From Streptosporangiales bacterium (GTDB lineage: Bacteria > Actinomycetota > Actinomycetes > Streptosporangiales > Streptosporangiaceae): DNA of 40,954 nt. Positions 1-40,954 of the stretch are shown here, piece by piece (the first letter of the stretch is position 1; every line of letters begins with the position of its first letter). Under the pieces are notes generated by a model. The model saw only the letters and a list, made by a program, of their open reading frames with translations, made no database searches and was not told where the DNA came from. The DNA lies in contig WHSL01000026.1 of the NCBI GenBank assembly GCA_009380095.1, positions 1-40,954 on the forward strand, given 5' to 3'. The position numbers and the translations under genes are program-made.

Positions 1-27
1 ACACCCGCGCGAAGCCGTGGAGGACGC

Positions 28-1854
28 ATGACCGCCACCGAGAGCCCGACGAGGCCCGACGGCACTCCCATCGACCGGGAGGCGCTGCGCCGCAAGTACC
101 GCGAGGAGCGGGACAAGCGGCTGCGGCCCGATGGGAACGACCAGTACCTGCGGCTCGCCGGCGGGCATCTCGCGCACTACCTCGAGGACCCGTACACCCC
201 GCGCACCGAGCGGGCGCCGCTGACCGACCACGTGACGGTCGCGTTCATCGGCGGCGGCTTCGCCGGCCTCGTCACCGGCGCCCGGCTCAAGGAGGCCGGG
301 ATCGACGAGGTCCGGATCGTGGAGAAGGGCGGCGACTTCGGCGGCACCTGGTACTGGAACCGCTACCCCGGCGCGCAGTGCGACACGGCCTCGTTCGTGT
401 ACATGCCGCTGCTGGAGGAGACCGGCCACATGCCATCGGAGAAGTACGCGCACGCGCCGGAGATCCTCGAGCACTGCCGGCGCATCGGCAAGCACTTCGG
501 GCTGTACGCCGACGCGCTGTTCCACACCGAGGTCACCGGCCTGGAGTGGGACGCCTCCCGGTCGGTGTGGATCGTCCGCACGGACCGCGGGGACGCCTTC
601 ACCGCGCGGTTCGTGGCGATGGGCATCGGCCCGCTGCACGTGCCCAAGCTGCCCGGCATCCCCGGCATCGAGTCCTTCCGTGGCCACTCCTTCCACACCA
701 GCCGGTGGGACTACGACTACACCGGCGGCGACCCGTACGGCGCGCCGATGGACCGGCTGGCGGACAAGCGGGCCGGGATCATCGGGACCGGGGCGACGGC
801 CGTCCAGTGCGTGCCGCACCTGGCGCGGGCCTGCGGCGAGCTGTACGTGTTCCAGCGCACGCCGTCCTCGGTGGACGTACGGGACAACCGCCCCACCGAT
901 CCGGACTGGTTCGCCGAGATCGCCACGCCCGGCTGGCAGCAGCGCTGGCTGGAGAACTTCACCGCCAACCAGACCGGCATCGGCGCCTCCCAGGAGGACC
1001 TGGTGAAGGACGGGTGGACCGACCTGTCCCGCCGGGTGAACGCCAAGATCATGGAGATCCCGCCCGAGGAGCGCAGCCTGGAGACCATGCTGGCCGCCTA
1101 CGAGGACTCCGACTTCGAGAAGATGGAGGAGATCCGCGCCCGCGTCGACGGCATCGTCAAGGACACCTCGACGGCACGGAACCTCAAGGCCTGGTATCGG
1201 CAGCTCTGCAAGCGCCCGTGCTTCCACGACGAGTACCTGCACGCCTTCAACGTCCCGGGCACGTACCTGGTGGACACCGACGGCAAGGGCGTGCAACGGA
1301 TCACCGAGACCGGCGTGGTCGTCGACGGCCGCGAGTACCCGCTGGACTTCCTCATCTACGCCTCCGGGTTCGAGGTCGGTACGGAGTTCACGCGCCGGGC
1401 CGGCTACGAGGTCGTCGGCCGGGACGGGGAGCGGCTCTCGGACTACTGGGCCGACGGCATGCGCTCGCTGCACGGCATCCACGTGCACGGCTTCCCGAAC
1501 GTGTTCGTCGTGCAGCCGACCCAGGGCGCCAACCTGATCTCCAACGTGCCGCACAACCTCACGGAGTCCGGCCGCACCATCGCGGCGGTCGTCAAGCACG
1601 CCCTGGAGCGCGGCCACACCGTGGTCGAGGTCACCAAGGAGGCCGAGGACGCCTGGATCGAGCTGCTGCTCTCCGGCCGCGGCAGGATGATCGGGTCACC
1701 GGACTGCACCCCCGGCTACTACAACAACGAGGGCCAGGACCCGGGCCCGCGCGCGAGGCTCAACGTCGGCCACCCGCACGGCGCCATGGCGTTCTTCCGG
1801 CACATCGACACCTGGCGGACCTCCGGCGACTTCCCTGGACTGGAGTTTCGCTGA
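28..1854 (+). CDS. Flavin-containing (Baeyer-Villiger type) monooxygenase
   Basis: A 608-residue FAD/NADPH monooxygenase, probably cytosolic. The first Rossmann nucleotide-binding motif (FIGGGFAG) lies near residue 73, the second (GIIGTGATAVQ) near residue 250. Between them, at about 217-228, is FRGHSFHTSRWD, which fits the Baeyer-Villiger fingerprint FxGxxxHxxxW. The length also suits the cyclohexanone/phenylacetone monooxygenase class with an N-terminal extension of about 65 residues. Enzymes of this class insert an oxygen atom next to a ketone to give an ester or lactone; the substrate cannot be read from the sequence. The ATG start is preceded by GGAGG with 3-nt spacing. The gene stands alone in the window, so its operon partners, if any, lie to the left. 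Confidence 0.9.
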   Translation: MTATESPTRPDGTPIDREALRRKYREERDKRLRPDGNDQYLRLAGGHLAHYLEDPYTPRTERAPLTDHVTVAFIGGGFAGLVTGARLKEAGIDEVRIVEKGGDFGGTWYWNRYPGAQCDTASFVYMPLLEETGHMPSEKYAHAPEILEHCRRIGKHFGLYADALFHTEVTGLEWDASRSVWIVRTDRGDAFTARFVAMGIGPLHVPKLPGIPGIESFRGHSFHTSRWDYDYTGGDPYGAPMDRLADKRAGIIGTGATAVQCVPHLARACGELYVFQRTPSSVDVRDNRPTDPDWFAEIATPGWQQRWLENFTANQTGIGASQEDLVKDGWTDLSRRVNAKIMEIPPEERSLETMLAAYEDSDFEKMEEIRARVDGIVKDTSTARNLKAWYRQLCKRPCFHDEYLHAFNVPGTYLVDTDGKGVQRITETGVVVDGREYPLDFLIYASGFEVGTEFTRRAGYEVVGRDGERLSDYWADGMRSLHGIHVHGFPNVFVVQPTQGANLISNVPHNLTESGRTIAAVVKHALERGHTVVEVTKEAEDAWIELLLSGRGRMIGSPDCTPGYYNNEGQDPGPRARLNVGHPHGAMAFFRHIDTWRTSGDFPGLEFR

Positions 1855-2053
1855 CCGTTCGGCGTAGCGGAACGACCGGTCGTCGTGCACGTCCCCGCCG
1901 GTGGCTACTCCAGCCCTCGGCGCCTTGTCATGATGTGTCCAGCTCGATTCGGCGCATCGAGACGGCTGTCGTCCGGGGGGACGTACGGGGGGAGCGACGA
2001 AGCGTCCTCCGTGGTGCCTCCTGGACCGGAGGGCCCAGGGGTGGGGGGACGTC
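1855..2053. other. Intergenic region, no gene seen
   Basis: This 199-bp gap lies between the monooxygenase and the small unknown gene. Frames here that appear open are continuations of shadow frames. I see no convincing terminator or -35/-10 pair. A purine-rich GGGGGG run just before position 2054 can serve as the ribosome-binding site of the next gene. Confidence 0.5.
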
Positions 2054-2257
2054 GTGACGCACCGGAATGTCGTGAAGTGGGCAAGAAAGCCGCTCCGTCA
2101 CCTGACGGCGACGGAGCTTGACGGGCTGCTCGACTACCTCGCGGGCAGGGGGGAACCGACGGACGATCCGCTGGTCGCCGCCGTCCGCCGCGAGCTTTCC
2201 AACCGCCGGGCCATCCGGCCTGATGAGGACGATTCCTGGCTGTTCGAGGTGGGCTGA
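2054..2257 (+). CDS. Small hypothetical protein (67 aa)
   Basis: A 67-residue soluble, charged protein that I do not recognise. It has no signal peptide, membrane segment or cysteine. The middle (LTATELDGLLDYLAGRGE) looks like a short amphipathic helix pair, and the C-terminus is acidic and ends in a Trp-containing segment. The GTG start is preceded by a GGGGGG purine run at 5-nt spacing, and codon use is strongly G/C-ending like the neighbours, which supports it as a real gene. It is followed 98 bp later by the DUF1707 protein gene on the same strand. Function unknown. Confidence 0.6.
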   Translation: MTHRNVVKWARKPLRHLTATELDGLLDYLAGRGEPTDDPLVAAVRRELSNRRAIRPDEDDSWLFEVG

Positions 2258-2355
2258 CCAGGGAGCATCACCGGCTCCGGGGTCGTATCGGGGAAGACCC
2301 TGATGCGGCCGGGGCGGATTCGGGCGACCATGGGACTCCGTGAGAGGAGTCGGCC

Positions 2356-2997
2356 GTGGGTCAGTCGTTCCGTCATCCCCGCCCCGGGCCCGAACACGAG
2401 ACGCGCCTGCGTGTCACGCACGCCGACCGCGACGTCGTCGTCGGCCTGCTCAAGGACGCCTATAGCGAGGGCCGGCTCGAGCACGAGGAGTTCGACGAGC
2501 GGGTGAGCCGCGCCCTGCGCGCGCGGACCCAGAGCGACCTGGAGCCCCTGCTCACCGACCTGGAAACGGCCGAGGGAGAGGTCTCCGTCCGGCCGGCGAC
2601 CGCCGCCCCCGCCGCCACCCGGCCGGCCGGGGAGGAACGGGCCTGGGCCGCGGCCGCACACCTGCTGGGCTATCCGCTGCTCCCGCTCGGCCCGCTGCTC
2701 GTGCTGCTGGCCCGCGGCGACACCTCCCCGTTCGTCCGCAGGCACGCGGTCGAGGCGCTGAACATGCAGCTCACCTTCCTGATCGCCACCCTGACCCTGC
2801 CGATCATCGTGGTCGTCACGATCGGCCTCGGTGCGCTCGCGTATGTGCTGCTCGCGCTCTCCTGGGTCCTATTGCCGCTGCTGGGCGCGGGGCTGGCGGC
2901 GCTCGGCGCGCCGATGAGCTATCCGCTCCGGCTGCGGTTCGTGAAGCAGGACGCCGGCCGCCCGGCGGTGACACCGGCCCGGCCGGGACGGCGCTGA
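2356..2997 (+). CDS. DUF1707 / DUF4870-type membrane protein
   Basis: A 213-residue protein. Residues about 17-70 form a DUF1707 domain: RVTHADRDVVVGLLKDAY, then a GRLEHEEFDERVSRAL core, as found near the N-terminus of many actinobacterial small membrane proteins. An Ala/Pro-rich linker follows. A DUF4870-like membrane region (about 97-190) contains hydrophobic stretches around 100-118, 137-160 and 162-185, with a conserved-looking FVRRHAVEALN between the first two. Both families lack an established biochemical role. The GTG start has GAGAGGAG upstream at 6-nt spacing. The stop codon lies inside the 5' arm of a strong hairpin shared with the convergent gene. Confidence 0.8.
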   Translation: MGQSFRHPRPGPEHETRLRVTHADRDVVVGLLKDAYSEGRLEHEEFDERVSRALRARTQSDLEPLLTDLETAEGEVSVRPATAAPAATRPAGEERAWAAAAHLLGYPLLPLGPLLVLLARGDTSPFVRRHAVEALNMQLTFLIATLTLPIIVVVTIGLGALAYVLLALSWVLLPLLGAGLAALGAPMSYPLRLRFVKQDAGRPAVTPARPGRR

Positions 2998-3026
2998 GCC
3001 CCGGCGGACGTGCCGCCGGGGCTCAG
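2994..3026. terminator. Bidirectional hairpin terminator
   Basis: A perfect 14-bp inverted repeat (2994-3007 with 3013-3026, arm CTGAGCCCCGGCGG) with a 5-nt loop. It sits between the ends of two convergent genes and can act in both directions. No long T-tract follows, as is usual in high-GC actinobacteria. Confidence 0.75.
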
Positions 3027-3037
3027 GAAGCCGAGAC

Positions 3038-3487
3038 TCACACGGTGTGCATCTTCTCGGTCTCTTCCGCGCCGGCCTCAGCGGTCTCCCGCTCGGCCGT
3101 ACCGGCCTCGGTGCCGGACGGCATCGACTGTGCGGTGCGCATCCGGCGGGCGACGCCAACGGCGCCGACCGCGCCGGCCACGCCGACCAGCAGCATCACC
3201 ACGGACGCCCGGCCGAAGCGCCGGCGCCGCGGGGGCTGGATCCGGTGTGCCGCGGCGGACATCGCCGCGGAGACCCGGGGGGCAATGCTGCCCTCGAGGG
3301 TCTTGCCGGCCCTGATCAGGCGCGGTGCGGTCCAGGCACGGGCCTGTAGTAACCGGACGGACGCGGTATCCCGCGCCTGCTCGGCGTACGGGCCGAGATG
3401 CTCGGCCGCGATGCGGGCCCGCTCCTGAGCCCGGGACATCCGGCCGTCGCTCATGCCCCGCCGGCGGCGGGACTTCCACATGGCCAC
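3038..3487 (-). CDS. DUF5324-like single-pass membrane protein
   Basis: A 149-residue protein. The N-terminal half is basic and Ala/Arg-rich with long predicted helix (AQERARIAAEHLGPYAEQA). It is followed by an RRRRFGR stop-transfer-like cluster, one transmembrane segment (about residues 94-112, VVMLLVGVAGAVGAVGVA) and an acidic Glu/Ala/Thr tail. Position beside ppiA and overall layout match the DUF5324 family seen next to cyclophilin in Streptomyces; this assignment is from context and memory, not a search. I chose the GTG at 3487 because GGGAGG lies 6 nt upstream; an in-frame ATG at 3481 is the alternative. It is divergent from ppiA. No function is known to me. Confidence 0.7.
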   Translation of the reverse strand: MAMWKSRRRRGMSDGRMSRAQERARIAAEHLGPYAEQARDTASVRLLQARAWTAPRLIRAGKTLEGSIAPRVSAAMSAAAHRIQPPRRRRFGRASVVMLLVGVAGAVGAVGVARRMRTAQSMPSGTEAGTAERETAEAGAEETEKMHTV

Positions 3488-3685
3488 AATGAACCTCCCA
3501 AATCGGTCCCGTAACGTCGCCCCTTCCCGCTGCGGGCCTCGGTAACCCCTGGCTAGGGAGCGAGCAGGTGAAACGGAGAATCGGGGCGCTCCGCGGGCAC
3601 GCCGGAGGGACACACCTGCCACGGCCGGGAACACCGGTAACGTTGACACGCGTTCACTCCATAACCGATGGAAAGAGGCGGCCAG
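3488..3685. promoter_or_regulatory. Divergent intergenic region with -35-like TTGACA
   Basis: This 198-bp region separates the DUF5324-like gene (left) from ppiA (right) and must hold both promoters. On the + strand a perfect TTGACA lies at 3643-3648, but I do not find a good -10 hexamer at 16-19 nt, so only the -35-like element is supported. The minus-strand promoter is not evident. Confidence 0.3.
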
Positions 3686-4219
3686 GTGTCCTACACCACT
3701 GCGCCGGGGGATGTCATCGCCAGGCTGGAGACCAACCGGGGCGCCATCGTGGTGAGGTTGTTCCCCACCAAGGCGCCCAAGACCGTGCGCAACTTCGTCG
3801 AGCTCGCCGAGGGCGAGCGCAAGTGGCTCGACCCGCGCACCGGCAGGCCGACCAACGAGAAGCTGTACGACGGCACGATCTTCCACCGCGTCATCCCGGG
3901 GTTCATGATCCAGGGCGGTGACCCGCTCGGCCGCGGCATCGGCGGTCCCGGCTACGAGTTCGAGGACGAGATCCACCCCGAGCTCAGCTTCAACCGGCCG
4001 TACCTGCTCGGCATGGCGAACGCCGGCCCCGGCACCAACGGGTCGCAGTTCTTCATCACGGTGGAGCCGCAGCCGCATCTGACCCGCAAGCACACGATCT
4101 TCGGTGAGGTCGTCGAGGGCACCGACGTGGTCGACGCGATCGCCGACACCGAGACCGACCGGCTCGACAAGCCACTGTCCGACGTCGTCCTCGAGTCCGT
4201 GACGATCGAGCGCGGCTGA
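3686..4219 (+). CDS. ppiA: Cyclophilin-type peptidyl-prolyl cis-trans isomerase
   Basis: A cytosolic cyclophilin of 177 residues that catalyses cis/trans isomerisation of Xaa-Pro bonds. Family hallmarks are present in order: TNRGAIVVRLFPTKAPKTV near the N-terminus, FHRVIPGFMIQGGDP with the catalytic Arg, GPGTNGSQFFIT, and the HTIFGEVVEG block. There is no signal peptide. I chose the GTG at 3686 because AAAGAGG lies about 7 nt upstream and the protein then begins close to the conserved core; an ATG at 3668 would add six residues. It precedes the rhomboid gene by 35 bp, so co-transcription is likely. The ppiA-rhomboid-crgA order is conserved in Actinobacteria. Confidence 0.9.
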   Translation: MSYTTAPGDVIARLETNRGAIVVRLFPTKAPKTVRNFVELAEGERKWLDPRTGRPTNEKLYDGTIFHRVIPGFMIQGGDPLGRGIGGPGYEFEDEIHPELSFNRPYLLGMANAGPGTNGSQFFITVEPQPHLTRKHTIFGEVVEGTDVVDAIADTETDRLDKPLSDVVLESVTIERG

Positions 4220-4254
4220 CCCACCGCACACCCCCGAGCACCGGTGAGCCGCCG

Positions 4255-5103
4255 ATGAGCACGCCCCCAACGCCGCAGCACGACGCCGGCGCCCAGCCGG
4301 TCCCGACCTGCTATCGGCACCCGGATCGGGAGACCTACGTCCGGTGCGTCCGGTGCGACAGGTCGGTCTGCCCCGACTGCATGCGCGAGGCCTCGGTCGG
4401 CTTCCAGTGCGTGGACTGCGTCCGCGAGGGCAACCGCGGCATGCGCGAGGCCCGCTCGGTGTACGGCGGCCGGACCGTCGCGACGCCGTACGTGGTCTAT
4501 GTCCTGCTCGGCCTGAACCTGGCGATGTACGTCGGGGAGCTGGCCAACGGGGCGCTCGCGTTCGCGCTGGGGTTGATCCCCCAGGGGGTCGCCGAGGGCG
4601 GCTGGTACCGGCTGATCTCCTCGATGTTCGTGCACGACCCCCGGTCGTTCCTGCACATCCTGTTCAACATGTGGGCGCTCTGGGTGCTCGGCCCGCAGCT
4701 GGAGCGGCTGCTGGGCCACGGCAGGTTCACCGCGCTGTACATGCTCAGCGGGCTGGGCGGATCGGTGCTCACCTATCTGCTCGCGCCGCTGGGCACCGTC
4801 ACCTTCGGTGCCTCGGGCGCGATCTTCGGGCTGTTCGCCGGACTGTTCGTGATCGGCCGCAAGCAGGGCTACAACGTCAGGATGATCGGCTTCCTGGTGG
4901 TGCTGAACCTGGTGCTCACGTTCGTGGTGCCGGGCATCAGCTGGACCGGTCACATCGGCGGGCTCATCACCGGGGGGCTGCTCGCCCTGGGCTACGCGTA
5001 CGCGCCGCGGGACAGGCAGCGCGCCGTGCACCTGGGGATGACGGCCGTGACGCTTGCGATCTTCGTGGGGCTCGTGCTGCTGCGCAGCACCGCACTGCTC
5101 TGA
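4255..5103 (+). CDS. Rhomboid family intramembrane serine protease
   Basis: A 282-residue membrane protease. The cytoplasmic N-terminus carries a B-box-like metal-binding region with C19, H22, C31, C34, C39, C42, C52 and C55, typical of actinobacterial rhomboids. Six or so membrane segments follow. The catalytic dyad is visible: Ser187 in FGASGAIFG and His233 in WTGHIGGL. The loop motif HILFNMWALWVLG is also canonical. Rhomboids cleave transmembrane substrates in the bilayer; the substrate here is unknown. It follows ppiA closely. The ATG start lacks a strong Shine-Dalgarno sequence. Confidence 0.92.
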   Translation: MSTPPTPQHDAGAQPVPTCYRHPDRETYVRCVRCDRSVCPDCMREASVGFQCVDCVREGNRGMREARSVYGGRTVATPYVVYVLLGLNLAMYVGELANGALAFALGLIPQGVAEGGWYRLISSMFVHDPRSFLHILFNMWALWVLGPQLERLLGHGRFTALYMLSGLGGSVLTYLLAPLGTVTFGASGAIFGLFAGLFVIGRKQGYNVRMIGFLVVLNLVLTFVVPGISWTGHIGGLITGGLLALGYAYAPRDRQRAVHLGMTAVTLAIFVGLVLLRSTALL

Positions 5104-5141
5104 GGCGGCCCCCTACCTTCGGGCCGGCACCTTACTCTCGG

Positions 5142-5259
5142 TTATCCACAGGTGCCCGCACTTCTCCACAGAGGTGGACGGGTCGGACCTCGCCGTTCTG
5201 ACCTGGACATGTGTCGATCCGCCAGGCGTCCGCCGGGTTTCTCCACAGACTGTGGATAA
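5142..5259. promoter_or_regulatory. Cluster of DnaA-box-like sites
   Basis: The 250-bp space between the convergent rhomboid and crgA genes holds two perfect TTATCCACA 9-mers: 5142-5150 on the + strand and 5251-5259 on the - strand. Two one-mismatch copies, TTCTCCACA, lie at 5162-5170 and 5239-5247. TTATCCACA is the classical DnaA-box consensus. The last near-match and the inverted perfect box are separated by only 3 nt. No replication gene or AT-rich unwinding element is here, so this is not oriC. A DnaA-titrating or regulatory site is possible. Confidence 0.5.
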
Positions 5260-5353
5260 CTCATGTGGAATTCCTTGGGACGAACTGTGGGCGGCTGTGG
5301 GAAGCCGTCCGGGATCCCCTGTGCGCCAGGGGATCCCGCTTGGGGACGACCCC

Positions 5354-5605
5354 TCAGTACCACTTCGTGGAGAGGATCACGCCCATCACGATGGAGCCGA
5401 ACCCGACCAGCAGGTTCCAGTTGCCCAGCGGCTCCATGAACGGCAGCGACCCGCCGGTCACGTAGAAAACGGCGATCCAGGCCACGCCGAAGATGAGGAA
5501 GAACAGCATGGCCGGGAGCAGCCAGCGCGGGCTGATCTTCGGCTGCTGCGCCTTCGGTGGCGGCGTGTAGACCGCCTTCTTGCGGTCGCTTCGAGACTTC
5601 GGCAC
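5354..5605 (-). CDS. crgA: Cell division protein CrgA
   Basis: An 83-residue membrane protein matching CrgA (PF06781): a basic N-terminus MPKSRSDRKK, a Pro-rich linker, one transmembrane segment (about 28-50), a short loop (GGSLPFMEPLGNWN) and a second transmembrane segment ending in STKWY. CrgA localises to the septum and coordinates FtsZ, PBPs and sporulation septation in Actinobacteria. The start is GTG at 5605 with GGAG 7 nt upstream on the coding strand. It is convergent with the rhomboid gene, and its upstream region contains the 163-bp palindromic element. Confidence 0.93.
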   Translation of the reverse strand: MPKSRSDRKKAVYTPPPKAQQPKISPRWLLPAMLFFLIFGVAWIAVFYVTGGSLPFMEPLGNWNLLVGFGSIVMGVILSTKWY

Positions 5606-5908
5606 GGTATGGCTCCAGGCGGTGAGCTGCTCACAAGCTGCCGGGGAAGGCTACCGCGTCGAAGACCCGCCGGGTGTCGCCCCGGTCCACGCTCCGACGA
5701 GATCGCACTTGAGGCCCCGCCAATCGAAGGGCGCCACTGCGCGTCGCCCAGGCGGCGCCCTGGCGGCCCCGCCGCAGCTCAACAGCACATACCAGGCTGC
5801 CCTCGCTTCGGCGAAGCCGCCAGGACACCACCTGGACGCCGCTCGCTACGCGCCCTTCGATTGGCGGGGCCTCTAATCCGCGGCTCATGTCGGTTAGCGT
5901 AGTCGCTG
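5606..5908. other. Gene-free region between divergent crgA and DUF881 gene
   Basis: These 303 bp hold no gene. The crgA leader occupies the left end, the palindromic element covers 5711-5873, and a possible -10 (TAGCGT, 5895-5900) for the DUF881 gene is at the right end. That -10 would place the transcription start at or next to the GTG at 5909, consistent with a leaderless mRNA, because no Shine-Dalgarno sequence is visible. Confidence 0.5.
5711..5873. repeat. MITE-like palindromic element with 23-bp perfect terminal inverted repeats
   Basis: Positions 5711-5733 (GAGGCCCCGCCAATCG and onward) are an exact reverse complement of 5851-5873. The similarity continues inward imperfectly through CCAGG..CCTGGCGG blocks, so most of the 163-bp unit can fold into one long branched hairpin. 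It encodes no protein. Size, exact termini and an intergenic site resemble a miniature inverted-repeat element. No target-site duplication is evident (left flank CTT, right flank TAA). No parent transposase is in the window. Confidence 0.7.
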
Positions 5909-6718
5909 GTGACCACCGAAACCGCCCCCGGCGACCAGCCGGCCGGGCAGCAACGGTCCCGGGAGCGCCGGCCTTGGGCGTACGCGGTCCCGGCCCTCAC
6001 CATGCTCGCCGGCGTGCTCATCGCCGCCAGCGGCTCCACCGCACACGGCACCGACCTGCGCTCCGGCGACCGTACGCGGCTGACCGACCTGATCACCGAC
6101 GAGCAGCATCGGTATCAGGAGGTGCGCCGGGAGGTCCGCCTCACCGAGGCGGAGGTGGAGCGGCTCACCCGGGAGGCCGGCCGGCGCGACGGCCGGGTCC
6201 GGACGGCGCGCGGCGAGGCCGAGCGGCTCGCCCCGCGCAGCGGCTTCACCGCGGTCTCCGGTCGCGGTCTCCGGGTGGTGCTGGACGACGCGCCCCGGCG
6301 CGCGGACGACGCGGAGATGCCCGGCGACCCCAGCCCCGACGACCTCGTCGTGCACCAGCAGGACGTGCAGGCGGTGGTGAACGCGCTGTGGGCGGGCGGC
6401 GCCCGGGCCATGCAGGTGATGGACCAGCGGGTGATCGCCACCAGCGCGGTGCGCTGCGTCGGCAACACGCTGATCCTGCAGGGCGTGGTCTACTCCCCGC
6501 CGTTCCGGATCGTCGCGCTGGGCGATCCGGCCCGGCTGCGCGCCGCGCTCGACGCCGCGCGCGGGGTGCGCGTCTACCGGCAGTACGTGGCCGCCTACGG
6601 CCTCGGCTACGACGTCCGGACCGAGGAACACGCCGAGCTGCCCCCATATCAGGGTGCTGTGACCCTCGGTTACGCCTATCGTACGGACGGTGCGCACAAC
6701 GCTCCGGGTGGTGGGTGA
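5909..6718 (+). CDS. DUF881 family membrane-anchored protein
   Basis: A 269-residue protein with one N-terminal transmembrane segment (about residues 24-42), a coiled-coil-like region (DEQHRYQEVRREVRLTEAE, about 65-105) and a C-terminal extracytoplasmic DUF881 domain. Its recognisable blocks are the GRGLRVVLDDAP strand, HQQDVQAVVNALWAGGA, the AIT-like QRVIATSAVRCVGNTL segment and the PPFRIVALGDP block. The family occurs next to crgA and pknB across Actinobacteria, with a presumed envelope or division role but no defined biochemistry. The GTG start at 5909 lacks a ribosome-binding site and may be leaderless. Its end overlaps the sortase gene by 29 bp. Confidence 0.85.
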   Translation: MTTETAPGDQPAGQQRSRERRPWAYAVPALTMLAGVLIAASGSTAHGTDLRSGDRTRLTDLITDEQHRYQEVRREVRLTEAEVERLTREAGRRDGRVRTARGEAERLAPRSGFTAVSGRGLRVVLDDAPRRADDAEMPGDPSPDDLVVHQQDVQAVVNALWAGGARAMQVMDQRVIATSAVRCVGNTLILQGVVYSPPFRIVALGDPARLRAALDAARGVRVYRQYVAAYGLGYDVRTEEHAELPPYQGAVTLGYAYRTDGAHNAPGGG

Positions 6719-7316
6719 GCTCCTCCTGACCTCAGGCGTCCTACTGCTCTTCTTCGTGGCGTACGTGCTGTGGGGGACCGGGGACCGGACCGCGGAGGCC
6801 CAGGACCGTCTCGGCCGCAAGTTCGCCGCGCGGCCTCCGCTGCCGCGTGAACGCGCGGTGGACCGCGGCGAGCCGGTGGGCACGGTCACCATCCCCAGGC
6901 TGGGCGCGTCCTCGACGTTCGTGATCGTGGAGGGCGCCGGCACCGCGGAGCTGCGGGACGGGCCCGGCCACATCCCCGGCACCGCCCTGCCCGGGCGGCG
7001 CGGCAACTTCGCCGTCGCGGGCCATCGGGTCACGTATCTGGCGCCGTTCAACCGGATCGACGAGCTGCGGCCGGGCGACGCCATCGTGGTCACCACCCGG
7101 GTGGCGCGGTACACGTACCGGATGACCGGGCACCGCGTCGTCACGCCGGACCACACCGAGCTCATCGCGCCGGTGCCCGGTCACGCCGGCGCGCGGCCCA
7201 AGGACCGCTACATCACGCTGATCTCCTGCCACCCGAAATTCTCCGCCGCCCAGCGGTACGTGGTGCTCGGGAGGCTCGACCGGGTGTCCGCCCGGCCGGA
7301 CAGGGAGGGACGGTGA
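6690..7316 (+). CDS. Class E sortase
   Basis: A 208-residue membrane-anchored transpeptidase. The N-terminal transmembrane segment (about 9-29) is followed by an extracytoplasmic sortase barrel. The catalytic residues are His112 in AGHRVTY, Cys180 in TLISCHPK and Arg189 in AAQRYVV. Class E sortases attach surface proteins with LAxTG-type signals to peptidoglycan. The GTG start lies inside the DUF881 gene, indicating translational coupling. No clear LAxTG-bearing substrate is encoded in this window; the FG-GAP proteins lack a C-terminal hydrophobic anchor. Confidence 0.9.
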   Translation: MRTTLRVVGELLLTSGVLLLFFVAYVLWGTGDRTAEAQDRLGRKFAARPPLPRERAVDRGEPVGTVTIPRLGASSTFVIVEGAGTAELRDGPGHIPGTALPGRRGNFAVAGHRVTYLAPFNRIDELRPGDAIVVTTRVARYTYRMTGHRVVTPDHTELIAPVPGHAGARPKDRYITLISCHPKFSAAQRYVVLGRLDRVSARPDREGR

Positions 7317-7323
7317 GTCGCGC

Positions 7324-7503
7324 GTGTACGCGCTGATCTGGCGGGCGCTGCCCGGGGGGCGGCTCGGCAAGGCGGTGAGCGCGCTCGCGCTCGCCGTCGC
7401 CGTCGCCGCGTTCCTGTGGTTCGTCGCCTTCCCCTGGCTGGAGCCGCACATCCCGCTCGACCAGGCCGAGGTCGACCCCGGCGGCGCCGCCCCGGGCCGC
7501 TGA
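7324..7503 (+). CDS. Small single-pass membrane protein (59 aa)
   Basis: A 59-residue open frame starting at GTG 7324, 7 bp after the sortase stop. It begins VYALIWRALPGG, has one strong transmembrane segment (about residues 16-38, rich in Ala/Val/Leu/Phe), then FPWLEPHIPL and a short acidic tail. A protein with the same pattern (YAxIWRxLPG, one membrane span, FPWxEP) commonly follows this sortase in Streptomyces-like genomes; I recall this from context and have not searched it. It probably forms an operon with the DUF881 and sortase genes. Function unknown. Confidence 0.65.
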   Translation: MYALIWRALPGGRLGKAVSALALAVAVAAFLWFVAFPWLEPHIPLDQAEVDPGGAAPGR

Positions 7504-7571
7504 GCCCCTCGAGGACGAACTTTCTTGGTGGATCCGGTAACGAACGGTCCACTAGGGACGATCCTCATATT

Positions 7572-7610
7572 GAGGGCTTCCGCCGTTGCCCCCGAGCGGC
7601 GGAAGCCCTC
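7572..7610 (+). terminator. Hairpin terminator of the DUF881-sortase operon
   Basis: A perfect 14-bp inverted repeat (7572-7585, GAGGGCTTCCGCCG, with 7597-7610) with an 11-nt loop. It lies 69 bp after the small membrane protein gene and is followed by only two T residues. Confidence 0.7.
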
Positions 7611-7687
7611 TTGCATGCACGGAGCCGTATGCGCCGCGCGGGGCCCTGACCCGTGCGACGGGGCTACGTGACCGTCCCCATGATGAC

Positions 7688-7727
7688 GATGGGCCGGGCA
7701 GGACCTCGCGGTCCCGCCCGGCCCATC
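7688..7727 (-). terminator. Hairpin terminator of the pknB operon
   Basis: An inverted repeat pairing 7688-7699 (GATGGGCCGGGC) with 7716-7727, with a second inner 5-bp stem (7701-7705 with 7710-7714) after one mismatch. It lies 22 bp beyond the pknB stop, at the end of the long minus-strand operon. Together with the hairpin at 7572-7610 it separates two convergent operons. Confidence 0.7.
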
Positions 7728-7749
7728 ACCTGTCAGCGGCCGGCGTCGG

Positions 7750-9486
7750 TCAGCCGTCCCCTCGGCCCGGGATCGAGATGGTCGGATCGGGCGACGGGTC
7801 CTCCGTCGGCTCCTGCGTGGGCGGCGCCTCCGCGACGAAGATCGACACGGAGCTGTTCTTGCGCGCCGTGCCACCCGTCGGGTCCTGCTGGTAGACACGC
7901 CCCGGCTCCACCGAGGAGTTCTCCTCCGTGTAGACGCGGGGCTGCAGGCCGGCGTCGAGGATGGCCCGCCGCGCCTCGGCCTCGGTCATGCCGACGACGC
8001 GCGGCACCTCGACCCGCTCGATGCTCTTGGCGACGATGAGCTTGACGTCGGTGCCCTCGTTCACCCGGCGGCTACCGGCCGGGCTCTGCTTCAGCACGGT
8101 GCCCGGGGCCTGCGTGGACTCCCGTTCCGTGACCTCGCCGACCTCGAGCTTCGCCTCCCGGATGGCCTGTTCGGCATCCTCCTGGCTCTGCTGGAGAACG
8201 TTCGGGACCGTGGTCTTCTTCGGGCCCGTCGACACGTACATGGTGATCGTGGCGCCGTGCTCGGCGTCGGTGCCGCCGGCCGGGTCCGTACGGGTCACCA
8301 GGCCCTTGTCGACCTCGGAGCTGGCCTCGTTCTCCTGTTGCACCTTGAAGTCCTTGGCCTGCAGTTCCGAGGTGGCCGCGGCCGGGGTCTTGCCCTTCAC
8401 GTCCGGGATGTAGACCTTCTCGGCGTCACCCGCGAACAGGATGACGCCGAGCATGATCAGACCGCCCACCACGAGCAGGCCGAGGATGGACCAGAGCGCG
8501 ATGCGCTTGCCGCGCCCGCTGTCCGGCGGCATGTCCTCGGGCTCGCCGTACTGGTACGGCGGAAGCGATGTGGTGCCCGCCGGCGACGCCGTCATCGGCC
8601 CGCCCATGGCCATGGTGGCCGGGGCCGCGTTGATCGGCATGCCGGCCAGCACCCGCTGGATGTCCGCCCGCATCTCGCCGGCGCCCTGGTAGCGCATGTT
8701 GGCGTCCTTGGCCATCGCGTGCAGCACGATGGAGTCCGCCCAGGCCGGGATGTCGGGGTCGAACTGGGACGGCGGGATCGGGTCCTCGCGCACATGCTGG
8801 TAGGCGATCGCGACCGGGGAGTCGCCGGTGAACGGCGGCCGCCCGGTGAGCAGCTCGTACAGCACGCAGCCGGTGGAGTAGATGTCGCTGCGCGCGTCCA
8901 CCCGCTCGCCGCGCGCCTGCTCCGGGGAGAGGTACTGCGCGGTGCCGATGACCTGGGCCGTCTGCGTCATGGTGGCCTGGGCGTCGCTCATCGAGCGGGC
9001 GATGCCGAAGTCCATGACCTTGACCTCGCCGGAGCCGGTCAGCATCACGTTGGCGGGCTTGATGTCGCGGTGCACGATGCCGTTGCGGTGGCTGTAGTCC
9101 AGCGCGCGCAGGATGCCGTCGATGATCTCCAGCGTGCGCTCGGGAAGCAGCCGCCGGTCATCTTGGATCAGGTCGCGCAGGGTGTGCCCGTCGGCGTACT
9201 CCATCACGATGTACGGGACGGTCGTGCCCTCGAAGTCGTCCTCGCCGGTGTCGTAGACGGCGATGATGGACGGGTGGTTCAGCGAGGCCGCGGACTGCGC
9301 CTCGCGCCGGAACCGCGCTTGGAACGTGGGATCCCGGGCGAGATCGATGCGCAGGGTCTTGACCGCGACCGTCCGGTCCAGCCGGATATCGCGTGCGCGG
9401 TAGACCTCGGCCATGCCGCCACGCCCGACGACTCCGTCGAGTTCGTAGCGGCCACCGAGTAGCCGAGGCTGAGTCATGTCCTGCAC
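7750..9486 (-). CDS. pknB: Serine/threonine protein kinase PknB with PASTA domains
   Basis: A 578-residue receptor kinase. The cytoplasmic kinase domain (about 14-280) has the glycine loop GRGGMAEV, catalytic Lys43, HRDIKPAN, the DFG motif and GTAQYLSPEQA in the activation segment. A transmembrane helix (about 330-352) leads to three extracytoplasmic PASTA repeats beginning VYIPDV, TTVPNV and VEVPRV, which in homologues bind muropeptides/lipid II. PknB phosphorylates division and cell-wall proteins, including FHA partners. It is the last gene of the fhaA-to-pknB operon. The GTG at 9486 has GAGGA 3-4 nt upstream; an ATG at 9477 is an equally plausible start. Confidence 0.95.
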   Translation of the reverse strand: MQDMTQPRLLGGRYELDGVVGRGGMAEVYRARDIRLDRTVAVKTLRIDLARDPTFQARFRREAQSAASLNHPSIIAVYDTGEDDFEGTTVPYIVMEYADGHTLRDLIQDDRRLLPERTLEIIDGILRALDYSHRNGIVHRDIKPANVMLTGSGEVKVMDFGIARSMSDAQATMTQTAQVIGTAQYLSPEQARGERVDARSDIYSTGCVLYELLTGRPPFTGDSPVAIAYQHVREDPIPPSQFDPDIPAWADSIVLHAMAKDANMRYQGAGEMRADIQRVLAGMPINAAPATMAMGGPMTASPAGTTSLPPYQYGEPEDMPPDSGRGKRIALWSILGLLVVGGLIMLGVILFAGDAEKVYIPDVKGKTPAAATSELQAKDFKVQQENEASSEVDKGLVTRTDPAGGTDAEHGATITMYVSTGPKKTTVPNVLQQSQEDAEQAIREAKLEVGEVTERESTQAPGTVLKQSPAGSRRVNEGTDVKLIVAKSIERVEVPRVVGMTEAEARRAILDAGLQPRVYTEENSSVEPGRVYQQDPTGGTARKNSSVSIFVAEAPPTQEPTEDPSPDPTISIPGRGDG

Positions 9487-9522
9487 TTTTCCTCGTATCC
9501 GTCTGAGACCGTGTCGGCGACG

Positions 9523-10848
9523 CTAACCGTCCGACGATACCGATGGATCAACGGACGACGTCGCGGTCGGGGTGACCGAGTCCGTCGGAGTCGGAGTTAC
9601 GGTATCCGTCGGAGTCGGCCGGGGTGTGCGGGTCGGGGTTTTGGTCGGGGTCCTCGTGGGTGTACGCGTCGGCTCCACCGGCTCCGGGGTGAACTCCCGG
9701 GTGACGGTGGGGGTCGGTGTCGCCGTACGGGTCCGCGTCGGGGTGTCGCTCACCGAGACCTGCGGGGTCGGCGAGGCCTCCCCGACCCGCTGGTTGTTGG
9801 AGCTGGCGTTGCCCAGGTTGACGCTGAGGATGCCACCGAGCACGGCCACCGCGGCGACCGCGCCGAGCGCGAGCAGCACCGGCTTCTTGCCGCGTTTCTC
9901 CGGGATGTCGAGGTCGTCGACCTCGGCGTTGCCGACCGGCACCAGATTCGGGGAGGTGGGGTTGGCCTCGGAGAAGAACGAGGTCGCGTCCCCGGCCAGG
10001 CCCTGCATCGGCTCGGGCTCGCTGCCCTGGGCCAGGGCGTGCCCGAGGTGCTCCGCGCGCTCGGCGAGCTCGGCGGCGCTGGCCGGACGGTCCGCGGGGG
10101 CCTTGGCCATCATCCGGCCGACGATCTCCGCGACCGTGACCGGAACGTCGTCCGGCAGTGGCGGCGGCGCGTCCCGGGTGTGCGCCAGGGCCAGCGCGAT
10201 CGGCGACTCCGCGGTGAACGGCGGACGGCCCGCCACGCACTCGTACGCGACCACGCCGAGCGCGTAGATGTCGGAGGCCGGGCCGATCGGGGCACCCGTC
10301 GCCTGCTCCGGCGAGACGTACTGCGCCGTACCCATGACCATGCCGGTCTGGGTCAGCGTGTTCGCCTCCTCCTGGCGCGCGATCCCGAAGTCGGTGATCT
10401 TGACGCGCCCCTGAGGAGTTATCAATAGGTTGCCCGGCTTGATGTCGCGGTGGACGATGCCCGCCTCGTGCGCGGCCTGGAGTGCCCGCGCGGTCTGCGC
10501 CACGACGTCCAGCATCACCTCGGGGGTGAGCCGGCCGGCCCGGGTCAGGATCGTGGACAGCGGCTCCCCCGCGACCAGCTCCATCACCAGGTACGGCTGG
10601 TCGTCCTGTTCCCCGTAGTCGTACACCTGGGCGATGCCCGCGTGCGTCAGTGACGCGGTGATGCGGGCCTCGGCCTGGAACCTGCTGCGGTACGTGCCCT
10701 CGCTCATGTGGGCGTGGCGAAGCAGCTTGACCGCGACCTCGCGGCCGAGCACTTCGTCGGTGGCTACCCAGACCTCTCCCATGCCACCGGTGGCAATGCG
10801 CTCTACCAGGCGATATCGCCCGGAGAGCAGCAGGCCGGCGTTACTCAT
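9523..10848 (-). CDS. pknA: Serine/threonine protein kinase PknA
   Basis: A 441-residue membrane kinase. The kinase domain (about 10-270) carries TGGMGEVW, VAVKLL, HRDIKPGN, DFG and GTAQYVSPEQA. A transmembrane segment (about 325-345, PVLLALGAVAAVAVLGGIL) is followed by a roughly 95-residue outside tail rich in Thr-Pro repeats (TPTRTPTKTPT type), a likely O-glycosylated stalk; there are no PASTA repeats. It lies between pbpA and pknB, as in other Actinobacteria. Five consecutive A/T-rich rare codons (CTA TTG ATA ACT CCT, forward 10414-10428) fall between HRDIKPGN and DFG. The start lies in a tandem 14-bp repeat, described separately. Confidence 0.95.
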   Translation of the reverse strand: MSNAGLLLSGRYRLVERIATGGMGEVWVATDEVLGREVAVKLLRHAHMSEGTYRSRFQAEARITASLTHAGIAQVYDYGEQDDQPYLVMELVAGEPLSTILTRAGRLTPEVMLDVVAQTARALQAAHEAGIVHRDIKPGNLLITPQGRVKITDFGIARQEEANTLTQTGMVMGTAQYVSPEQATGAPIGPASDIYALGVVAYECVAGRPPFTAESPIALALAHTRDAPPPLPDDVPVTVAEIVGRMMAKAPADRPASAAELAERAEHLGHALAQGSEPEPMQGLAGDATSFFSEANPTSPNLVPVGNAEVDDLDIPEKRGKKPVLLALGAVAAVAVLGGILSVNLGNASSNNQRVGEASPTPQVSVSDTPTRTRTATPTPTVTREFTPEPVEPTRTPTRTPTKTPTRTPRPTPTDTVTPTPTDSVTPTATSSVDPSVSSDG

Positions 10849-10870
10849 GTCTCTGTACTCATGTCTCTGT
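10843..10870 (-). repeat. Tandem 14-bp repeat over the pknA start
   Basis: The 14-mer ACTCATGTCTCTGT (+ strand) occurs twice head to tail, at 10843-10856 and 10857-10870. On the coding strand this duplicates the start region and gives two ATGs 14 nt apart. The upstream ATG (10862) opens a five-codon frame whose TGA overlaps the pknA ATG (10848) as ATGA. Confidence 0.85.
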
Positions 10871-10872
10871 GC

Positions 10873-12327
10873 TCACTTCCCGATGACCGCCCTCATCACG
10901 TCACGGGCGATAGGCGCCGCCAGCTGACCGCCGGTCGCCTCATTCCCTAGGTTGCCCCCGCTTTCGATTACCACCGCCACCGCCACCTGAGGATCCTCGG
11001 CCGGTGCAAAAGAGATGAACCAGGCGTGTGGAGGCTTGCCCGTGGCATTCTGCGCCGTCCCGGTCTTGCCCGCCACCCGGACGCCGCTGATCTGTGCCGA
11101 ATGCGCGGTGCCGTCGCTGACGACGTTCTCCATCATCCCGGTGAGGGTGGCGGCGTCCTTCGGGTCCATCGCCTCGCTGTAGGTCTCCGGGTCCACCTCG
11201 GAGAGGGTGGACAGGTCCGACGCCTTGACCTCCTTGATGAGGTTCGGCTTCATGACGGTGCCCTGGTTGGCGATGCCCGCCGCGACCATCGCCATCTGCA
11301 GCGGCGTGACCCGCACCTCGTACTGGCCGATGGCGGTGAGCGCGGTCTGCGCCTTGTCGATGCCCTCGGGGTAGTGGCTCTCCGAGACCCGGAGCGGAAT
11401 CTCCAGGCCCGGTGTGTTGATGCCGAACTTCTTCGCCTGCTCGGCCATCTTGTCCGCGCCGAGGTCGATGCCAAGGCTGGCGAACGAGGTGTTGCAGGAG
11501 ATCTGCAGCGAGTGCTTGAGGGTGTCCGGGCTGCCGCCGTTGCACGAGGCCCCGCCGAAGTTGCCGATCGTGGAGCTGCTGAGCGGCAGCTTCAGGCGGT
11601 TCGGGGCGGGGATCTTGTCATCCGGCGACATGCCGTCCGCCAGCCCCGCGGCCGCGGTGACGACTTTGAACGTGGACCCGGGCGGATAGGTCTGGTTGAT
11701 GGCCCGGTTCAGCATCGGCTGATCCGGGTCGTCGTTCAGTTTCTCCGACACCTTGGTGAGCCGCTCGCCGTCGTGCGTGGCCAGCTTGTTGGGGTCGTAC
11801 GTGGGCAGCGAGCTCATCGCCAGCACGTTGCCGGTCTTCGGATCCAGGGCCACGACGGCGCCCTTGCGGCCCACATCGCGCAGCCCTTCGTCCGCGGCGC
11901 GCTGCGCCCGCTCGTTCAGGGTGAGCTGGACGCTCGCGCCCTTCACCTCCTCGCCGGTGATCATGTCGAGGAAGCGCCGCACGAACAGCTGGCTGTCCGT
12001 GCCGTTCAGCAGGGCGTTCTCGGTGCGCTCGACGCCGGAGGCGGAGTACAGCGAGTAGAAGCCGGTGACCGCCGCGTACAGCGGCCCGTTGTTGTACTTC
12101 CGCTGGTACTTGAACGTGCCCTCGGTCGCCACGCTGCGCGCGATCGGCTCGTTGCCCACCAGGATCGGCCCGCGCTCGCGGTTGAACTGCTCGATCAGCA
12201 CGCGCGAGTTCCGCGGGTTGTTGTTCAGCTCGTCGGCCTGGAAGGCCTGGATGTAGTTCACATTGACCAGGAGCAGCCCGAACAGGACGAGACAGGCCAC
12301 CGATAGTCGACGTAGTGGAGCATTCAT
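10873..12327 (-). CDS. pbpA: Class B penicillin-binding protein PbpA (transpeptidase)
   Basis: A 484-residue peptidoglycan transpeptidase with one N-terminal transmembrane anchor (about residues 8-28). The D,D-transpeptidase motifs are present: STFK in YPPGSTFKVV (SxxK nucleophile), SCN in LQISCNTSF (SxN) and KTGTAQ (KTG). It has no PASTA domain, like PbpA of mycobacteria. It forms the SEDS-PBP pair with RodA encoded directly upstream; the two genes share an ATGA overlap (12324-12327), indicating coupled translation. It crosslinks peptidoglycan during growth or septation. Confidence 0.94.
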   Translation of the reverse strand: MNAPLRRLSVACLVLFGLLLVNVNYIQAFQADELNNNPRNSRVLIEQFNRERGPILVGNEPIARSVATEGTFKYQRKYNNGPLYAAVTGFYSLYSASGVERTENALLNGTDSQLFVRRFLDMITGEEVKGASVQLTLNERAQRAADEGLRDVGRKGAVVALDPKTGNVLAMSSLPTYDPNKLATHDGERLTKVSEKLNDDPDQPMLNRAINQTYPPGSTFKVVTAAAGLADGMSPDDKIPAPNRLKLPLSSSTIGNFGGASCNGGSPDTLKHSLQISCNTSFASLGIDLGADKMAEQAKKFGINTPGLEIPLRVSESHYPEGIDKAQTALTAIGQYEVRVTPLQMAMVAAGIANQGTVMKPNLIKEVKASDLSTLSEVDPETYSEAMDPKDAATLTGMMENVVSDGTAHSAQISGVRVAGKTGTAQNATGKPPHAWFISFAPAEDPQVAVAVVIESGGNLGNEATGGQLAAPIARDVMRAVIGK

Positions 12328-13739
12328 CGGGAGAACACCTGCGTCATGCCTTCGTCCTGAATCGATTGTGGGGCCGGCCGCCGGGATGTGTCACTCATGC
12401 GGGCGAGCAGAGCGATGATCACCCAGTTCGCCAGCAGCGACGAACCGCCCGCGGAGAGGAACGGGGTGGTGAGCCCGGTCAGCGGGATCAGCCGCGTCAC
12501 GCCGCCGACCACGATGAAGACCTGCAGCGTGATGATGAAGGCCAGCCCCGCCGCGAACAGCTTCACGAACGGGTCGCGGGTGGCGATCGCCGTACGGAGC
12601 CCGCGCTCCACCAGGAACACGTAGATCAGCAGCACCGCCATCAGCCCGGTCAGGCCGAGCTCCTCACCGATCGAGGTGACGATGAAGTCGCTCTGCGAGA
12701 GCGGCACGTCCTGCGGCCGCCCCTGGCCGAGCCCGGTGCCGAGGACGCCGCCGGCGGCGAGCCCGAACAGGCCCTTGACGAGCTGGAAGCTGCCGCCGAT
12801 CGGGTCGTCGTAGTGCGCCCACGGGTTCAGCCAGATGTCAAACCGCGCCTGCACGTGCGAGAACAGCTGGTAGGCGATGAACGCCCCGCCGGCGAACAGC
12901 GCCAGCCCGATCAGCACCCACGAGGTGCGCTGGGTGGCCACATACAGCAGCACCAGGAAGGTGCCGAAGAACAGCAGCGAGGTGCCCAGGTCGCGCTCGG
13001 CGACGAGGACGAGCATGCTGACGAACCACACGATCAGGATCGGGCCGAGGTCGCGGGCCCGCGGCAGGTCGATGAAGAGCAGCCGCTTGCCGGCCAGCGC
13101 CAGCACATCCCGCTTGGCCACCAGGTAGCCCGCGAAGAAGACCAGCAGGGCCAGCTTGGCGAACTCGCCCGGCTGGATGGAGAAGCCGCCGATCCGGATC
13201 CAGATCTTCGCGCCCTGGATGGAGCTCATCGAGGCCGGCAGCAGCGCCGGGATGGCCAGCAGCACCAGGCCGGCGAAGCCGGCGAGGTACGTGTAGCGCT
13301 GCAACACGCGCGGCTCGCGGAACATGACCAGCACCGCGACGAACAGCGCGATCCCCAGGCCGGTCCACATCAGCTGCGAGGTGGCGCTGGACACGGCCAC
13401 CGGCACGCCGTCCTTGCGCAGCTGCTCCAGCGGCAGCTGGATGCGCCAGATCATCACCAGCCCGATGCCGTTCAGCATCGTGGCCAGCGGAAGCAGCAGC
13501 GGGTCGGACCATGGGGCCACCCACCGCATCACCCCGTGCGCGACCGCGACAAGGGCGCCGAAGCCCAGCCCGTAGCCGAGCATGCCCGCCGGGACCTGGC
13601 CGTCCATGCCGAGGCCCGCGGCCGCGTACGCGCCCATCGCGGTGAGCACCGCGAACACCAGCAGGACCAGCTCCACCCCGCGCCGCTTGCGCGGCAGCGG
13701 GACGGCGCCCGGGCCTGCGGTCTGCTGAACCGCACTCAC
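12324..13739 (-). CDS. rodA: SEDS peptidoglycan glycosyltransferase (RodA/FtsW family)
   Basis: A 471-residue polytopic membrane protein with ten or more hydrophobic segments. SEDS hallmarks are visible in the second half: the GGSFQLVKGLFGLAAGG region, the GLGQGRPQDVP loop, SQSDFIVTSIGEELG with the conserved Asp/Glu residues, and the C-terminal PLTGLTTPFLSAGGSS block. SEDS proteins polymerise lipid II into glycan strands with a class B PBP. The position upstream of pbpA and next to pknA/pknB marks this as the rodA-type copy of the cluster. The GTG start overlaps the stp stop as GTGA, and the stop overlaps the pbpA start. Confidence 0.94.
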   Translation of the reverse strand: MSAVQQTAGPGAVPLPRKRRGVELVLLVFAVLTAMGAYAAAGLGMDGQVPAGMLGYGLGFGALVAVAHGVMRWVAPWSDPLLLPLATMLNGIGLVMIWRIQLPLEQLRKDGVPVAVSSATSQLMWTGLGIALFVAVLVMFREPRVLQRYTYLAGFAGLVLLAIPALLPASMSSIQGAKIWIRIGGFSIQPGEFAKLALLVFFAGYLVAKRDVLALAGKRLLFIDLPRARDLGPILIVWFVSMLVLVAERDLGTSLLFFGTFLVLLYVATQRTSWVLIGLALFAGGAFIAYQLFSHVQARFDIWLNPWAHYDDPIGGSFQLVKGLFGLAAGGVLGTGLGQGRPQDVPLSQSDFIVTSIGEELGLTGLMAVLLIYVFLVERGLRTAIATRDPFVKLFAAGLAFIITLQVFIVVGGVTRLIPLTGLTTPFLSAGGSSLLANWVIIALLARMSDTSRRPAPQSIQDEGMTQVFSR

Positions 13740-15043
13740 GAGGGCGCCCCCGGACAGCCCGCGGGCGGCACCGGCGTAGCGGTGGGCCGCGGTGTTGCCT
13801 TCCCGCTCTTGGTCGGCTCGGGCGTGGGCACCGGCGTCTTGCAGTTCGCCGCCGCCTTGCGCAGCTCCTCCACGGTGCCGCGCGCCTGCTCCAGGCCGTC
13901 CTGCGGGATCGTGCCGCGGACGCGGTCGCGCTGCAGCGTGGGCAGCTCGCTCACCTTCACGTCCGAGCGCTCCACCTCGTCGGAGAAGTTCATCCCCGCG
14001 ACCTGCTGGTTGATGCCCTGATAGATCGCCACCTGGTCACCCGCGGCGGCCACGTAGTACTGAGTCCGCGCGTAGCTGCGCACCGCGTACGCGCCGCCCA
14101 CCACGAGGGCGCCGAGCACCACGAGGGCGAGCAGTACCTTCGGCCAGCGCCGCCGGCGCGGCGGGTCCTCGTACTCCGTTATCGGGCTGAGCTCCTCGGT
14201 CGGCTCCCGGGTGAGCTCCGAGGCGCGGCCCGCCGGCGTGTCCGGCGACGGCCCGCGGGTGGTGACGCTCGACGCGGCTCCGGCGACGATCGGGTCGTCC
14301 GTGGGGGGGACCGGCGAGGCCGCCGGGTCGATCACGTCGCACACCACGCAGGTGATGTTGTCCGGCCCGCCGGCCCGGTTCGCCAGGTCGATCAGCAGCC
14401 GGACCGCCTCGTTCGGCTCCCGCACGTTGGTGAGGGTCTGGTGCAGTGTGTCCGCGCTGACCACGCCGGATAGGCCGTCCGAGCAGATCAGGTACCGGTC
14501 TCCGCGCTGCACCTCGCGCAGCGACAGGTCCGGCTCCACCTCGCCCCGGCCGTCCAGGGCCCGCAGCAGCAGCGAGCGCTGCGGGTGCGTGGCCGCCTCC
14601 TCCGGCGTGATGTTGCCGTCGTCGATGAGGGACTGGACCAGCGTGTGGTCCTTGGTGATCTGGAAGAGCTCGCCGCCGCGCAGCAGATAGGCGCGGGAGT
14701 CCCCGATGTGGCAGAGCGCCATCCGGGTGCCGGACCAGAGCATCGCGGTGAGGGTGGTACCCATTCCCTCCAGGGAACGGTCCTCCGCGACCATCCGGTG
14801 CAGCGTCTGGTTCGCCTCGTTCACGGCGTCCTCGAGGGCGCCGAGCATGTTCGCGTCGGGTACGTCCTCGTCGAGCCGCGCGATCGTCGCGATCGCGACC
14901 GCGCTGGCCACCTCACCGTGCGCATGCCCGCCCATACCGTCCGCGACGGCGAGCAGGCGTGGCCCGGCGTAGGCGGAGTCCTCGTTGCCTTCACGGAGGA
15001 TGCCGACGTCGGAGCGGGCCGCGTATCGCAGTGCAAGTGTCAT
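13736..15043 (-). CDS. stp: PP2C-family serine/threonine phosphatase (PstP/Stp)
   Basis: A 435-residue membrane phosphatase. The cytoplasmic PP2C domain (about 1-240) contains the metal-binding motifs DVGILREGNEDS, VADGMGGH, GDSRAYLL, SDGLSG and GGPDNIT. A linker is followed by a transmembrane segment near 300-320 and a C-terminal extracytoplasmic region ending in a Pro/Thr-rich tail. It reverses phosphorylation by PknA and PknB and of their FHA-domain partners. Both ends overlap neighbours by 4 bp (ATGA with fhaB, GTGA with rodA), so translation is coupled along the operon. Confidence 0.95.
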   Translation of the reverse strand: MTLALRYAARSDVGILREGNEDSAYAGPRLLAVADGMGGHAHGEVASAVAIATIARLDEDVPDANMLGALEDAVNEANQTLHRMVAEDRSLEGMGTTLTAMLWSGTRMALCHIGDSRAYLLRGGELFQITKDHTLVQSLIDDGNITPEEAATHPQRSLLLRALDGRGEVEPDLSLREVQRGDRYLICSDGLSGVVSADTLHQTLTNVREPNEAVRLLIDLANRAGGPDNITCVVCDVIDPAASPVPPTDDPIVAGAASSVTTRGPSPDTPAGRASELTREPTEELSPITEYEDPPRRRRWPKVLLALVVLGALVVGGAYAVRSYARTQYYVAAAGDQVAIYQGINQQVAGMNFSDEVERSDVKVSELPTLQRDRVRGTIPQDGLEQARGTVEELRKAAANCKTPVPTPEPTKSGKATPRPTATPVPPAGCPGAPS

Positions 15044-15507
15044 TTGCGAAGTTCCAGAACGGTCTTACCGATGCGGACCGGTACGCCGATCGGTACCGGC
15101 ATCGGCCGCGTCACCCGCTGGCGGTCGAGGTAGGTGCCGTTCGTCGAACCGAGGTCTTCCACGAACCACTGACCGTTCTGTTGGAAGAGCCGGGCATGGC
15201 GGCTCGAAGCGTAGTCGTCGTTCAACACGAGCGTGGCGTCATTCGCCCGGCCGATGGCGATGGGAGCCTCGCTCAAGTTCAAGTTGGTACCCGCCAGTGG
15301 GCCCTTGGTGACGACGAGCTTGCGCGGCTCGCCGCGTTTGCCGCGGCTCACCGGCTTGCTCTTCTTCGGAGCCTGGGCGCGTGGGCCGGCCGGAGCGGTC
15401 CGTGGGCCGAGGAGGTCACTGCGGATCACGCCGACGGCCGCGATGATGAACAGCCACAGCACGGCCAGGAACGCGATCCTGATCAGGGTAAGGGTGAGAT
15501 CGGACAT
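15040..15507 (-). CDS. fhaB: FHA-domain membrane protein FhaB (FipA-like)
   Basis: A 155-residue protein with one N-terminal transmembrane segment (about 9-28), a basic linker (KKSKPVSRGKRGEPRK) and a C-terminal FHA phosphothreonine-binding domain (about 65-150). The canonical FHA residues are seen in IAIGRANDATLVL, SSRHARL and LGSTNGTYLD. In mycobacteria the homologue is phosphorylated by PknA/PknB and links kinase signalling to FtsZ and septal synthesis. It is separated from fhaA by 134 bp and overlaps stp. Confidence 0.93.
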   Translation of the reverse strand: MSDLTLTLIRIAFLAVLWLFIIAAVGVIRSDLLGPRTAPAGPRAQAPKKSKPVSRGKRGEPRKLVVTKGPLAGTNLNLSEAPIAIGRANDATLVLNDDYASSRHARLFQQNGQWFVEDLGSTNGTYLDRQRVTRPMPVPIGVPVRIGKTVLELRK

Positions 15508-15641
15508 CTACTTGGTCTTCAGCCCCAGTCGTGGAGGACGCACAACGGCGTCCGGCACCGCTGCGCGAGTCACTCCCATCGGTATGACGGATTCCCTACC
15601 AATCTCCCCGGAGGGGGGACAGTCTGCTACCCCGGCGGCCG

Positions 15642-16415
15642 CTAGTCGACGTGATCGCGACGGAAGACCAAAGTCGTCCGCCCCAGCGTCACCCGCGAGC
15701 CGTCCGTGAGCAGGGCGCGTCGAACGGGCTCCCCATTGACACTCGTGCCGTTGGTGGACCCCAAATCGACCAAAACCATGTCATTATCCTCCATGCGGAG
15801 CTCCGCATGGTGCCGCGATACGCCCGGATCGACAAGCCGGAGGTCACAGTCCGTGCCCCGGCCCAGCATCGTCACCGGCGTCGTCAGCTCGTACGAACGC
15901 TGCTGACCCTGCGCCGCGGGACTGCCCACGATCGCGTCCCCGCCCGCCGTCACCAGCAGCCGCGGCCGGCCGCGCAACACGCCACCGCCACCGCGTGGGA
16001 GGTCGCTCACCGGCTGCCGGATCTCGCCGCCCTCGACCGTGGACCCGCGGATCACGCCCGAACGGATCCGGAACCGGCCGCGGCCCAGGTCATCCGTACC
16101 CTCGAAGCGCACCCGGACCGGGCCGACGAACGAATAGCCCTGCTCCGTCGCGTAGTCCCGCGCCAGCGTTGCCAACTCCTGGCCCATGTTCTCCGCGAAC
16201 ACCGAGAGCCGGGAATTGTCGGCGTCACCCAGCTCCACCACGAAATCGTTCGGAACCAGCGTGCGCCCCTGGGCGACGATCGCCGCCCGCTCGTCCATCT
16301 CCCGCTGAACCGCACTCGCGATCTCAACAGGTTGGAGCTCAGATGGGAATGCGCGCGCGAACGCACCCTCGACCAGGCCTTCGAGGCGTCGCTCGAAGCG
16401 CTGAAGGACTCCCAC
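15642..16415 (-). CDS. fhaA: FHA-domain protein FhaA (DUF3662 + FHA)
   Basis: A 257-residue cytosolic protein and first gene of the operon. The N-terminal DUF3662 domain (about 1-115) begins GVLQRFERRLEGLVEGAFARAF, and the C-terminal FHA domain (about 165-250) shows TMLGRGTDCDLRL, SRHHAEL and LGSTNGTSVNG. In mycobacteria FhaA binds phosphorylated pseudokinase MviN and restrains peptidoglycan synthesis. The DUF3662-FHA linker is short compared with the mycobacterial protein. The GTG start has a purine-rich GGGAAGG upstream. A promoter candidate and a perfect DnaA box lie 18-58 bp upstream. Confidence 0.92.
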   Translation of the reverse strand: MGVLQRFERRLEGLVEGAFARAFPSELQPVEIASAVQREMDERAAIVAQGRTLVPNDFVVELGDADNSRLSVFAENMGQELATLARDYATEQGYSFVGPVRVRFEGTDDLGRGRFRIRSGVIRGSTVEGGEIRQPVSDLPRGGGGVLRGRPRLLVTAGGDAIVGSPAAQGQQRSYELTTPVTMLGRGTDCDLRLVDPGVSRHHAELRMEDNDMVLVDLGSTNGTSVNGEPVRRALLTDGSRVTLGRTTLVFRRDHVD

Positions 16416-16432
16416 GCCTACCTCCCTTCCCC

Positions 16433-16473
16433 TGTGGACAACGATCGTATCGGCGTACGGAGCTCCGGGTCAG
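16433..16473 (-). promoter_or_regulatory. Candidate fhaA operon promoter with overlapping DnaA box
   Basis: On the minus strand, CTGACC (16468-16473 forward) and TACGAT (16444-16449) are spaced 18 nt, a fair sigma-70-like -35/-10 pair. Seven or so bases downstream of the -10, at the predicted transcription start, lies TTGTCCACA (forward 16433-16441 as TGTGGACAA), the preferred DnaA box in Streptomyces. The fhaA GTG follows 18 bp later. Confidence 0.45.
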
Positions 16474-16498
16474 ACGTGCTAATCTGACGCAGTCGCTC

Positions 16499-16581
16499 GG
16501 GCGGGTGGCGGAACGGCAGACGCGCACGGTTCAGGTCCGTGTGTCCGCGAGGACGTGAGGGTTCAAATCCCTCCTCGCCCA
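16499..16581 (+). tRNA. tRNA-Leu (anticodon CAG)
   Basis: A class II tRNA of 83 nt. The acceptor stem is 16499-16505 with 16574-16580 (one G-U pair) and a discriminator A. The anticodon stem CACGG/CCGTG encloses TTCAGGT, with anticodon CAG at 16532-16534. A long variable arm (16543-16554, GTCC/GGAC) marks it as Leu. The T-arm is GAGGG-TTCAAAT-CCCTC. CCA is not encoded. This tRNA-Leu beside fhaA is a conserved actinobacterial arrangement. Confidence 0.95.
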
Positions 16582-16601
16582 CGAGTCGACCTCGTTTGGT
16601 C

Positions 16602-16619
16602 GGTGCCCTTCTCGGCACC
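16602..16619 (+). terminator. Possible tRNA-Leu terminator hairpin
   Basis: GGTGCC (16602-16607) and GGCACC (16614-16619) form a 6-bp stem with a 6-nt loop, starting 21 bp after the tRNA and followed by two T residues. It is short, so the call is tentative. Confidence 0.4.
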
Positions 16620-16629
16620 TTCCCGGCGG

Positions 16630-16670
16630 GGCCGCGATGCTTTTCGGGGCGATGACCCCCCGCACCCCCC
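16630..16670. repeat. Dispersed GC-rich intergenic repeat, copy A
   Basis: The segment GCGATGCTTTTCGGGGCGA, followed by two C-runs, resembles 21446-21487 (GCGGTGCTTTCCCGGGG, then GCGA and C-runs). Order and spacing of TGCTTT, the G-run, GCGA and ACCCCCC are shared, in the same orientation. Two copies in unrelated intergenic regions suggest a dispersed element. Confidence 0.45.
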
Positions 16671-17008
16671 ACTGTCCTCGGGCGCAGCGCGCCCTGTGGC
16701 GATCCCCCGTCCGGTGGGCTTCCCCCTTCGGGCCCGCCTTCGTGGACATTCTGGTCCTGACTTGCTTGGGGATGTGGGCGTTCCCTGTCATTGGTGATGG
16801 CTGATTTTGCGGGAGTCATCTTGTGTAGGACGCGTGGCGGTGCGTTCGGGATGACCTGGCTCTGCCGGTGATCTTGAGGGGTCGGTCACATTTCTGGGGT
16901 GTTCGTGCCTTTGTTGAGGTGTTGATGGTCGATCGGGGGTTTTGGTGGGATTCTGGGAGTTCGCTTTGAGCTCGAGCCGGTTCCGCCGGGACCAGCGGGA
17001 GGCCGGGG

Positions 17009-18184
17009 ATGGCGAATATTGCTGGACGGAAGGTGCCCGTTGACGCTGGGGCGTTGTGGGGGGTGCGGAGTCTTGCCATTGGGATCGAGGAGGAGTTTCT
17101 TGTCGTCGATCCGGTGAGTCGGGAGGTTGTGTCGCGGGCTGATGCCGTGGTGGCGAGGGCGGCGGGGGTGCTGGGGCCGTGTGTCAGTGCGGAGGTCACG
17201 CGGTTTCAGGTCGAGGTGATGACGCCGCCCAGTACGTCGCTGGCGGAGTTGGGCGGGCATGTTTCGCATATTCGGGGGGCTGCGGGTGAGGCCGCTCGGG
17301 CCGAAGGCGTGGGGGTGGTGGCCTCTGGTTCGCCGGTGTTGGGGGCTGTGGTTCCTGTGCCGGTGACCGATAAGCCGCGGTATCGGGACTCCGCGCGGCG
17401 GTTCCGGGCCTTGCTGGACGAGCAGTGCATCTGCGGTGTGCACATCCATGTGGACGTGCCGGATCGGGAGCGTGCCGTTCTGGTCAGCAATCACCTTCGG
17501 CCTTGGTTACCGGTCTTGCTCGCCATGGCGGCCAACTCTCCGTACTGGTGTGGGCGGGACACCGGGTATGCGAGTTGGCGGACGTTGACGTGGAGTCGTT
17601 GGCCGGTGTCCGGGCCGCCGCCGTACTTCGAGTCGGTCGCGCATTACGACGCTCTTGTCGCCACGTTGCTGGACAACGGGGCGTTGATGGATGTCGGCAC
17701 CATCTACTGGGACGTGCGGCCGTCTGCGCACCTGCCGACGATCGAGTTACGGGTGGCGGACGTGCCGGCCGATCCGGAGGTCACCCTGCTGATCGCGGCA
17801 CTCGCCCGGGCGCTCGTGGCCACCGCGCTGGGTGATGTCGAGCGGGGGGAGTCGGCTTGGCCGATCCCTGGTGAGTTGTTGCGCAGTGCGTATTGGCGGG
17901 CCGCTCGGGACGGTCTCTCCGGGTCCGGGGTGGATCCGGCTTCGGGGCGGTTGCTGCCGGCCACCGACTTGGTGTTGCGGCTGCTGCATCGTTGCCGGGC
18001 CGCTCTTGACGCCGGTGGCGATCTCACTTTCGCGATGGCCGCGGTTGACCGGTTGCTGCGGGACGGGGACGGGGCGTCGCGGCAGCGGGCGGCGTACGCG
18101 CGGCGGGGACGGCTCACCGACGTGGTGGACGTGTTGCTGGACCGTACGGCGGGCCGGCCCGTCTCGCGGTCCGCGGCGCCCTGA
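17009..18184 (+). CDS. Carboxylate-amine ligase, glutamate-cysteine ligase family 2 (YbdK-like)
   Basis: A 391-residue cytosolic ATP-dependent ligase of the GCS2 family. Key blocks are IGIEEEFLVVD near residue 25 (metal/ATP-binding acidic residues), CGVHIHVDVPD (about 141-151), the MAANSPYWCGRDTG region and TIELRVADVP (about 244-253). Family members join gamma-glutamate or a similar carboxylate to an amine or cysteine; the true substrate is uncertain. The ATG has GGGAGG 6 nt upstream. Codon use differs from neighbours: many G- or T-ending codons (GTT, GCT, TTG, GGG) and two TTA leucine codons (17507, 17747). This suggests local strand bias, acquisition, or bldA-type control. Confidence 0.88.
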   Translation: MANIAGRKVPVDAGALWGVRSLAIGIEEEFLVVDPVSREVVSRADAVVARAAGVLGPCVSAEVTRFQVEVMTPPSTSLAELGGHVSHIRGAAGEAARAEGVGVVASGSPVLGAVVPVPVTDKPRYRDSARRFRALLDEQCICGVHIHVDVPDRERAVLVSNHLRPWLPVLLAMAANSPYWCGRDTGYASWRTLTWSRWPVSGPPPYFESVAHYDALVATLLDNGALMDVGTIYWDVRPSAHLPTIELRVADVPADPEVTLLIAALARALVATALGDVERGESAWPIPGELLRSAYWRAARDGLSGSGVDPASGRLLPATDLVLRLLHRCRAALDAGGDLTFAMAAVDRLLRDGDGASRQRAAYARRGRLTDVVDVLLDRTAGRPVSRSAAP

Positions 18185-18199
18185 CGGGGCGGCGCCTGG

Positions 18200-18868
18200 T
18201 CAGCCGCTCGCGGCGCCGCCGGCGGTGGAGGCCGCGACCACGGCGGCGATCACCGCGGCGTTGATGGAGTCGATGACCGAGCGCACCGCCTTGCCGGCCC
18301 ACGCCCCGTCGCTGATCTCCTTCATCCGCCGTTTCACCAGCCCGCGGTCGATGTCCGGAAAGACCTTGCGATCCATCCGGCAGGCATGCACCAGGCAGAG
18401 CAGCGCCGCCGTGCGGTCGTCCGCCTGCTGCACGCCGCGCAACGTGTCCGCGAGGCGCGTACGGACCGCGAGCTCCGGACCCGGATCGCGCTCCGGGAAC
18501 CGCTGCACGGGGAAGAGGCCGAGCACGCGGTGCTGCTCCTCGCTGAGCACGCCGCGCTGCGCGAGACCGTCCAGCAGCCCGCGCTGCAGCTCCTTGCCCT
18601 GGAGCTTGCGGACCCACCAGTCCGCCTTGCGGGGCTTCAACTCGTCCCCGATGCGGTCCAGCGCGGTGTCCACCTCGGGGTTGCCGACGGGCGTCCGGTC
18701 GATCGCCGCGACCCGGCCGTGGGCGAGGTCCACCCGGCCGTGCAGGGTGAGTTCGAGCAGGAGCGAACCGGCGAGCCCGCAGTTGATCTCGGTGCCGCCG
18801 GCGAGAGGGCGGCCCGAGGACTCGTCATAGGCGAGGAGCAGGAACTCCTCCGCGAGCGTCAGCGCCAT
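18200..18868 (-). CDS. GPP34 (GOLPH3/VPS74-like) family protein
   Basis: A 222-residue protein with the GPP34 fold signature: N-terminal LTLAEEFLLLAYDESSG, the EINCGLAGSLLLELTLHGRV helix region, a beta-hairpin segment around GLLDGLAQRGVLSEEQHRVLG, and a C-terminal helical tail rich in Ala (INAAVIAAVVAASTAGG) that is hydrophobic enough to touch membrane. Eukaryotic members bind phosphatidylinositol-4-phosphate at the Golgi; the actinobacterial role is not established. It is convergent with the ligase gene (15-bp gap) and divergent from tenA. Confidence 0.88.
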   Translation of the reverse strand: MALTLAEEFLLLAYDESSGRPLAGGTEINCGLAGSLLLELTLHGRVDLAHGRVAAIDRTPVGNPEVDTALDRIGDELKPRKADWWVRKLQGKELQRGLLDGLAQRGVLSEEQHRVLGLFPVQRFPERDPGPELAVRTRLADTLRGVQQADDRTAALLCLVHACRMDRKVFPDIDRGLVKRRMKEISDGAWAGKAVRSVIDSINAAVIAAVVAASTAGGAASG

Positions 18869-18958
18869 AGGACGAACCTATTCGATCCGGACGATTGGCG
18901 CGGGCCGGGGGGTGGACCGGATCGCGCCGGGCCCCGGCCGCCTGGAACACTCGCCGCT

Positions 18959-19573
18959 ATGAGTGTGGCAGAGCACCTCGAACGGATCGGGCGGGCGCAC
19001 GTCGCCGAGCAGCTCGCCCATCCCACCGTGGCCGGCATCGCCCGTGGTGACCTCGACGACCGCTCCTTCGCCTGGTGGCTGGAACAGGACTACCTCTACC
19101 TGCTCGACTACGTCCGGGTGTTCACCCGGCTGGCCTGGCAGGCCCCGGACGGGCACCTCGGGGACCTCGTGGACCTGGCCCACGCCACCTGGCACGACGA
19201 GCTCGATCTGCACCGTGGGCTGGCCGCCGAGTTCGGCGCGGACCTGGAGGGCGCGGTCAAGGGCCCGGCCTGCGACGCGTACACCTCCTGGCTGCTCGCC
19301 GCGGCCGCCGACTACGCGGACGGGCTCGCCGCCCTCTACCCGTGCATGTGGGGCTACTCCACGCTGGGCCGCGAGCTCGCCGCCGCGCCGCCCGCGGAGC
19401 CGCGCTTCCGGCGCTGGGTGGACACGTACGCCGACCCGGAGTTCGCCGTGCTGACCCGGCGCTGCGCGCAGATGCTGGACGAGGCCGTCGCCGACCCGGA
19501 GCGGGCGGAGCGGCTGTTCGTCGAGGGCATGCGGCACGAGCTCGCGTTCTGGGACGTACCGGAACGCGGCTGA
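18959..19573 (+). CDS. tenA: TenA family protein (thiaminase II / aminopyrimidine aminohydrolase)
   Basis: A 204-residue all-helical enzyme that hydrolyses thiamine-degradation aminopyrimidines for salvage of the HMP moiety. The catalytic Cys129 is in YPCMWGYSTLG and the active-site Glu194 in GMRHELAFWD; the QDYLYLLDY helix carries the substrate-contacting Asp/Tyr residues. The ATG at 18959 gives the family length (about 200-230). It lies 18 bp before the Fpg/Nei gene, so the two are probably co-transcribed. The TPP-riboswitch-controlled permease 2 kb downstream fits the same salvage pathway. Confidence 0.9.
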   Translation: MSVAEHLERIGRAHVAEQLAHPTVAGIARGDLDDRSFAWWLEQDYLYLLDYVRVFTRLAWQAPDGHLGDLVDLAHATWHDELDLHRGLAAEFGADLEGAVKGPACDAYTSWLLAAAADYADGLAALYPCMWGYSTLGRELAAAPPAEPRFRRWVDTYADPEFAVLTRRCAQMLDEAVADPERAERLFVEGMRHELAFWDVPERG

Positions 19574-19591
19574 TCCGGGCACACTGTTGGT

Positions 19592-20455
19592 ATGCCGGAG
19601 CTTCCCGAGGTTGAGGCGCTCGCCGGATTCCTGCGCGAGCGCGCCGTGGGCCGTACGGTCGCGCGTGCCGACGTGGCGGCCATCTCTGCGCTGAAGACCT
19701 ACGATCCGCCGGTCACGGCGCTCGCCGGGCTCACCGTGACGGGCGTGTCCCGGCACGGCAAGTTCCTCGACATCGACGCCGACGGCGTGCACCTGGTGAT
19801 GCACCTGGCGCGCGGCGGCTGGCTGCGGTGGAAGGAGGAGCTGCCCAAGGCCCCGCCGAAGCCGGGCGGCAAGAACCCGCTGGCGCTGCGGGTGCACCTG
19901 GACGACGGGTCGGGCTTCGACCTGACCGAGGCGGGCACGCAGAAGCGCCTCGCGGTGTACGTGGTGCACGACCCGCAGCAGGTGCCCGGGGTGGCGCGGC
20001 TCGGCCCCGACCCGCTGGCCGAGGACTTCACCGAGCAGAGCCTGGCGGGGCTGCTGGCCGGGCGGCGTACCCAGATCAAGGGGCTGCTGCGGGACCAGAG
20101 CGTGATCGCCGGGATCGGCAACGCCTACTCCGACGAGGTGCTGCACGTCGCGAAGATGTCACCGTTCAAGATCGCGGCGACGCTCACCGAGGCGGACGTG
20201 GCCCTCCTCTACAAGTCGATCGTGGAGACGCTGACCGACGCGGTCGAGCGCTCCCAGGGGCTCGCCGTCGGCGACCTCAAGGCGGAGAAGAAGACCGGCC
20301 TGCGCGTGCATGGCAAGGCCGGGCAGCCCTGCCCGGTGTGCGGTGACTCCGTGCGCGAGGTGTCGTTCGCGGACAGCTCGCTGCAGTACTGCCCGACCTG
20401 CCAGACCGGCGGCAAGCCGCTGGCCGACCGCCGGCTGTCGCGCCTGCTCAAATAG
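19592..20455 (+). CDS. Fpg/Nei family DNA glycosylase
   Basis: A 287-residue base-excision repair glycosylase/AP lyase. The N-terminus PELPEVE supplies the catalytic Pro2 and Glu3. GIGNAYSDEVL (about 171) is the helix-two-turn-helix region. The C-terminal zinc finger reads CPVC...CPTC with about 17 residues between pairs. After the last Cys the sequence is QTGGKPLADRRLSRLLK rather than the usual arginine-containing QR tip of FPG zinc fingers, so lesion recognition may differ from classical MutM. It follows tenA by 18 bp. Confidence 0.9.
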   Translation: MPELPEVEALAGFLRERAVGRTVARADVAAISALKTYDPPVTALAGLTVTGVSRHGKFLDIDADGVHLVMHLARGGWLRWKEELPKAPPKPGGKNPLALRVHLDDGSGFDLTEAGTQKRLAVYVVHDPQQVPGVARLGPDPLAEDFTEQSLAGLLAGRRTQIKGLLRDQSVIAGIGNAYSDEVLHVAKMSPFKIAATLTEADVALLYKSIVETLTDAVERSQGLAVGDLKAEKKTGLRVHGKAGQPCPVCGDSVREVSFADSSLQYCPTCQTGGKPLADRRLSRLLK

Positions 20456-20469
20456 CCGGACGCGGGGCC

Positions 20470-20913
20470 TCAGGAGAGCTGCAGCACCGGCCCCATGTTC
20501 TGCCAGCGGGTGATCTCACACCCATTGGTGCGGCTGAAGGACGCGTCGACCTGCTCTCCCTTCAACGTGCCGGTCACGGTGGCCTTCTCCGGGCCGCCGA
20601 ACTGCTGCGTGCACATCTGGTCGGGGTCGGGCTTCTTGAACGCCTTGGCGGACAGGTTCGTCAGCTTCGTGCAGGCGGCCTGCGCCCGCGGGTGGTCGCC
20701 GCCGTTGGGCTCACAGGTCAGCCGCGCCTTCTTGGGCTCGGCACCCGGCTCGGGGGTGACCGTGACGGTCAGTTCGGTCTTGGGCTTCTGCTGCTCGGGA
20801 GCGCCCACGTCCACCTGATCCTGCCCGCCGCCGTCACTGCCTGCACAGGCGGCGAGCAGCGTCAGGGCGGCGGTGGACACGGCCGCTCCGGCGATCGCTT
20901 TCACGCTCCTCAT
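20470..20913 (-). CDS. Lipoprotein with subtilisin-inhibitor (SSI)-like domain
   Basis: A 147-residue secreted lipoprotein. The signal peptide ends in the lipobox LLAAC, with Cys23 as the lipidation site, followed by a Gly/Gln/Pro-rich linker. The C-terminal domain (about 60-145) has the four cysteines and spacing of Streptomyces subtilisin inhibitor: LTCEP, QAACTKL, QMCTQQF and NGCEITRW, plus HPRAQAAC and a TVTGTLKGEQV strand. Aligning CTQQ with the SSI reactive loop CPMV puts Gln at P1, which is unusual for a subtilisin inhibitor. It may be a membrane-tethered protease inhibitor or a repurposed fold. Start chosen at the ATG 20913; its ribosome-binding site is weak. Confidence 0.78.
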   Translation of the reverse strand: MRSVKAIAGAAVSTAALTLLAACAGSDGGGQDQVDVGAPEQQKPKTELTVTVTPEPGAEPKKARLTCEPNGGDHPRAQAACTKLTNLSAKAFKKPDPDQMCTQQFGGPEKATVTGTLKGEQVDASFSRTNGCEITRWQNMGPVLQLS

Positions 20914-20991
20914 GGCGATTCGACGCGGCGGGCTCCGGCATGGTTCCGTGGACCCCGCGAACGTTCGCCGATCACGAGGCTTGGGGGATCC

Positions 20992-21324
20992 ATGAACGAA
21001 ACGGGTGTGCCGGCCGTCGAGGCCAAGGCCGTGCCCGAGGACGCGTACCTGCTCGACGTCCGGGAGGACGACGAGTGGCAGGCCGGGCGCGCTCCCCACG
21101 CGACGCACATCCCGATGTCGGCCCTTGCCGAGCGGGCGGGCGAGGTCCCCCAGGACCGCGACGTGTACGTGATCTGCCGCTCCGGCGGCCGGTCCGCGCG
21201 CGCGGTCACCGCGCTCAACCAGGCCGGCTGGAAGGCCACCAACGTGACCGGCGGCATGCGGGCGTGGGCCTTCGCCGGCCGCCCCATGGTCGCCGACGAG
21301 GGGTCCGACCCTTCGGTCATCTAG
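20992..21324 (+). CDS. Rhodanese-like domain protein (single domain)
   Basis: A 110-residue cytosolic single-domain rhodanese. It shows the LLDVREDDEWQAGRAPHATH start of the fold and the active-site loop with Cys62 in CRSGGRSA. The C-terminal block NVTGGMRAWAFAGRP is also typical. Such proteins carry sulfane sulfur as a persulfide on the Cys and deliver it to sulfur metabolism or detoxification. The ATG at 20992 has GGGGGA a few bases upstream. It is divergent from the SSI-like lipoprotein gene (78-bp gap). Confidence 0.87.
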   Translation: MNETGVPAVEAKAVPEDAYLLDVREDDEWQAGRAPHATHIPMSALAERAGEVPQDRDVYVICRSGGRSARAVTALNQAGWKATNVTGGMRAWAFAGRPMVADEGSDPSVI

Positions 21325-21360
21325 CCCGTCGGGGTACATTGCCGTCTGCCAACTGAAGAT

Positions 21361-21568
21361 GCCGCGGGAGCTCGGGCCAGACCGGGCTGAGAGGGCGGCC
21401 GAGGCGGGTTCCCCTGTTCGCGAATCATTCTGATTCGCTCCCCGGGGGCCCGCGGTGCTTTCCCGGGGGGCGACCCCCGGACCCCCCGCCCGAGGGCCGG
21501 GCCTGGGGACGTGGGCATGGCGCCGCCGACCGCACGAACCTGTCCGGATAATGCCGGCGTAGGGAGTG
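21361..21568 (+). promoter_or_regulatory. TPP (thiamine pyrophosphate) riboswitch with enlarged internal arm
   Basis: The 5' half holds a stem GCTCGG/CCGGGC (21370-21375 with 21382-21387) followed directly by the invariant TGAGA (21388-21392) within CTGAGA. The 3' half is GAACCTG (21536-21542), then TCCGGATAATGCCGG (21543-21557), then CGTAGGGAG (21558-21566), the classical thi-box. GGGCGGC (21393-21399) can pair with GCCGCC near 21522-21527 to form the variable arm, which is extended to over 130 nt. GGGAG (21562-21566) is also the ribosome-binding site, 6 nt before the permease GTG, so TPP binding should block translation. P1 pairing is not clear to me. Confidence 0.85.
21446..21487. repeat. 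Dispersed GC-rich repeat, copy B, inside the riboswitch arm
   Basis: This copy resembles 16630-16670. It contains CCGGGGG-GCGA-CCCCCGG (21463-21480), a perfect 7-bp stem capped by a GNRA tetraloop. A second perfect hairpin, GCGAATCA-TTC-TGATTCGC, precedes it at 21420-21438. Both lie in the variable arm of the TPP riboswitch. Confidence 0.5.
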
Positions 21569-21572
21569 TGAC

Positions 21573-22925
21573 GTGAGTCCTGCCCTCGATCAGCGGACCG
21601 ACCGCAAGGCACCTGCCGACGAGGTGCCGTACACCCTCGAGGCACCGGCCCCCAGGCCGCTGAGCTTCGCCGATCAGGGCGCCTTCTGGGCCAACCTCGG
21701 CGTCAGCCTGCTGGGCTTCAGCGGCGCGTACACCGTGCTCGCCCCGCCCGGGGCCGCGCCCCTCTCGCTGGTGGCCGCGCTGGTGGCGACCGCCGTGGGC
21801 ACCCTGCTCGGCAGCGTCATGGTGGGGCTCGCCGCCATCCCCGGCGCGCGCACCGGCGCCCCGTCCATGGTGCTGCTGCGCGGACTGTTCGGCACCCGCC
21901 CGTCGTACGTGCCCACCGTGCTCAACATCGTCCAGCTGATCGGCTGGGGCACGTTCGAGCTGATCGTGATCGCGCAGGCCGCGCAGTCCATCCTCGGCGA
22001 CGCGGTGCCGCGCTGGGTGTGCGTGGTCGCCGCCGGCGTGCTGACCACCGCGCTCACGCTGCGCCCGCTCGGCGCGGTCCGGCTGCTGCGCAGGTACGTG
22101 ACGATCGCCGTGGTCATCGCGATGGGCTACTTCGCGTGGCGGCTGCTCAGCGAGCCCCTCCCCGCTCTCACCGAGGGCTCCTGGACCGGCTTCTGGGCCG
22201 GCGCGGACGCCGCGCTCGCGGTGGCGGTCTCCTGGGTGCCGCTGGCCGCCGACTACTCGCGGCACTCCCGCACCCCGGGCACCGCCTTCGGCAGCGCGGT
22301 CACCGCGTACTCGATCACCCAGACCGCCTGCTACGCGCTCGGCTTCGTGGCGCTGATCCTCGTCGCCGGCGACCCTGACCGCGTGTTCGACCCGTTCCTC
22401 GCGGTCCCGCTCGGTGCGCTGTTCTTCGCGGTGCTGGTGCTGCGCGAGGTCGACCAGTCCTTCGCGAACGTCTACTCCACCGCGGTCTCCGTACAGAACC
22501 TGCGGCCGAAGGCCGACCGGCGGGTGCTCTGCCTGGGGATCGGCGCGCTCACCACCGTCCTCGCGGTCATCTTCGACATCGGCGCGTACGCCGAGTTCCT
22601 GCTGCTGATCGGCTCGGTCTTCGTGCCGCTGCTCGCCGTGCTGGTGGTGGACTACTTCCTGTTCTCCCGGGGCCGCGAGTGGAACATCTCCACGGACGCG
22701 CCGGTGCGGTACGGGATGCTGCTCGCCTGGGTGCTCGGCTTCGTGGCGCACCACGTCGTCGCCCCCGGCGGTGGCGGCTGGTGGACCCACCTGTGGACCG
22801 AGGCGCAGCGGCTGATCGGCTACACCCCGCAGTCATGGGTGAGCGCGTCGCTGCTGTCGTTCCTCGTCGCGGGCGGGGTGGCGGCGGTCGTCGACCTCGT
22901 CGCGGCGCGCCGGCGCGGGGCCTGA
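21573..22925 (+). CDS. NCS1-family permease, putative HMP/cytosine transporter (CytX-like)
   Basis: A 450-residue polytopic transporter with about 12 membrane segments. Features of the nucleobase:cation symporter-1 family include SFADQGAFWANLGVSLLG after the N-terminus, the LNIVQLIGWGTFELIVIA segment, the WVPLAADYSRHSR block and the FANVYSTAVSVQN region. The TPP riboswitch directly upstream makes uptake of a thiamine precursor such as hydroxymethylpyrimidine the most likely role (CytX group). The GTG start uses the riboswitch GGGAG as its ribosome-binding site. It converges on ogt with a 1-bp gap. Confidence 0.87.
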   Translation: MSPALDQRTDRKAPADEVPYTLEAPAPRPLSFADQGAFWANLGVSLLGFSGAYTVLAPPGAAPLSLVAALVATAVGTLLGSVMVGLAAIPGARTGAPSMVLLRGLFGTRPSYVPTVLNIVQLIGWGTFELIVIAQAAQSILGDAVPRWVCVVAAGVLTTALTLRPLGAVRLLRRYVTIAVVIAMGYFAWRLLSEPLPALTEGSWTGFWAGADAALAVAVSWVPLAADYSRHSRTPGTAFGSAVTAYSITQTACYALGFVALILVAGDPDRVFDPFLAVPLGALFFAVLVLREVDQSFANVYSTAVSVQNLRPKADRRVLCLGIGALTTVLAVIFDIGAYAEFLLLIGSVFVPLLAVLVVDYFLFSRGREWNISTDAPVRYGMLLAWVLGFVAHHVVAPGGGGWWTHLWTEAQRLIGYTPQSWVSASLLSFLVAGGVAAVVDLVAARRRGA

Positions 22926-22926
22926 C

Positions 22927-23538
22927 TCAGCGCGCCTCGGCGGCCGCCTGCCGCCGGGGCGCGTACTCCTCCAGCGTCAGCAGGTAGAGCTTGGCGTCGG
23001 CGCCGCCGACGTAGCCGCCCGCCTCGCCGCTGTCCGCGTAGCCGTCCGGCACCACGCGGTGGCACGGCAGCACCAGCGAGACCGGGTTGGTGTTGAGCGC
23101 GTTGGCCACGGCGCGGATCGCCTGCGGGCGCCCGATGCGCGCGGCGAGGTCCCGGTACGTGATCGTGGACCCGTACGGCACGTCAAGCGTGGCGCGCAGC
23201 GCCGCGCGCGCGAAGTCGCTGGTGAGCCGGAGGTCGGGCGGCGTGGAGAAGGTGCGGAGCCGGCCCGCGAAGTAGGCCTCCACCTCCCGGCGGATCGGGT
23301 CGAGCCGCTGCGGCGAGCGGCCGATGCGCTTGGAGAACGTACGGGCCAGGCGCGCGGCGATCCGCTGTTCCTCCTCGTACGCGCAGGTCAGCACGCCTCG
23401 CGCGGTCAACGCGACGGTCAGGTCGCCGATCGGGGTGTCGACGGTGCCGATGGCGACGTCGAAGCCGGGCTCGGCGGTGGTCGAACCCGGCGAGGTGGCC
23501 CTGATCAGCGCCTCGATGTCGGAGTCGGGATCCCCCAC
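22927..23538 (-). CDS. ogt: Methylated-DNA-[protein]-cysteine S-methyltransferase
   Basis: A 203-residue suicide DNA-repair protein that removes O6-alkyl groups from guanine. The N-terminal domain (TPIGDLTVALTARGV) is followed by the DNA-binding C-terminal domain with VPYGSTITYRDLA, the Asn hinge NALNTNP and the acceptor Cys159 in LPCHRVVP. The GTG at 23538 has AAGGGGAG about 5 nt upstream and gives the usual length. Immediately upstream lies a 9-bp inverted repeat that could be an operator. It is divergent from the sensor kinase gene. Confidence 0.9.
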   Translation of the reverse strand: MGDPDSDIEALIRATSPGSTTAEPGFDVAIGTVDTPIGDLTVALTARGVLTCAYEEEQRIAARLARTFSKRIGRSPQRLDPIRREVEAYFAGRLRTFSTPPDLRLTSDFARAALRATLDVPYGSTITYRDLAARIGRPQAIRAVANALNTNPVSLVLPCHRVVPDGYADSGEAGGYVGGADAKLYLLTLEEYAPRRQAAAEAR

Positions 23539-23550
23539 GCCACTCCCCTT

Positions 23551-23574
23551 CCGGTGCACGCGCGTGTGCACCGG
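23551..23574 (-). promoter_or_regulatory. Inverted repeat in the ogt leader, possible operator
   Basis: CCGGTGCAC (23551-23559) and GTGCACCGG (23566-23574) form a perfect 9-bp inverted repeat around GCGCGT. It ends 13 bp before the ogt start and abuts the ribosome-binding site. It may be an operator or a leader hairpin. No assigned regulator binds it. Confidence 0.4.
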
Positions 23575-23766
23575 AGATCGTGCCACAGCGAGGCGCCGGC
23601 GGGCCGATGCCGTACGGCGTGGCGCCGGATCGGCCGAGCGGGAGTCGGCGCCCACGGGGGTAACCCGACTCACACCCACCCTGAGAGGACGTCACCTCGG
23701 ATAACGGCAGCGACCGCCCCGCCCCGATGGCACCATGACACTGTGAACTTCGATCGCGGAGCTTCG

Positions 23767-25623
23767 ATGGCGCACGCCGCATTGGCCAGCGCCGCCGACG
23801 CGATCGTCGCTTTCGACGCCGAGTCGCGCGTCGTCGCGTGGAATCCGGCGGCCGAGCGGATGTTCGGCTGGAGCGCGGAGAGCGTGCTCGGCACGAGCCC
23901 GCGGATGATCCCCGAGGAGCTGGCGGCCGAGCACCACGCGGTGCTGGAGCGGGTGCGCACCGGCGGTCCGGTGTCGATCGCCACCCGCCGGCTGCGCAAC
24001 GACGGCAAGGCCATCGACGTGCGGGCCGACACCAGCGCGCTGCGATCCGAGTCCGCCGCGGCCGGCGGGTCCCCGGAGGAGGACGGCACCGACCCGGCCG
24101 GCTGGGTCACGGTCTTCCATCCGGTCGCGCGGGAGGAGGCGGCCCATCACCACATGGCCGAGCGGGCCCGCGTGGTGCGCCGGCTCAACGACGTCGTCGC
24201 CGACATCAACGCCGACCTCGACCTCCCCGCGGTGCTGGACCGCATCGCCGCCAGCCTCACCGAGCTCACCGGCGCCGACGCCGGCGGTTTCGTGCTGATC
24301 GAGGATGATCACCTCCGGCTGGTGAGCCTGACCGGGCTGCCCGAGTCGTTACGAGGCCGCGTGGCCGATCTGCCGTCCAGCCTGGTGGGAGAGCTGCTGC
24401 GCAGCCGCAAGACCGTGATGATGGCCTCCGGTGACACCCGGTCCTTCAGCGATCTGATCTGGTCCGAGCTGGACGGGCTGCACACGATCGCGCTCGGCGT
24501 CTCCAACGTGCAGGGCCGGCCGTACGGGGCCCTCTACGCGCTGTACAGCCAGCGTCAAGTCGGGCACATCGAGCTCGAGCTCATCGAGCTGCTGGCCGGG
24601 CAGGCCGGCGTGGCGCTGGCTAATGCCATGGCCTATCAGGAGGTCGTCCGGCAGCGGGTGCACGAGCGCGCGGTCATCGACGCCAGCTCCGACGGCATCG
24701 CCGTGCTGGACGCCCAGGGGCGGGTGCGCAAGTGGAACCCGGCGGCCACCGAGCTGACCGAGTTCACCGCGGCCGACGTGCTCGGCAAGCCGCCGCCGTT
24801 CCCGATCCCCGGCCCCGGCGCGCCGGTCACCCACCAGCTGGACAATGGGCGCTGGCTGGAGGTGCTGAGCGCCGAGATCGCGGAGACGGACGAGCGGGTG
24901 GTGGACTTCCGCGACGTCACCGCGGCCAAGGCGCTGGAGGAGGCGAAGGACCTCTTCCTCGCGACCGCGAGCCACGAGCTGCGCACCCCGATCACGGTGG
25001 TGCAGGGTTTCGCCAGCACGCTCGTGCAGCGCTGGGACAAGATCGACGAGCCGGGCCGCCGCGCCGCCGTACAGACCATCGCGGAGCGGGCCGGCGCGCT
25101 CGGCCGCCTGGTGGAGAACCTGCTGCTCGGCTCCCGGGCCGGGACGGGCGGGCTGACCGTCAACAACGGGCCGTTCGACCTCGGGAAGCTGCTGCGCGGC
25201 GTGACGCTGCCGTTCCAGACCTTCTCGGAGCTGCACACGCTGTTCGTGGACATCCCCGAGGACATGCCGCAGGCGTACGGCGACGTGGTGGCGACCGACA
25301 TCATCGTCGGCCAGCTGCTGGAGAACGCCTTCAAGTACTCCCCCGAGGGCGGCGTGATCACCGTGCGCGCGCAGGTGGAGGACGAGCAGGTCGCGCTGTT
25401 CGTGGAGGACGAGGGCATCGGCATCGCGCCGGGCGACCACGAGCGCATCTTCGAGCGGTTCGTGCAGGGCGAGGCGGGCGACCGGCGCCGGTTCGGCGGG
25501 ATCGGCCTCGGCCTCTACATCGTGCAGCGGCTCGCCGCGGCCCAGGGCGGCGCGGTCACCGCGCGATCCCGGGAACCTTCCGGAACGTGCATGCGGTTCG
25601 TGCTGCGGATCGCGCCCGCTTAG
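23767..25623 (+). CDS. Sensor histidine kinase (PAS-GAF-PAS-HisKA-HATPase), soluble
   Basis: A 618-residue cytosolic kinase without membrane segments. PAS 1 (about 5-120; AIVAFDAESRVVAWNPAAERMFG) is followed by a GAF domain (about 145-290), PAS 2 (about 305-385; DGIAVLDAQGRVRKWNPAA) and the transmitter. His403 in ASHELRTP is the phosphorylation site; the ATPase boxes are ENAFKYSPEGG, DEGIGIA, IFERFVQG and GGIGLGLYIV. No response regulator is adjacent, so it is an orphan. ATG 23767 has GCGGAG 6 nt upstream and is preferred to GTG 23743, which lacks a Shine-Dalgarno sequence. It contains a TTA Leu codon (24349). Confidence 0.9.
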   Translation: MAHAALASAADAIVAFDAESRVVAWNPAAERMFGWSAESVLGTSPRMIPEELAAEHHAVLERVRTGGPVSIATRRLRNDGKAIDVRADTSALRSESAAAGGSPEEDGTDPAGWVTVFHPVAREEAAHHHMAERARVVRRLNDVVADINADLDLPAVLDRIAASLTELTGADAGGFVLIEDDHLRLVSLTGLPESLRGRVADLPSSLVGELLRSRKTVMMASGDTRSFSDLIWSELDGLHTIALGVSNVQGRPYGALYALYSQRQVGHIELELIELLAGQAGVALANAMAYQEVVRQRVHERAVIDASSDGIAVLDAQGRVRKWNPAATELTEFTAADVLGKPPPFPIPGPGAPVTHQLDNGRWLEVLSAEIAETDERVVDFRDVTAAKALEEAKDLFLATASHELRTPITVVQGFASTLVQRWDKIDEPGRRAAVQTIAERAGALGRLVENLLLGSRAGTGGLTVNNGPFDLGKLLRGVTLPFQTFSELHTLFVDIPEDMPQAYGDVVATDIIVGQLLENAFKYSPEGGVITVRAQVEDEQVALFVEDEGIGIAPGDHERIFERFVQGEAGDRRRFGGIGLGLYIVQRLAAAQGGAVTARSREPSGTCMRFVLRIAPA

Positions 25624-25866
25624 CCGATTCACGCCGTTTTAGATCTTGGTGATCGCGGCGGTAAATCGTATCTCCACCGTCCGTTCGGCCTGGGTTAATA
25701 TTGCGCGAACGGCACCCGTACGCACGGCCCCGCCCCCGCACCCCCGGGAGGTCCCCGGTTCTCGGCGGAGCCGGCTCGACGGTGAGCGACCGGGTGCCAT
25801 TGGGGATTTGGTCCGCTCTGCCAAGGTGTCCGCAACCGTGGCGTGGCGCGTTGGGAAAGGCGTCCC
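25624..25866. other. Intergenic region before the small lipoprotein gene
   Basis: This 243-bp gap is AT-richer at its left end (TTTTAGATCTTGG, GGTTAATATTGCGCG) than the surrounding DNA and probably carries the promoter of the lipoprotein gene. I see no hairpin terminator for the kinase gene and no small open frame with plausible start signals. Confidence 0.4.
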
Positions 25867-26334
25867 ATGGTCCGGTCGACACTTCTGATGATGGTGGTCG
25901 CGGTCGCCGCGTGCGGCTGCGCCGCCGAGCGTCCCACGGCCGGCGGTACGACGATCACGCAGGCCGCGACGGAGTTGCAGAGCACGCTCGACGGCTCCGC
26001 CGACTCCATTGCGCCGCACGAAAAGCCGCGGTCCAAGCGGGAGCGCCGACCATGCGATTCCGACGATCTGAGTTCGTACGGTTACACATTGTTCGTGGAG
26101 ACGCGCGATCCTCGCTCGGCCGGTAAGTCGATCATTGAGTACTGGCGAAAACGCGGACTCGAAGTGACGTCCGTGAGCGACAGTTCGACCTATTCGGCGA
26201 GGGCCCGTACGAAACACATCGAACTAATTGTGAACGTGTTCAGCGGCGAGTCGAACGTGATGCTGCACGGATTCACCAATTGTTATCCCGGTGAGACACC
26301 ACCCGGCTGGGGATCCACTTCCGACACCCGCTGA
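25867..26334 (+). CDS. Small secreted lipoprotein of unknown function
   Basis: A 155-residue lipoprotein that I do not recognise. The signal peptide MVRSTLLMMVVAVAAC gives Cys16 as lipidation site. The mature part is polar, with a basic patch (HEKPRSKRERR), one Cys in RPCDSDD and one in FTNCYPGE that could form a disulfide, and an alpha/beta-looking core (YGYTLFVETRDP, SIIEYWRKRGLEV, HIELIVNVFSGES). That helix-strand pattern resembles small secreted actinobacterial proteins of the DUF-type paired with kinases, but I cannot name a family. The ATG has GGGAAAGG upstream. Codon use is less GC-biased than in neighbours. Confidence 0.7.
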   Translation: MVRSTLLMMVVAVAACGCAAERPTAGGTTITQAATELQSTLDGSADSIAPHEKPRSKRERRPCDSDDLSSYGYTLFVETRDPRSAGKSIIEYWRKRGLEVTSVSDSSTYSARARTKHIELIVNVFSGESNVMLHGFTNCYPGETPPGWGSTSDTR

Positions 26335-26494
26335 CCGCTCTCACCTGCGTCGTCGTACCACCGCTCGGCGTACGGGCGGCACCGCCCGCCGCGGCAGTGG
26401 CGCAAGTGACTCCGTGCCCGCGTTTCCCCTCTGATCGATCGGGGCATTTCGGTCAGTGACCAGCTCCGGTGGAGACGGAGGCGGAGCGGAGGAG

Positions 26495-26953
26495 GTGAGT
26501 GCGTCGAGCGCCGTGTTGTTGCCACACGCGCCAGCCAGCGTCGCCGTCGCACGTCAGCGCCTCTACAGCGATCTCGTCGCGTGGGGGGTCTTCGAACCGG
26601 TCGCCGATGACGCGGCACTGGTGGTCAGTGAGTTGATCAGTAACGCCCTGCGGCACGCCCGCCCGCTCCCGTCCGGCGAGATCGAGGTGACCTGGACCCT
26701 GGCCGACGGCGCCGTCGAGGTCGCGGTCCGCGACGGGGGCTCCTCCACCGAACCGCGGCTGTCCCGGCCCTCGCTCTCCTCGCTCGGCGGGCGCGGCCTC
26801 GGCATCGTGCAGCACCTCGCCAAGCGCTGGGGCGTCCGGTACGACAACGACGCCACCACGGTCTGGGCCGTGGTCGGCGTCCCCGAACACCAAGCCCACG
26901 ACAACCCCTCCACCAACGGCCTGGCCCACCCCACCAACGCCGAACTCCGTTGA
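26495..26953 (+). CDS. RsbW-like ATP-binding protein (anti-sigma factor / HATPase_c_2)
   Basis: A protein of 152 residues with a single GHKL ATPase domain, as in actinobacterial anti-sigma-factor kinases. The N box is DDAALVVSELISNALRHARP, the G1-like box VAVRDGGS and the G2 box LGGRGLGIVQHLAKRW. Such proteins bind sigma factors or phosphorylate anti-anti-sigma partners; many paralogues exist and no partner is encoded here. I chose the GTG at 26495, which has GGAG 8 nt upstream. A GTG at 26456 would add a low-complexity Ser/Gly/Glu stretch encoded by the purine-rich leader. It converges on the P450 gene (9-bp gap). Confidence 0.83.
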   Translation: MSASSAVLLPHAPASVAVARQRLYSDLVAWGVFEPVADDAALVVSELISNALRHARPLPSGEIEVTWTLADGAVEVAVRDGGSSTEPRLSRPSLSSLGGRGLGIVQHLAKRWGVRYDNDATTVWAVVGVPEHQAHDNPSTNGLAHPTNAELR

Positions 26954-26962
26954 CCTTCGGGG

Positions 26963-28315
26963 TCAGAGTTTGCGGATGGTCATGGGGACGGGGCCGCGGG
27001 GGCGGAGGGTGACCATGCCGCGGGCGGCGGGCCGTACGCCGGGGCGCAGCTCGGGGCGGAACTCCCGGGCCAGGGCGGCGAGCAGCAGCACCGCCTCCAG
27101 CCGGGCGAACGAGGCGCCCACGCACCCCCGCCGGCCGCCGCCGAACGGCAGGTACGCGTACCGGTGCCGGCCGGCGTCGCCGTCGAGGAACCGCTCCGGG
27201 GCGAAGCCCTCCGGGTTCGGCCAGAAGTCCGGGTGCCGGTGGATCAGGTACGGCGGGATCGCCACGATGCTGCCCTTGGGTACGGGCACCCCGGCCACCT
27301 CGTCGTCCGCCGTAGCGTCCCGCTCGATCGTCCAGGCGGGCGGGTAGAGCCGGATCGCCTCGGAGACCACCGCCGCCGTCCACGGCAGCCGGTCCAGGTC
27401 GGCCGCTGTGAGCTCGTCGCCGGTCAACGCCCTGGCCTCCGCGGCGAGCCGCTCCCATGCCCCCGGATTCTCCGACAGCAGCACGAACGCCCAGGTCAGC
27501 GCGAGTGACGTGGTCTCGTGCCCGGCCAGTACGAACGTCGCGACCTCATCCCTGAGCTCCTCGTCGCTCAGCCCGGCCCCGTCGGCATCGCGCGCGGTCA
27601 GCATCAGGTCGAGCAGGTCACGGGGGTTCTCCGGGTCGAGGTCCGCGCGGTGCGCCTCGATCAGCCGGTAGACCACGCCGTCGAGCCCGTCCACCGCCCG
27701 CCGTACCGGAGGAGCCACGCGGCGCAGCACGCCGACCGTGCGCGGTCCCCACAGCATGGGGACGAACGCCCCGGCCACGGCCGCGGACTGCAGCGTGCCG
27801 AGCGAGCCGGAGAGGCGTTCGGTGTCGGCGCCGAGCGGCACTCCGAACAGCGCGCGGCCCACCACGTCGAGGGTGAGCGTGGCCATCTCGCTCGCGATGT
27901 CCACCGAGGCGTCGGGGCCCAGCGCCCGCCAGCGTTCCGCCGTACGGCGCGCGCCCGCCCCGATGGCCGGCGCGAAGCCCGCGACGTGCCGCGCGGAGAA
28001 GACCGGCTGCACCATCCGCCGGTGCCGCTGCCAGGTCTCGCCCTCGCTCGTCACCAGGCCGGTCCGGAGGAAGGACGCGAGCGGCCGGTAGGTGAACGCC
28101 TTCACGTAGTTGTGCTGCCCGGAGACGAGCACCCGTTCCGCGTGCTCCGGCCTGGCGAACAGGAAGAACGATCGCCGCGGGGCGATCCCGATCTCCACCG
28201 TGTCGCCGTACGCGCGGGCGATCCGTCCGTAGGTCCGCAACGGGTCTCGGACCATGGCGCCCCACACGCGGGTCGCGGCCACGGGCCCGAGACGGACTAT
28301 GTGGTTTTTCGTCAT
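26963..28315 (-). CDS. Cytochrome P450
   Basis: A 450-residue soluble heme-thiolate monooxygenase. The I-helix motif is LAGHETTS, the K-helix ExxR is EAIR in [13 protein letters not shown], the meander has PERF, and the heme-binding loop [14 protein letters not shown] carries Cys398 as axial ligand. The length, PPAW after ExxR and GCVGxxFA resemble the CYP102/CYP4-like bacterial group more than the short CYP105 type. The substrate is unknown. ATG 28315 is preferred because the GTGAGG sequence 8 nt upstream fits a ribosome-binding site. It is divergent from arcA (79-bp gap). No ferredoxin gene is adjacent. Confidence 0.92.
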
Positions 28316-28394
28316 GCCTCCATCCTCACCCCGCGGTCCCGACACGCGCCAGGCACCCCCGTGGCGCCCGAACCGGGGACGTACGCTCGGACCT

Positions 28395-29630
28395 GTGAGC
28401 AACGCGCGCGTCGACTCCGAGGTTGGCCGGCTCCGTACGGTCCTGCTGCACCGGCCGGGTCCCGAGCTCAAGCGCATCACCCCGCGCAACAGCGACAAGC
28501 TGCTGTTCGACGGCATCCCGTGGGTGGGCAGGGCGCAGGAGGAGCACGACGCGTTCGCGCAAGCACTGCGGGACGCGGGCGTGCAGGTCTGCTACCTCAC
28601 CGAGCTGGTGCAGGACGTGCTGGAGTACGGTCCCGCCCGGCAGGAGGCCATCGACTCCGTGCTCGAGGACCCGCGGCTCGGCGACGAGCTGCGCATGTAC
28701 GTCGCCGCGCACCTCGACGATCTGGACCCGGAGAAGCTCACGCACACCCTGGTGGGCGGGCTCGCCCACGACGAGCTGCGGCCGGGCGGCCGCGGCCTCG
28801 TGCACCGGCTCATGTCGGCCTCCGACTTCATCATCGACCCGCTGCCCAATCTGCTGTTCACCCGGGACTCCAGCGCCTGGATCGGCGACCACGTCGCGGT
28901 GACCAGCCTGGCCATGCCCGCCCGGCGGCGGGAGACCGCGCTCACCGGCCTCATCTACCGGCACCACCCGCGGTTCGCCGGCGCGCCCGGCCTGTACGGC
29001 CCCGAGCTCGAGCACCTGGAGGGCGGCGACATCCTGCTGCTCGCGCCCGGCGTGATGGCGGTCGGCACCGGGGAGCGGACCACGCCGGCGGGGGTGGAGC
29101 GGCTGGCCCGGCGCGCTTTCCAGGCGGAGGTCGCGCACACCGTGCTCGCGGTGCCGATCGCGCAGCGGCGCGCCACCATGCACCTGGACACCGTGTGCAC
29201 GATGGTCGACGAGCAGACCGTGGTGATGTATCCGCCGCTGGCGTACTCGCTGGAGGCGTACACGGTGACGCGGAACCATCATGGCCTGCAGGTCTCGCAG
29301 GCCGCGCCGTTCCTGGAGGCCGCCGCGCGGGCGATGGACATCCCCCGGCTCAACGTGATCGACACCGGGCTCGACCCGGCCACCGCCGAGCGCGAGCAGT
29401 GGGACGACGGCAACAACACGCTGGCCGTGGCGCCGCGGCTCGCGGTCGCGTACGAGCGCAACGAGGAGACCAACGCCCGGCTGGAGAAGGCGGGCATCGA
29501 GGTGATCAGGATCGTGGGCAGCGAGCTGGGCAGTGGCCGCGGCGGGCCACGCTGCATGAGCTGCCCCCTCGACCGCGCACCCCTGGACGACGCCCCCACG
29601 ATGCCCTTGGACGGCGCCCTCACGGGGTGA
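28395..29630 (+). CDS. arcA: Arginine deiminase
   Basis: A 411-residue guanidino-group hydrolase that converts arginine to citrulline and ammonia. Family motifs are the N-terminal [37 protein letters not shown], the catalytic His in MHLDTVCTM, and the nucleophile Cys387 in RCMSCPL near the C-terminus. The C-terminus is extended by about 15 residues past the active-site Cys compared with typical enzymes. No arcB, arcC or arcD gene follows, so a full ADI pathway is not encoded here. The GTG start lacks a strong Shine-Dalgarno sequence. Its 3' end overlaps the convergent methyltransferase gene by 11 bp. Confidence 0.92.
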
Positions 29631-30237
29631 GGGTGGCGAAGTACCGGCCCGCGGCGGACCAGCGTTCCCGGACGGCGAGGCCGGCGTCGGCGACGAGCGC
29701 GGGCACGTCGTCCACGCCCACGCGGGCCCAGGCGAACCACGGGCCGGCTCCGGCGGGGCCGCGCAGGCGTACCCGATCGGTACGGGACGGCGCGCCCGGC
29801 GGGCGGAGTTCGACGAGTGCCCGGCCGTCCGGCCCGAGCGGCTCCGCCACCCGGCGCAGCAGTCCGGCCGGGTCGCCGCCGATGCCGATGTTGCCGTCGG
29901 CCAGCAGCAGCCGGCGCCAGCGGCCGGTCCCCGGCACCCGGCCGAACACGTCGCGGTACAGCGCGAGCCCACCCGCGCGCCGGGTGAGCCGGACCGCATG
30001 CGGGGTGATGTCGATGCCGAGCGCGGGCACGCCCCGTTCACCCAGCGCCAGCACCAGCCGGCCTGGCCCGGAGCCGACATCGAGGGTGGGCCCGGCGCAC
30101 CTGTCGAGCAGCGCCTCGTCGCCGGCGATGGGCCGCAGCCACCGCTGAGCGTCCAGCGGGACCCGCGCACCCGAGTCGTACTCCACCTCGATCGACACGT
30201 CCCCCGCCAGCGCCCGCTCGTACGCCTCGCCGATCAC
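29620..30237 (-). CDS. Class I SAM-dependent methyltransferase
   Basis: A 205-residue methyltransferase with the SAM-binding motif [16 protein letters not shown] near residue 52, an acidic residue ending strand 2 ([10 protein letters not shown]), and LLLADGNIG as the motif II/III region. The substrate is unknown. It is the last gene of the minus-strand set GT2 - DUF2064 - methyltransferase. The gap to the DUF2064 gene is 67 bp and contains three 15-bp tandem repeats. The start is GTG 30237, with a poor ribosome-binding site, so the exact N-terminus is uncertain. Confidence 0.82.
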
Positions 30238-30243
30238 GCCACC

Positions 30244-30288
30244 CCGGCCACAACGCCTCCGGCCACAACGCCTCCGGCCGCGGCGCCT
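30244..30288. repeat. Three 15-bp tandem repeats upstream of the methyltransferase gene
   Basis: CCGGCCACAACGCCT occurs at 30244-30258 and 30259-30273, and a variant (CCGGCCGCGGCGCCT) at 30274-30288. They occupy most of the gap between the DUF2064 and methyltransferase genes. Confidence 0.8.
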
Positions 30289-30304
30289 CGGTGCTGGTGG
30301 GCGG

Positions 30305-31006
30305 TCACCATGTGGCGAACTCCGGTTCCACGTGGGGGCGGAGCGTGGCGAGGCGGGCCGCGAACGCCCCCTTGGGTGCCAGCGCGGCTACCGCGTCGGC
30401 GTCCGCGGCTGTGTCGACGTCGCGCAGAACGGGCAGGTCGAGCACGCGCAGTCCGGCGCGGACGAATCGGGCCCGCTGCGCCGCGCCGGTCTCCGGGACC
30501 GACATCGGCACGCCTTCCACGAGCGTGGCGTCCGGGCGGCGCAGTCCGAGGAGCCAGAAGCCGCCGTCGGCCGCGGGACCGTACGCGGCGCCGGCCCGGC
30601 CGCCGCTCAGCGCCCGCCCGGCTCGCGCGAGCAGATCCGGCGTGACCTGCGGAGTGTCCATGCCGATCAGGACGATTGGCGCGGCGCACCGCGCGTACGC
30701 GTCCGCCAGCGCGGCCGCGATCCGCCGGTCCAGCCCCTCCCCGCGCTGGCCGATCACCGCGATGTCGCCTGGCAGCAGGGTGGGCGACGTCGGCCCGGGG
30801 TCCAGGACCAGCGTGCGCGCGGCGGCGGGCGTCGCGGCCACCGCCCGCAGCGTGTCCTCCAGTGCCGCCTCGGCGAGCATCGCGGCCTGCGCGGGTGTGT
30901 ACGGCGGGCAGAGCCGCGTCTTCACCCGCCCCGCCACCGGCGCCTTGGCGATCACCACCAGGTGCGCACCACGCACCGGCACGGGGTCTGCCCCGGCCGC
31001 GCTCAT
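30305..31006 (-). CDS. DUF2064 (TIGR04282-like) glycosyltransferase/nucleotidyltransferase-fold protein
   Basis: A 233-residue soluble protein of the DUF2064 family, with a GT-A/nucleotidyltransferase-like fold. Markers are HLVVIAKAPVAGRVKTRL at the N-terminus, the QRGEGLDRRIAAALADAY segment, IVLIGMDTPQVTPDLL (D-T-P metal/nucleotide region) and YGPAADGGFWLLGLR. The family (related to CofC and MobA folds) is annotated in some genomes as arsenosugar or rSAM-associated transferase 1, and pairs with a GT2 protein as here. The ATG start overlaps the GT2 stop as ATGA, so the two are translationally coupled. Confidence 0.85.
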   Translation of the reverse strand: MSAAGADPVPVRGAHLVVIAKAPVAGRVKTRLCPPYTPAQAAMLAEAALEDTLRAVAATPAAARTLVLDPGPTSPTLLPGDIAVIGQRGEGLDRRIAAALADAYARCAAPIVLIGMDTPQVTPDLLARAGRALSGGRAGAAYGPAADGGFWLLGLRRPDATLVEGVPMSVPETGAAQRARFVRAGLRVLDLPVLRDVDTAADADAVAALAPKGAFAARLATLRPHVEPEFATW

Positions 31007-31671
31007 GCCGCCAGCACCCGTCGCATGTCCCGCACCGCGCGGAGCGTGCCCCGTACCGTCCCGGTCACCTTGGACCGCCCGCGCCGCGGCAGGTAGCCCA
31101 CGTCCACCTCGCCGATACGCCACCCCGCCGCGGCCGCCTTGAGCACGGTCTCCAGCGGATACCCGAAACGCCGGTCGGCGAGCCCGAGCCGGAGCATCGC
31201 GTCCCGCCGGAACACCCGGACCGGCCCCAGGTCGTGCAGCGCCGCCCGGTTCCCGAGCCGCGCGGTACGGCGCCGCAGCTCGGCGGCGAGCAGCGCGTTG
31301 GCCGCCCGGGCGTGCGCCGGCCAGGCGCCCCGGCCCCGCGCGCGGCGCCGGCCCAGTACGAGATCCAGCTCCCCCGCGAGGACCGGCGCCGCCACGGCGG
31401 GCAGCTCGCGCGGGTCGAGCGAGGCGTCGGCGTCCATCACGCACACGACCGCGGCGCTCGCGGCCGTCAGCCCGGCGTGGCAGGCGGCCCCGTACCCACG
31501 CGGCGCGGCCGGGACCACGACCGCGCCGAGCCCGGCGGCGATCTCCGGAGAGCCGTCCGCCGAGCCGTTGTCGGCGACGATCGGGCGGAACCCGGCCGGC
31601 ATCCGGCCGAGCACCCAGGGCAGCGCCTCCACCTCGTCGAGGCAGGGCAGGATCACATCGATCTCCTCCAC
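31003..31671 (-). CDS. Glycosyltransferase family 2 protein
   Basis: A 222-residue GT-A glycosyltransferase. It has DVILPCLDEVEALPWVLG at the N-terminus, VADNGSADGS for nucleotide binding, the VCVMDADAS metal-binding Asp motif and a C-terminal GYPLETVLKAAAAGWRIGEV acceptor region typical of polyprenyl-phosphate sugar synthases. No transmembrane segment is present. The GTG at 31671 keeps the first strand; the GTG at 31656 has GGAGGAG 6 nt upstream and would remove five residues. Likely it loads a sugar onto a polyprenyl phosphate for the membrane protein encoded divergently next door (inference). Confidence 0.87.
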   Translation of the reverse strand: MEEIDVILPCLDEVEALPWVLGRMPAGFRPIVADNGSADGSPEIAAGLGAVVVPAAPRGYGAACHAGLTAASAAVVCVMDADASLDPRELPAVAAPVLAGELDLVLGRRRARGRGAWPAHARAANALLAAELRRRTARLGNRAALHDLGPVRVFRRDAMLRLGLADRRFGYPLETVLKAAAAGWRIGEVDVGYLPRRGRSKVTGTVRGTLRAVRDMRRVLAA

Positions 31672-31764
31672 GCTCCGGACCGTAGCCACGGGACCGGGAC
31701 GGCAACCCTTACGTACCGATGACGGAACCGGCCCGAGCATGATCACCTGGCCTAGGTTCGAGGA

Positions 31765-33084
31765 GTGGAGACCTCCGTCGTGCGCCGCCGGATCTGGCCC
31801 GCGCTCGCCGTGTGGGCCGGGCTGATCGCCGCCGCGATCGTCGTGGGCGTCGCGCTGAGCCGGGCCGGGCACCTGCGGATCGACCACGCACCGCCGTTCC
31901 ACGCGACCGTGCGTCCGGTGCTGCTCGGGCTGCTTCCCGCGGTGGCCGCCGCCGCACTCGGGGTGTGGCTGCTGCCGCGCGCCGCCGCGCGCCTCCCGTG
32001 GCCGGCCGTGCCGTGGCTCACGGGGGCCGGCGCGGCCGCCTGGGCAGTGCTGCTGGCGGTCTCCGAGGGGAGGTTCGGGCTGATCGGCCCCGTCACCCAC
32101 CCCAACGAGTACCGCACCGTGTTGCCCCGTGTGGGGGACGACCCGCTCGGCTGGCTCGGAGGTTTCACGGGAAACCTTCTCGGCTATCCGATCCACGTCC
32201 AGGGGCACCCGCCGCTGCCGGTACTGATCGCATGGGCACTGGAGCGGCTCGGCGCGCACGGTTCCGTGCCACTGGCGCTGCTGGAGATCGTGGTGGGCGC
32301 GTCAGGCTGCGCCGCGGTCGTGGTGACCGTACGGCTGCTCGGCGGTCACCGGACGGGCGACGGCGCGGGTGAGCGGACCGCGCGCGCGGTCGCCCCGTAC
32401 CTGGTGCTGACGCCGTTCGCGCCGTGGCTCGCCACCACCATGGACGCGCTGTTCCTCGGCGTCGGCGCGTGGGCGATGGCGCTGGCCACACGCGCGGCGG
32501 TGCGCGGGCCGGCCGCCGCCGCGGCCGGTGCCGGACTGCTGCTCGGCGCGCTTCCGTACCTGAGCTACGGCCTGCTGCCACTGTTCGCCCTGCCCGCCGG
32601 GGTGTTCCTCGTGGTACGGCCCCGCCCGCGGGTGTGGGCCGCGCTGATCGGGGCCGCGGCCGTGGTCCCCGCGCTCTTCACCCTGGCGGGGTTCGACTGG
32701 TTCGCCGGGGCGGCCGCCACGCACGTGGCGTGGGCGATCGGCGCCGGGGCGGAGCGGCCGTACGCGTACTTCCTGTTCGCCGACTTCGCCGTGCTGGCCG
32801 CGACGACCGGGCCGGCCGTGGCGGTGGGCGTCGCCGCGGCGCTCCGCGCCGGCCCGCGCGCGTCGCGTACGGTGTGGCTCACCGCCGGCTCCGCGTTGCT
32901 CGGGGCCGCCGCGCTGGCGCTGGCCGGGGTGACCCGGGGCGAGGTGGAACGGATCTGGCTGCCGTATGCGGCCTGGGTGATGGTCGCCGTCGCCGCGTCC
33001 GGCCTGACCGCGTCCCGACGGGCGCTCGGGGCCCAGGCCGCCACCGGGCTCCTGCTCCAAGCATTGCTGAGGTCCCCATGGTGA
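31765..33084 (+). CDS. Polytopic membrane protein, GT-C glycosyltransferase-like
   Basis: A 439-residue membrane protein with about ten transmembrane segments. The large first extracytoplasmic loop (about 105-150) carries acidic residues and HPNEYRTVLPR, then HVQGHPPLPVLIAWALE. An HPPL motif after such a loop is typical of GT-C/PMT-like transferases that use lipid-linked sugars, which is why I favour this class. I do not recognise a named family and a non-enzymatic role is possible. The start is GTG 31765; GTG 31780 is an alternative. It overlaps the response regulator gene by 7 bp, so the three + strand genes form an operon. Confidence 0.7.
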   Translation: METSVVRRRIWPALAVWAGLIAAAIVVGVALSRAGHLRIDHAPPFHATVRPVLLGLLPAVAAAALGVWLLPRAAARLPWPAVPWLTGAGAAAWAVLLAVSEGRFGLIGPVTHPNEYRTVLPRVGDDPLGWLGGFTGNLLGYPIHVQGHPPLPVLIAWALERLGAHGSVPLALLEIVVGASGCAAVVVTVRLLGGHRTGDGAGERTARAVAPYLVLTPFAPWLATTMDALFLGVGAWAMALATRAAVRGPAAAAAGAGLLLGALPYLSYGLLPLFALPAGVFLVVRPRPRVWAALIGAAAVVPALFTLAGFDWFAGAAATHVAWAIGAGAERPYAYFLFADFAVLAATTGPAVAVGVAAALRAGPRASRTVWLTAGSALLGAAALALAGVTRGEVERIWLPYAAWVMVAVAASGLTASRRALGAQAATGLLLQALLRSPW

Positions 33085-33803
33085 ACCCGAACGACGCGGC
33101 CGACGCGGGCCGGATCCTGGTGGTGGAGGACGACGCCACCGTCGCCGACGTGGTCTCCCGCTACCTGCGCCGGGACGGCCACGAGGTCACCTGCGTGGCC
33201 GACGGCAACGTGGCGCTGAGCACGGCGCTGGCCGATCCGCCCGACCTCGTGGTGCTCGACCTCATGCTGCCCGGCCTGTCCGGGCTGGAGGTCTGCCGGA
33301 GGCTGCGGGAGCGCCGGCCGGTGCCGGTGATCATGCTGACCGCGCTCGGCGAGGAGATCGACCGGGTGGTCGGCCTGGAGACCGGTGCGGACGACTACGT
33401 GACGAAGCCGTTCAGCCCGCACGAGCTGGCCCTGCGGGTCCGGTCCGTACTGCGCCGGGCGCGCGGCTCCGCCCCCTCGGGCGAGCTCGGCGTGCTCACC
33501 GACGGGGAGCTGACCGTGGACGTGGCCGCGCACGAGGCGCGGCTGGCCGGCAGCACGCTGTCGCTGACCGCGCGCGAGTTCGACCTGCTCGCCTTCCTGA
33601 TGCGGCACCCGCGCACCGCGTTCAGCCGTACCGCGCTGCTGGAGCGGGTGTGGGGCTGGACCTTCGGCGACACCTCCACGGTGACCGTGCACGTACGGCG
33701 GCTGCGGGAGAAGATCGAGGACGACCCGACCGCGCCGCGGCGGGTGGTGACGGTGTGGGGGCTCGGGTACCGGTACGAGCCGGTGGAGGACGTGAACCCG
33801 TGA
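33078..33803 (+). CDS. OmpR/PhoB-family response regulator
   Basis: A 241-residue two-component regulator. The receiver domain (about 12-125) has the acidic pocket VVEDD, phosphoacceptor Asp61 in VVLDLMLPG, conserved Thr in MLTA and Lys in VTKPFSP. The C-terminal winged helix (about 145-237) has LTAREFDLLAFLM, the recognition-helix region VTVHVRRLREKIE and GLGYRYEP. The ATG has GAGG upstream. It overlaps the membrane protein gene by 7 bp and the kinase gene by GTGA, so all three are co-expressed. Target genes are unknown; the nearby glycosyltransferase genes are candidates. Confidence 0.94.
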   Translation: MVNPNDAADAGRILVVEDDATVADVVSRYLRRDGHEVTCVADGNVALSTALADPPDLVVLDLMLPGLSGLEVCRRLRERRPVPVIMLTALGEEIDRVVGLETGADDYVTKPFSPHELALRVRSVLRRARGSAPSGELGVLTDGELTVDVAAHEARLAGSTLSLTAREFDLLAFLMRHPRTAFSRTALLERVWGWTFGDTSTVTVHVRRLREKIEDDPTAPRRVVTVWGLGYRYEPVEDVNP

Positions 33804-34942
33804 TCCCGCTGATGGACCTGCTGCTCATCCTGGCCTGGGGCACCCTGCCGGCGCTGGCCGCCGGCGCGCTCGGCCTCGGCGTGCTGCGGCTGCTCGCCGG
33901 CCGGTCCTTCGGCGCGATGCTCGCGGTGGTGGCCGTGGTGACCGTGCTCGCCACGGTGGGCGGCGTGGTCGCCATCGCGGTCGCCATGTTCATCTCCCCG
34001 CACGACCGTACGGTCGTGCTGATCGTGCTGGCCTGCGCCGCGGTGGTCGGCCTGGCGGTGGCGGTGTGGCTGGGCCGGGAGGCCACCACGGCCGGGAGGG
34101 CGCTGCTCGGCGCGGTCCGGGAGGTGCCGCGGCTGGGCACGTACCGGGCGCCCGAGGAGACGTTGCCGGCGGAGCTCGCCGCCGTGTCCGAGGAGCTCAC
34201 CAAGGTGCACGCGATGCTCGCCGAGGCGCGGACGCGGGAGCGCGCGCTGGAGTCGAGCCGCCGCGAGCTCGTGGCCTGGGTGAGCCACGACCTGCGTACG
34301 CCGCTGGCGGGGATCCGGGCCATGACCGAGGCGCTGCAGGACGGCGTGGTCAGCGACGCGGAGACCGTCGCCCGGTATCACCGGCAGATCGGGCGGGACG
34401 CCGACCGGCTGGCCGGCCTGGTGGACGACCTCTTCGAGCTGGCCCGTATCCAGGCCGGGGCGCTGCGGCTGACCCTGCGTCAGGTCGGGCTCGGCGACCT
34501 GGTGGCGGGTGCGGTCGCCGGGGTGGAGGCCCTGGCCGCCGCGAAGGGCGTACGGCTGCGCGCCGCCGCCGCGACCGGCCCGCCGGTCCGGGCCGACGCC
34601 GAGGAGATCGGCCGCGCGCTGCACAACCTGGTGGTCAACGCGATCCGGCACACGCCCGGCGACGGGGTCGTGGAGGTCGCCGCCTACGCGGACGGCCGGG
34701 GCGCCCGGCTGAGCGTCGCCGACAGCTGCGGCGGCATCCCCGAGGCGGACCTGCCCCGGGTGTTCGAGGTCGCGTTCCGCGGCGAGGCCTCGCGCACCCC
34801 GGCCCCGGACCGCGGCGCGGGCCTCGGCCTCGCCATCGCCCGCGGCATCGTCGAAGCCCACCACGGCCACATCGGCGTCACCAACGCCGGCCCCGGCTGC
34901 CGCTTCGACATCCACCTCCCCGTCGCCGCCCCCGGCCCGTAG
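33800..34942 (+). CDS. Membrane sensor histidine kinase, partner of the adjacent regulator
   Basis: A 380-residue kinase. Three hydrophobic segments (about 3-30, 36-60 and 73-92) leave almost no external sensor domain, suggesting sensing within the membrane. A linker leads to HisKA with His163 in WVSHDLRTPLAG. The ATPase boxes are N (HNLVVNAIRHTPGDG), G1 (VADSCGGIP, with Cys in place of the usual Gly/Asn position), F (VFEVAFRGE) and G2 (GAGLGLAIARG). The GTG start overlaps the regulator stop. It converges on the epimerase gene with a 3-bp gap. Confidence 0.92.
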   Translation: MIPLMDLLLILAWGTLPALAAGALGLGVLRLLAGRSFGAMLAVVAVVTVLATVGGVVAIAVAMFISPHDRTVVLIVLACAAVVGLAVAVWLGREATTAGRALLGAVREVPRLGTYRAPEETLPAELAAVSEELTKVHAMLAEARTRERALESSRRELVAWVSHDLRTPLAGIRAMTEALQDGVVSDAETVARYHRQIGRDADRLAGLVDDLFELARIQAGALRLTLRQVGLGDLVAGAVAGVEALAAAKGVRLRAAAATGPPVRADAEEIGRALHNLVVNAIRHTPGDGVVEVAAYADGRGARLSVADSCGGIPEADLPRVFEVAFRGEASRTPAPDRGAGLGLAIARGIVEAHHGHIGVTNAGPGCRFDIHLPVAAPGP

Positions 34943-34945
34943 GCG

Positions 34946-35956
34946 TCAGGTCAGTGACCGTACGCCTTCGGTGAGGTCGGTGTGGGCGGTGAAGCCGAGT
35001 TCGCGGGTGGCGCGGTCGGGGGTTGCGACGATGTGCCGTACGTCGCCGAGGCGGAACTCGCCCGTCACCACGGGAGCGGGCCCGCCGCAGGCCGTGGCCA
35101 GCGCGACCGCGAGGTCGCCGATCGTGCGCGGCCGGCCGCTGGCCACGTTGTACGCGCGGAGCGTGCCCGGCGGCAGCCCGGCGGTGGCGTCGACCGCGCA
35201 CATGTTGGCCCGGGCCACGTCGGAGACGTGCACGAAGTCCCGCCGCTGCCGGCCGTCCTCGAACACCCGAGGCGCCTCCCCGCGGGCCAGCGCGGACCGG
35301 AAGATCGCCGCGACGCCGGCGTACGGGGTGTCGCGCGGCATGCCCGGCCCGTACACGTTGTGGTAGCGCAGCGCGACCGCGGCACCGCCGGTCTCCCGCG
35401 CCCACGTCGCGGCCAGGTGCTCCTGCGCGAGCTTGGTGGTGGCGTAGGCGTTGCGCGGATCCGGCGGGGCGTCCTCGGCGACGCGCCGGTGCGTGAGCTC
35501 GGCGCCGCAATCCGGGCAGCGCGGCTCGAACCGCCCGGCCTGGAGGTCCTCGGGGGTGCGCGGGCCGGGCCGTACGTCCCCGTGCGCGGAGCAGGCGTAG
35601 CCGCCCTCGCCGTACACGACCATGGACGAGGCGAGCACGAGCCGCCGCACGCCGGCCCGCGCCGCGGCGGCGAGCAGCACCGCGGTGCCGGTCACGTTGG
35701 TGTCGGCGTAGCCGGGCATGTCGTCGAGGTCCACGCCGAGCCCCACCCGGGCGGCCTGGTGCACCAGCACGTCCACGCCCGCCAGATGCTCCGCCATGGC
35801 GATGGCGTCGCGGATGTCCGCCTCGGTCACCGGGGGGCCTGCCCGGTCGGCCGAGGGGCGGACGTCCAGCCCCAGGACATGGTGGCCGGACGCGGTCAGC
35901 ACGGACGCGACCTGCCCGCCGATGAACCCGGACGCGCCGGTGAGCAGCACCTTCAT
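34946..35956 (-). CDS. NAD-dependent epimerase/dehydratase (extended SDR) with putative zinc site
   Basis: A 336-residue nucleotide-sugar-modifying enzyme. The NAD-binding motif TGASGFIGG is at residues 6-14, the Ser of the triad in LASSMVVYGEGG and the Tyr171-Lys175 pair in YATTK. An inserted segment (about 120-160) carries Cys122 and His125 (CSAH), then Cys147 and Cys150 (CPDC), a Cx2H/Cx2C arrangement that could bind zinc. I recall similar insertions in actinobacterial paralogues. The product is unknown. It lies beside the two-component system and glycosyltransferase genes, so it could supply their sugar donor. Divergent from the first FG-GAP gene. Confidence 0.88.
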   Translation of the reverse strand: MKVLLTGASGFIGGQVASVLTASGHHVLGLDVRPSADRAGPPVTEADIRDAIAMAEHLAGVDVLVHQAARVGLGVDLDDMPGYADTNVTGTAVLLAAAARAGVRRLVLASSMVVYGEGGYACSAHGDVRPGPRTPEDLQAGRFEPRCPDCGAELTHRRVAEDAPPDPRNAYATTKLAQEHLAATWARETGGAAVALRYHNVYGPGMPRDTPYAGVAAIFRSALARGEAPRVFEDGRQRRDFVHVSDVARANMCAVDATAGLPPGTLRAYNVASGRPRTIGDLAVALATACGGPAPVVTGEFRLGDVRHIVATPDRATRELGFTAHTDLTEGVRSLT

Positions 35957-36160
35957 GTCCCGGACGGTAGCCGCGCAGGTCACCCCGCGGGTGCCCGGCG
36001 CAGAACACGTTCCGACTCCGTAAGGACTGGCCGGACGGACAACGCGACGAACTGGACAAAGTGCGCGAAGGACATCTCTAAGCTGGTGCCGCCCCGGCCG
36101 GGCGTTCGCCATCGACCGCCCCCCGCTTCCGGCTGGGAGAGCTCGACAAGGAGTTCACAG
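35957..36160. other. Divergent intergenic region, epimerase / FG-GAP gene 1
   Basis: These 204 bp must hold promoters for both genes. AAGGAG at 36149-36154 is the FG-GAP ribosome-binding site. CCGTAAGG at about 36020 recurs upstream of FG-GAP gene 2, but I cannot define -35/-10 elements. Confidence 0.4.
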
Positions 36161-37633
36161 GTGCGCAGGTTCGCATCACGTCGCGTCGCCACCACCGCCG
36201 CCATCGCGGCCGGCGCCGCGGCCTTGATCGGGGTATCCCTGATCAGCACGCCTTCGAGCGCGGCGGCCGCACCGGCCGCTCCGTTCGACTTCAACGGGGA
36301 CGGCAGGCGGGACCTCGCCATCGGCAGCCCGGACGCCGGCGTGGCGGCCAAGGCGGGCGCCGGCCTGGTCACCGTCGTGTACGGGGGGACCAGCGGACCC
36401 AACACCGCGCAGCGCCGCGTGATCAGCCAGTACGGCGCCGCCGTGGCCGGCGAGCCGGAGGTCGGCGACAAGTTCGGCGCGGCCGTGGACAGTGCGGACC
36501 TCAACAAGGACGGGTTCGCCGACCTGATCATCGGTTCGCCGGGCGAGGCCACCACGAACGGCGTACGGGCCGGCACGGTCACCTTCGGCTACGGCAGCGC
36601 GACCGGTTTCACATTCGAGACGTTGCACGCCATCGAGCCGCTGGCCGAGGACCGCTACGGGGAGACCGTGACCGTGGCCGACATCGACAACGACGGCTGG
36701 CCGGAGGCCGCCATCGGCGGGCCCGGCACCGAGTACATCGACCTGTGGACCTGGGCACCGCTCGAGAACGCGGGCGCCGCCGCCAAGGCGGGTGGCCCGC
36801 ACGCGAAGCGGGTCGCGCTGCCGGGCAACGGCGGGATCTCGGCCCAGGCCGTCGGCGCGGAGTTCTTCAAGATCGACGGTGCCGACGTCTTCGGTGACGC
36901 CGGTGGCGAGATCGTCGCGCTGTGGCGGGACGAGCAGGGCACCAACCCCACGGAGCAGGGCCACGTGGCCATGCTGTTCTTCGACGGCGCCGGCCTGCAG
37001 TGGACCGCCCCGGTCACCACCACCGGGCACACGCTGGCCGTGGGCAACCTGGACGCGGACGCCCGGCCCGAGGTCGTGGTGGGGCAGTACTCCAACTCCG
37101 GCTTCAACGGCGGGCAGGTGACGGTCTGGCAGGCGGGCACCGCGCCCACGTACCTGACCGGCGCGCGCCGGATCCACCAGGACACCACCGGCATCCCGGG
37201 TGCGGCCGAGGCGGGCGACAGGTTCGGCCAGTCCCTGTCCATCGGCGACGCGGACAACGACGGCTTCGGCGACCTGGCGGTCGGCGTGCCCGGCGAGGAC
37301 CTTCCCGGGGGTGCCGACGCCGGCGCGATCGTGTTCATCTACGGCAGCGCCACCGGCCCGAACACCGGCCGGGTCTGGGCGATCAACCAGGAGACGAGCA
37401 ACATTCCCGGCGGCTCCGAGGCCAACGACCGCTTCGGCGGCGCGTCCACACAGCTCGACATCACCGGTGACGGGAAGACCGAGCTGAGCATCGGCTCCCC
37501 GGGGGAGAACGGCACCGAGGGCCTGGTCACCACGCTCAAGGGCGGGCTCACGTCGGTGGGCGCGGCGGCCTTCGGGCCGAGCGCGGTCGGCGTGACCACC
37601 ACGGCGCGGCTGGGTTCCGTACTCGGCGGCTGA
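36161..37633 (+). CDS. Secreted FG-GAP repeat protein 1 (integrin-alpha-like beta-propeller)
   Basis: A 490-residue exported protein. The signal peptide (basic RRFASRR, then a hydrophobic Ala/Val/Leu stretch, cleavage near the Ala run at about 35) is followed by seven FG-GAP-type repeats. Calcium-binding-like DxDxDG cores include FNGDGRRD, LNKDGFAD, IDNDGWPE, ADNDGFGD and ITGDGKTE; the fourth and fifth repeats are degenerate. The fold is predicted to be a seven-bladed beta-propeller. There is no sortase signal or C-terminal membrane anchor; the C-terminus ends TTTARLGSVLGG, shared with paralogue 2. GTG start with AAGGAG 6-7 nt upstream. Ligand and role are unknown. Confidence 0.87.
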   Translation: MRRFASRRVATTAAIAAGAAALIGVSLISTPSSAAAAPAAPFDFNGDGRRDLAIGSPDAGVAAKAGAGLVTVVYGGTSGPNTAQRRVISQYGAAVAGEPEVGDKFGAAVDSADLNKDGFADLIIGSPGEATTNGVRAGTVTFGYGSATGFTFETLHAIEPLAEDRYGETVTVADIDNDGWPEAAIGGPGTEYIDLWTWAPLENAGAAAKAGGPHAKRVALPGNGGISAQAVGAEFFKIDGADVFGDAGGEIVALWRDEQGTNPTEQGHVAMLFFDGAGLQWTAPVTTTGHTLAVGNLDADARPEVVVGQYSNSGFNGGQVTVWQAGTAPTYLTGARRIHQDTTGIPGAAEAGDRFGQSLSIGDADNDGFGDLAVGVPGEDLPGGADAGAIVFIYGSATGPNTGRVWAINQETSNIPGGSEANDRFGGASTQLDITGDGKTELSIGSPGENGTEGLVTTLKGGLTSVGAAAFGPSAVGVTTTARLGSVLGG

Positions 37634-37907
37634 ACCGGCGCCTGAGGACGGGGGAGGGCCACGGGCACGACCTGCGGGTACGTGCCCGGCGGCCCTCCCC
37701 GTCGGCGTTCGCGGGGGCCGGCCCGAAGCCTGAGAGCGGGATTCGGTTGTCCCGCTGACCGTTGCTGGCCGCCCCGTAAGGGCGGTGGTCGAATCACGCG
37801 TCGCACAGGGAGAACGAGTCCTCATTCACCGTGGACTCGCGCTCGGCCGACGGAGGGGCGTGCGATCTGCCGGGACACGCGGTCCAGCACGGACAAAGGA
37901 GTTCCAG
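37634..37907. other. Intergenic region between FG-GAP genes 1 and 2
   Basis: The first part contains the terminator hairpin of gene 1. The remainder includes a CCGTAAGG motif near 37776, also seen upstream of gene 1, and ends with AAAGGAG before the gene 2 GTG. The presence of a terminator suggests that gene 2 has its own promoter. Confidence 0.4.
37651..37700 (+). terminator. Hairpin terminator after FG-GAP gene 1
   Basis: GGGGAGGGCC (37651-37660) pairs with GGCCCTCCCC (37691-37700), and inside it CGGGCACG (37662-37669) pairs with CGTGCCCG (37681-37688), separated by a small asymmetric internal loop. Confidence 0.75.
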
Positions 37908-39371
37908 GTGGGCACCCGAGCATCCCGACGTGCCGCCGTGGCCGCCGCCGCGGCCTGCGCCACGGCGCTGGCCGGCGGCCTCGCCCTCGCGGCGCCGGCG
38001 AACGCGGCCGCCGTACCGGCCGCACCCTTCGACTTCAACGGCGACGGCAAGCGCGACCTCGCCATCGGCAGCCCCGACGCGAGCGTCGCCACCCAGGCCG
38101 GCGCCGGCCTCGTCACCATCGTCTACTCCGACGCGAACGGCCCCAACACCGCACAGCGCCGCGTCATCAGCCAGTACGGCGCCGCCGTTCCGGACGAGCC
38201 CGAGGCGGGCGACAAGTTCGGCCGGGACCTGGACAGCGCCGACTTCGACCTGGACGGCTTCGCCGACCTGGTGATCGGTGTCCCCGGCGAGACGCTCGAC
38301 GGCGTCGACCGCGCCGGCATGGTCATCGTCGCCCACGGCTCCCCCACCGGCTTCTCCGACTTCGTGGCCATCCGAGACTCGACCGAGCACGGCAGCGCCC
38401 GGATGGGCGAGTCCCTGACGGCGGGCGACATCGACAACGACGGCCGCGCGGACATCACCGTCTCCTCCCCCGGCAGTCAGTGGCTCACGATCTGGAGCTT
38501 CACGCCGCCCGAGGGCAGCGGCGCCAAGACCGCGAGCCGGCCGACCCGCGTCCCGCTGCCCTGGCGCACCACGGTGAAGCCGCAGGCCATCGGCGCGGAG
38601 TTCCATGAGGTGGACTCCGGCGACATCTTCGGCGACGCGGGCGAAGAGGTGGCGCTGCTCTGGCGCGACGAGCAGGGTGGCGACCCGTTCGAGCAGGGCG
38701 CGGTGGCGCTGATGTACTTCGACGGCACGGAGATCACCTGGACGGAGCCGATCATCACCACCGGGCACAGCCTGGAGGTGGGCAACCTCGACGGCGCCGC
38801 CCGGCCCGAGCTCGCGGTCGGCCAGTACTCCGACGCGGGTCACCGGGGCGGGCAGATCACGATCTGGCAGCCGGGTACCGCGCCCACGTACCTGACCGGC
38901 GCGCGGCGGATCAACCAGGACAGTACGGGCATCCCGGGCGTCGGCGAGACCGGCGACAGGTTCGGCCAGTCCCTGGCCATCGGCGACGCGGACAACGACG
39001 GCCGGGGCGACCTGGCGGTCGGCGTCCCCGGCGAGGACCTGCCCGGCGGTGCCGACGCGGGCGCCGTGGTCTTCCTGTACGGCAGCGCGAGCGCACCGGA
39101 CACGGCCCGTACCTGGGCGATCAACCAGGAGACCAGCAACATCCCCGGCGGCTCCGAGGCCTCCGACCGGTTCGGCCACGGCGTCTCCGTGCTCGACTTC
39201 ACCACCGACGGCAAGTCCGAGCTCACGGTCGGCTCCGCAGGCGAGAACGGCACCGAAGGCCTGGTCACCCTGCTCCGCGGCGGCCTGACCTCGGTCGGCG
39301 CCCGCGCCTTCGGCCCCCAGGCCGTCGGCGTCACCACCACCGCCCGCCTCGGCTCGACCCTCGGCCACTGA
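37908..39371 (+). CDS. Secreted FG-GAP repeat protein 2
   Basis: A 487-residue paralogue of the preceding protein, colinear over the whole length. The signal peptide is RASRRAAVAAAAACATALAG-like with Ala-x-Ala cleavage near residue 34. Seven repeats follow with DxDxDG-type cores FNGDGKRD, FDLDGFAD, IDNDGRAD, the degenerate IFGDAGEE and NLDGAARPE, then ADNDGRGD and FTTDGKSE. The C-terminal TTTARLGSTLGH matches gene 1. The GTG has AAAGGAG 6 nt upstream, and the 5' leader AAAGGAGTTCCAGGTG is nearly the same as in genes 1 and 3. A recent tandem duplication with divergent surface loops is likely. Confidence 0.87.
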   Translation: MGTRASRRAAVAAAAACATALAGGLALAAPANAAAVPAAPFDFNGDGKRDLAIGSPDASVATQAGAGLVTIVYSDANGPNTAQRRVISQYGAAVPDEPEAGDKFGRDLDSADFDLDGFADLVIGVPGETLDGVDRAGMVIVAHGSPTGFSDFVAIRDSTEHGSARMGESLTAGDIDNDGRADITVSSPGSQWLTIWSFTPPEGSGAKTASRPTRVPLPWRTTVKPQAIGAEFHEVDSGDIFGDAGEEVALLWRDEQGGDPFEQGAVALMYFDGTEITWTEPIITTGHSLEVGNLDGAARPELAVGQYSDAGHRGGQITIWQPGTAPTYLTGARRINQDSTGIPGVGETGDRFGQSLAIGDADNDGRGDLAVGVPGEDLPGGADAGAVVFLYGSASAPDTARTWAINQETSNIPGGSEASDRFGHGVSVLDFTTDGKSELTVGSAGENGTEGLVTLLRGGLTSVGARAFGPQAVGVTTTARLGSTLGH

Positions 39372-39392
39372 CCCCCGCGAACCACCAACCGG

Positions 39393-39421
39393 GCCCCGCC
39401 ACCCACACACAGTGGCGGGGC
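39393..39421 (+). terminator. Hairpin terminator after FG-GAP gene 2
   Basis: GCCCCGCCAC (39393-39402) pairs perfectly with GTGGCGGGGC (39412-39421) around a 9-nt loop, 21 bp beyond the stop codon. Confidence 0.75.
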
Positions 39422-39611
39422 GGTCCGCCGACGGCTGGGATCCGCGCTGGGCCGCTGATTTCGACCGCATGCGGTCCTCAGGTAAGGCGTTCCGCCGAAT
39501 GGGGCGTCGAACAGGAGAGAAGAGATTCGTTTTCCGGTACGGGAACGTCGAAGCGAGCATTTCGATGGCGTCGTCCCTTCCTGGCTCGGGGCACTCAACG
39601 AGGAGTTTCAG
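39422..39611. other. Leader/promoter region of FG-GAP gene 3
   Basis: This 190-bp space is somewhat AT-richer (AGAGATTCGTTTTCCGG, GCATTTCGATGG) and ends in GAGGAGTTTCAG before the GTG, matching the leaders of genes 1 and 2. No confident -35/-10 pair is seen. Confidence 0.4.
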
Positions 39612-40625
39612 GTGAGTAGACGTGTTTCCCGCCGTCACACAGCCGCCGCGGGCGCCTGTGTGATGGCCCTGATAGGCGCCACACTGATCGCCACGCCGGC
39701 CGGGGCGGCGGCCGTACCGGCCGCTCCCTTCGACTTCAACGGGGACGGCCGGCGCGACCTCGCCATCGGCAGCCCGAACGCGTCCGTCGCCGGGCACGCG
39801 TCCGCGGGCCTGCTGAGCGTCGTCTTCGGCACGGCCGCGGGCCTCGACACGAACCAGCGCCGGGTCTACAGCGAGTTCCCGGAGTCGGTGCCGAGCGAGC
39901 CGTTCCGCAACGACAGGTTCGGGTCCTCGGTGGACAGTGCCGACTTCAACCGGGACGGCTTCGCCGACATTGTGATCGGCGCGCCCGGCGAGGGCGGCAG
40001 CACCGGCCCGGACGAGGGCATGGCCATGTTCGCCCTGGGCGGGCCGTACGGTTTCACCAACTGGCAGGGCGTCAGCGTCGCCCCGGGGAACGAGAACGAC
40101 CGCTACGGCGAGTCCGTCGCCGCGGGCGACCTGGACAACGACGGCTACGCCGAGGCGATCATCGCGGCCCCCGGCACGGGCTCGCTCGAGGTCTGGAGCT
40201 TCGCGCCGGTGGAGGGCACCTCCGTGGCGTCCAAGCAGCCGCGGCGGGTGGAGCGCATCGCGCTGCCGAAGAACGGCGACGTGGGCACGCAGGCCGTCGG
40301 GGCGGAGTTCTTCCGCGTCGACACCGGCGACGTGTTCGGTGACGCCGGCCAGGAGCTCGTCGCGCTCTGGCGGGACGAACAGGGTGAGGACCCGCTCGGC
40401 CAGGGCAACGTGGGGATGCTGACCTGGGACGGCGGCGAGCCGAGCTGGACCGAGCCGCTGCAGACCATCGGGCACACGCTGGCGGTGGGCAGCCTGGACG
40501 GCGACGCGCCGGCCGAGGTCGTCATCGGCCAGTACTCCGACGGCGGGTTCGCCGGCGGCCAGGTCACCGTGTGGCAGCAGGGCGACACGCCCAGCCGGCT
40601 CACCGGGGCGAAGAAGTACAATTAG
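39612..40625 (+). CDS. Secreted FG-GAP repeat protein 3, interrupted by an in-frame TAG
   Basis: The 337 codons before the stop encode a signal peptide (VSRRVSRRHTAAAGAC then hydrophobic, cleavage near residue 33) and the first five FG-GAP repeats (cores FNGDGRRD, FNRDGFAD, LDNDGYAE, VFGDAGQE, SLDGDAPAE). The frame stops at TAG 40623-40625 inside a block that in paralogue 2 reads RRINQDSTGIPG and here reads KKYN*DTANIPG. Homology resumes in the same frame directly after the stop. The TAG thus replaces a conserved Gln codon (CAG). It is a nonsense mutation, sequencing error or readthrough site. GTG start with GAGGAG upstream. Confidence 0.8.
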   Translation: MSRRVSRRHTAAAGACVMALIGATLIATPAGAAAVPAAPFDFNGDGRRDLAIGSPNASVAGHASAGLLSVVFGTAAGLDTNQRRVYSEFPESVPSEPFRNDRFGSSVDSADFNRDGFADIVIGAPGEGGSTGPDEGMAMFALGGPYGFTNWQGVSVAPGNENDRYGESVAAGDLDNDGYAEAIIAAPGTGSLEVWSFAPVEGTSVASKQPRRVERIALPKNGDVGTQAVGAEFFRVDTGDVFGDAGQELVALWRDEQGEDPLGQGNVGMLTWDGGEPSWTEPLQTIGHTLAVGSLDGDAPAEVVIGQYSDGGFAGGQVTVWQQGDTPSRLTGAKKYN

Positions 40626-40954
40626 GACACTGCGAACATCCCGGGCGTGGCCGAGGCGGGCGACAGGTTCGGCCAGTCGCTGGCCATCGGCGACGCGGAC
40701 GGCGACGGCAGGGGCGACCTCGCCGTCGGCGTGCCCGGTGAGGACCTGCCCGGCGGCGCCGACGGCGGCGCCACGGTCTTCCTGTACGGCGGCGCCACCG
40801 AGCTCGACACCGCGCGGGCGTGGGCCATCAACCAGGACACGAGCAACATTCCGGGTGGGCCGGAGGCCGGCGACAGGTTCGGCCACGCGAACGCCGTGCT
40901 CGACTTCAACGCCGACGGCAAGGCCGAGCTCTCCGTGGGTTCCTTCGGCGAGAA
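40626..40954 (+). pseudogene. 3' remainder of FG-GAP gene 3 after the premature stop (runs off the window)
   Basis: The frame of the preceding CDS stays open from 40626 to the window end and encodes the sixth and seventh repeats: GDRFGQSLAIGDADGDGRGD, the VGVPGEDLPGGADGG block, AWAINQDTSNIPGG and LDFNADGKAELSVGS. All match paralogues 1 and 2 at the same positions. No frameshift, deletion or in-frame start is seen, so only the single stop separates it from the upstream part. The true C-terminus (TTTARLGS-like) lies outside the window. Confidence 0.8.

Follow-up and report, generated by a model that had tools for sequence, protein, structure and literature searches.

An earlier survey of TPP riboswitches found the optional P3a stem-loop in 552 sequences and missing from 355, and its available text reports that riboswitch arms tolerate long "variable insertions" and that a ribosome-binding site within the aptamer is frequent in Actinobacteria (PMC2258182). 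Several kinds of dispersed hairpin repeat have been described in bacterial genomes. The Rickettsia palindromic elements (RPE) are given as hairpin-forming repeats of 105-150 bp, with several copies per genome, that lie in frame in protein genes and are also inserted in RNA genes, among which tmRNA and RNase P RNA are named (PMC2229807, PMC10969869). The beta-proteobacterial BRE measure about 90 bp, reach up to 29 copies per genome and are mostly intergenic, with some at gene ends or within coding sequences, according to the accessible part of their description (PMC3110155). That MITEs might form riboswitches or terminators has been called conceivable in a review (PMC10969869).

Here we describe a TPP riboswitch variant made by the insertion of a dispersed repeat. 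It lies in the window, by which we mean the whole stretch of 40,954 nucleotides that was analysed. With the TPP riboswitch family (RF00059) it has in common the invariant core, helices P2 to P5, the CTGAGA motif, the optional P3a, a ribosome-binding site inside the aptamer and a CytX-like transporter gene downstream; it differs in the length of its arm (143 nt versus 24-58 nt in relatives) and in an Rfam score of 34.3 bits, below 54.3. Its repeat resembles RPE in being hairpin-forming, multi-copy and present in protein and RNA genes, a likeness by description for which no sequence relation is claimed, whereas here copies stand directly at stable-RNA 3′ ends, a riboswitch arm contains one copy, and terminal inverted repeats were not found by eye. 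The BRE, compared likewise by description and not by sequence, are similar in size, copy number and placement but belong to another phylum, and the available part of their description gives no riboswitch or tRNA link (PMC3110155). The "mobile attenuators" (PMC2965389) are, like this repeat, dispersed structured elements in leaders of unrelated genes; as far as the accessible text describes them they are IS terminators, whereas here no T-run terminator was found (positions 16400-21700) and the copy lies inside an aptamer. REP/MITE-type repeats, as portrayed in the available text of the review, are also dispersed, palindromic and non-coding (PMC10969869), but here the own genome yielded no Y1 transposase and neither inverted repeats nor a target-site duplication were seen by eye. 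In the open PMC literature, within the terms used, neither a repeat of this kind nor a riboswitch arm derived from one came to light, and we make no claim beyond that literature.

The riboswitch ahead of the CytX-like permease gene

The original prediction was that a TPP riboswitch with split halves and a structured arm precedes a CytX-like permease gene. When the whole window was searched against Rfam, no TPP match reached the gathering score and only a tRNA passed. The TPP model (RF00059) matched positions 21482-21582 with 34.3 bits, below its gathering score of 54.3, which is a detection threshold and no structural feature, and the 5′ half of this match was misplaced inside the insert. Since Rfam by itself is ambiguous on the TPP identity of the leader, CytX orthologs were gathered for a comparison within the lineage. 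A CytX match at E<=0.001 was present in 108 of 150 family genomes, weaker permease homologs included; 80 CytX loci were kept of 167. The comparison covered the nearer 69 loci (L005-L073), and 40 distant ones (L074-L113) were left out. A thi-box with CTGAGA was found at 66 of the 69 relatives' loci, with arms of 24-58 nt, and no box was found at L068, L069 and L072, the last of which starts at the gene. After removal of 18 identical or similar leaders, the remaining 48 were aligned alone and with the window. Two of the leaders (L013, L038) are identical to named ones, so that Actinoallomurus-like organisms belong to the family.

A TPP model built from the 48 orthologous leaders, without the window, found both halves of the riboswitch separately in the 501 bases searched, the 5′ half at 21349-21429 (31.0 bits, E 5.6e-07) and the 3′ half at 21473-21571 (47.4 bits, E 2.7e-10). 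A covariance-model match with the insertion masked had been proposed as a check, and these separate matches in effect answer it, with nothing masked. The features of the leader and its gene are as follows.

21364-21367, + strand: P2 5′ strand (GCGG), partner 21530-21533; from leader alignment and pair counts
21370-21387, + strand: P3 hairpin, GCTCGG 21370-21375 with CCGGGC 21382-21387; from alignment and pair counts
21387-21392, + strand: CTGAGA, conserved thi-box motif, invariant in 49 of 49 alignment rows
21394-21399, + strand: P3a 5′ strand (GGCGGC), partner 21522-21527; from alignment and pair counts
21522-21533, + strand: P3a 3′ strand GCCGCC (21522-21527), GA, and P2 3′ strand CCGC (21530-21533); from alignment and pair counts
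21536-21564, + strand: 3′ half of the thi-box, with P4 (CCT 21539-21541 and AGG 21561-21563) and P5 (CCGG 21544-21547 and CCGG 21554-21557); from alignment, pair counts and the leader model (47.4 bits)
21561-21566, + strand: Shine-Dalgarno AGGGAG, overlapping the P4 3′ strand, 6 nt ahead of the GTG start; from the window sequence and 47 of 48 relatives
21573-22925, + strand: CytX-like permease gene, 450 aa, NCS1/PF02133; from TIGR02358 and PF02133 searches

All 53 columns that are invariant across the 48 leaders remain so with the window added, and the conserved core of a TPP riboswitch is thus present, with CTGAGA, GAACCTG, the P5 CCGG-loop-CCGG and GTAGGGA. The 23 core pairs of P2, P3, P3a, P4 and P5 (helix P1 was left out of the counted structure) are all standard in the window and can therefore form. 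Over 49 rows, 99.5% of the core pair cells are pairing and seven pairs are changed on both sides, and none of 500 shuffles came up to the alignment on even one of the five measures; 13 of the 23 pairs are constant and give no information. P3 is paired in 99.7% of cells, with one pair changed on both sides (three sequences), five of the six P3a pairs show double-sided changes in some sequences, and the seven pairs of P4 and P5 never vary. With the core invariants kept and each half matching the lineage model, the identification as a TPP riboswitch with a split thi-box and a structured arm is borne out. Its form suggests direct translation control, and TPP would be its ligand.

The halves of the thi-box (21364-21392 and 21522-21564) stand ahead of the GTG at 21573, and 143 nt separate CTGAGA (21387-21392) from GAACCTG (21536-21542). 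The long arm comes after CTGAGA and is therefore the optional P3a; P3 is not extended. Arms in the 48 relatives measure 24-58 nt (median 29), so that the window arm is longer by about 113 nt; an arm of 143 nt is exceptional in this lineage, much as had been claimed from an estimated distance of about 145 nt. An exact pattern for a comparable gap, which demands this lineage's flanking letters and would miss leaders with other flanks, matched in 2 of 341 family genomes, the window's own and G015; the match in G015 was false, its real thi-box having a short arm. Other CytX leaders with comparatively long P3a arms, of 54-58 nt, are those of L018/L051, L047 and L070. The window's own genome carries two more TPP riboswitches, which score 63.3 and 59.7 bits and are of the usual form, with arms of 28 nt (L001, counted from the first of two CTGAGA) and 27 nt. 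RF00059 matched in 199 of 200 family genomes scanned; the matches listed are the best-scoring ones and are of little use for arm length.

Two details that had been singled out turned out to be ordinary for the lineage. The motif CCTGTCC is indeed one A short of CCTGATCC, but 46 of 48 relatives lack this A too; likewise, the Shine-Dalgarno sequence does lie within the thi-box (21561-21566), but AGGGAG stands at P4 in 47 of 48 relatives.

The riboswitch lies upstream of a thiamin-related gene. The permease starts at GTG 21573 with an intact reading frame and matches TIGR02358 with 210.2 bits (E 5e-62), below the curated cut-off of 309.85, and PF02133 above its cut-off. The earlier designation as CytX-like can therefore be kept and would be of the right strength, the name hydroxymethylpyrimidine transporter coming from the family name only. 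A few genes upstream of the permease, at 18941-19570, lies a TenA/THI-4 family gene (PF03070) of the thiamin-salvage type, near which Rfam gave no TPP match at the gathering score.

The insert and its repeat family

The window agrees with leaders L023 and L040, both GGGCGGC-TGT-CATGGCGCCGCCGACC, save that about 116 nt take the place of TGT. The empty site, as in L023, is GGGCGGC-TGT-CATGGCGCCGCCGACCGCACGAACCTG, and the filled site in the window is GGGCGGC, the 116 nt and CATGGCGCCGCCGACCGCACGAACCTG. The window leader is the one filled leader; all 66 relatives' leaders with a box are short-armed. The insert and the copies of the repeat in the window are listed below, with scores from two repeat models, R2 and R3. 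R2 was made from 19 copies, the window copy included, and because it contains that copy R3 was rebuilt from 18 rows with the window copy left out.

21400-21515, + strand: insert in the P3a loop, about 116 nt replacing the TGT of leaders L023 and L040; from alignment, ends uncertain by a few nt
21399-21488, + strand: repeat element, 90-nt core with outer stem, covarying hairpin and GC-rich hairpin; 72.5 bits with R3, 78.8 bits with R2
21420-21438, + strand: perfect hairpin GCGAATCA-TTC-TGATTCGC, the covarying hairpin of the repeat family; from sequence and repeat alignment
21463-21480, + strand: perfect hairpin CCGGGGG-GCGA-CCCCCGG, the GC hairpin of the repeat family; from sequence and repeat alignment
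16581-16671, + strand: second window copy, with its start at the tRNA-Leu(CAG) 3′ end (gene 16499-16582); 60.7 bits with R3, 55.0 bits with R2

Searched with blastn against its own genome, the insert gave 26 other matches at E<0.01; at E<=10 there were 48, of which the weakest are likely due to chance. The closest other copy (G000:C337:90-168) is 86% identical over 82 nt (E 7e-17) and lies behind a tRNA-Val(CAC) gene. Twenty-four copies were first aligned, and five that aligned poorly were dropped to leave the 19 rows (18 without the window); the repeat loci L137, L138, L140, L141 and L142 were left out of the alignment. In the own genome R2 matched 40 times at E<=0.1, 33 of these matches being at E<=0.01 and the window copy having 78.8 bits, and R3 recognized the window copy with 72.5 bits (E 6e-14). 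These matches show that the arm is part of a genome-wide palindromic repeat family. It is highly probable that a copy of this family filled the P3a arm here, a grade that holds jointly for the whole of the explanation that we prefer.

The two perfect hairpins seen beforehand in the arm, one of 8 bp with a TTC loop and one of 7 bp with a GCGA loop, belong to this family. Its copies share an outer stem (from single folds), an inner hairpin and a barely varying GC hairpin. In the inner hairpin pairing is kept despite letter changes (38 double-changed cells versus 11.2 in shuffled alignments), and its covariation score is 0.380 versus 0.150 shuffled. Three of five covariation measures lay beyond all 500 shuffles, and the other two fell within them (double-change pairs, 6 vs 5.3; pair types, 14 vs 14.3). 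The repeat core alone folds slightly better than shuffles (z -1.78), 11 of 200 of which folded as well.

None of the 69 relatives' CytX loci, 40 of them searched with R2 and 29 with R3, gave a match to the repeat, and this includes the leaders with longer arms (L047, L051 and L070 with R2, L018 with R3). The family agrees with MITE-type elements in its many similar dispersed copies, its palindromic form with structure kept and its filled and empty sites; from the dispersal and these sites, the repeat appears to be mobile. Neither terminal inverted repeats nor a target-site duplication were seen by eye in 30 copies with flanks and at the TPP site. A REP/RAYT mechanism was considered and set aside, since no cognate Y1 transposase (PF01797) was found in the own genome (no match; 413 contigs, 97% complete). 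Plasmid and phage collections held no match to the repeat at E<=0.001.

Placement of the repeat copies

The placement of the 40 own-genome matches (E<=0.1) was compared with that of 43 tRNAs. Eight matches begin 0-3 nt past a tRNA 3′ end on the same strand, where about 0.004 would be expected; one of the eight, on C1, is weak (E 0.03). Where a match and a tRNA are 20 nt or less apart, which is so for eight matches, the match always has the strand of the tRNA and lies on its 3′ side, and when both strands and both sides were considered within 200 nt only one more match was found, 102 nt before a tRNA. Several weaker own-genome matches have no location class in these counts. The second copy in the window (16581-16671) is followed by the hairpin CTCGGGCGCAGCGCGCCCTG, and a near-identical hairpin stands behind many of the 30 copies inspected.

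Other stable RNAs also have copies nearby. An Rfam scan of 20 own copies revealed an RNase P RNA that overlaps the first 12 nt of one copy, a 6C RNA 3 nt upstream of one copy and, before another, a c-di-AMP riboswitch at 25 nt distance. Behind six protein genes with Pfam support, those for EF-P, sigma-70, ribonucleotide reductase, LexA, DNA polymerase III delta-type and DUF3040, a copy lies on the strand of the gene, and two copies (L159, L170) are on the strand opposite to the neighbouring gene. Some copies stand upstream of genes, namely those for HNH, a RecF/RecN/SMC-type ATPase and malic enzyme; before the malic enzyme gene (G000:C201:19587-19755, minus strand) there are two tandem copies with a 5-nt overlap. 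Two copies appear in frame near an N-terminus, in CtaC and in an NlpC/P60 protein. In CtaC, the cytochrome oxidase subunit II (L150:1494-2339, G000:C311), the repeat encodes the N-terminal region before the lipoprotein signal; the start context and the longer N-terminus fit an in-frame insertion, and the N-termini of relatives vary, so that the case for such an insertion, as read from the gene sequence, is suggestive only. At L147:1296-1590 (G000:C79) a c-di-AMP riboswitch is followed by the NlpC/P60 gene, whose frame opens with the repeat copy.

The repeat is present in 21 of 41 genomes searched, the own included. Among 20 relatives' copies, hand-picked from the better-scoring matches, the start lies no more than 2 nt from a tRNA 3′ end in 11 and no more than 3 nt from a tmRNA 3′ end in one, and the other eight start at neither. 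The tRNAs that bear copies differ (Pro, Val, Ser, Ala, Asn, Leu, Met), and therefore these copies do not descend from one inherited site. The copy at the 3′ end of a tmRNA gene (L219, G201:C60) belongs to a genome from a different family within the order. In seven genera, the own included, the repeat was seen to start at tRNA or tmRNA 3′ ends.

Predicted effect of the insert on the riboswitch

Folding was predicted with ViennaRNA without ligand. In the window the probability of P2 and P3a is about zero, and P4 and P5 are paired. P3a has a mean probability of 0.83 in the relatives, none of the 48 being as low as the window, whereas P2 is low in the relatives too (mean 0.24, median 0.08, three of 48 as low). 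Forcing the aptamer fold costs 6.5 kcal/mol in the window and on average 1.9 (sd 1.9) in relatives, of which two of 48, with arms of 29 nt and 57 nt, have a penalty of at least 6.5 kcal/mol. P4, which overlaps the Shine-Dalgarno sequence, is predicted to be paired without ligand (0.97), and 46 of 48 relatives are no higher. The 215-nt leader as a whole folds no better than shuffles (z -0.48). In view of the near-zero P3a and the cost of 6.5 kcal/mol, regulation by the riboswitch may be weakened or impaired by the insert.

We consider it very probable that this is a TPP riboswitch for a CytX-like permease whose P3a was filled by a dispersed repeat, carried as a tolerated passenger. A copy of the palindrome-forming repeat, of about 115 bp, would have entered the loop of the optional P3a arm in this lineage and would fold into its own hairpins as an independent hairpin domain on P3a. 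Since the repeat would form hairpins of its own, the core nucleotides are left untouched, and the insertion is probably tolerated rather than an improvement. TPP-dependent translation control is the regulatory logic suggested by the leader: bound TPP would let P4 hold the AGGGAG Shine-Dalgarno sequence and so switch off translation of the permease, and when TPP is scarce the ribosome-binding site would open and the permease would be made. With the insert, about 110 nt more would have to be transcribed before the 3′ half is made, and competing partners for the P2 5′ strand would be present; a slower or weaker switch is a likely consequence of both. The intact core and the intact frame speak for continued use of the riboswitch, as judged from the sequence.

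A harsher consequence, which we regard as unlikely though not strongly so, is that the insertion broke the riboswitch, the aptamer losing the folding competition and the permease being expressed without TPP control. The collapse of P3a in the predicted folds and the cost of the aptamer fold point that way, but the invariant core nucleotides are all preserved and the permease still has an intact frame; equal penalties are carried by the two relatives with arms of 29 nt and 57 nt, and as P2 is weak in most relatives, a prediction of this kind cannot separate working from broken riboswitches. The predicted pairing of P4 without ligand would mean low permease expression. The suggestion made at the outset, that the arm is a purpose-built second sensor or a spacer that tunes folding speed, found no positive support and we hold it to be highly improbable: both hairpins are perfect, and relatives' arms of up to 58 nt indicate that the arm can grow, but its sequence is that of a repeat copy common to unrelated loci, and none of the 69 relatives' CytX loci contains the repeat. 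A tolerated passenger is the likelier of the two.

It is clearly unlikely, in our estimate, that the repeat adds control as a "mobile attenuator", its hairpins serving as a terminator or pause site so that the riboswitch acts on transcription as well as translation. The stable GC hairpin agrees with that proposal, as do the copies right behind tRNA genes (all eight within 20 nt on the 3′ side and on the tRNA strand), those at the 3′ ends of tmRNA, RNase P RNA and 6C RNA, and those on the same strand behind six Pfam-supported protein genes, which is a placement typical of terminators; the accessible text of one report moreover describes IS-spread terminators that were exapted upstream of genes in other bacteria (PMC2965389). 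However, a terminator scan found no hairpin with a T run in 16400-21700, which spans both window copies; the copies L149 (at tRNA-His) and L157 are followed by hairpin-like stretches of their own with a T run, as seen by eye; L159 and L170 are opposite in strand to the adjacent gene, and copies lie before or inside the starts of intact-looking genes (CtaC, NlpC/P60, the RecF/RecN/SMC-type ATPase, HNH, malic enzyme).

The insert helps to set the boundaries of the repeat family, and with the source family, the filled site and empty sites all available, the origin of the arm can be read directly and its cost can be measured. A finely folded RNA, too, can take up dispersed hairpin repeats. The placement at the 3′ ends of tRNA and tmRNA genes raises a testable question on 3′-end formation or targeting, and a repeat family with an affinity for the 3′ ends of stable RNAs is a more open question than the riboswitch itself. 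A distinctly doubtful extension is that a hairpin element of one actinobacterial order, presumably the Streptosporangiales, prefers the exact 3′ ends of stable RNAs (tRNA, tmRNA, RNase P RNA, 6C RNA), is kept as RNA structure by selection, entered the riboswitch as a ready-made domain and now alters the switch through termination, pausing or folding order. If the element does alter the switch, this leader would show how a regulatory RNA can acquire a domain from a mobile repeat.
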